Assembly (NCBI GenBank): GCA_029256305.1
Contig: JAQSYE010000026.1
Span: 1-33,153, forward strand
Origin: Lacrimispora sp.
GTDB lineage: Bacteria > Bacillota > Clostridia > Lachnospirales > Lachnospiraceae
Direction of reading: 5' to 3'
DNA: 33,153 bases
Shown: positions 1 through 33,153 of the stretch, in pieces
How the letters are laid out: each line of letters begins with the position of its first letter
Numbering within the stretch: the stretch's first letter is position 1
Notes under the pieces: model-generated
The model's database searches: none
Told to the model about the DNA's origin: nothing
Seen by the model: only the letters and a program-made list of their open reading frames with translations
Translations under genes and position numbers: made by a program

Positions 1-144
1 CTCGCTATGGCTGCCATCGGTACTAATACCAATCTGCCAAAGCTGCTAAAAACCGGAAAGAAACCGATTATCCTTGGATTCTGCTGCTGGGTCGGAATTT
101 CAGTTGTCAGCCTTACACTTCAGGTCTTTCTTGGGATCTGGTGA
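1..144 (+). CDS. C-terminal fragment of a YeiH-like (UPF0324) membrane protein
   Basis: An open frame enters from the left edge and stops with TGA at 142-144, giving 47 residues. It reads as a short polar stretch ([17 protein letters not shown]) followed by a hydrophobic helix ending in LQVFLGIW. The GTNTNL-K-L-G-KP pattern followed by a last transmembrane segment resembles the C-terminus of the YeiH/UPF0324 family, ten-helix inner-membrane proteins described as putative sulfate exporters. Only the tail is visible, so the family call rests on that pattern alone. No terminator is obvious between it and the next gene. Confidence 0.55.
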
Positions 145-220
145 GTTTTAACCATCTCCAGTGCACTTTTCTTGTAAAATAGAATAATATAGTAGAAGTA
201 ATATAATTAAAGGAGAGAAG

Positions 221-1243
221 ATGTCAAAACAAAGCGCTTCTTCTAAAATAAAAGGTAATGCATTGTTGAGCAAAGGATATCCTGTACAGGATGAGACCAA
301 CTCAATTCAAATTGATAAGTATTTTGGACGACTGATGAATTTTATAGAAGAACGTAAACTGGAAGATATCAAGGCTGGGATTAAACAAAATTTACTATTC
401 TGTCAGAACAAAGATGCCCCTGCTTATAATGCTATTATTAATTATTACAACCGTTATAGCAGCTTATGGGGAGCTTATGATCCGAATAAGGGAATATATG
501 ATCTTGTGGATAACCGTGCTGATGCATTAGTAAATCATAAAAAAGATTTTGAATGGCTATACGGGCAGCTTAGTGATTATAGATCTAAGAAGATTTTGTT
601 AAATATCCTTTCATATTGGTTTAAGACTGATAAAACATTGATTGGAGATATCTGCGATAAGTGTTTTAGTCAATACTTTGATTTTGACTTGATACACTGT
701 GATCATAACGAGATTTTCGTGGATATCGGAGCTTATATAGGGGATACTTTGATTCAATATACAAATATGTTTGGCAAAAATTGTTATAAGCAAATTTATT
801 GTTACGAAATTGTACCCGCAAACGTACAATCTATTTATAAAAACGTGGAAACATTTAAGCTTGAAAATGTTGTGGTGTGTGAGAAGGGCGTAAGTGATAA
901 AAGTGGATTCATGTATTTAGAGGAAGATGGTGTTTCTTCTGTCCGCCAGCTTGTGGAGGACGGATCTATCAAGACTCCAACAGTTACCATAGATGATGAC
1001 ATTGAGGGAGAAGTAACGTTTATTAAGATGGACATTGAAGGCGGAGAAGAAAATGCATTATTAGGGTGCAGGGATAAGATAGCCCAGTATCATCCCAAAT
1101 TGGCATTGAGTGCTTACCATAATCATAAAGACCTATGGAAATTAGCTCGTATTATTTATGAAATTGACCCGTCTTATCGGTTTTATCTGCGTTACTATGG
1201 ATTTGCGCTGGTTCCCACAGAATTTATATTATATGCATTGTAA
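221..1243 (+). CDS. FkbM-family SAM-dependent methyltransferase
   Basis: A 340-residue protein. The first ~150 residues match no family I recognise. The C-terminal half is an FkbM-type class I methyltransferase: VDIGAYIGDT at ~167-176 is the glycine-rich SAM-binding loop, YCYEIVPAN at ~191 is the acidic end of strand beta-2, and IKMDIEGGE at ~268-276 is the typical FkbM motif. FkbM enzymes O-methylate sugars or natural products; the acceptor here cannot be read. The start is supported by AAAGGAGAG at 209-217. The gene is visibly more AT-rich than its neighbours, which hints at horizontal acquisition. It ends at a hairpin shared with the convergent gene. The domain is clear, the substrate unknown. 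Confidence 0.85.
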   Translation: MSKQSASSKIKGNALLSKGYPVQDETNSIQIDKYFGRLMNFIEERKLEDIKAGIKQNLLFCQNKDAPAYNAIINYYNRYSSLWGAYDPNKGIYDLVDNRADALVNHKKDFEWLYGQLSDYRSKKILLNILSYWFKTDKTLIGDICDKCFSQYFDFDLIHCDHNEIFVDIGAYIGDTLIQYTNMFGKNCYKQIYCYEIVPANVQSIYKNVETFKLENVVVCEKGVSDKSGFMYLEEDGVSSVRQLVEDGSIKTPTVTIDDDIEGEVTFIKMDIEGGEENALLGCRDKIAQYHPKLALSAYHNHKDLWKLARIIYEIDPSYRFYLRYYGFALVPTEFILYAL

Positions 1244-1276
1244 TGAGCAGATGCCAGGCGATACAGAGCTTTATAT

Positions 1277-1325
1277 AAACCTTCAGACTGATGTAAATAA
1301 GATTACTCAGCCTGAAGGTTTATTT
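1277..1325. terminator. Bidirectional intrinsic terminator
   Basis: Arms AAACCTTCAG (1277-1286) and CTGAAGGTTT (1313-1322) pair perfectly, and an inner CTGA/TCAG pair extends the stem past one mismatch. A T-rich tract follows on the plus strand. It lies between two converging genes (ends 1243 and 1331) and can serve both. Confidence 0.75.
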
Positions 1326-1330
1326 TATAT

Positions 1331-2245
1331 TTACTTTAAAAATACGGAGTTACTTTTATTCTTATTCTCTCTCACTTCCAGCTGGGAAATGCTGTGTACA
1401 AATTTGGAAAATGTGGAGTAACCATAATCTTTCACTTTGAAATCGGAGAATTTGCGATGCATTCCATTGCCAAGCGCCGCCAGCTCCATTCCATTCTTTC
1501 CGCCGCCCATAACCAGCTTCACCGCATAATCATCAAGCTCCTGCTTTCTGGTGCGGTTGTCCTTAATCCGTACAGTGACTACATTGCTGGACTTTCTAAG
1601 CTCAAAACTGTCCATCTCTTCCAGAAACTTGGATAGAGAGCTGTATCCATAATTTCTCACATCAAAATCCGAATATTTTTTAACCAGCCGGTTTCCTATT
1701 TCTCCCAGACCAGTTGCCTTATTCTTATCTTCGTTTTCCAGGATAATAGACGCAATATCCTGTTCAATTACTTCTTTTCCGATAGCTCCGCCGCCGGTTC
1801 CCTCTTCATCCTGGTCCAGCAAAACTTCAAGATTGGTAAATACAGTACAGGCAGCACGGAATGATTTAGGAGTTTTTTCCTCCCCCATTCCAATGACTTC
1901 CTTTCCTGACTCCCTCAAACGGCTTGCAAGACGGGTAAAATCACTGTCACTGGAAACAATACAGAATCCATCTACATTATCGGTATAAAGTAAATCCATT
2001 GCATCGATAATGAGAGCGGAATCAGTCGCATTCTTTCCCACTGTATTGGAAAACTGCTGAATTGGTGTAATGGAATTTTCAAGAAGCTCCATTTTCCATT
2101 TGCCCATCTGGGCGCTTGTCCAATCACCGTATATTCTTTTGTATGTAATCACCCCATAGCGGGTCATCTCATCCAGTATACACGTAATGTACTTCGCGGA
2201 TATATTATCCGAATCAATCAAAACTGCAAATTTCTTATCACTCAA
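1331..2245 (-). CDS. NYN (PIN-like) domain protein with two OST-HTH/LOTUS domains
   Basis: A 304-residue protein. Residues ~5-145 form a NYN/LabA-type PIN-like fold with the expected acidic positions: AVLIDSDNIS near the N-terminus, NATDSALIIDAMDLLY in the middle and VSSDSDFTRLA near ~100. Two OST-HTH/LOTUS modules follow (~158-230 and ~234-302). They align with each other through the shared pattern KYSDFDVRNYGYSSLSKFL / KFSDFKVKDYGYSTFSKFV. NYN domains are predicted metal-dependent RNases and LOTUS domains bind RNA or helicases, so an RNA-processing role is the natural inference; the target is unknown. The ATG follows an AGAGG site. It stands alone, with its own promoter and a shared terminator. 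Confidence 0.9.
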   Translation of the reverse strand: MSDKKFAVLIDSDNISAKYITCILDEMTRYGVITYKRIYGDWTSAQMGKWKMELLENSITPIQQFSNTVGKNATDSALIIDAMDLLYTDNVDGFCIVSSDSDFTRLASRLRESGKEVIGMGEEKTPKSFRAACTVFTNLEVLLDQDEEGTGGGAIGKEVIEQDIASIILENEDKNKATGLGEIGNRLVKKYSDFDVRNYGYSSLSKFLEEMDSFELRKSSNVVTVRIKDNRTRKQELDDYAVKLVMGGGKNGMELAALGNGMHRKFSDFKVKDYGYSTFSKFVHSISQLEVRENKNKSNSVFLK

Positions 2246-2306
2246 TCCTCTGCTCTCCCGTCATAATTGTTTTACATTTTATGTCAATTTGCTTGACTTT
2301 GTCTCT

Positions 2307-2335
2307 ATTATATTTCATTTTTCTAATTATTACAA
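2307..2335 (-). promoter_or_regulatory. Vegetative promoter of the NYN-LOTUS gene
   Basis: Read on the minus strand, TTGTAA (2330-2335), a 17-bp spacer and a perfect TATAAT (2307-2312) lie about 60 bp upstream of the start codon. Confidence 0.6.
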
Positions 2336-2372
2336 TAACATCACAATGGGTAAACTGGGATAATTTTTGCAA

Positions 2373-2401
2373 TGTATTTTTTTGTTTTCGCTCCATACTA
2401 A
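2373..2401 (+). promoter_or_regulatory. Possible sporulation (sigma-E type) promoter of cotJ
   Basis: TGTATT (2373-2378), 15 bp and CATACTAA (2394-2401) partly match the sigma-E pattern (ATATT-like -35, CATAC-like -10). It sits 41 bp before cotJA. cotJ is mother-cell, sigma-E controlled in Bacillus; the match here is imperfect. Confidence 0.35.
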
Positions 2402-2441
2402 AAAAGAGTTAATTAATCATCAACAGAAGGGAGTGTTAACT

Positions 2442-2633
2442 ATGAATTCAGTAGCTGTTAAGGTAAGCGAATGTGAAACTGCAAAGCCCAGCCAAACCGT
2501 AGCACTTGCCATAGCAACCGTTCCCATGCAGCCATGGGAACAGCCTTATGACCCAAAAACAGCGTTAAAGAACGGAACCATATTTCCCAGCCTTAATTTG
2601 CCATTTTATGTAACAGGAGGGGAACAGCCATGA
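2442..2633 (+). CDS. cotJA: Spore coat protein CotJA
   Basis: A 63-residue protein starting MNSVAVKV. The longer in-frame start at 2367 is rejected because AGAAGGGAG (2425-2433) sits at the right distance from the ATG at 2442. The diagnostic CotJA segment is the second half: PMQPWEQPYDPKTALKNGT followed by IFPSLNLPFYV. CotJA is a small structural component of the endospore coat made in the mother cell. The stop codon overlaps the next start (ATGA), so the three genes are translationally coupled. Family and order (JA-JB-JC) are as in Bacillus and Clostridia. Confidence 0.93.
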   Translation: MNSVAVKVSECETAKPSQTVALAIATVPMQPWEQPYDPKTALKNGTIFPSLNLPFYVTGGEQP

Positions 2634-2926
2634 TCGATCAGAAAAATTTACTCAGTCAGATAACAGAAATCAGCTTTACCGTTAATGATTTAAACCTGTA
2701 TCTGGATACTCATCCTCTTGATGAGAATGCGTTAAATGCCTTTAAGGACGCTATGACGCAAAGGAAACAACTGCTCCAAACCTATGCGGATAATTTTGAA
2801 CCACTCACCATGAACTGTATCTGCCCAGATAGCAACAACAAGACGAAATCCCAGACAAAGTATCCCGATCAGAGACATTTTACCTGGAGCGACGGTCCTC
2901 TGCCATGGGAAGGAGGTGCATTCTAA
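2630..2926 (+). CDS. cotJB: Spore coat protein CotJB
   Basis: A 98-residue protein beginning at an ATG inside the cotJA stop (4-bp overlap). It has a helical N-terminal half (LLSQITEISFTVNDLNLYLD, HPLDENALNAF) and a C-terminal end HFTWSDGPLPWEGGAF, where the W-x-DGPLPWE motif is typical of CotJB. It is an assembly partner of CotJA and CotJC in the spore coat. Its AGGAGG-bearing 3' end doubles as the ribosome site of cotJC. Confidence 0.93.
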   Translation: MIDQKNLLSQITEISFTVNDLNLYLDTHPLDENALNAFKDAMTQRKQLLQTYADNFEPLTMNCICPDSNNKTKSQTKYPDQRHFTWSDGPLPWEGGAF

Positions 2927-3543
2927 TGTGGACGTATGAAAAAAGACTTCAATTTCCTGTTAACATCAAAAATACCTGCCCAAAAACTGCTTCACTGATT
3001 ATCAGCCAGTTTGGCGGACCTGACGGAGAGCTGGCAGCCTCCATGCGTTATCTTTCCCAAAGATATTCCATGCCATGCAAGGAAGTAGGGGGACTTTTAA
3101 CCGACATTGGAACAGAAGAGCTGGGGCATTTGGAGATGATCTGCTCTATTATTTATCAGCTCACCAAGAACCTGACCATCGAACAGGCGAAAACTGCAGG
3201 GTTTGATGCTTATTATATCGATCATACCACCGCGCTGTGGCCTATGGCTGCTGGAGGAGTTCCTTTTAATGCCTGTGAATTCCAGTCCAAGGGCGATGCC
3301 ATCACCGATCTGGTGGAGGATCTGGCGGCAGAACAAAAGGCAAGAACCACCTACGACAATTTAATTCGCATCATTGCAGAACCGGATGTAAGAGAACCTC
3401 TTAAGTTTTTACGGGCACGGGAAGTGGTTCACTTCCAGAGATTTGGGGAAGCACTGGAAAATATAAAGACAACGTTAAATCCGAAAAACTACTATTATTA
3501 CAATCCGGAATTTGACAAGCAGTTTGTAAAAAAAGAAATGTAA
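2926..3543 (+). CDS. cotJC: Spore coat protein CotJC, manganese-catalase family
   Basis: A 205-residue protein starting MWTYEKRLQFP. The ATG shares one base with the cotJB stop (TAATG) and is preceded by AAGGAGG at 2910-2916, which decides against the longer frame from 2905. The ferritin-like di-manganese ligands of Mn-catalases are visible: GELAASMRYL, TEELGHLEM (E..H pair), VEDLAAEQKA and REVVHFQRFGE. CotJC is known as a coat-associated Mn-catalase-like protein, plausibly protecting the spore from peroxide. The operon ends at a strong hairpin 12 bp downstream. Confidence 0.95.
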   Translation: MWTYEKRLQFPVNIKNTCPKTASLIISQFGGPDGELAASMRYLSQRYSMPCKEVGGLLTDIGTEELGHLEMICSIIYQLTKNLTIEQAKTAGFDAYYIDHTTALWPMAAGGVPFNACEFQSKGDAITDLVEDLAAEQKARTTYDNLIRIIAEPDVREPLKFLRAREVVHFQRFGEALENIKTTLNPKNYYYYNPEFDKQFVKKEM

Positions 3544-3554
3544 GATTCTATAGC

Positions 3555-3598
3555 AAAAACACCTTTCGCTTCCTATTATAAACGAAAGGTGTTTTTTT
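3555..3598. terminator. Bidirectional intrinsic terminator (cotJC / end of car operon)
   Basis: Perfect 11-bp arms AACACCTTTCG (3558-3568) and CGAAAGGTGTT (3583-3593) end in a run of seven T. The complementary strand also ends in T5, so it can stop the converging car transcript. Confidence 0.9.
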
Positions 3599-3613
3599 AA
3601 TTCCTTGCAATTG

Positions 3614-3922
3614 TTACCGCTGTTCTTCATAACTGTATTTCAACAGTTCATATATTTCATCTGTTACCCGATCATTCTTATAGTACTCATCAAGAAGGCT
3701 GATGATTTTCGCAGCATACTCCGATGGAACCGGACGCGATGCTACTGCATCATGAAAATCCTTCTTCATATCATTGACCATTTCTTTTTTTTCCGGAACA
3801 GGCAAGCCGTAGATCTTATAAAGCATTCCCATAGCTGCACACGCCTCATTGGGGGAAGTGAGAGGCGCGTTTTCAAACCTGGTCTTAATTTCTACCGCCT
3901 GTTTATTAATATAAAATACCAT
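3614..3922 (-). CDS. Small protein of unknown function downstream of carB
   Basis: A 102-residue soluble, highly charged protein without a signal peptide, transmembrane helix or motif I recognise. It is probably all-alpha: the middle (EKKEMVNDMKKDFHDAV) and the end (LLDEYYKNDRVTDEIYELL) read as amphipathic helices. It begins 14 bp after the carB stop, and the carB stop codon is part of its ribosome site (TAAGGAA), so it is the third gene of the car transcript and precedes the terminator. The tight coupling suggests a link to carbamoyl-phosphate or nucleotide metabolism, but that is inference from position only. Confidence 0.7.
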   Translation of the reverse strand: MVFYINKQAVEIKTRFENAPLTSPNEACAAMGMLYKIYGLPVPEKKEMVNDMKKDFHDAVASRPVPSEYAAKIISLLDEYYKNDRVTDEIYELLKYSYEEQR

Positions 3923-3936
3923 GATAGTATGATTCC

Positions 3937-6900
3937 TTATACATTTTTCACTAAAGCGATGTCAATCAGGGTTAGTTCCTTCGCTCTGTTTTCCATACTG
4001 GTTACAAGGGCCGCTGCCGTATCCAAAGACGTAAGCACGGTCACACCGGTTTCGATCGCATTTCTACGGATTACAAAACCATCCTTGCTTCTGTCTGCGC
4101 CCTGAGGCGGAGTATCAATAACCAGATCAATCTCATGACCCAGAATCAGATCCAGGAGGTTGGGGGACTCCTGCTCCAGCTTGCGTACCTGGAATGCCTT
4201 GATTCCGTTATCGTTTAATACCTTGGCTGTACCTGCAGTAGAGAAAATCTTGTATCCCTGCTCTTTAAATCTGCGGGCAATATCAATAATCTCTTCTTTA
4301 TCGGAATCTTTTACTGTTATGATCATGTTCTTATACTTTGGAATCTTGATTCCTGATCCTGCAAAGGCTTTGTAAAGTGCTTCATTAAAGGTCTTAGCTA
4401 TACCCAGACACTCTCCTGTTGACTTCATCTCAGGTCCCAGGTTGATGTCTGCACCTCGGATCTTTTCAAAGGAGAATACGGGCATCTTTACAGCAATGTA
4501 ATCTGCTTCCGGCTGAAGTCCTGGCTTATAACCAAGCTCTTTAATGGTATGACCGCAGATAACTCTGGTTGCCAGGGGAACAATGGGGATTCCTGTCACC
4601 TTGCTGATATATGGCACTGTACGGGAAGACCTTGGATTGACCTCGATGACATAGACCTCTTCTCCGCTGACAATAAACTGAATGTTGATCATTCCCTTTA
4701 CATGAAGTGCTCTTGCAAGTCTTCTGGTGTATTCTACCAGCTTGTCTTTGATCTCTTCGTTTAAGCTCTGCGCCGGATATACGGAGATACTATCACCGGA
4801 GTGAACGCCTGCGCGTTCAATATGCTCCATAATTCCCGGTATTAAAATGTCTTCTCCATCACAGACTGCATCTACTTCGATCTCTTTCCCCATGATGTAT
4901 TTATCTACTAAAATGGGGTGTTCCTGAGCGATCTGGTTGATGATGGCGATAAATTCATCAATATCCTGATCAGATATAGCGATCTGCATTCCCTGACCAC
5001 CCAGTACGTAGGAAGGTCTTACCAGAACCGGATAGCCTAGTTTTGCTGCTACTATCTTAGCCTCTTCTGCTGTAAATACGGTCTGACCTGCAGGTCTTGG
5101 AATCTGGCATTCTTCCAGAATCTTATCAAAAAGTTCTCTGTCTTCTGCTGCATCCACATCTTCTGCTGCTGTTCCAAGAATGGGAACTCCCATCTTCATC
5201 AGTGCCTCTGTCAGCTTGATGGCTGTCTGGCCGCCAAACTGTACCACTGCTCCGTCCGGTTTTTCAATATCAACAATGCTTTCCACGTCTTCAGGAGTAA
5301 GGGGTTCAAAATACAGCTTATCTGCAATGTCAAAATCCGTACTGACTGTTTCCGGATTGTTATTGACGATAATGGTCTCATAACCTTCTTTGCTGAAACT
5401 CCAGGTACTGTGAACGGAACAGAAATCAAATTCAATTCCCTGGCCGATCCGGATTGGGCCGGAACCTAATACCAGGACTTTTTTTCTTCCTGTGGTCTGC
5501 TCTGCTTCGTTTTCACTTCCAAAGCAGGAGTAATAATAAGGCGTCTCTGCCGCAAACTCTGCCGCGCAGGTATCTACCATCTTATAGACAGCTGTTATCC
5601 CATTTTCTTTTCTTATCTGATGTATTTCTTCTATAGATATAGCGGTCAGCTTTGATATTACCGTATCAGGGAATTCCAGTCTCTTTGCTTCTTTTAAAAG
5701 CTCAGTGGTAAGAGGACCTTTCTTTAAGGCTTCTTCCATCTCTACCAGAATTGCCAGCTTATCAATAAACCAGACATCAATCTTTGTGATGTCGTGAATC
5801 AGTTCATAGGTAAATCCTCTTCTTAATGCCTCAGCGATCACCCAGATCCTTCTGTCATCTATCAGATGAAGGGTTTCTGTCAACTGGTCATCTGTAAGGC
5901 CCGTGAAATCATAAGACATTAAGCTGTCCACATTCTGTTCCAAAGAACGAATGGCTTTCATTAAACCGCCTTCGAAATTGGTGCAGATACTCATTACCTC
6001 ACCAGTTGCTTTCATCTGGGTTCCAAGTGTCCTCTTGGCACTTAAAAACTTGTCAAACGGAAGACGTGGCATCTTAACCACACAGTAATCAAGCATCGGC
6101 TCGAAGCTTGCATAGGTCTTCTTTGTTACCGCATTCTTAATCTCATCAAGCGTGTATCCCAAAGCGATCTTGGCAGCAACTTTGGCAATGGGATATCCAG
6201 TTGCCTTAGAAGCCAGAGCAGAAGAACGGCTGACTCGGGGATTTACCTCGATTACACAGTATTCAAAGCTCTCCGGGTGAAGAGCATACTGAACGTTACA
6301 TCCGCCTGTGATACCCAGCTCGCTGATAATTCTTAATGCAGAGGTACGAAGCATCTGGTATTCCTTATCTCCCAGTGTCTGGGAAGGAGCTACCACGATG
6401 CTGTCGCCTGTATGAACGCCTACCGGATCAAGGTTTTCCATGTTGCAGACCGTAATTACATTGCCTGCGCCATCCCTCATCACTTCGTATTCAATCTCTT
6501 TCCAGCCTGAGATACAGCGTTCCACCAGAACCTGACCGACACGGGATAAACGGAGTCCATTTTCAAGGATTTCACGGCACTGTGTGGAATTTTCAGCAAT
6601 TCCGCCGCCGGAGCCTCCCATTGTATAAGCAGGGCGTAAAACGATGGGATAACCGATCTCTTCGGCTATTCTTAAGCCATCTTCCACATTTTCCACGATA
6701 TCAGAAGGGGCCACCGGCTCACCGATCTTCTCCATAGTTTCCTTAAACATCTCACGGTCTTCTGCCTTTTTAATGGTCAGGGCAGTGGTTCCGATGAGGC
6801 GGACATTGTTCTTTTCAAAAAAGCCCCTATCTTCCAGCTCCATGGCAAGGTTCAAACCTGCCTGGCCTCCAAGTGTAGGAAGAACACTGTCTGGTCTTTC

Positions 6901-7140
6901 TTTTAAAATCAGCTGCTCCACAACCTCTACGGTCAGCGGCTCAATATAAACCTTATCTGCAATATCTTTATCTGTCATGATGGTTGCAGGATTGGAATTT
7001 AATAACACAACTTCAATTCCTTCTTCTTTTAAAGAACGACATGCCTGCGTTCCGGCATAATCAAATTCTGCCGCCTGGCCGATGATAATCGGACCGGATC
7101 CAAGAACTAGTACTTTTTTGATATCCTGATTCTTAGGCAT
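3937..7140 (-). CDS. carB: Carbamoyl-phosphate synthase large subunit
   Basis: A 1067-residue protein, the usual length for CarB (about 1070). It makes carbamoyl phosphate from bicarbonate, ammonia delivered by CarA, and two ATP, feeding both arginine and pyrimidine synthesis. The two homologous halves are plain: each opens with KKVLVLGSGPI-IGQ-EFD (residues ~8 and ~555) and carries an ATP-grasp fold (PAYTMGGSGGG in the first, PSYVLGGQGMQ in the second) with VIEVNPR-SR in both. The last ~130 residues are the MGS-like allosteric domain (FSTAGTAKVL, DLVIDTPPQG). The ATG overlaps the carA end by 8 bp, so the subunits are translated together. No anomalies seen. Confidence 0.98.
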   Translation of the reverse strand: MPKNQDIKKVLVLGSGPIIIGQAAEFDYAGTQACRSLKEEGIEVVLLNSNPATIMTDKDIADKVYIEPLTVEVVEQLILKERPDSVLPTLGGQAGLNLAMELEDRGFFEKNNVRLIGTTALTIKKAEDREMFKETMEKIGEPVAPSDIVENVEDGLRIAEEIGYPIVLRPAYTMGGSGGGIAENSTQCREILENGLRLSRVGQVLVERCISGWKEIEYEVMRDGAGNVITVCNMENLDPVGVHTGDSIVVAPSQTLGDKEYQMLRTSALRIISELGITGGCNVQYALHPESFEYCVIEVNPRVSRSSALASKATGYPIAKVAAKIALGYTLDEIKNAVTKKTYASFEPMLDYCVVKMPRLPFDKFLSAKRTLGTQMKATGEVMSICTNFEGGLMKAIRSLEQNVDSLMSYDFTGLTDDQLTETLHLIDDRRIWVIAEALRRGFTYELIHDITKIDVWFIDKLAILVEMEEALKKGPLTTELLKEAKRLEFPDTVISKLTAISIEEIHQIRKENGITAVYKMVDTCAAEFAAETPYYYSCFGSENEAEQTTGRKKVLVLGSGPIRIGQGIEFDFCSVHSTWSFSKEGYETIIVNNNPETVSTDFDIADKLYFEPLTPEDVESIVDIEKPDGAVVQFGGQTAIKLTEALMKMGVPILGTAAEDVDAAEDRELFDKILEECQIPRPAGQTVFTAEEAKIVAAKLGYPVLVRPSYVLGGQGMQIAISDQDIDEFIAIINQIAQEHPILVDKYIMGKEIEVDAVCDGEDILIPGIMEHIERAGVHSGDSISVYPAQSLNEEIKDKLVEYTRRLARALHVKGMINIQFIVSGEEVYVIEVNPRSSRTVPYISKVTGIPIVPLATRVICGHTIKELGYKPGLQPEADYIAVKMPVFSFEKIRGADINLGPEMKSTGECLGIAKTFNEALYKAFAGSGIKIPKYKNMIITVKDSDKEEIIDIARRFKEQGYKIFSTAGTAKVLNDNGIKAFQVRKLEQESPNLLDLILGHEIDLVIDTPPQGADRSKDGFVIRRNAIETGVTVLTSLDTAAALVTSMENRAKELTLIDIALVKNV

Positions 7141-8260
7141 TCTTTCCCACCTCCATCATGTTTATAAACCGGTCAAATAAGTAGCTGGAATCCTGAGGTC
7201 CCGGACATGCTTCCGGGTGATACTGTACGGTAAATATGTTCTTTCCGGTATATTTCATGCCTTCGTTTGTTCCGTCGTTGACGTTAACAAATGCAGGTAT
7301 TGCCACAGCCGGATCCACAGTATCTTCATCCACCACATATCCGTGGTTCTGAGAAGAGATGTACACTCTTCCGGTTTCTAAATCTTTAACCGGGTGATTG
7401 CCGCCTCTGTGTCCGTATTTCAACTTATGGGTATCTGCACCAGTGGCCAGTGCCATCAGCTGATGCCCCAGGCAGATTGCAAAGATGGGAACTTCTGATT
7501 CATACAGCTTGCGGATTTCCTTAATAATGTCTGTGCATTCCTTGGGATCTCCGGGGCCGTTTGACAGCATAATACCATCGGGGTTAGAAGAGAGAATTAC
7601 TTCTGCCTCCGTATCTGCCGGATATACAGTAACCTCACAGCCTCTCTCATTTAAAGACCGTGCAATATTCTTTTTAGCACCTAAATCTAACAGCGCTACC
7701 CGCTTACCATTACCAGGAAGCACATAAGATTCTTTACAGGTGGTTGCCTTCACAACGCCCGTTACGGAATATGTTTTCATACGCGAAATGACTTCGTCAA
7801 GATCAAATCCTTCATCGGTTGTGATCATGCCGTTCATTGTACCTTTTTCTCTTAAGATTTTTGTTAGGGCTCCGTTCATTGTACCTTTTTCTCTTAAGAT
7901 TTTTGTTAGGGCTCTCGTATCGATACCACTGATACCTGGAATGTCGTTATTTTCTAAGAAATGCTGAATGGTATCCTCGCTTCTAAAGTTGCTGGGGATT
8001 CTAGATAATTCTCTGACAATGTAGCCATCTGGCCAAGGTTTATATGACTCCATATCTTCCTGACAAATGCCGTAATTACCAATTAGCGGATATGTCATCA
8101 CAACTGCCTGTCCCGCATAGGATGGGTCGGTGAGGACTTCTAAATAACCCGTCATGGAAGTATTAAATACGATCTCACTGATCACTTCCCGTTTTGAACC
8201 AATGCTCGTGCCTGTAAAAACAGTGCCGTCTTCCAGTATTAAAAAAGCTTTCATACGCAA
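7133..8260 (-). CDS. carA: Carbamoyl-phosphate synthase small subunit, with a 14-residue internal duplication
   Basis: A 375-residue glutaminase subunit that channels ammonia to CarB. The N-terminal CPSase domain opens KAFLILEDGT-FTG; the C-terminal class I amidotransferase has its nucleophile in FAICLGHQLM and the His/Glu pair in QYHPEACPGP. The odd feature is ALTKILREKGTMNG at residues 117-130 repeated exactly at 131-144; without it the length (361) is normal for Firmicutes. Start choice: AAAGGA lies 8 nt before a TTG (8260) and 14 nt before an ATG two codons later (8254). Family proteins usually begin at the residue of that ATG, so either is possible. A long leader with tandem repeats precedes it. 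Confidence 0.96.
   Translation of the reverse strand: MRMKAFLILEDGTVFTGTSIGSKREVISEIVFNTSMTGYLEVLTDPSYAGQAVVMTYPLIGNYGICQEDMESYKPWPDGYIVRELSRIPSNFRSEDTIQHFLENNDIPGISGIDTRALTKILREKGTMNGALTKILREKGTMNGMITTDEGFDLDEVISRMKTYSVTGVVKATTCKESYVLPGNGKRVALLDLGAKKNIARSLNERGCEVTVYPADTEAEVILSSNPDGIMLSNGPGDPKECTDIIKEIRKLYESEVPIFAICLGHQLMALATGADTHKLKYGHRGGNHPVKDLETGRVYISSQNHGYVVDEDTVDPAVAIPAFVNVNDGTNEGMKYTGKNIFTVQYHPEACPGPQDSSYLFDRFINMMEVGKNA
7830..7913 (-). repeat. Exact 42-bp tandem duplication inside carA
   Basis: Two adjacent identical 42-bp copies, 7830-7871 and 7872-7913, with identity running one base further. The unit is 14 codons, so the frame is kept. Perfect nucleotide identity, including third positions, implies a very recent event or an assembly error. 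Confidence 0.95.
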
Positions 8261-8272
8261 AGTCCCAATCCT

Positions 8273-8427
8273 TTCTTAAAATTTGTCCACGGTTTCTGGA
8301 CATAAAGGGATACCCGAAGGGTGTTTCTTAAAATTTGTCCATGTCTTTTGGACATAGAGGGATACCCGAAGGGTGTTCTTAAAATTTGTCCATGTCTTTT
8401 GGATATAAAGGGATACCCCGAAGGGTT
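8273..8427 (-). repeat. Three tandem ~51-bp hairpin-forming repeats in the carA leader
   Basis: Copies lie at 8273-8324, 8325-8375 and 8376-8427 (52, 51 and 52 bp). In the transcript each reads ACCCTTCGGGTATCCC, then a TGTCCA/TGGACA inverted repeat with a 7-nt loop, then AAATTTTAAGAA. Within a unit, ACCC-TTC-GGGT competes with GGG-TAT-CCC. In the middle copy ATGTC/GACAT also competes with TGTCCA/TGGACA. Copy 3 has an extra G that turns the first hairpin into a UUCG tetraloop, and one mismatch in the second. The copy nearest carA runs straight into its ribosome site. The rest of the gene-free stretch 8261-8653 holds the carA promoter and an AT-rich spacer. Confidence 0.9.
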
Positions 8428-8464
8428 AATTTTGAGCTGACTGTTGTCAGACCAAATTGAATAG

Positions 8465-8493
8465 ATTATACATTATACCGCGACATTTTTCAA
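8465..8493 (-). promoter_or_regulatory. carA promoter
   Basis: Minus strand TTGAAA (8488-8493), 17-bp spacer and TATAAT (8465-8470). The predicted start near 8458 gives a leader of about 200 nt that begins with a CTGAC/GTCAG hairpin and contains all three tandem repeats. Confidence 0.75.
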
Positions 8494-8653
8494 CTGTTTT
8501 TTTATAATTTATTTATCTACTTTTTATACATTATTTCTATTTTTTCAGATATTTTAATCAAGTTGAGTGTATATTTATGCAAAGCAATTAATATTATACA
8601 TTTCCGTATACTTTGCGCCAACTTCGAACAAACTATTCATGAGGTGATAAATC

Positions 8654-8851
8654 ATGATTGATAACAGTGAACTTCCCATTGGTTTTACCATGGAACTGGC
8701 ACAGCATTCGGACGTTATGCTACAGTTTGCCGGACTCTCTAAAATGGAGCAAAACCGCATCATCAATGGAGCAAGAGAAATTGAAAGCCGCGATGAAATG
8801 AGAAGCTATGTGGAGTCCATGTTCCATGAACCAAAAACATCTTTCTTTTAA
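8654..8851 (+). CDS. Small protein of unknown function (65 aa)
   Basis: It starts MIDNSELPIGFTMELAQ and has a ribosome site GAGGTGA 8 nt before the ATG. The rest is helical and polar (FAGLSKMEQNRIINGAREIE, then DEMRSYVESMF), with no signal peptide or membrane segment. I recall similar short proteins with an xLPxGFxMxLAQ opening and a KxEQ-x-IIxGA core in many Lachnospiraceae, all without a known function; that is memory, not a search. It has its own strong terminator directly after the stop, so it is a free-standing unit, divergent from carA. Confidence 0.75.
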   Translation: MIDNSELPIGFTMELAQHSDVMLQFAGLSKMEQNRIINGAREIESRDEMRSYVESMFHEPKTSFF

Positions 8852-8900
8852 AAAAGTCCCCGTAAAAACTGATTTATTTAGTTTTATGCGGGGCTTTTGT
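8851..8900 (+). terminator. Intrinsic terminator of the 65-aa gene
   Basis: AAAAGTCCCCGTAAAACT pairs with AGTTTTATGCGGGGCTTTT across an AT-rich loop, with T4 at the end. It begins at the stop codon of the small gene. Confidence 0.85.
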
Positions 8901-8956
8901 AATCATTGCCCAGGGCAGCTAATATATTAATAATAATCATTCAATAAGGGGCTATT

Positions 8957-9934
8957 ATGAATCCATATATGACCACTGCCCAGGAAACAGCTTCTATCGG
9001 CTCTCTTCAGGTAGATGTGGTATCTTCCGAGAACAACTATCCGATCGGGGACGCAGAAGTTTCCATTTCCTATACAGGAGACCCCGGCAGTATTTTAGAA
9101 AAGGTTACTACCGACAGTTCCGGTCAGTCTGAGACCGTAAGTTTGTCAGCACCGCCTGTAGACTTAAGTCTGTCTCCTGGGCTGGCCCAGCCGTATTCAG
9201 AATATTCACTTTTTATTACTGCACAGGGTTTTGAACCAGTGGCTATCTCTGGAACTCAGATTCTTGCAGATACGGATGCCATTCAGCCTGTGCGCATGAC
9301 TCCTGTTAAAGACCAGACAACTCCCGATACGCCCATCACCATTCCGGATCATACTCTGTATGGTGATTATCCTCCAAAAATAGCAGAGGCCGAAGTAAAG
9401 CCTGTTGCAGAAACCGGCGAAATCGTATTAAGCCGTGTTGTGGTTCCCCAGACAATTATTGTACATGATGGTGTGCCCACCGATCCCACAGCCTCCAATT
9501 ATTATGTTCCCTATGGCGATTATATTAAAAATGTAGCATCCAGTGAAATTTACGCTACCTGGCCCAAGGAAACGATTGTTGCTAATGTTCTTGCAATTAT
9601 GAGTTTTACGTTAAACCGGGTTTATACGGAATGGTACCGGAATCAGGGTTACGACTTTACCATCACTTCCTCAACTGCGTTTGACCACAAATGGATATAC
9701 GGCAGAAATATTTATGAAAGCATTTCCCAGGTTGTAGACGAAATCTTTAACAGTTACTTATCCCGGCCGGGAATCAAACAACCGATCTTAACCCAGTACT
9801 GCGACGGAAACCGGGTGACTTGTCCAAATTGGATGAAATTCTCCGTAACTATTACGGAAGCAACATGTACATCAATACAGCTGACCAGGTTTCCGGTGTT
9901 CCGTCCTCCTTCCCGGGATATAACTTATCCGTAG
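8957..9934 (+). pseudogene. SpoIID-like cortex/cell-wall protein, 5' part of a frameshifted gene
   Basis: A strong ribosome site (AAGGGGC) precedes the ATG. Residues ~15-115 form a carboxypeptidase-regulatory-like beta domain (IGSLQVDVVSSENNYPIGDA ... YSLFITAQGFEPV). Residues ~175-275 resemble a SpoIID/LytB-type domain (ETIVANVLAIMSFTLNRVYT, then GYDFTITSSTAFDHK and YGRNIYESI). Homologues as I recall them continue from TQYCDGNRVTCPNWM through a QWGSK-x-LGDQG stretch into a peptidoglycan-binding domain. Here the reading frame leaves the family after CPNWM (~9834); the remaining ~33 residues are out-of-frame nonsense. The rest of the gene follows in another frame (9820-10170). There is no classical signal peptide, which fits a spore-associated protein. 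Confidence 0.8.
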
Positions 9935-10170
9935 GTGCATCCGGCGACAAGGTCCGACAGGTCCAGGAACAGCTTGATACCATCGCCGGTGTCTATACCA
10001 AAATCCCCAGACTCACAGCAGATGGGGTATATGGAGAAAACACGGCAGAGTCGGTTCGACAGTTTCAGTCCATATTCAAACTTCCTGTGACTGGAGTCAT
10101 TGATTTTGCAACCTGGTATAAGATCTCACAGATCTATGTGGGTATCACAAGAATTGCTGAATATTCTTAA
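9820..10170 (+). pseudogene. Peptidoglycan-binding domain, 3' part of the frameshifted gene
   Basis: The frame opens with a TTG lacking a ribosome site and reads SKLDEILRNYYGSNMYINTA, the expected continuation of the upstream fragment. It then forms a PG_binding_1 domain: GASGDKVRQVQEQLDTIAGV, TADGVYGENTAESVRQFQ, LPVTGVIDFATWYKIS. It ends with the family-like YVGITRIAEYS. Independent translation is unlikely. Bases 9821-9834 are read as family consensus in both frames (CPNWM in one, SKLDE in the other). This suggests that roughly 50 bp between two copies of a short direct repeat were lost. Confidence 0.8.
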
Positions 10171-10177
10171 ACTCTAT

Positions 10178-10229
10178 AAAAGAGGGATATCACGTCAGAT
10201 TTGTATCCGACGAAATATCCCTCTTTTTT
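10178..10229. terminator. Bidirectional intrinsic terminator
   Basis: AAAAGAGGGATAT pairs with ATATCCCTCTTTT, with inner ACGTC/GACG pairing and a T6 run. It lies between the converging cortex-type gene and popT. Confidence 0.88.
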
Positions 10230-10245
10230 AATTACCAGAAAGCAA

Positions 10246-11148
10246 TTATCCCTCGCCTCCCAGAAGATCTGCCACTACGTAACCCAGAAGTGCCAGTGCA
10301 ATCCCCCCCAGCAATTCATATAACGCCACAGTTCTCCAGGACACATCCCACAAAATAACAAAGGGCGAGGAAATCACCAGGCCAATGACCACCCGGTACA
10401 TCTGATGTTCATAACGAGTTAATAGCCGCTCCACAACCCTGGCAAATACAAGAACACCCGTAATCATACCAAAAAAATATGGGACTAATACCATTCCATT
10501 TTGGATTATGCTTTGAAAATCAAGAGCACACGCCGCTCTGATGCAGGCATTGTTCGTCTGTAATACAGGCTCGTAAAAACCCAGCATCATCATAATCATT
10601 GATCCGCTTACCCCTGGCACAATCATGGTAGCTGCTGCCAGAAGCCCAACTGCGAAAAGAGTCACCACCCAGTATCTCCCAGATGATAGATATTCCGCGC
10701 CGGAAGCCATGGCAAACCCCTCTCCGCTATGGCCAGAAGCGATCGCCGTCTCTGCCACATATGTGATCAGAATTACGATGCTGCAGGTGACACCAGCTGT
10801 TATAATCCCTTTCCAAAAGTCATTTTTCTTTCCGGAAAAAGCTTTGCGTCCAAGAGCAGGAAGACCTCCTCCGATTAATCCCAGAAATGAAAGTTTTGTT
10901 TGAAGGGGATATGTATGAAACAGATATTCAAACGCCAGGGACAAAAAAATGATGCCTGCAACTGCACCGATTCCATAAGGAAGAAGAAGTCTTATACTTT
11001 TCAACGGTTCCTTAAAGAGCCGATTTATTGCATGGATGATTTTATCATAGACACCCATAGTAATGGCCAGCACCCCACCACTGATGCCTGGCAGTATATT
11101 TGCCACACCAATAATTACACCTTTTAACAGCTCACCGATATACTTCAA
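10246..11148 (-). CDS. popT: DUF368 membrane protein, undecaprenyl-phosphate translocase PopT
   Basis: A 300-residue polytopic membrane protein of the DUF368 family. Family members have been shown to flip undecaprenyl phosphate back across the membrane for reuse in wall synthesis. The hallmark is visible: GVANILPGISGGVLAITMGV at ~14-33 and a second, internally related PGVSGSMIMMMLGFY at ~178-192, the paired re-entrant-type PG-SG motifs. About eight to nine hydrophobic segments are present. The start is a TTG with a perfect AGGAGG six bases upstream; an upstream ATG is out of frame. It follows a HAD phosphatase by 34 bp in the same direction and ends at a bidirectional terminator. Confidence 0.88.
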   Translation of the reverse strand: MKYIGELLKGVIIGVANILPGISGGVLAITMGVYDKIIHAINRLFKEPLKSIRLLLPYGIGAVAGIIFLSLAFEYLFHTYPLQTKLSFLGLIGGGLPALGRKAFSGKKNDFWKGIITAGVTCSIVILITYVAETAIASGHSGEGFAMASGAEYLSSGRYWVVTLFAVGLLAAATMIVPGVSGSMIMMMLGFYEPVLQTNNACIRAACALDFQSIIQNGMVLVPYFFGMITGVLVFARVVERLLTRYEHQMYRVVIGLVISSPFVILWDVSWRTVALYELLGGIALALLGYVVADLLGGEG

Positions 11149-11182
11149 GCAATTCCTCCTGCATTAATCCGTATATCCAATC

Positions 11183-11827
11183 CTATGCCCCTTTAACCAC
11201 TTCTAACACATCTTTTACCTGATTGAGCCTATAATCTGCAAGACTCTGGTCGAATCCATATCTTGTATCAATGACTGCCGCAATTTTAAGCCCTGCCCGG
11301 TGTGCAGCGGTTATTCCAATCGTGGAATCCTCCACCGCCAGACATTCTTCCGGCTTTAGCTTTAGCTGCCCGGCTGTATATAAATAGATCTCTGGATCAG
11401 GTTTGCTCTTTTTAAACTGTTCTCCGCTGACCACTGCCTCAAAATAGTCCCGGATTACATTCTCTTTGAGAACCCGCTCCACAATCTCCAGATGAGTGGA
11501 AGAAGCCACAGCCAGTCGGAAACCTGCGTTTTTTAACTGTTTTAATGTATCTGTTACCTCTATGCGGTAAATGCTTTGGTAGTCCATCTCGCTGTAAATA
11601 TCTCTTAGCCGGAATTCGGTCCTTAACTCTTCCCAGGTCTGTCCATTGGAAATAACCCTCTCCACTACTTCCCAGCACTCCTGCTTCGTTGCTCCCACCA
11701 TAGGATACAGATCTTCCAGTTTTACGTTAGGATTTTTCTTTTTGGCAAATTCCAGCTGATATTCCAGATACACACCCTCGCTGTCAATAATAACACCATC
11801 CATATCAAATATCACTGCCTTAATCAT
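11183..11827 (-). CDS. HAD-superfamily phosphatase, beta-phosphoglucomutase-like
   Basis: A 214-residue protein from the ATG at 11827, where GAGGAG sits 6 nt upstream; a longer frame from 11863 lacks such a site. HAD motifs: I, VIFDMDGVIIDSE with both aspartates; II, LAVASST; III, KKSKPDPEIY; IV, LAVEDSTIGI. The helical C1 cap between motifs I and II makes it subfamily IA, like beta-phosphoglucomutase and various sugar-phosphate or nucleotide phosphatases. The substrate cannot be read. It is the first gene of a two-gene unit with popT, behind a consensus-like promoter. Confidence 0.88.
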   Translation of the reverse strand: MIKAVIFDMDGVIIDSEGVYLEYQLEFAKKKNPNVKLEDLYPMVGATKQECWEVVERVISNGQTWEELRTEFRLRDIYSEMDYQSIYRIEVTDTLKQLKNAGFRLAVASSTHLEIVERVLKENVIRDYFEAVVSGEQFKKSKPDPEIYLYTAGQLKLKPEECLAVEDSTIGITAAHRAGLKIAAVIDTRYGFDQSLADYRLNQVKDVLEVVKGA

Positions 11828-11858
11828 CATTCTCTCCTCTGTATTCATTCTGAATAAA

Positions 11859-11888
11859 ACCATACGACAAAAAAAGGCATCTTGTCAA
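11859..11888 (-). promoter_or_regulatory. Promoter of the HAD-popT unit
   Basis: Minus strand TTGACA (11883-11888), 18-bp spacer and TATGGT (11859-11864), about 32 bp before the HAD start codon. Confidence 0.6.
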
Positions 11889-11906
11889 GACAAAGAAATA
11901 AAAGAT

Positions 11907-11944
11907 GACCGGAAAAGGCTCTCATGTGTCGCCCCTTCCGGCCA
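11907..11944 (-). terminator. Intrinsic terminator after the amidase gene
   Basis: CCGGAAGGGG and CCTTTTCCGG pair (with a one-base irregularity) and are followed on the minus strand by a T-rich tract (TCATCTTTTATTTC). It separates the amidase from the HAD gene. Confidence 0.65.
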
Positions 11945-11955
11945 ATTTCCCGGGC

Positions 11956-12738
11956 TCAATAAACAGCCGGGCGTTTCACCATAAATGTATTATGCCCCAG
12001 CTGCCTGAGAGCCTGCTCCATCTTAACAGCATTGTCCATATTTCGGAAAGCACCGACGCGAACCTTATATAATCCATCTTCATAAACTACAAATGCTGGA
12101 AATCCCTGAGACTTTAATATATTGGCCTGATCCTCTGCCAGAGAACGAACCCGAAAAGCGCCAGTCTGTATCTGATAATATTCAATCTGGTTCTCTTCCT
12201 GCTGTTTGATGGTATTTAAAATACCATTGGCAATCGCCTGGGCAATCTCATTAAAGTGATCATCAAAGAGATAATTATCCGCTTCATTATCTATAAATCC
12301 AACCTCCAGCAAAACGGTGGGAAGCTTTGTTCTTCTGAGCACTACAAGCCCTGGGCGTTCCACCATGCCTAAATTGGTAAACCCTACCGTACCAAGGGCA
12401 TCTCCGATATTTTTACCGAGCATTCCCTCCATACCTTTGTTTTCAAAAACAACTGTCTCAACTCCGGATCCGGTTCCTGGAACTGGCATGGCATTCCGGT
12501 GAATGGAAACGAACAAATCGGCTTCTGCATCATTGGCCATCATGGCTTTTTCCAGGGGTGTATTATAGGTATCGTCAGTCCTTGTATATCTGACATCGAC
12601 TCCGTTGTCTGCCAGGATTTTCCCGACAGCAAGCGCAAGTTTTAAGTTATCATCTTTTTCCTGCCGCCCATTATAAACTGCACCCGGGTCCGCACCGCCG
12701 TGACCGGCATCTATTACCACGATCTTTCTCTCAGCCAA
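11956..12738 (-). CDS. N-acetylmuramoyl-L-alanine amidase (Amidase_3) with C-terminal SPOR domain
   Basis: A 260-residue protein that cleaves the amide bond between MurNAc and the stem peptide. Start: a TTG at 12738 with AAAGGAG 8 nt upstream; the GTG at 12756 lies before that site and is rejected. Zinc and catalytic residues of Amidase_3 are present: DAGHGG (His), the Glu in GRQEKDD, VSIHRNA (His) and LLEVGFIDNEAD (Glu). Residues ~185-255 form a SPOR domain (YYQIQTGAFRVRSLAEDQAN ... YKVRVGAFRN), which binds denuded septal glycan. There is no signal peptide: the protein opens directly with the catalytic strand MAERKIVVIDAGHGG. That suggests action in a lysed or mother cell, or non-classical export. 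Confidence 0.92.
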   Translation of the reverse strand: MAERKIVVIDAGHGGADPGAVYNGRQEKDDNLKLALAVGKILADNGVDVRYTRTDDTYNTPLEKAMMANDAEADLFVSIHRNAMPVPGTGSGVETVVFENKGMEGMLGKNIGDALGTVGFTNLGMVERPGLVVLRRTKLPTVLLEVGFIDNEADNYLFDDHFNEIAQAIANGILNTIKQQEENQIEYYQIQTGAFRVRSLAEDQANILKSQGFPAFVVYEDGLYKVRVGAFRNMDNAVKMEQALRQLGHNTFMVKRPAVY

Positions 12739-12818
12739 AAGAAAAACTCCTTTCACATAACTCTATTCTATAAAGTATGTAAAAGAAGTGTTCTCCGTAC
12801 CATATTTCAGACCACGAT

Positions 12819-13274
12819 TTATTCATTTTCTCCTAATTCCGCCATAACATCCACTCCCCTGGGCCCAACAGGGGTGGAAAAGACGATCTGGGTACTGGTC
12901 TTTCCGTACTTCTGGAGCTGTCCGATGAAAATATCCAGCTCCATGGTGCTTTGAAATGCCACCTTAATCAGCATGGAATAATCTCCGGTAACACAGTTGC
13001 ATTCCAAAACATTGGGTATTGAATCCATGTAGGAATAAAACTGAATTTTATCAAGTGGCGATACATCAAGATTCACAAATGCAATGATATGGTATCCCAG
13101 TTTCATCGGATCCACTGACGCATGATAACCGGTGATGATTTTTTCCCGCTCCAGCTTTTCGATTCTGGAGGAAACAGCAGGCGAAGACAAAAAGGTATTT
13201 TCTGCTATGTTCTTTAAAGATGCCCGGGCGTTCTTTTGCAGTGTCTGCACTATTTTCTTATCAATATCGTCCAT
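12819..13274 (-). CDS. Lrp/AsnC-family transcriptional regulator
   Basis: A 151-residue protein. Residues 1-60 are the AsnC winged helix (MDDIDKKIVQTLQKNARAS, ISSRIEKLEREKIITGY-type recognition region). Residues ~66-145 are the RAM/AsnC ligand-binding domain (YHIIAFVNLDV, NVLECNCVTGDYSMLIKV). Such proteins sense amino acids and often regulate amino-acid metabolism; lying downstream of dapL-dapF-glnA makes that plausible here, but no operator was identified. The ribosome site is CAAGGAGGAAG. Its own consensus promoter lies just after dapL, and a full intrinsic terminator lies in its leader immediately before the ribosome site. Confidence 0.92.
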   Translation of the reverse strand: MDDIDKKIVQTLQKNARASLKNIAENTFLSSPAVSSRIEKLEREKIITGYHASVDPMKLGYHIIAFVNLDVSPLDKIQFYSYMDSIPNVLECNCVTGDYSMLIKVAFQSTMELDIFIGQLQKYGKTSTQIVFSTPVGPRGVDVMAELGENE

Positions 13275-13291
13275 ATCTTCCTCCTTGAATT

Positions 13292-13331
13292 AAAAAAAAG
13301 CGCCAGTACCTCTAAAGTACTGAACGCTTTT
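13292..13331 (-). terminator. Intrinsic terminator in the leader of the lrp-like gene
   Basis: On the minus strand AAAAGCG (13325-13331) and CAGTAC-type inner arms (13317-13322 with 13304-13309) form a long stem closing CGCTTTT, followed by eight T. It ends only ~17 nt before the lrp start codon and lies downstream of that gene's promoter. It can therefore end dapL transcripts and also attenuate lrp. Confidence 0.88.
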
Positions 13332-13377
13332 GTTCTTACAAATTAAGCTTAAACCTTATTATTCTTTTCTTATCAAT

Positions 13378-13406
13378 ATCATAACCAATTATCAAATACT
13401 TGTCAA
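13378..13406 (-). promoter_or_regulatory. Promoter of the lrp-like gene
   Basis: Minus strand TTGACA (13401-13406), 17-bp spacer, TATGAT (13378-13383). The predicted transcript starts near 13371 and meets the leader terminator after about 75-80 nt. Confidence 0.8.
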
Positions 13407-13409
13407 CGT

Positions 13410-14639
13410 TTATTTTATTAAGGATGGCATCTTTTTCATCCGCGCGATGGCTTCCACTGTATTTTCATAGGTACCAAATGCAGTAAGACGGAAGTACCCT
13501 TCTCCGCTTGGACCGAATCCGCTTCCAGGTGTTCCCACAACGCTGGCTTCCTCTAAAAGTCGGTCAAAGAAGTCCCAGGAAGTCATTCCTTCCGGCACCC
13601 TCAACCAGATATAAGGAGCATTCACACCTCCGTATACTTCACAGCCAGCTTCTTTTAAGCCATCATAGATCACCCTTGCATTTCTCATGTAATAGGCAAC
13701 CTGCTCCTTTAACTGAACCTTACCTTCATTGGAATAAACCGCTGCTCCCGCTTTCTGAATGATGTAGGGCGCGCCGTTAAATTTGGTTCCGTGGCGTCTT
13801 GCCCATAAAGAATGAAGCATGACTCCGCCCCTCTCCAGTGATTTGGGGATCACGGTAAAGCCAAGGCGTACACCGGTAAAGCCGGCATTCTTGGAAAAAG
13901 AACGAAGCTCAATGGCACAGGTTTTGGCTCCCTCTATCTCATAGATGGAATGGGGTACATCATCCTGGGCGATGTAGGATTCATAGGCCGCATCGTAAAG
14001 AATAACTGCGCCTGTCTCATTGGCATAATCCACCCATACCTTTAACTGATCTCTGGTAAGCGTGGTTCCGGTAGGATTGTTTGGAACACATAAGTAAATC
14101 AGATCAGGAGTCTCCTGTGGAAGCTGTGGAACAAAATGATTCTCAGCTGTACATGGCATGTAAATGACATTGCTCCATTTACCGGTCTTTTCATCATATT
14201 CGCCAGTTCTTCCAGCCATGACATTGGAATCCACATAAACCGGATAAACAGGGTCGCAGACCGCAATCTTACAGTCCTGATCGAATATCTCCTGAATATT
14301 TCCGCAGTCGCTTTTTGCTCCGTCAGATACAAAAATTTCATCCGCTGAAATCTGACAGCCTCTTGCAAGGTAATCTTCATTTACAATCAGCTCTCTTAAA
14401 AAACCATATCCAAGATCCGGTGCATATCCATGAAATGTTTCTGCCTCTCCCATCTCATCTACAGCTTCGTGAAGCTCCTTAATAATTGCCGGAGCAATCG
14501 GCTGGGTCACGTCACCGATACCAAGACGAATCACCTTTTTATCGGGATTTGCCTCTATATAAGCATTTACTTTTTTTGCGATAGTGGAAAATAGATAGCT
14601 TCCTGGAAATTTTAAGTAGTTTTCATTGATCTTAACCAT
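13410..14639 (-). CDS. dapL: LL-diaminopimelate aminotransferase
   Basis: A 409-residue PLP enzyme that converts tetrahydrodipicolinate directly to LL-diaminopimelate, bypassing the acylated intermediates. Diagnostic DapL features: the opening VKINENYLKFPGSYLFS, IRLGIGDVTQP at ~37, FVSDGAKSDCGN at ~103 and the PLP-lysine segment SFSKNAGFTGVRLGF at ~248. The length equals that of known DapL proteins. It lies 15 bp after dapF, whose product acts next in the pathway, behind a good AGGAGG site. It supplies lysine and the meso-DAP of the wall; dipicolinate for spores branches off one step earlier. Confidence 0.97.
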   Translation of the reverse strand: MVKINENYLKFPGSYLFSTIAKKVNAYIEANPDKKVIRLGIGDVTQPIAPAIIKELHEAVDEMGEAETFHGYAPDLGYGFLRELIVNEDYLARGCQISADEIFVSDGAKSDCGNIQEIFDQDCKIAVCDPVYPVYVDSNVMAGRTGEYDEKTGKWSNVIYMPCTAENHFVPQLPQETPDLIYLCVPNNPTGTTLTRDQLKVWVDYANETGAVILYDAAYESYIAQDDVPHSIYEIEGAKTCAIELRSFSKNAGFTGVRLGFTVIPKSLERGGVMLHSLWARRHGTKFNGAPYIIQKAGAAVYSNEGKVQLKEQVAYYMRNARVIYDGLKEAGCEVYGGVNAPYIWLRVPEGMTSWDFFDRLLEEASVVGTPGSGFGPSGEGYFRLTAFGTYENTVEAIARMKKMPSLIK

Positions 14640-14654
14640 AGGTTCCTCCTGTTT

Positions 14655-15467
14655 TTAAAGATTATTTATGTCCAACTCTCCTGCAAACACCTCTACAGCA
14701 GGACCAGTCATAAATACATGACCGCTTCCCTCTCTGTCCCAGTGAATGGTTAAGTTGCCGCCTTTTAATGATACCTCCACCGTATTGCCGGTGCGTCCGC
14801 AAAGTGCTGAGGCAACTGCGCTGGCTGTCGCTCCAGTCCCACACGCCCAAGTCTCCCCGCTTCCTCTCTCCCACACCCGCATGCGGATGTGCTCCGGACT
14901 GATGACCTGAATAAATTCAGAATTGGTACGCTCTGGAAAACGTTCATGATTTTCAAAGCCAGGGCCAACTGACTCTAAATCCAGGCTGTCAATGTCATCC
15001 ATATAATAAACTGCATGGGGGTTGCCCATGGAAATTCCAATAAATTCATAATCCGTACCATTGATACAGATCGGCTCCGGAATCTGACTGGTCACTTCGG
15101 GGATGCCCATGTCAACCGTTAAAAGAACCGCCTTTCCATTTTCCTGGGTCACTTTTAAATGCTTAATTCCAGCTCCCGTTTCCACATCAAACTCCGTCTT
15201 TTCCACCAGATGATGATCGAAAACATATTTACCCACGCAGCGGATTCCATTGCCGCACATAGGGCTCTCTGAGCCGTCAGCGTTAAACATGCGCATACGG
15301 CAGTCAGCCACCTGGGACGGACAGATTAGAATCAGACCGTCTGCTCCGATTCCAAAATGCCTGTCACTGACTTTTTTTGAAAGTTCTGCTGGATTCTCAA
15401 CGGATTCCTCAAAGCAGTTTATATACACATAATCGTTTCCGATTCCCTGCATTTTCGTAAATTTCAT
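14655..15467 (-). CDS. dapF: Diaminopimelate epimerase
   Basis: A 270-residue cofactor-free epimerase converting LL- to meso-diaminopimelate. Opens MKFTKMQGIGNDYVYI. The two catalytic cysteines are in MCGNGIRC (~72-79) and WACGTGATA (~210-218), one from each of the mirror-image domains. RHFGIGADG at ~37 is a further family motif. Length is standard. It is preceded by GGGGGAA and lies 15 bp after the ANTAR regulator gene and 15 bp before dapL, so it is part of the same operon. Confidence 0.97.
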   Translation of the reverse strand: MKFTKMQGIGNDYVYINCFEESVENPAELSKKVSDRHFGIGADGLILICPSQVADCRMRMFNADGSESPMCGNGIRCVGKYVFDHHLVEKTEFDVETGAGIKHLKVTQENGKAVLLTVDMGIPEVTSQIPEPICINGTDYEFIGISMGNPHAVYYMDDIDSLDLESVGPGFENHERFPERTNSEFIQVISPEHIRMRVWERGSGETWACGTGATASAVASALCGRTGNTVEVSLKGGNLTIHWDREGSGHVFMTGPAVEVFAGELDINNL

Positions 15468-15482
15468 CTTATTCCCCCACTT

Positions 15483-16031
15483 TTAAATATTAATAAGGCT
15501 CATAATCATCTGGGCTGTCTCAACCATATTGGTTCCGCTGTCCATACTGCACTTTTGAATGTAACGGTGCGCTTCTGATTCTGTCATATGATTCCGCTCC
15601 ATCAAAAGTTCCTTGGCCTGCTTAATCAGATCCTGCTCTTCTCCGCTTCTCTCTTTTGGCTGGCTCTTTAATTTCTTCCGCCTTTTTGCCAGAGATTCCA
15701 TCATCATCTCTAACGTGCTTAAAAGATCCTGAACTTTTAAAGGCAGACCAAGACATACCACATCATCCGGTGCCCTGCCGCTCCACTGACTGGGAGATGC
15801 TACAAGGAGCATGAGCATCCCTTTGGGAAGACATTCATAAATCTCCTGATATACCATATCCGCAAATCTGCAGCCACATACCACAATTCCGCTGCCCAGC
15901 TCATCAGCGCTGTTCACTGCCTGAGCGCCGGAGGTGCAGACTGCTGAGACCGAAAAGCCGTTTTTCATAAGAATATTCTTTATATTTTTCGCATCCTCTG
16001 CCTTTGAAAATGCCACAATCACATTGGTCAA
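15483..16031 (-). CDS. ANTAR-domain RNA-binding antiterminator with a pseudo-receiver domain
   Basis: A 182-residue protein. Residues ~1-115 look like a receiver fold, but the phospho-acceptor Asp position reads VVCGCRF and the conserved Lys position LGLPL, so phosphorylation is unlikely. A basic linker (KRRKKLKSQPKER) leads to the ANTAR domain at ~128-182: LIKQAKELLMERNHMTESEA, then HRYIQKCSMD and the closing hydrophobic helix. ANTAR proteins bind paired hairpin loops in leaders and prevent termination. It is 42 bp downstream of glnA, matching the glnA-glnR arrangement reported in Clostridium, and the glnA leader here has a suitable terminator and loops. Autoregulation of the operon is the likely role. 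Confidence 0.9.
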   Translation of the reverse strand: MTNVIVAFSKAEDAKNIKNILMKNGFSVSAVCTSGAQAVNSADELGSGIVVCGCRFADMVYQEIYECLPKGMLMLLVASPSQWSGRAPDDVVCLGLPLKVQDLLSTLEMMMESLAKRRKKLKSQPKERSGEEQDLIKQAKELLMERNHMTESEAHRYIQKCSMDSGTNMVETAQMIMSLINI

Positions 16032-16073
16032 ACACTCTCACCTCCAGATAACAGTATCAGGGAACAGGATCTA

Positions 16074-17411
16074 TTAATACTTGTATAAGTATTCTTCCAC
16101 TTCCCAGTCCGTTACCTGAGCACGGAATATCCGCCATTCAGCTTCCTTTGCTTCCAGGTACTTGGTATAAATGTGCTCGCCTAACACTTCCTTCATAAAC
16201 TCATCCCTGCGGAATGCTTCAATGGCCTCTCCCAGTGTTTCAGGAAGCTGCTCGATTCCTTTTAAAGCCATCTCCTCGACCGACATGGAATAACCATTAC
16301 AGTCCACGCTTTCCGGAGGAGTCATCTTCTTTTCTATGCCATCAAGGCCTGCAGCAAGACAGGCGGCAAGAGCCAGATAGGGGTTTACTGCAGAATCCGG
16401 ACTGCGCAGCTCAATGCGAGTGCTTTCCCCTCTTGCACAGGGAATCTTAATCAGAGAGTTTCGGTTTGAACGGGCAGACCATGCCACATAAACCGGAGCA
16501 TCATATCCGGGAACAAGACGCTTATAGGAATTGACCAGAGGGTTGGTTAAAATTGTCATTCCCTGCATATGGTGAAGAATACCTGCCATAAACTGATAAG
16601 CCGTCTGGCTTAATCCCAGTTCATCCGCTTCATCCTCAAACATATTCTTACCTGACAAATCAGAAAGTGACATATTAATGTGCATTCCGGAACCATTGAC
16701 ACCTGCTTTCGGCTTGGGCATAAAGGTGGCATGAAGGCCGTGGCGCTTTGCAATTGTTTTCACTGCCATCTTAAATGTCATGATGTTATCTGCAGTCACC
16801 ATGCCTTCGGCATACTGAAAATCAATCTCATGCTGTCCCGGAGAGATCTCGTGGTGGGATGCCTCAATCATAAAGCCCATCTCTTCCAGAGTAAGTATCA
16901 TATCTCTGCGTACATTCTCCGCCTGATCAATGGGGGCCACATCAAAATAACCAGCCATTTCATGGGTGTCTGTGGTGGGACGTCCCTCCTCATCCATATG
17001 GAAAAGAAAGAATTCGCACTCAGGACCTGCATGAAATACAAAACCCATATCACTGGCTTTTTTCAAAATCTTTTTCAATACAAACCGGGGGTCCCCCTCA
17101 AAAGGAGTCTGATCCGGGCAGTGTACATCACACATCAGTCTTGCAACTTTCCCCTGCTGGGGACGCCATGGGATTATTTCAAAAGTATCCAGATCCGGAT
17201 AGAGATACATATCAGATTCTTCACTTCTTACAAAACCCTCTATGGATGAACCGTCAAACATACAGTGGTTATCCAGGGCTTTTCCCAGCATATTCTTTGT
17301 GATTGCAACATTTTTCAACATACCGAATATATCCGTAAACTGAAGACGGATAAATTCCACATCTTCTTCTTCCACAATGCGGAAAATATCTTCTTTGCTA
17401 TACTTGTTCAT
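16074..17411 (-). CDS. glnA: Glutamine synthetase type I
   Basis: A 445-residue protein from the ATG at 17411, chosen because AAGGAG lies 7 nt upstream; a GTG two codons earlier sits directly on that site. It condenses glutamate and ammonia with ATP. Motifs: [10 protein letters not shown] (~50), [12 protein letters not shown] (metal ligands, ~125), [13 protein letters not shown] (ATP and glutamate binding, ~240) and [15 protein letters not shown] (~325). The NLYDLPPE adenylylation region of proteobacterial enzymes is absent, which fits the GSI-alpha type of Firmicutes and regulation by other means. It is the first gene of glnA-ANTAR-dapF-dapL. Confidence 0.97.
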
Positions 17412-17439
17412 AAACACTCTCCTTTTCTCATGATTGAAT

Positions 17440-17592
17440 AAAGAGCCCCAACCTTATCGGGACTCTTTGCCACTTATGCGATCCTTGCAAAGCGTCTCTG
17501 CTCTATAGGAACGAAGTTCCTTAAAAAATGATTCAAAGAAATAGGGTGGGCAAACACAGCCTCACTACAATGGACCATCTTCGCACCACCCC
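17440..17592 (-). promoter_or_regulatory. glnA leader: hairpin array with a terminator and an ANTAR-like target
   Basis: In transcript order: a GGGTGG/CCACCC-closed stem (17592-17544); AGGAAC/GTTCCT (17521-17507); AGAGC-[AGAGAC]-GCTTT (17504-17489), a hexaloop with A first and G fourth; CTTTGC-[AAGGATC]-GCATAAG (17492-17473), a bulged stem also with A1 and G4; then a strong hairpin AAAGAGTCCC/GGGGCTCTTT (17468-17440) with a weak U-tract, just before the ribosome site. CTTTGC can alternatively pair with GCAAAG at the terminator base, which would prevent the terminator. Paired loops with A1 and G4 are the known ANTAR recognition signature. Confidence 0.6.
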
Positions 17593-17605
17593 GTCATATG
17601 TGTAA

Positions 17606-17634
17606 AATATAACAGCTGGAAAAAAATTTGTCAA
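17606..17634 (-). promoter_or_regulatory. glnA operon promoter
   Basis: Minus strand TTGACA (17629-17634), 17-bp spacer, TATATT (17606-17611). The -35 box overlaps the last codons of the metal ATPase gene. The predicted leader is ~190 nt. Confidence 0.82.
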
Positions 17635-19508
17635 TGTGTTTTTTCATTCCCGTTTTGATACCGGAGAGCCCGAACTGCATTTAATATGGCAATCACAGAA
17701 ACGCCCACATCACCGAAAACGGCCGCCCACATAGTGGCAATTCCTGCAGCCGACAGGATTAAAATCAGCACCTTTACGCTGATTGCAAAAATAATATTCT
17801 GCTTTACAATTCCGACTGTTTTTCTGGCAATCAGGATGGTATCAACCAGTTTTGTAAGCTCGTCGGTCATGATTACTACGTCCGCCGCCTCAACGGCTGC
17901 ATCGGACCCGATCTGACCCATGGCAATTCCCACATCTGCGCGGGCCAGAACCGGTGCATCGTTGATTCCGTCTCCCACAAAAGCCAGTGCTGCACCCTTT
18001 TGTTTCTTAGCCAGCAGTTCTTCCACTTTTCCTACTTTATCACCGGGAAGGAGACCTCCATGAACCTCATCAAGTCCAAGCTTTTCTCCCACCAGTTTTC
18101 CAACCTCCGGTTTATCGCCGGTAAGCATCACAATCTTTTTCACTCCTGCTGCCCTTAAGCCCTTTAATGCTTTCGGTACGTCTTCCCTGATGGTATCAGA
18201 AATGGTTACGCAGCCAAGATAGGTATTGTTATCTGCTATATAAAGTGTTGTTCCTTCTGACGAATCAACGGCGTTTACAAGGATTCCCTGCTTCTCCATC
18301 AGTCTGGCATTCCCGATATAAAGCTCTCTTTCCTTATTCTGTGTATAAACGGTTGTTTTTACTCCAAATCCCGCAAGTTCTTCTGCTGCGCCCACCATTG
18401 ACTGATCAAGGATTTTCCCATATGCTTCTTTTACCGAATGAGCGATTGGGTGATTGGAATGAAACTCACCATATGCGGCAAGCTCTAAAAGATCTTCTTT
18501 CGTTCCCTCCAACGGATCCACACTGGTAACACAGAATTTCCCAGTTGTTAAGGTTCCTGTCTTATCAAAAACCACAGTGTCAAGGTTTGCCATGGCTTCC
18601 AGATAGTTGCTGCCCTTTAAAAGAATTCCCTGGCCAGAGGCTGCTCCAAGACCTCCAAAAAAGCTTAATGGAACCGATATTACCAGTGCACAGGGACAGG
18701 AAACAACTAAAAAGCTGCAGGCACGGTAAATCCAGGTTCCCCAGTCACCGGTGAAAAGAGGTGGGATTACCGCAAGCAAAAAGGCAAGTATTACGACTAC
18801 AGGAGTATAGATTCTTGCAAATCTGGTGATAAAATTTTCAGCTCTGGCCTTCCTAGAGCTGGCATTTTCAACCAATTCTAAGATCTTGGCAACGGTGGAG
18901 TCATCAAAAAGTCTGGTTACCCGTACTTCTAAAACACCATTTAGATTGATGGAACCACTTATAACCGGATCATTCTCTTTTATCTCAACAGGCATAGACT
19001 CACCGGTCAATGCTTTGGTATCAAGGCTGCTGCTTCCTTTCACCACGACTCCATCAAGAGGTACTTTCTCTCCAGGCTTTACTACGATGATGTCATCAAC
19101 CGCCACTTCATAGGGATCAACCTTCTCTTCTGCTCCGTCACGAAGCAGATTGGCATATTCCGGATTAATATCCATAAGATCTGTTATGGATTTTCTTGAC
19201 CGGTTTACTGCATAATCGTTAAACAGCTCGCCGATCTGATAAAATAGCATAACGCCGACCGCTTCTTCCAGAGCTCCGATTCCGATCGCTCCAAAGGTCG
19301 CCACTGACATTAAAAAGTTTTCATCAAAAAACTGTCCATTCCTAATATTTCTGACCGCTCTTAAGGGGATATCATACCCTGCCGCCAGGTAAGATATGAT
19401 AAATAAGATCCAGTACCAGAAAACTCTTCCCTCGGCTGCCATGGCAAGCGCAAAGAATACGGCACTTATCATCAGCCTGATTCCCATAATTTTCTGTTTC
19501 TTTGTCAT
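17631..19508 (-). CDS. Zn/Cd/Pb-type heavy-metal P1B ATPase lacking an N-terminal HMA domain
   Basis: A 625-residue membrane pump. Motifs in order: TGES (phosphatase loop), SCPCALVIS (metal-binding CPC in the membrane), DKTGTLTTG (phosphorylated Asp), HSNHPIAHSV (HP locus), MLTGDKPEV and GDGINDAPVLARADVGIAMG. The CPC motif with the regulator type points to zinc, cadmium or lead rather than copper. Most CadA/ZntA pumps carry an N-terminal HMA domain; here the protein starts almost directly with the first membrane helix, and the HMA is a separate gene 15 bp upstream. ATG is preceded by AAGGAG. It is the last gene of a repressor-chaperone-pump operon. Confidence 0.93.
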   Translation of the reverse strand: MTKKQKIMGIRLMISAVFFALAMAAEGRVFWYWILFIISYLAAGYDIPLRAVRNIRNGQFFDENFLMSVATFGAIGIGALEEAVGVMLFYQIGELFNDYAVNRSRKSITDLMDINPEYANLLRDGAEEKVDPYEVAVDDIIVVKPGEKVPLDGVVVKGSSSLDTKALTGESMPVEIKENDPVISGSINLNGVLEVRVTRLFDDSTVAKILELVENASSRKARAENFITRFARIYTPVVVILAFLLAVIPPLFTGDWGTWIYRACSFLVVSCPCALVISVPLSFFGGLGAASGQGILLKGSNYLEAMANLDTVVFDKTGTLTTGKFCVTSVDPLEGTKEDLLELAAYGEFHSNHPIAHSVKEAYGKILDQSMVGAAEELAGFGVKTTVYTQNKERELYIGNARLMEKQGILVNAVDSSEGTTLYIADNNTYLGCVTISDTIREDVPKALKGLRAAGVKKIVMLTGDKPEVGKLVGEKLGLDEVHGGLLPGDKVGKVEELLAKKQKGAALAFVGDGINDAPVLARADVGIAMGQIGSDAAVEAADVVIMTDELTKLVDTILIARKTVGIVKQNIIFAISVKVLILILSAAGIATMWAAVFGDVGVSVIAILNAVRALRYQNGNEKTH

Positions 19509-19523
19509 AACTGCTCCTTATGC

Positions 19524-19748
19524 TTACCGAAGAATTTTAAATTCCGCTTCCGGCTCAATTTTATAGGCTGTCTTCTTCGCTGCTTCCATAATCTCATCCA
19601 CTTTTTCCTCTAAAACCTCCATGGTTAATCTCTGGGTCATAAAGCTTAAGGACGCATTTTCAACACCATTTAATTTTTTTACCTCTTCTTCAATTTTAGC
19701 CGCACAGTTTGCACAGCAAAGTCCCTCTAATTTAACAATCTTTTTCAT
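19524..19748 (-). CDS. Free HMA-domain heavy-metal-binding protein
   Basis: A 74-residue single HMA (heavy-metal-associated) domain. The metal site is GLCCANCAAKIEEEV at ~9-23: the usual GMxCxxC loop with an extra Cys in place of Met-x. The rest follows the ferredoxin-like fold (LNGVENASLSFMTQRLTMEV). By position it is the detached N-terminal domain or metallochaperone of the ATPase immediately downstream. The extra cysteine could favour soft, thiophilic ions; that is inference. A GGAGA site precedes the ATG. Confidence 0.9.
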   Translation of the reverse strand: MKKIVKLEGLCCANCAAKIEEEVKKLNGVENASLSFMTQRLTMEVLEEKVDEIMEAAKKTAYKIEPEAEFKILR

Positions 19749-19788
19749 CTTTTATCTTCTCCTTTTCTCTCTATTTTAATGGAAATCC

Positions 19789-20166
19789 TTATTCGCTGAT
19801 ATGCTCCATCCCTTGAGCCAGGATGGTCTCTATATGACCGTCTGCCAGGGAATAGAAAACGGTCTTTCCTTCTCTTCTAAATTTCACCAAACGCATCTGC
19901 TTTAACACACGAAGCTGATGGGAAATAGCTGACTGCCCCATCTGAAGCAGATTGGCAATATCACAGACACACATCTCTGACTGGCTGAGTACATAGAGAA
20001 TTCTGATTCTTGTAGGATCACCGAATATCTTAAAAAAATCTGCCAGATCCAACAGCTGCTGCTCTTTGGGCATTACTTTTATTACCTGATTCACAACATT
20101 CTCATGGACGCAAATAAAATCACATTGATCGATGTCGCCATCGCCAATGACTTTTTCTTCTGCCAT
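19789..20166 (-). CDS. ArsR/SmtB-family metal-sensing repressor, CadC-like
   Basis: A 125-residue winged-helix repressor. The N-terminal Cys residues (QCDFICVHE) together with EMCVCDIAN in the recognition region match the alpha-3N thiolate site of CadC. The C-terminal helix DGHIETILAQGMEHISE has Asp, His, His and Glu at the exact spacing of the alpha-5 zinc site of SmtB/CadC (D-x-H-x10-H-x2-E). The DNA-reading helix is QMGQSAISHQLRVLKQ. Both metal sites appear intact, so it should release DNA on Zn, Cd or Pb and induce the chaperone-pump genes behind it. AAGGAGG precedes the ATG and the operator lies just upstream. Confidence 0.95.
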   Translation of the reverse strand: MAEEKVIGDGDIDQCDFICVHENVVNQVIKVMPKEQQLLDLADFFKIFGDPTRIRILYVLSQSEMCVCDIANLLQMGQSAISHQLRVLKQMRLVKFRREGKTVFYSLADGHIETILAQGMEHISE

Positions 20167-20189
20167 CTGATACCTCCTTACATATTATT

Positions 20190-20209
20190 ATATGAATATC
20201 TGTTCATAT
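20190..20209. promoter_or_regulatory. ArsR/SmtB-type operator
   Basis: Perfect 7-bp inverted repeat ATATGAA / TTCATAT separated by 6 bp. The TGAA...TTCA core is typical of SmtB/CadC-family operators. It lies just downstream of the -10 box of the repressor gene. Confidence 0.82.
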
Positions 20210-20213
20210 GTTT

Positions 20214-20241
20214 ATATTATCATTTTTAGTTTATTTGTCAA
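20214..20241 (-). promoter_or_regulatory. Promoter of the metal-resistance operon
   Basis: Minus strand TTGACA (20236-20241), 16-bp spacer, TAATAT (20214-20219). The transcription start would fall in the operator, so a bound repressor blocks initiation. Confidence 0.78.
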
Positions 20242-20259
20242 GTACCTTTTGCCGGGGTA

Positions 20260-20288
20260 TTGACAGTTTTTTCTAGCGGTGATAGACT
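20260..20288 (+). promoter_or_regulatory. Probable promoter of the ABC exporter genes
   Basis: TTGACA (20260-20265), 17-bp spacer and TAGACT (20283-20288). It is divergent from the metal operon and implies a ~230-nt leader. The rest of the gene-free stretch 20167-20527 holds the remnant described separately and no terminator. Confidence 0.55.
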
Positions 20289-20345
20289 ATAAGTCCTTTT
20301 CCATATCTAAACTCACATCTCAAATTCAGGAAAAGAGAATATTGA

Positions 20346-20531
20346 TACCACGGTAGAGTCCCCGGAGTAATCCCGGAGAGCTGTGCTGGCTGTTTTGCCT
20401 GCACTGACCGCTTGGAAAGATATTAGAACGTTCTGGCCAGTTATGACAGACCTCTTCCCGATTACGGCAAGAGCTGCCCGCTGCAGGAATGGACCGTTCT
20501 CAAATATTACTACCAGGAGGAATTTATATGA
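20346..20531 (+). pseudogene. Possible remnant of a lost gene upstream of the ABC exporter
   Basis: One frame reads 26 residues (containing VIPESCAGCFACTDRLERY), a single TAG at 20424-20426, then 34 residues (SYDRPLPDYGKSCPLQEW ... YYYQEEFI). It stops at a TGA that overlaps the ABC gene start as ATGA. Neither half has an ATG or GTG, and the only TTG is four codons before the TAG, so it is not a gene as it stands. The composition looks protein-like: a CxxCxxC cluster, aromatic-rich, with synonymous-style codon use. The ATGA overlap is typical of a coupled upstream gene. I do not recognise the family, and chance cannot be excluded. Confidence 0.35.
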
Positions 20532-21328
20532 TTCAAGTGGAACACATGAACAAGACTTTCAAAGTCGCAAGAAGAAGTGCCGGATTTTCCAATGCAGTAA
20601 AGGCGCTTTTTCACAAAGAGACCGACACGGTCCACGCTCTTTCCGATCTTTCCTTTCGCATTGGAGACGGAGAGATGGTAGGCTATATCGGCCCCAATGG
20701 TGCTGGTAAAAGCTCCACCATCAAAATTTTAAGCGGTATCCTGACTCCGGATAACGGAACCTGCCTGATTAACGGACGGATTCCATGGACGGACAGAAGG
20801 GAACATGTAAAGGACATCGGCGTCGTATTCGGACAGCGCACTCAGCTATGGTGGGACGTTCCTGTTATTGATTCCTTTGAACTGCTTCGCGACATCTACG
20901 AAATCCCCAAACACCAATACTTAATTACCTTGGAAGAACTCACGGAACTTCTTGCTTTAGAAGAGATCATAAAGACTCCGGCAAGACAGCTTTCTCTGGG
21001 TCAGCGTATGCGCTGTGAAATTGCAGCGTCTCTTCTCCATACCCCAAAGATCCTTTTTCTTGATGAACCAACCATTGGACTTGATGCAGTCTCCAAGCTT
21101 GCAGTCCGGGATTTTATCAGAAAGCTAAACCGGATCCACAAGACCACAGTCCTTCTTACCACCCACGACATGCAGGACATAGATGCTCTTGCAGACAGGG
21201 TTTTACTGATCGGAAAAGGCCGGCTGCTTTTAGACGGAACACTTTCCGATTTAAAATCCCGTTGTGAACCCCCATGCGCCACCTTAGATGAGATCGTTGC
21301 CTCCCTTTACCGGGAATTTCAGATTTAG
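20528..21328 (+). CDS. ABC exporter ATP-binding protein
   Basis: A 266-residue ATPase from the ATG at 20528, with CCAGGAGGA 6 nt upstream; an earlier frame start at 20489 has no such site. Walker A GPNGAGKSS (~59), Q-loop FGQRTQLWW, signature LSLGQRMR (~157), Walker B ILFLDEPTIGLD (~177) and the H-loop TTHD are all intact. The unusual FGQRTQLWWDVPVIDSF segment is characteristic of the subgroup that pairs with two ABC-2 (DUF990-like) permeases. The substrate is unknown. It is followed 11 bp later by the first permease. Confidence 0.94.
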   Translation: MIQVEHMNKTFKVARRSAGFSNAVKALFHKETDTVHALSDLSFRIGDGEMVGYIGPNGAGKSSTIKILSGILTPDNGTCLINGRIPWTDRREHVKDIGVVFGQRTQLWWDVPVIDSFELLRDIYEIPKHQYLITLEELTELLALEEIIKTPARQLSLGQRMRCEIAASLLHTPKILFLDEPTIGLDAVSKLAVRDFIRKLNRIHKTTVLLTTHDMQDIDALADRVLLIGKGRLLLDGTLSDLKSRCEPPCATLDEIVASLYREFQI

Positions 21329-21339
21329 GAGGGGGCAAA

Positions 21340-22143
21340 ATGAGAAAATACTGGTCTTTTTTCCGCATTCGTTTTATCCGAGGACTTCAATACCGCGCCG
21401 CTGCTCTTTCCGGCATGGTGACACAGTTTGTATGGGGTGCCATGGAAATTCTCTTGTTCCGGGCCTTTTATGAAGCCTCACCAGAGAGCTTTCCCATGAC
21501 CTTTGAAGCACTATCCACTTATGTATGGCTTCAGCAGGCATTTCTTGCTCTTTATATGGTCTGGTTCTGGGAATCGGAACTTTTCAATTCCATCACAACC
21601 GGAGATGTGGCCTATGAATTATGCAGGCCGGTCCGCCTTTATGACATGTGGTTTGTCAGAGGACTGGCTGTTCGGCTTTCAAAAGCAGTTCTTCGCTGCA
21701 TGCCAATCCTGATTTTTTCCTGGTTCCTTCCTGCTCCCTATGGGCTCACTCTACCAGGAGATATGAAAATCTGGGCAATGACCCTTTTGTCTATGACACT
21801 CGGACTGCTTCTCATCGTGGCTTTCGGCATGATTGTTTACATGTCCGTATTTTACACCGTATCCCCCCAGGGAATTAAACTGTTCGTTACTTCTATGGCG
21901 GAATTTTTAAGCGGCTCTGTCATACCGATTCCATTTATGCCTGACCACGTTAAAAGAATCGTTGAATTTCTTCCCTTTGCCTCTGCACAAAATGTTCCCT
22001 TTCGCATCTTTTCCGGAGATATCACAGGACCTGATGTATACAGCAGCATGGCCAAACAAGTATTCTGGCTGTTTGTATTCATTCTGATCGGGCGGATCCT
22101 GGAAAAACGGGCATTAAGACAAATTGTCATACAAGGAGGCTGA
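21340..22143 (+). CDS. ABC-2 type permease, first subunit
   Basis: A 267-residue membrane protein with about six hydrophobic segments and a basic N-terminus (MRKYWSFFRIRFIRGLQYRA). GDVAYELCRPV after the second helix is the short cytoplasmic motif of this ABC-2 subgroup; the partner permease has GEFDRILLRPK at the same place. That conserved loop is presumably the contact with the ATPase. Ribosome site AGGAGGGGG. It ends 12 bp before the second permease, so the exporter is a heterodimeric channel on one ATPase type. Confidence 0.9.
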   Translation: MRKYWSFFRIRFIRGLQYRAAALSGMVTQFVWGAMEILLFRAFYEASPESFPMTFEALSTYVWLQQAFLALYMVWFWESELFNSITTGDVAYELCRPVRLYDMWFVRGLAVRLSKAVLRCMPILIFSWFLPAPYGLTLPGDMKIWAMTLLSMTLGLLLIVAFGMIVYMSVFYTVSPQGIKLFVTSMAEFLSGSVIPIPFMPDHVKRIVEFLPFASAQNVPFRIFSGDITGPDVYSSMAKQVFWLFVFILIGRILEKRALRQIVIQGG

Positions 22144-22155
22144 AAGGAGCATACC

Positions 22156-22941
22156 ATGAATATAGTCAGGCTTTATGTAAGTTTTATTCTCATGCATTTA
22201 AAAAGCATGATGCAGCACAAAGTTTCATTTTTCATGACATTAATCGGTCAGTTTTTAATCTCTTTTAATATATTTTTAGGAGTTTACTTTATGATGACCC
22301 GTTTCCATGAGGTTAACGGATTTTCTTACAGCGAAGTACTGCTGTGCTTTTCCATTACGCTCATGGCTTTCACACTGGCGGAAACCATATTTCGGAGCCT
22401 GGATACCTTTGAGAGCATTATCGGAAACGGTGAATTTGACCGCATTCTGCTCCGGCCGAAAAACAGCCTGTTTCTGGTTCTGTGCAGCAAGATCGACTTA
22501 ACCAGGTTCGGACGTCTTCTTCAGGCTGTTGTCATGCTGGTTTATGGGATTTTATCCAGTTCCATAAACTGGACGCCCCTTCGCTGCCTCCTTGTAGCGC
22601 TTATGATTCTTGGAGGAGTCTGCGTTTTTGGTGCCATTTACTTAATTTTCGCATGCTTATGTTTTTTTACTTTGGAAGGACTGGAATTTATGAATGTATT
22701 TACAGATGGCGCAAGAGAATACGGGAAATATCCTATCGGTATCTATGGGAAAACGGTCCTTTTCATCTGTACCTACCTGGTCCCTTTTGCTCTGTTCCAA
22801 TATTATCCCCTTTTATATCTTACGGGCAAATCGGACAACGCCTGGTACAGCCTGCTTCCCCTGTTTAGTGCTCTCTTTCTGATTCCAGCATTTCTTTTGT
22901 GGAAGTTCGGATTAGAGCATTATCAGTCCACCGGTTCCTGA
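22156..22941 (+). CDS. ABC-2 type permease, second subunit
   Basis: A 261-residue membrane protein with about six hydrophobic segments and the loop NGEFDRILLRPKNSLF, related to the GDVAYELCRPV loop of the other subunit. The C-terminal region EGLEFMNVFTDGAREYGKYP followed by IYGKTVLFICTYLVPFA is typical of DUF990/ABC-2 partners. Ribosome site AAAGGAG. The transcript ends at a hairpin right after the stop. What is exported cannot be inferred. Confidence 0.9.
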   Translation: MNIVRLYVSFILMHLKSMMQHKVSFFMTLIGQFLISFNIFLGVYFMMTRFHEVNGFSYSEVLLCFSITLMAFTLAETIFRSLDTFESIIGNGEFDRILLRPKNSLFLVLCSKIDLTRFGRLLQAVVMLVYGILSSSINWTPLRCLLVALMILGGVCVFGAIYLIFACLCFFTLEGLEFMNVFTDGAREYGKYPIGIYGKTVLFICTYLVPFALFQYYPLLYLTGKSDNAWYSLLPLFSALFLIPAFLLWKFGLEHYQSTGS

Positions 22942-22948
22942 TCCTAAG

Positions 22949-23000
22949 AAAAATGCATCCGCCAAGGCCTTTACGGCTGAGACGGATGCATTTGCATTTT
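22949..23000 (+). terminator. Intrinsic terminator of the ABC exporter operon
   Basis: AAATGCATCCG (22951-22961) pairs with CGGATGCATTT (22983-22993), with an inner GCC/GGC pairing; a T-rich tract (GCATTTT) follows. The stem may also stop the converging transcript. Confidence 0.82.
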
Positions 23001-23018
23001 AGGATCTGTTTTATTAAA

Positions 23019-23408
23019 TTAATGTCCGCAAGTCTCTCCATGATGACCACATTCATGATCTTCACTTCCCTCATGATGATGGCTGCAAAGAGTATCCGGA
23101 TCAAACTGAAGGTTTCCTGACAGCAGGGAATTCACCGCTTCATCTGCATTTCCTTCCACACCTGGATATAACTCTATCCCTGCGTCAGACAGTGCATTCC
23201 TTGCTCCAGCTCCAATACCGCCGCAAATAAGAGTTTTAACACCCAGTCCTGTTAAAAAACCTGCCAGAGCACCATGACCGTCTCCGTTGGTATCCGTAAT
23301 TTCCTGGGATACCACTTTTTTGTCTTCTACCTCATAGATTTTAAACTGTTTAGTTTGTCCAAAATGCTGAAATACTTTCCCACTGTCATAAGTAACCGCA
23401 ACTCTCAT
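23019..23408 (-). CDS. NifX/NifB-like (dinitrogenase iron-molybdenum cofactor family) protein with a His-rich tail
   Basis: A 129-residue protein. Residues 1-105 form the NifX-type fold (MRVAVTYDSGKVFQHFGQTK, VKTLICGGIGAGARNAL, GIELYPGVEG). The C-terminal ~25 residues are rich in metal ligands: CSHHHEGSEDHECGHHGETC. Stand-alone members are common in anaerobes without nitrogenase and are thought to bind Fe-S or Fe-Mo-type clusters or metals. No nif gene is present here, so a role in nitrogen fixation should not be assumed. AGGAGG precedes the ATG, and a consensus promoter lies in the end of the upstream MATE gene. Confidence 0.88.
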   Translation of the reverse strand: MRVAVTYDSGKVFQHFGQTKQFKIYEVEDKKVVSQEITDTNGDGHGALAGFLTGLGVKTLICGGIGAGARNALSDAGIELYPGVEGNADEAVNSLLSGNLQFDPDTLCSHHHEGSEDHECGHHGETCGH

Positions 23409-23449
23409 AGCATGACCTCCTGTTATTTAGTAAATGACTCATTATGGAT

Positions 23450-23478
23450 ATCATAGGATTATTTTCGTCATATGTCAA
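23450..23478 (-). promoter_or_regulatory. Promoter of the NifX/NifB-like gene
   Basis: Minus strand TTGACA (23473-23478), 17-bp spacer, TATGAT (23450-23455). The -35 box lies within the last codons of the MATE gene. Confidence 0.8.
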
Positions 23479-24847
23479 TAACTTTCGTCCTGTTATGAAT
23501 CATTCGTCCAAATAATGTTATAAAAACAAACGAGGACACCGTTGCGCCAATAAAATCCGAAATGGGTTCCGTATAAAAAATATAATTCACTCCCAGCCAT
23601 GCAGGCAGTATCACCGCCCCAAGAAGGAAAATCGTCTTTCGGAACATGGAAAGGGAGATTGCAGCCTTAGCCGCCCCTAACCCTGTAAACCCATCTACAA
23701 TTACATACTGAAGTGCCAAAGGGATAATTCCCATGGTATAAATCTTTATCCCACTGACAGCTAAATCTACATAGGATTGATCCCTTGTGAAAATATGTAC
23801 AAAGACTTGGGGAATAGTATGGGCAATCAGGAACATCACCATGGCAAAACCAACTGCAAGAAGGGCAATATAGCGCTCTGCCTGTTTGATTCGCTCTGGC
23901 CTTCCGGCCCCTAAATTAAAGCCAAGAATTGTCTGGGTCCCTGTTGTAATACCGCCAAGAGGCATGGTTACCATTAGCATAAAGCTTTGCACTATGGTCA
24001 TGCAGGTGAGAAGCTTTTCTGCATTGCCCTCTCCGCCATAATGCATGATTACTGTATTCAACGATATAATCAGCACGTTATCAAATGCAATAATGAGGAA
24101 AGGGGAAAGACCTAATGTCAGAATTCGCTTCACAACTTCCAGGTCATAGCCCCGAAACGTTATCTTAATGGGCGGAACTTTGCCAAAAAGAAACCGGAGA
24201 ACGTAGATACAGGATATCATCTGGGATATCACGGTTGCAATGGCGGCACCTTTTACCCCCAGTCCAAAAACAAAAATGAAGAGGGGGTCCAGTATAATAT
24301 TGCTCACTGCTCCCCAAAGAACGGATTTCATGGCTGTCCTGGCATATCCCTGGCATACAATAAAGGGATTTAATCCTGCGGAAAGCAAAGCGAACACCGT
24401 CCCCGTAAGATATACGGAAAGATATTCCTCTGCGTATGGGAATACGATCTTTCCAGCACCGAACCATAGGAGAAGACGATCTTTCAGTAAAAAGGAAGCA
24501 GCCGTAATAAATAGAGAAAAAATCAGTAAGAGCAGAAAGCAGTTAGCAAGAATCTGACTGGCCGCTCTCTGTTTTTTTTCCCCCAGGCGGATGCTCATAA
24601 ACGGAGATCCCCCTGCGCCCACCAAAAAAGCAAAAGAAGAAATCAGGGTCACAATGGGACCGCAGATTCCTACGCCTGCCAGGGCCACTTCCCCAATCTT
24701 TGGGATATTTCCGATGTACATACGGTCTACAATACTATATAATACACTGACAAACTGAGCCAGCATGGAGGGAACCGCAAGCCTCCATACCAGCCCTTTT
24801 ATATGATCTGAGTTTAAATCATTTTCTGTTTTCACCTGTGACTCCAT
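23468..24847 (-). CDS. MATE-family multidrug/cation antiporter
   Basis: A 459-residue protein with twelve predicted membrane segments and the two-fold repeat of MATE proteins. The first half has VPSMLAQFVSVLYSIVDRMY and GAGGSPFMSIRLGE. The second has TMPLGGITTGTQTILGFNLG and GAGRPERIKQAERY, the matching repeat. It exports organic cations using Na+ or H+ in known relatives; the substrate here is unknown. Its ATG shares one base with the stop of the upstream GH25-like gene (TAATG) and there is no clear ribosome site of its own, so translation is probably coupled. Confidence 0.95.
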   Translation of the reverse strand: MESQVKTENDLNSDHIKGLVWRLAVPSMLAQFVSVLYSIVDRMYIGNIPKIGEVALAGVGICGPIVTLISSFAFLVGAGGSPFMSIRLGEKKQRAASQILANCFLLLLIFSLFITAASFLLKDRLLLWFGAGKIVFPYAEEYLSVYLTGTVFALLSAGLNPFIVCQGYARTAMKSVLWGAVSNIILDPLFIFVFGLGVKGAAIATVISQMISCIYVLRFLFGKVPPIKITFRGYDLEVVKRILTLGLSPFLIIAFDNVLIISLNTVIMHYGGEGNAEKLLTCMTIVQSFMLMVTMPLGGITTGTQTILGFNLGAGRPERIKQAERYIALLAVGFAMVMFLIAHTIPQVFVHIFTRDQSYVDLAVSGIKIYTMGIIPLALQYVIVDGFTGLGAAKAAISLSMFRKTIFLLGAVILPAWLGVNYIFYTEPISDFIGATVSSFVFITLFGRMIHNRTKVIDI

Positions 24848-25806
24848 TATTTTGTCTGATTTGTTATCTCTCCCTGAGAATTGAAGGAATAAGAAACATT
24901 GTCTATCACCATGGTCTTATCATGAACTAGAATGCCATCTGAATCCAGATAATGCCACGTTCCGTCCGCCTGAATCCAACCGGTCTGTTTTTCATAATTT
25001 TTCATGTAGTACCGTTCTCCATCAATGGTCTTAAAACCATCTGCCGGTATAAGAGAACCATAATCTGCAAAAGACAATTCAATGGTAACATCTCCATCGA
25101 TTCCTGCTACCCTTCCTTTATCCGTACACTGCCAGATAGTTCTGTTTTGATAATCATTAACCGTTCCGTATCTGGCATACCATACATCATATGGAACCTG
25201 GCTCATATCGATATGAAGAGACAGCCATTTATTATTTGCATAAACAATGGGACGATAGCCTGCATCTGCAATGGTCTTACAAAATGCATTGATGTTGTCC
25301 GTAATCTGCTGCTTGGAAAGCTTATTGTCAAGAAGATACTGGGATTCTACGTCATAGCCGATTGGGTAAGAGACCCGGCGGTCCTTCACCTGGCGGAGCA
25401 CGTACTTTGCCTCTTCCACTGCAGTCTGTGTATCAAGAGCCTGTGTATAAAAAAATACGCCAGTCTTAACTCCGTTTTCCGATGCATGCTTCATATTTTC
25501 TGAAAAATACGGATCCATATCATTGAGGTAGCCAATCCGCACCATAGCAAATGAAACTCCGTCTTCTGCTACCTTCTTCCAGTCAATTCCTCCGTTACCC
25601 TCATTCTGTCTGTTCTGGTATTTGGTCACTGTAATTCCCTTTGCCAAAACGCCTGTAATCGGATTACCGGTTGCATCAATATATTGTCCGTTTTCCAGTT
25701 TCCAGGCTTCTGCCGAATAACCATTTAAAGGGGTAGCAAATGCCTCAGAAGCCATAAGACAGGCAACCAGGTACGCGGCAATCCTCAATCTTATGTTTTT
25801 TTTCAT
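24847..25806 (-). CDS. Secreted GH25 (lysozyme-like) protein with C-terminal cell-wall-binding repeats
   Basis: A 319-residue protein from the ATG at 25806 (GGAGG 5 nt upstream; a start four codons earlier overlaps that site). Signal peptide MKKNIRLRIAAYLVACLMASE AFATP at ~1-25. The GH25 domain spans ~58-240: VSFAMVRIGY, KTGVFFYTQA, the catalytic YDVESQ (DxE), YRPIVYANN and IWQCT. The usual opening GIDVSxxQ reads GITVTKYQ, so the first active-site Asp is Thr. At ~250-315 are choline-binding/cell-wall repeats (ADGFKTIDGERYYMKNYEKQ, TGWIQADGTWHYLDSDGIL). It should act on, or simply bind, peptidoglycan outside the cell. Confidence 0.92.
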   Translation of the reverse strand: MKKNIRLRIAAYLVACLMASEAFATPLNGYSAEAWKLENGQYIDATGNPITGVLAKGITVTKYQNRQNEGNGGIDWKKVAEDGVSFAMVRIGYLNDMDPYFSENMKHASENGVKTGVFFYTQALDTQTAVEEAKYVLRQVKDRRVSYPIGYDVESQYLLDNKLSKQQITDNINAFCKTIADAGYRPIVYANNKWLSLHIDMSQVPYDVWYARYGTVNDYQNRTIWQCTDKGRVAGIDGDVTIELSFADYGSLIPADGFKTIDGERYYMKNYEKQTGWIQADGTWHYLDSDGILVHDKTMVIDNVSYSFNSQGEITNQTK

Positions 25807-25827
25807 TGTATCCTCCATTTACTGCTT

Positions 25828-26964
25828 TTAATCTGTTTTGTCTTTCTCTTTTCTAAACGCTTCCAGGTCGTGAATCAAGGTTTTTACGCTGTAAAAGAAC
25901 CGGTCGAAGGTACCGAATTTATAAATATTAATAACCAGCATTCCGATCGGAACAGCCAGTATCATTCCGGCAATCCCACTTATCTTAAATCCCAGATATA
26001 AAAATAATAATGTCATTAACGGATCCAGTCCCATGGTATCGCCTACAATCTTTGGCTGAATGATCTGTCTTAATACCAGAGTCAGAACATAGATCACAAT
26101 CAGACCGACTCCAAAGGCGTACTCTCCCGAAACAATCCGAAGAATCGCCCACGGAATCAGGATAGTCCCGGTTCCTAGGATGGGAAGAAAGTCCAGCACT
26201 GCAATAATAACAGCAAGCAAAAGTGCATATTTAACTCCCAAAACCAGAAAACCTGCTGCCAGAACTCCTGCGATAATGAACATAATTTTAAACTGGGCCA
26301 GAAAGTAACCCCCCACCAGATGCTTGATGTCCTTTTTTAAATAATTATAATACTCGGTAAATCCCTCAGGCGTATACCGATTCAAAAATATAAGAATCTT
26401 ATCCCGGTCCACAATAAAAATATAGGAAGAAAATATGGTTACAACCGTGTAAACCAATGCCCCAGGGATGCTTTTTACCACATTACCTGCAACCATAACG
26501 GTTGGAGATGCGATTTTCTGCACCATAACATTTAAATATTCTCCGATATGCGTTACAAATACATTCACCGAATCCTGAATCCCTGCCGGAAGAAACCGCA
26601 AGAGGTTTTCCACCATCAGAAGCATCTTTTGAACCTCGATCCAGGCTGAATCATAGTAAAGGGGAATATCTTCCACAAATCCTGATGCTTCAAAAATCAG
26701 TTTGGATATGAGAAGATAAAACACCGCAATAATCAGAGCCAGCACTGCCACTACGATCAACACAGAACTGTGCTTCCTCACAAGTTTTAACCTTTTCTCC
26801 AGCAAGCGCACCAACGGATTAGCGATCACCGATATCACCCACCCGATTACAAACGGGAGAAAAAATTTCAGTATTCTGGGTCCCCATACACAGATTAAAT
26901 ATAAGAACACAATCGGGGTAATAATATCTAATATGATCCTGCAATATTTTTTTACATACTCCAT
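25828..26964 (-). CDS. ytvI: YtvI-like sporulation membrane protein (AI-2E/UPF0118 family)
   Basis: A 378-residue protein with about eight hydrophobic segments. The N-terminus has two to three helices (FLYLICVWGPRILKFFLPFV, SSVLIVVAVLALIIAVFYLL), then a long amphipathic region. The C-terminus has the family signature: AVLDFLPILGTGTILIPWAI, QPKIVGDTMGLDPLMTLLFL and YLGFKISGIAGMILAVPIG. The overall shape matches the YtvI subgroup linked to sporulation in Bacillus and Clostridia; other AI-2E members export small molecules. Ribosome site AGGAGA. It is 21 bp before the GH25 gene and 54 bp after hisC with no terminator between. Confidence 0.85.
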   Translation of the reverse strand: MEYVKKYCRIILDIITPIVFLYLICVWGPRILKFFLPFVIGWVISVIANPLVRLLEKRLKLVRKHSSVLIVVAVLALIIAVFYLLISKLIFEASGFVEDIPLYYDSAWIEVQKMLLMVENLLRFLPAGIQDSVNVFVTHIGEYLNVMVQKIASPTVMVAGNVVKSIPGALVYTVVTIFSSYIFIVDRDKILIFLNRYTPEGFTEYYNYLKKDIKHLVGGYFLAQFKIMFIIAGVLAAGFLVLGVKYALLLAVIIAVLDFLPILGTGTILIPWAILRIVSGEYAFGVGLIVIYVLTLVLRQIIQPKIVGDTMGLDPLMTLLFLYLGFKISGIAGMILAVPIGMLVINIYKFGTFDRFFYSVKTLIHDLEAFRKEKDKTD

Positions 26965-27018
26965 GCTTATCTCCTGCCTTTATCATACCTCAAAAAGTCC
27001 AAGTGATAAATACTTTGA

Positions 27019-28071
27019 TTAAAGAAATTTCTCCAGGAAATCGTAAAGCTTTTCCATCTCCTCATCGGTCCCAATGGTGATCCTTAAATAATTATCAAGC
27101 CTTGGCTGCTTAAAGTAACGAACGAAAATCTGCTTTTCTCTCAGTGCGAGGTAAATATCCTCAGCTCTCTTCTCCTTATGGCTGGCAAATATAAAATTTG
27201 CCATGGAGTCAGGAAATCGAAAGCCAAGTTCACCGAGACGTCTTTTCGCTTTCTCTCTTGTGGTTATGATCTTTTCAATGGTTTCCTTAAAATAACGGTC
27301 ATCCTTTACTGCTTCTGCTCCCAGAATCTGGGAAGGCATATTCATGGTATAGGAATTATAAGAATATTTCACATCATTCAAAGCCCGTATCAGTTCTTTA
27401 TTCCCCATGGCAAAGCCGATCCGCATTCCTGCCATAGACCGGGATTTGCTGAATGTCTGCACAACCAGCAGATTATCGTATTTTTTAATCAGTCCGGCCG
27501 CACTTTCACCGCCGAAATCAACGTAAGCTTCGTCTACAATTACAACAGAATCCTGATTATGGGCAATGATGTCTTCCACTTCACTTAATGGCATAAATAC
27601 GCCCGTGGGTGCATTGGGGTTTGGGAATATGATTCCCCCATTTTCTCTGTAATAATCTTCCTTACGAATCAAAAAATTCTCATCAAGTGCAGGTGACACA
27701 CAGGGGATATGGAACAACTCCGCCCATACCTGATAGAAGGAATACGATACATCGGGAAATAAGACTGGTTTCTGAGAATTAAAAAATGTCAGAAATGACA
27801 TGGCAATTACATCATCAGAACCGACTCCTACAAAAATCTCATCCTCCTCCATCTCATAATATTCACAAAGTGCCTTTGTAAGAATTGCGGATGATGGATC
27901 TGGGTATTTGCGGAACGTATCATAATTTATCTCATCCATGGCCCTTTTTACAAAGGGGGACGGAGGATAGGGATTTTCATTGGTATTCAGCTTAATTAAG
28001 TTCTCGCCCCTTGGCTGTTCGCCCGGGACATAAGGGGTCACCGTCCGGATATTGGCCTGCCATGCTTTCAT
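27019..28071 (-). CDS. hisC: Histidinol-phosphate aminotransferase-like enzyme
   Basis: A 350-residue fold-type I PLP enzyme. Family features: LIKLNTNENPYPPSP at ~25, RKYPDPSS, VGVGSDDVI, FPNPNAPTG (~150), VDEAYVDFGG (~178) and the PLP lysine in TFSKSRSMAGMRIGFAMG (~205). The C-terminus RFFRIT-type motif is present as DNYLRITIGT. In the histidine pathway it converts imidazole-acetol phosphate to histidinol phosphate; some homologues also act on aromatic amino acids. No other his gene is near. The ATG overlaps the stop of the upstream aminotransferase gene (ATGA), so the two are coupled. Confidence 0.9.
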   Translation of the reverse strand: MKAWQANIRTVTPYVPGEQPRGENLIKLNTNENPYPPSPFVKRAMDEINYDTFRKYPDPSSAILTKALCEYYEMEEDEIFVGVGSDDVIAMSFLTFFNSQKPVLFPDVSYSFYQVWAELFHIPCVSPALDENFLIRKEDYYRENGGIIFPNPNAPTGVFMPLSEVEDIIAHNQDSVVIVDEAYVDFGGESAAGLIKKYDNLLVVQTFSKSRSMAGMRIGFAMGNKELIRALNDVKYSYNSYTMNMPSQILGAEAVKDDRYFKETIEKIITTREKAKRRLGELGFRFPDSMANFIFASHKEKRAEDIYLALREKQIFVRYFKQPRLDNYLRITIGTDEEMEKLYDFLEKFL

Positions 28072-29276
28072 CTTATGTCCTCCCTGTTTGCTGTAAGTCC
28101 ATATTCCTGTGCGATCTTTTGAAATGCAGGCAGGGAACGTTGAATCTGTTCATACGATACACAATAAGCAATCCGCGCATAGCCAGGACATGCAAAAGCG
28201 CTTCCCTGCACCAAAAGAACCCGGTATTTTTTACAGAATTCGCAAAACAGTTTGTCATCTTCCGGAGTTTTTATAAACAGATAAAATGCACCTTCCGGCT
28301 TAATACACTGAAATCCATATTCTGTTAAACTGTTGTAAAGAAGTTCCCTGTTTTTATTATAAGCAGACAAGTTCACTTTTTCATCCACACAGCGAAGTAT
28401 CACTCTCTGCATCAAAGACGGAGCATTCACACATCCAAGTACACGGTTTGATATGGCAGCAGCCGCAATCACAGCCTTTGAATCCTCCACTTCATCTGGA
28501 ATCACCAGATATCCGATTCTTTCCCCTGGCAAAGATAAGGATTTGCTGTAAGAATAGCAGACGACTGTATTCCTGTAAAACAACGTCACATAAGGAACCT
28601 CAACACCGTCATAAGCAAGCTCCCTGTAAGGCTCATCTGAAATCAGGAGTATGGAACTCCCATACTCGTTCTCTTTGCGTTCCAGAATGACTCCAATCTC
28701 CCGAAGGGTTTCAGAAGAATAAACCACTCCCGTTGGATTATTGGGAGTATTTATAATGACAGCTTTGGTCTTTTTCGTTATTCTGCTTTCAAATTCCAGG
28801 AGATTTGGCTGAAAGGTTTCTGTATTCGGTGGAATAACAGAAAGCACGCCGTCATAATTGCGTACGTAAGAACCGTATTCCATAAAATAAGGTGCAAATA
28901 CGATTACTTCATCACCAGGATCCAGAATGGTTTTTAAAATCACATTCAGACCACTGGCTGCACCCACCGTCATAAGGAGATTGCCTCCATGAAAATGAGT
29001 CCCGAACCGCCGGTTGACAGACTGTGCAATGCCTTCTCTTACGTCATCAAAACCTGCATTGCTCATATATCCATGAACCATGGTTGATTCTTCCTCGTTC
29101 ATAATATCAATGATCGCCTTTTTTACAGCTTCCGGTGCGGGCACATTGGGATTACCAAGGCTGAAGTCATAGACATTTTCTGCACCATATTCTGCAGCCA
29201 TCTTCTTTCCCTCTTCAAACATGGCGCGGATGGCGGAATTATTCTCTACAAGGGGTCTCATCTTGTCTGCTATCAT
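28068..29276 (-). CDS. PLP-dependent class I/II aminotransferase (AspB-like)
   Basis: A 402-residue protein from the ATG at 29276, which follows AAGGAAGG by 9 nt; a frame running further upstream to 29327 lacks a site. Motifs: FSLGNPNVPAPE (~40), HGYMSNAGFDDVR (~70), INTPNNPTGVVYS (~175), ISDEPYRELAYD (~205) and the PLP lysine in CYSYSKSLSLPGERIGY (~240). The C-terminal Arg for the alpha-carboxylate is in GYARIAYC. This resembles Clostridia aspartate/branched-chain-type aminotransferases; the substrate cannot be fixed. It overlaps hisC by 4 bp and is the likely first gene of the unit extending to the MATE gene. Confidence 0.9.
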   Translation of the reverse strand: MIADKMRPLVENNSAIRAMFEEGKKMAAEYGAENVYDFSLGNPNVPAPEAVKKAIIDIMNEEESTMVHGYMSNAGFDDVREGIAQSVNRRFGTHFHGGNLLMTVGAASGLNVILKTILDPGDEVIVFAPYFMEYGSYVRNYDGVLSVIPPNTETFQPNLLEFESRITKKTKAVIINTPNNPTGVVYSSETLREIGVILERKENEYGSSILLISDEPYRELAYDGVEVPYVTLFYRNTVVCYSYSKSLSLPGERIGYLVIPDEVEDSKAVIAAAAISNRVLGCVNAPSLMQRVILRCVDEKVNLSAYNKNRELLYNSLTEYGFQCIKPEGAFYLFIKTPEDDKLFCEFCKKYRVLLVQGSAFACPGYARIAYCVSYEQIQRSLPAFQKIAQEYGLTANREDIR

Positions 29277-29315
29277 ATCATTATTCCTTCCTTTATCCTG
29301 AAATGGTTTACGTGG

Positions 29316-29344
29316 ATTATAACACATCTGAAAAAAGAGGTCTA
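29316..29344 (-). promoter_or_regulatory. Probable promoter of the aminotransferase-hisC-ytvI unit
   Basis: Minus strand TAGACC (29339-29344), 17-bp spacer and a perfect TATAAT (29316-29321), about 40 bp before the start codon and just after the stop of the GGDEF-EAL gene. Confidence 0.6.
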
Positions 29345-29351
29345 TTCTTAA

Positions 29352-32300
29352 TTACAATTCCCGATCAGTTCTAAAGGCGGTTTTTAACAGAGACTTCTTC
29401 ACTCTGCCGTAACATTCATCAAAGTCTTCATCCTGAACCCGGATTACCGTTACGCCTGCCCTGACAGGAAGCAGTACTTTGGACGCCTGGCTCATCATCT
29501 GATATCTTAACTCCTTTAAAATGCGCCTGCATTTCATCTCTAAATCCTCTTCTCTGATGTTGCGGCACAGAATCAGGATTTCATAATCTCCTTCCATGCA
29601 CATGATGTCGTCTTCTCTGAAAAACCGCTTCATTAACAATGACTGTTCCAGTAATGACTGCCTGGCAGAATTCACTCCGGCAGGATCTACATTCTCACTG
29701 TTAAAAGAAAACAATAAAAGACCTGAGGTTAAAAATCTGTGGCGTGATAAATAATTCTGCATTCTTCCTACAGCCGCGTTACGATTCTGGAGGAACCGTA
29801 CTCCCTCCGGAAGTACCGGAGTTCTGCATTCTTCCACCTGACTGTACAACTCGCCAATCTCCTCAATATCCAGCATTACTCCATAAAAGAAACTGTCCCC
29901 TGATTTTACCGATAATCTGGAATTGCAAAGGATCCATTTGTATCCGTCTCGGGTCAGGATGCGGTACTCCACGCCCTTTAAACTCTCATCGGGACTTAAT
30001 GTCTCCGTCATAAGCCTGATTTTTTCCCTATCACCCGGGTGTATCATATTTAAAAGCCGATTTTGAAAGAGCTCATTTAGCTCGTCGCTGTTGTAGCCAA
30101 GCATCTCAAGGAACCGGGGGCTTGTATACAAGAACTCCATATTTTCCGATTTTCTGCAGCGATAATATCCACCCAGCGCTCCGGAACTTAAAAATTCCAG
30201 TTCGTCATTTTTAAACCGCAGGATTCTGTTGGCTTCCTGCAGGCGCTTCTGTGCCAGTACCGTGTCGGTAATATCCATGCAGGCACTTACAATTGCAAAT
30301 CTTCCGTCTTCTGCCTGTACTACACGTCCCTTTGCTACCATCCAAAGCCAGTTTCCATCCTTCTTTTTCATTCGGTGGCGGAATGTGAATTCCATTCCAG
30401 GCGCCATATAGCGCAGCGCATGCCCCTGTATCATGTTAAAATCCTCTGGATGCAGGAGGTTCCGCCCTGCCCCATCGACTTCTCTGGCAAATTCCTCATA
30501 AGTTTCATAATTTAAAATGCGAAGCATCTCATTATTGGCAAAATACAGCGGAAGTCCTTTGTCACAGTAGACACCGATTAAGCCGCCCGGTGCCATCTGG
30601 GCAAAAATGGCGCTAGCTGCCCATTGATTCTCTTCTGCAATATTATTAAAGGAAATATTCTTACCCGCTATCTTTAATACGTCCCTTAACATGTCCTGGG
30701 AATCTTGAAGCTTTTGCCTCTGTTCCATCTGCTCGGTGGCATCTCTTACCGCCCCATAGTAAAGACGGTGATCATCCTGCTCCCGCAGAAAGAAGACGCG
30801 CAGATGTATCCACATTAATTCTCCGCTGGTGCGGTAACGGCGAAACGTCCCTTCCGCGCCCTGCAGGGGACTGTTATATGCGTCTTCAAAGATATTAAGA
30901 ACCCAGTCCATATCCTCTCTGTATACCTTGTTTAACACATATCGTTTCCGTTCTTCCATATCAATGGGATTATCTCCCGTCACACGGTAATATTCCTCAT
31001 TCACACGAAGAATCTCGCAGTGGTCCTCGTAGACCTCATACAATGCAATGGCACCAAGCATGTTATTAAGCATGGCTTCACTGATGATATTCTCATTAAA
31101 CAGATCTTCCAGTTTCAGCTGCTTTAGCTGACGTGCCTGAATTCCTCTGTAGTCTAAATTGTTATCTTCATCCAAAAGTTTTTCTACCACGTTCACAGGA
31201 AGCGGTTCATGGTAATAAAAGCCCTGCCCATAAATACAGCCGATATTGATCAGGAAATCCACCTGTTCCTTTTCTTCCACACCCTCTGCTATGACCTTTA
31301 ACTGCATTACTCTGGCCATCCGGACAATGGTTTCTAAGATTCCCATGCCTCTTCCCTTGCTATTCTCATTCATATCAAGAAATTTGGTATCAATCTTGAT
31401 TACATCCACGTTCACATCCTTTAACATGTTTAAGGATGAATACCCGCTTCCAAAATCATCCATAAATACAGGGAAACCGGCCCTGCGTAAATCTTCCACA
31501 ACTTTTCGTATCAGATCGTAATCTTCCGCATAGGCGCTTTCCGTAATCTCAATTTCCAGGAACTTGGGTTCAATCCCATAGTGGCTTACCAGCTGTTTAA
31601 ACTTCTCAACAACATCAATGGCATAAATATCCATGCGTGACATGTTAACTGAGATCGGGATGGGACGCCGTCCTTCTTTGATCCAGGCGCTTAACTGCCT
31701 GCATACCATCTCCCAGACATACACATCCAAATATGTAATAAAACCGTTCTGCTCCAGCAGGGGAATGAACTCTCCCGGAGATATAATACCTCTTTGAGGG
31801 TGCTTCCATCTGACTAAGGATTCCAGACCTATAATCCTGCCAGTCAGCATATTGCATTGTGGCTGGGCGTAAAATATGAATTCCTTTTTCTCAAGTGCCC
31901 TCTGAATCTCAGAAAGCAGAACCTGGTCGCTTTCCATCTTTCGTTTCATTAAGGGATCATACCAGCCCACACGCTTGCTATAATTGCCCTTAACTGAATT
32001 AAGTGCTATGGCAGCCCTGTCGTACATCATACTCACTGGAAGGCTTAAATCCTCAACCCGATACACACCAAATGCAGGCATAAATCCCGCATTGCCGCCA
32101 TACTGCTTGGCATAGATGTTGATTACATCCTCCAGTTCCTCTAACACGGATAAATCTTCCGGAATGAGAATAACAAAATCATCTCCGCCCATATAACCGG
32201 CGACAGAGGAGTAAAACTTCTCAATTTCTTTTAAATAATCGCCAATTCTTATTAAGAAACGGTCCCCTTCCTCTTCTCCATACCATTCATTAAAAAGTTT

Positions 32301-33153
32301 AAAATGCTCAATATCGATAGCCACCATAAAAAAACCGGCTGAATCAGTTTTCCTTAAAAGTACGTCTGCCTTCTCAAAGAAAGGTCCATAGCGGTAAAGA
32401 CCGGTCATGGAATCCGTCTCTTCTCTTATTTCCCTGAGCCGCTTTTCTTCTATTTCGTCCTTCTTTTTTCTCTCATCAATGTCCTGAATATAACACATAA
32501 TAACGGCATCTGTGTCGGGATTTTCTCCATCTCGAAACAAAACCAGAATCAGATTGATCCAGCAATATCCGTCACCTGGCATCTTTCTGCGGAACTCTCC
32601 CTTTAATACCCGGTCGCTGCCCTTTAAACGTTCCACCATGGAGGACAAATCCCAGAACTCTTCAAAGCTCTGCTTATCATCTGTATGGACCATAAAACTC
32701 AGTGCTTCCGTGAGAATCTGATCGAGACGGCCTTCCTCGGGGGACAAATCCAATTTATCGTTTTCATGAAATAAAACCTTATAAGTATTCGCAATAAAAT
32801 TAAGTTCAATCAGACCATCGTATACGGTTGACTCCGTAAGATAATAGAACAGATTTTTATTTTTTTCATCCACAGGCCGCGACATAATAAGCCGGCTGCT
32901 TTCACTGCCCGGCCAGTCAATCTGTCCGGAAGAGGTAGCCATCCAGACCTGAGCGGCAGTATTATAAAATATCACCGGACCACCGTCCTCATCAGTCCAG
33001 GGGCAGTCTGTACAGGGAGCCGATTTTACTCCTATCCCTTGATAGCAGTACATCCCTACCTGTAAATTCGGATAATATAATTTTGCCATATCATTCAGAT
33101 ATACAATCTTGTAATCCTGGTCAATTATGTAAATACCAGCTTCTCCGTTTTCA
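29352..33153 (-). CDS. Large PAS-GGDEF-EAL-PAS3 cyclic-di-GMP signalling protein, 5' end outside the window
   Basis: At least 1266 residues; the frame is open to the right edge. The Met at 33089 is not a convincing start: no ribosome site precedes it, and the 21 upstream codons read like a PAS opening (AGIYIIDQDYKIVYLND). Counting from that Met: N-terminal PAS-like parts with PCTDCPW; GGDEF at ~225-385 with the site MGGDDF (fourth residue Asp, no RxxD inhibitory site); EAL at ~395-640 with LESLVRW, NMSR, EITES, DDFGSGYSS, KID and AEGVE, so phosphodiesterase residues are kept; three PAS domains at ~670-1085; and a final GGDEF-like domain at ~1095-1240 whose motif reads EGDYEIL. It likely hydrolyses c-di-GMP; no transmembrane segment is seen. 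Confidence 0.92.
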   Translation of the reverse strand, partial: ENGEAGIYIIDQDYKIVYLNDMAKLYYPNLQVGMYCYQGIGVKSAPCTDCPWTDEDGGPVIFYNTAAQVWMATSSGQIDWPGSESSRLIMSRPVDEKNKNLFYYLTESTVYDGLIELNFIANTYKVLFHENDKLDLSPEEGRLDQILTEALSFMVHTDDKQSFEEFWDLSSMVERLKGSDRVLKGEFRRKMPGDGYCWINLILVLFRDGENPDTDAVIMCYIQDIDERKKKDEIEEKRLREIREETDSMTGLYRYGPFFEKADVLLRKTDSAGFFMVAIDIEHFKLFNEWYGEEEGDRFLIRIGDYLKEIEKFYSSVAGYMGGDDFVILIPEDLSVLEELEDVINIYAKQYGGNAGFMPAFGVYRVEDLSLPVSMMYDRAAIALNSVKGNYSKRVGWYDPLMKRKMESDQVLLSEIQRALEKKEFIFYAQPQCNMLTGRIIGLESLVRWKHPQRGIISPGEFIPLLEQNGFITYLDVYVWEMVCRQLSAWIKEGRRPIPISVNMSRMDIYAIDVVEKFKQLVSHYGIEPKFLEIEITESAYAEDYDLIRKVVEDLRRAGFPVFMDDFGSGYSSLNMLKDVNVDVIKIDTKFLDMNENSKGRGMGILETIVRMARVMQLKVIAEGVEEKEQVDFLINIGCIYGQGFYYHEPLPVNVVEKLLDEDNNLDYRGIQARQLKQLKLEDLFNENIISEAMLNNMLGAIALYEVYEDHCEILRVNEEYYRVTGDNPIDMEERKRYVLNKVYREDMDWVLNIFEDAYNSPLQGAEGTFRRYRTSGELMWIHLRVFFLREQDDHRLYYGAVRDATEQMEQRQKLQDSQDMLRDVLKIAGKNISFNNIAEENQWAASAIFAQMAPGGLIGVYCDKGLPLYFANNEMLRILNYETYEEFAREVDGAGRNLLHPEDFNMIQGHALRYMAPGMEFTFRHRMKKKDGNWLWMVAKGRVVQAEDGRFAIVSACMDITDTVLAQKRLQEANRILRFKNDELEFLSSGALGGYYRCRKSENMEFLYTSPRFLEMLGYNSDELNELFQNRLLNMIHPGDREKIRLMTETLSPDESLKGVEYRILTRDGYKWILCNSRLSVKSGDSFFYGVMLDIEEIGELYSQVEECRTPVLPEGVRFLQNRNAAVGRMQNYLSRHRFLTSGLLLFSFNSENVDPAGVNSARQSLLEQSLLMKRFFREDDIMCMEGDYEILILCRNIREEDLEMKCRRILKELRYQMMSQASKVLLPVRAGVTVIRVQDEDFDECYGRVKKSLLKTAFRTDREL

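Follow-up and report, generated by a model that had tools for sequence, protein, structure and literature searches.

A dispersed miniature repeat at ribosome-binding sites of Lacrimispora and its tandem array in front of carA

The small dispersed repeats of cyanobacteria are very small mobile hairpin repeats that are not known to have a mobiliser; they occur in tandem heptamers and are not known from ribosome-binding sites. BOX elements of Streptococcus pneumoniae, with the order boxA-boxB(n)-boxC, are described as short dispersed hairpin repeats with a tandem module of variable number that alter the expression of downstream genes; the same account gives them terminal inverted repeats, target duplications and an enrichment between convergent genes, where little harm is done (PMC3049150). 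BIMEs are described as REPs in alternating orientation (PMC2817692), and STAB-SD of cry3A in Bacillus thuringiensis as a lone Shine-Dalgarno (SD)-like leader sequence near the 5′ end that binds 30S subunits and blocks RNase J1 (PMC4113751).

We find that a repeat of Lacrimispora is short and dispersed, forms hairpins and has a module repeated in tandem a variable number of times, all as in BOX; unlike BOX, it lacks inverted ends and shows no long duplication, most copies lie in sense at gene starts, and its arrays consist of one module repeated, without the boxA-boxB-boxC order. It resembles REP, REPIN and BIME elements in having about 100 short structured copies per genome, partly in arrays, but its neighbouring units lie on the same strand at strides of 45-76 nt (arrays were grouped by strand, and the match lists show neighbouring units on opposite strands only once, in the weak, overlapping pair G002:1480882/1480915), and the RAYT (HUH) family PF01797 was not found in genomes G014 and G008. 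Like the cyanobacterial repeats it is a small hairpin repeat and very probably mobile; unlike them, it lies mostly at ribosome-binding sites. STAB-SD may be the nearest functional parallel, by analogy, many Lacrimispora units ending in a similar SD-like purine tract; unlike STAB-SD, the Lacrimispora repeat is dispersed and carries hairpins, and 30S docking on it is putative. As an interspersed miniature repeat the element is of a known kind, set apart by its unusual preference for ribosome-binding sites.

The array in front of carA

The window analysed here is a stretch of 33,153 nt from Lacrimispora sp. (contig JAQSYE010000026.1). A tandem array precedes carA on the minus strand at 8272-8426 (TRF: period 52, 3.0 copies, 91% matches, score 252), and a covariance model built from 11 units of the same genome (R1) matches three units in it, with E-values that are genome-scale and not independent, two or three of these units being among the 11 sequences that built the model:

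8465-8493, minus strand: carA promoter as read from the sequence, −35 TTGAAA at 8493-8488, 17-nt spacer, −10 TATAAT at 8470-8465
8379-8427, minus strand: repeat unit 1, promoter-proximal, a variant with an extra G in the first hairpin (H1) and TATCC as 5′ arm of the second (H2); R1, 58.2 bits, E 1.2e-14
8328-8375, minus strand: repeat unit 2; R1, 70.7 bits, E 1.5e-18; stems covary across loci
8374-8371 with 8367-8364, 8363-8355, and 8354-8349 with 8341-8336, minus strand: H1, box and H2 of unit 2
8276-8323, minus strand: repeat unit 3, carA-proximal; R1, 67.6 bits, E 1.3e-17
8262-8283, minus strand: tail of unit 3, AATTTTAAGAAA (8283-8272), then GGATTGGGAC, the presumed carA ribosome-binding region
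7133-8254, minus strand: carA, small subunit of carbamoyl-phosphate synthase, from the ORF list; ATG at 8254; matched in 25/25 genus genomes
7140-3937, minus strand: carB frame, after carA, from the ORF list

The carA unit reads C-ACCC-TTC-GGGT for H1, ATCCCTNTA for the box, TGTCCA-loop-TGGACA for H2 and AATTTTAAGAAA for the tail. The preliminary description of this DNA had placed three near-identical units between a promoter and the carA ribosome site, and the TRF array, the R1 matches and the TTGAAA-17-TATAAT motif, which can likewise be read upstream of carA in relatives, bear this out. It had also recognised no known riboswitch, T-box or PyrR element, in agreement with Rfam searches by cmscan, which return no match at gathering for the whole window and none at E ≤ 1 for 8230-8560. 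Taken over its full 211 nt (8250-8460), the leader folds no better than its shuffles, with z of −1.07 and 31/200 shuffles as good. Within the carA reading frame we observe a perfect 42-bp tandem duplication (window 7830-7914; 14 aa repeated), which is either genome-specific or an assembly error, since the matched CarA stretches in relatives are shorter.

The carA upstream regions of 25 genomes of the genus hold 26 units, spread over 12 genomes with 1-3 in each. Ten genomes of the source's own clade carry 1 to 3 units at carA, G002 (a single-contig relative) carries one unit and the 3′ half of another, and G012 carries one; the 13 genomes of 25 without any unit at carA retain AGAAAGGA shortly before the ATG, as judged by eye. 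Copy number differs between relatives at 95-97% identity in the carA region.

Architecture and distribution of the unit

The unit is ~51-53 nt long and consists, from 5′ to 3′, of a 4-bp hairpin (H1), a box ATMCCTNTATG, a 6-bp hairpin with a loop of ~7 nt (H2) and a purine-rich tail that often has RAGGAAA at its end. Terminal inverted repeats are absent, the unit start CACCCTKCGGGT and the end, mostly RAGGAAA, being not complementary by eye. In the 11 own-genome units the stems vary together, with a covariation score reached by 0/500 shuffles, and the same holds for 105 units (98 distinct) of G002, where 94.6% of cells are paired, 0/500 shuffles reach the covariation score, both sides change in 68 cells versus 18.4 in shuffles, and slid controls give at most 73.6% paired cells and 5 double changes. 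H1 in G002 takes the forms ACCC/GGGT (45), GCCC/GGGC (9), GCCT/AGGC (6), ACCT/AGGT (4) and CCCT/AGGG (3), among others. The G002 set is unbiased; in units from the named loci the 5′ half is largely fixed by the search pattern, so that covariation there is biased on that side. Part of the stem variation across loci may reflect subfamilies that have spread, and two units within the single own-genome smc array differ by a paired H1 change, ACCC/GGGT versus ACAC/GTGT, which together with the covarying stems argues that the element depends on its hairpins, be it in the form of RNA or of single-stranded DNA. Of the competing folds proposed initially, the ACCC/GGGT and TGYCCA/TGGRCA pairings are conserved and GGG-TAT-CCC is not, many G002 boxes reading TATACC and H1 often being GCCC/GGGC or ACCT/AGGT. 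In a longer subfamily, an additional ~24 nt separates H2 from the box (L114 3955-4137; G014 164905, in a 400-kb stretch; G002:1036490, 1341779 and 1583205).

Searched as DNA against its source genome, the carA leader matches six further places, and R1 gives 28 matches at E ≤ 1. Arrays in this genome occupy gaps before genes that we take, from their sequences, to include smc, rnc, clpX, a rhamnulokinase-like gene, ABC permease and ATPase genes, an rsmE-like gene and a proS-like gene. When R1 was run on 61 genomes (the source and 60 relatives) at E ≤ 0.01, all 25 genus genomes were positive, with at least 2 to 103 matches each, as was one of the 36 others, with one weak match; the single-contig G002 has at least 122 matches at E ≤ 0.01, all of these counts being lower bounds from the best 100-150 candidates scored per genome (100 in the 61-genome set). 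Beyond the genus, a family survey of one genome per genus, own included, found at least 20 of 299 positive at E ≤ 1e-4 among the best 20 candidates per genome, and the distribution of the repeat in the family is patchy. The suggestion that a repeat had landed at carA therefore holds, without its species-specific part: the unit is a dispersed repeat, genus-wide and patchy in the family.

In a pattern scan of a genome collection, 71 stretches carry the repeat. Titles name Lacrimispora in 25 of them (xylanisolvens, amygdalina, defluvii and celerecrescens), and the others come from Clostridium sp. Marseille-P2415 and from assemblies labelled Lachnospiraceae, Clostridia, Hungatella, Paenibacillaceae, Enterocloster bolteae, Acetatifactor and others. 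Two L. amygdalina loci (L132, L142) have the same carA leader as the window. The array has no match in the phage collection or the plasmid collection, and a search of non-subscription papers by title and start of abstract yielded no published account of the repeat among the matches listed.

Position at start codons and sites of insertion

Placement was scored against script-called frames, a qualifying frame having an ATG and ≥60 codons, or 40 if open to the stretch end. In G002, where 101 of the 122 matches were grouped into 81 arrays and 75 of these were extracted (6 left out), 71/75 arrays lie in sense within 60 nt of such a frame, at a median of 16 nt from the model end, compared with 10/75 in the antisense control. 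Since internal ATGs are counted too, a background has to be reckoned with: 35% when positions on the gene-rich strand are drawn at random, and as much as 40% when they follow purine motifs. The 71 named stretches gave 193 units, of which the best 150 were aligned and formed 80 arrays; removal of repeats of the same 60-nt downstream sequence and of arrays near a locus end left 56, in which orthologous loci of related species remain. With GTG and TTG allowed, 48/56 of these conform, against 7/56 in antisense. The source genome yielded 15 arrays from its 28 matches, with L057 (contig edge) and L064 (E 0.74) omitted, and 13/15 conform, one of the others being antisense and one cut by a contig end. 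Binomial p at 0.40 is 9e-24 for 71/75, 2e-12 for 48/56, which is too small given the orthologous loci among the named arrays, and 6e-5 for 13/14 in the source genome, where the array cut by the contig end is left out. A census of 3 × 400 kb, which is unbiased, holds 17 arrays at 7 distinct loci and finds an ATG for 14 of the 17; the three misses are one locus whose frame apparently starts GTGAAAAAAACAGCGATTG, i.e. with GTG, by eye. The location of most copies at ribosome-binding sites goes beyond what the preliminary description could see in the window. The sole antisense case among the 15 own-genome arrays (L046) has two units directly upstream of the aroB start.

The distance from model end to ATG is ≤10 nt in 21/71 G002 arrays, which leaves little room for a Shine-Dalgarno sequence outside the element, and an SD motif, typically AGAGGAAA, is present in the tail or the gap of 20 of these 21. 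For at least two of them (G002:2542266, 3949552) translation may in truth start at a later ATG. Operon-internal position is not informative here, with 51/75 G002 arrays versus 41/75 in the antisense control, and a count of 55/75 ‘inside an ORF’ is not meaningful, since units are often stop-free in one frame. Of the 71 downstream proteins 30 were scanned against Pfam, and 29 of these match families, covering metabolism, cell wall, transport, replication, translation and proteolysis, with PGK, Mur ligase, PriA, RlmN, an Era-like GTPase, DapB, AroB, DnaG and ClpP among the matches; with functions so diverse, no functional regulon is apparent. One G002 region (C1:1330319-1344796) has six arrays in 15 kb with a different frame behind each, the Mur ligase, PriA and RlmN families included, a picture that would fit a spread of the repeat through a gene cluster.

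In six filled/empty pairs the repeat has inserted upstream of a gene, within purine-rich sequence, and no long target duplication accompanies it. Three relatives at 95-97% identity (G005, G013 and G014) provide clean pairs in both directions: G005 and G013 have a 51-bp insert where G014 reads GATAATATGGAA directly followed by AGGAAGAGG, and G014 has such an insert where G013 and G005 read GAGGTAGGAA directly followed by AATAAAGG. At least four further pairs come from a wider comparison: clpP, G002:1537674 (its ATG 33 nt away), G002:2701467 and carA of G002. The insert is preceded by GGAA or GAAA in 4/6 pairs; of the other two, clpP has AAGAGA at its left junction and G002:2701467 is without a GGAA/GAAA motif. 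Inserts finish with GGAA(A) or GAAA, after which native sequence resumes towards the start codon, and a 4-5 nt GGAA/GAAA duplication at these junctions is indistinguishable from shared junction sequence.

A long target-site duplication was suggested by CCATTAACAAGGA on both sides of the clpX copy, and one of ~12 nt was rejected because the excess of flank similarity is small and the filled/empty pairs show none. With the 70 of 151 arrays that have a left partial unit set apart, similarity between left flank and tail is 6.27 of 12 own versus 5.70 crossed (0/5000 permutations), a slight excess for which a short target duplication could be the source; arrays with a left partial unit give 8.73 versus 7.1. 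The HUH transposase family PF01797 was likewise rejected as mover: it was not found in 5/25 genus genomes, among them two high-copy ones, G014 (103 matches) and G008 (102), and its presence does not follow copy number. Some copies look decayed by eye (G014 209010; G005:136557 with relatives), so not every copy is under selection.

On an IMG/VR contig (L164 2180-2420) an array overlaps the end of a large serine recombinase frame (PF07508/PF00239), with two more such frames following, and in another assembly (L149 515-663) an array precedes a large serine recombinase gene; the recombinase-linked array has no match in the plasmid collection. One array with near-identical surroundings recurs in five assembly records (L097, L103, L109, L117 and L136), in L117 between a histidine kinase gene and an ABC transporter ATPase gene, which suggests a recently transferred cassette. 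Recombinase-linked or cassette DNA of this sort could be a vehicle for the repeat between species.

Proposed origin and possible effect on translation

We interpret the carA array, with a probability of about 0.6, as a copy, multiplied locally in tandem, of a miniature repeat that is dispersed in Lacrimispora and some other Lachnospiraceae and carries a ribosome-binding site. That the repeat is dispersed, mobile and located at ribosome-binding sites is very probable; that it has spread through ribosome-binding-site homology is plausible, with chances somewhat short of even. Since units mostly begin after, and end with, the RBS-like GGAA(A) or GAAA, short homology may allow them to recombine into further ribosome-binding regions or to be copied there, and such capture would account for the location, the orientation, the tandem growth and the missing long target duplication, with tandem growth proceeding by recombination between units. 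In the mRNA, each unit might offer ribosomes a docking module flanked by hairpins, providing the Shine-Dalgarno sequence or a second one, and perhaps also shielding the 5′ end from RNase J, like STAB-SD. If so, carAB output may drift with copy number, and we see about an even chance that the putative effect of the units on carA translation or mRNA stability is large enough to measure. A bolder version, in which a protein-less 52-nt repeat with SD-like ends as its target specificity spreads from start codon to start codon, builds up tandem copies there and takes over or duplicates the translation start of dozens of genes, carA included, making their levels evolvable by copy number, is tentative and rather doubtful.

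Predicted folding lends modest support to the ribosome-docking account. In 63 of the 75 G002 arrays the core folds better than its shuffles (mean z −1.46), and the start codon is slightly more open with the native core (0.538 versus 0.498 shuffled, p 0.049). SD accessibility is not raised by the unit in these 63 arrays (unpaired 0.581 native versus 0.622 shuffled, p 0.07), and the native core leaves the tail slightly more closed than a shuffled one does (p 0.018). The box pairs with the tail/start region at 2.71 versus 0.91 in shuffles; as this frequent pairing does not covary, we claim no switch. The box as an anti-Shine-Dalgarno lock was considered and dropped, because a unit's own box-tail duplexes are weaker than swapped ones (−3.60 versus −3.90 for 85 G002 units, −3.66 versus −3.95 for 107 named units) and SD access hardly changes. 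A leader peptide from the ATG of the box was set aside by eye, loop length and frame differing among copies.

The repeat could instead be an ordinary non-autonomous transposon, MITE- or REP-like, whose host transposase prefers purine-rich RBS sequence and which has no host function. Copies that are dispersed, tandem and partly decayed, with filled/empty pairs, are consistent with this, as are arrays among or before large serine recombinase genes (L164, L149), a sign that mobile DNA carries the repeat, but the ends are not inverted repeats, long target duplication is missing, PF01797, the family searched, was not found in 5/25 genus genomes, including G014 and G008 with >100 matches each, and the placement is unlike that of BOX, described as enriched between convergent genes (PMC3049150); we think this unlikely. 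A post-transcriptional regulon, in which the unit is bound by a small RNA or an RNA-binding protein that acts at the RBS of many mRNAs, would fit a conserved box flanked by two covarying hairpins at a constant position before start codons, and tandem copies would give avidity. The lack of a common function among the 30 downstream proteins scanned, a locus set that varies between relatives, the decayed look of some copies and the lack of an Rfam match make it distinctly improbable.

Two further accounts concern carA alone. The preliminary description had offered, as one of two readings, a ligand- or protein-binding leader tuning carAB; a sensor of UMP, UTP or arginine made of three repeated aptamers would fit the three units and their position between promoter and carA. 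The same unit also lies at many unrelated loci, however, 13/25 genus genomes have none at carA, no Rfam family matches at E ≤ 1, and the check on related carA leaders came out negative: the leaders alone keep their stems (96.7% of cells paired) with covariation not beyond chance, 231/500 shuffles reaching the observed score. A carA-specific sensor is therefore largely refuted and very improbable. The exact number of units at carA could depend on the assembly, because the source genome is a 319-contig, 82%-complete assembly, and the 42-bp duplication in the carA frame lies nearby. But similar carA arrays occur in nine close relatives, including the single-contig genome G023, which corroborate the unit sequence and its tandem arrangement, and the three units differ among themselves, so that an artefact is refuted for the array and has next to no probability.

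The carA leader is a caution against taking every conspicuous, structured leader that has tandem hairpins for a riboswitch. If our reading of the array as a multiplied copy of an RBS-carrying repeat is correct, a repeat that sits mostly on ribosome-binding sites, many of them of housekeeping genes, and has no transposon ends would represent a new route by which non-coding DNA spreads and rewires translation. Such a repeat makes it testable how repeats that lack transposase ends move, and whether the number of tandem copies sets protein output in natural populations.
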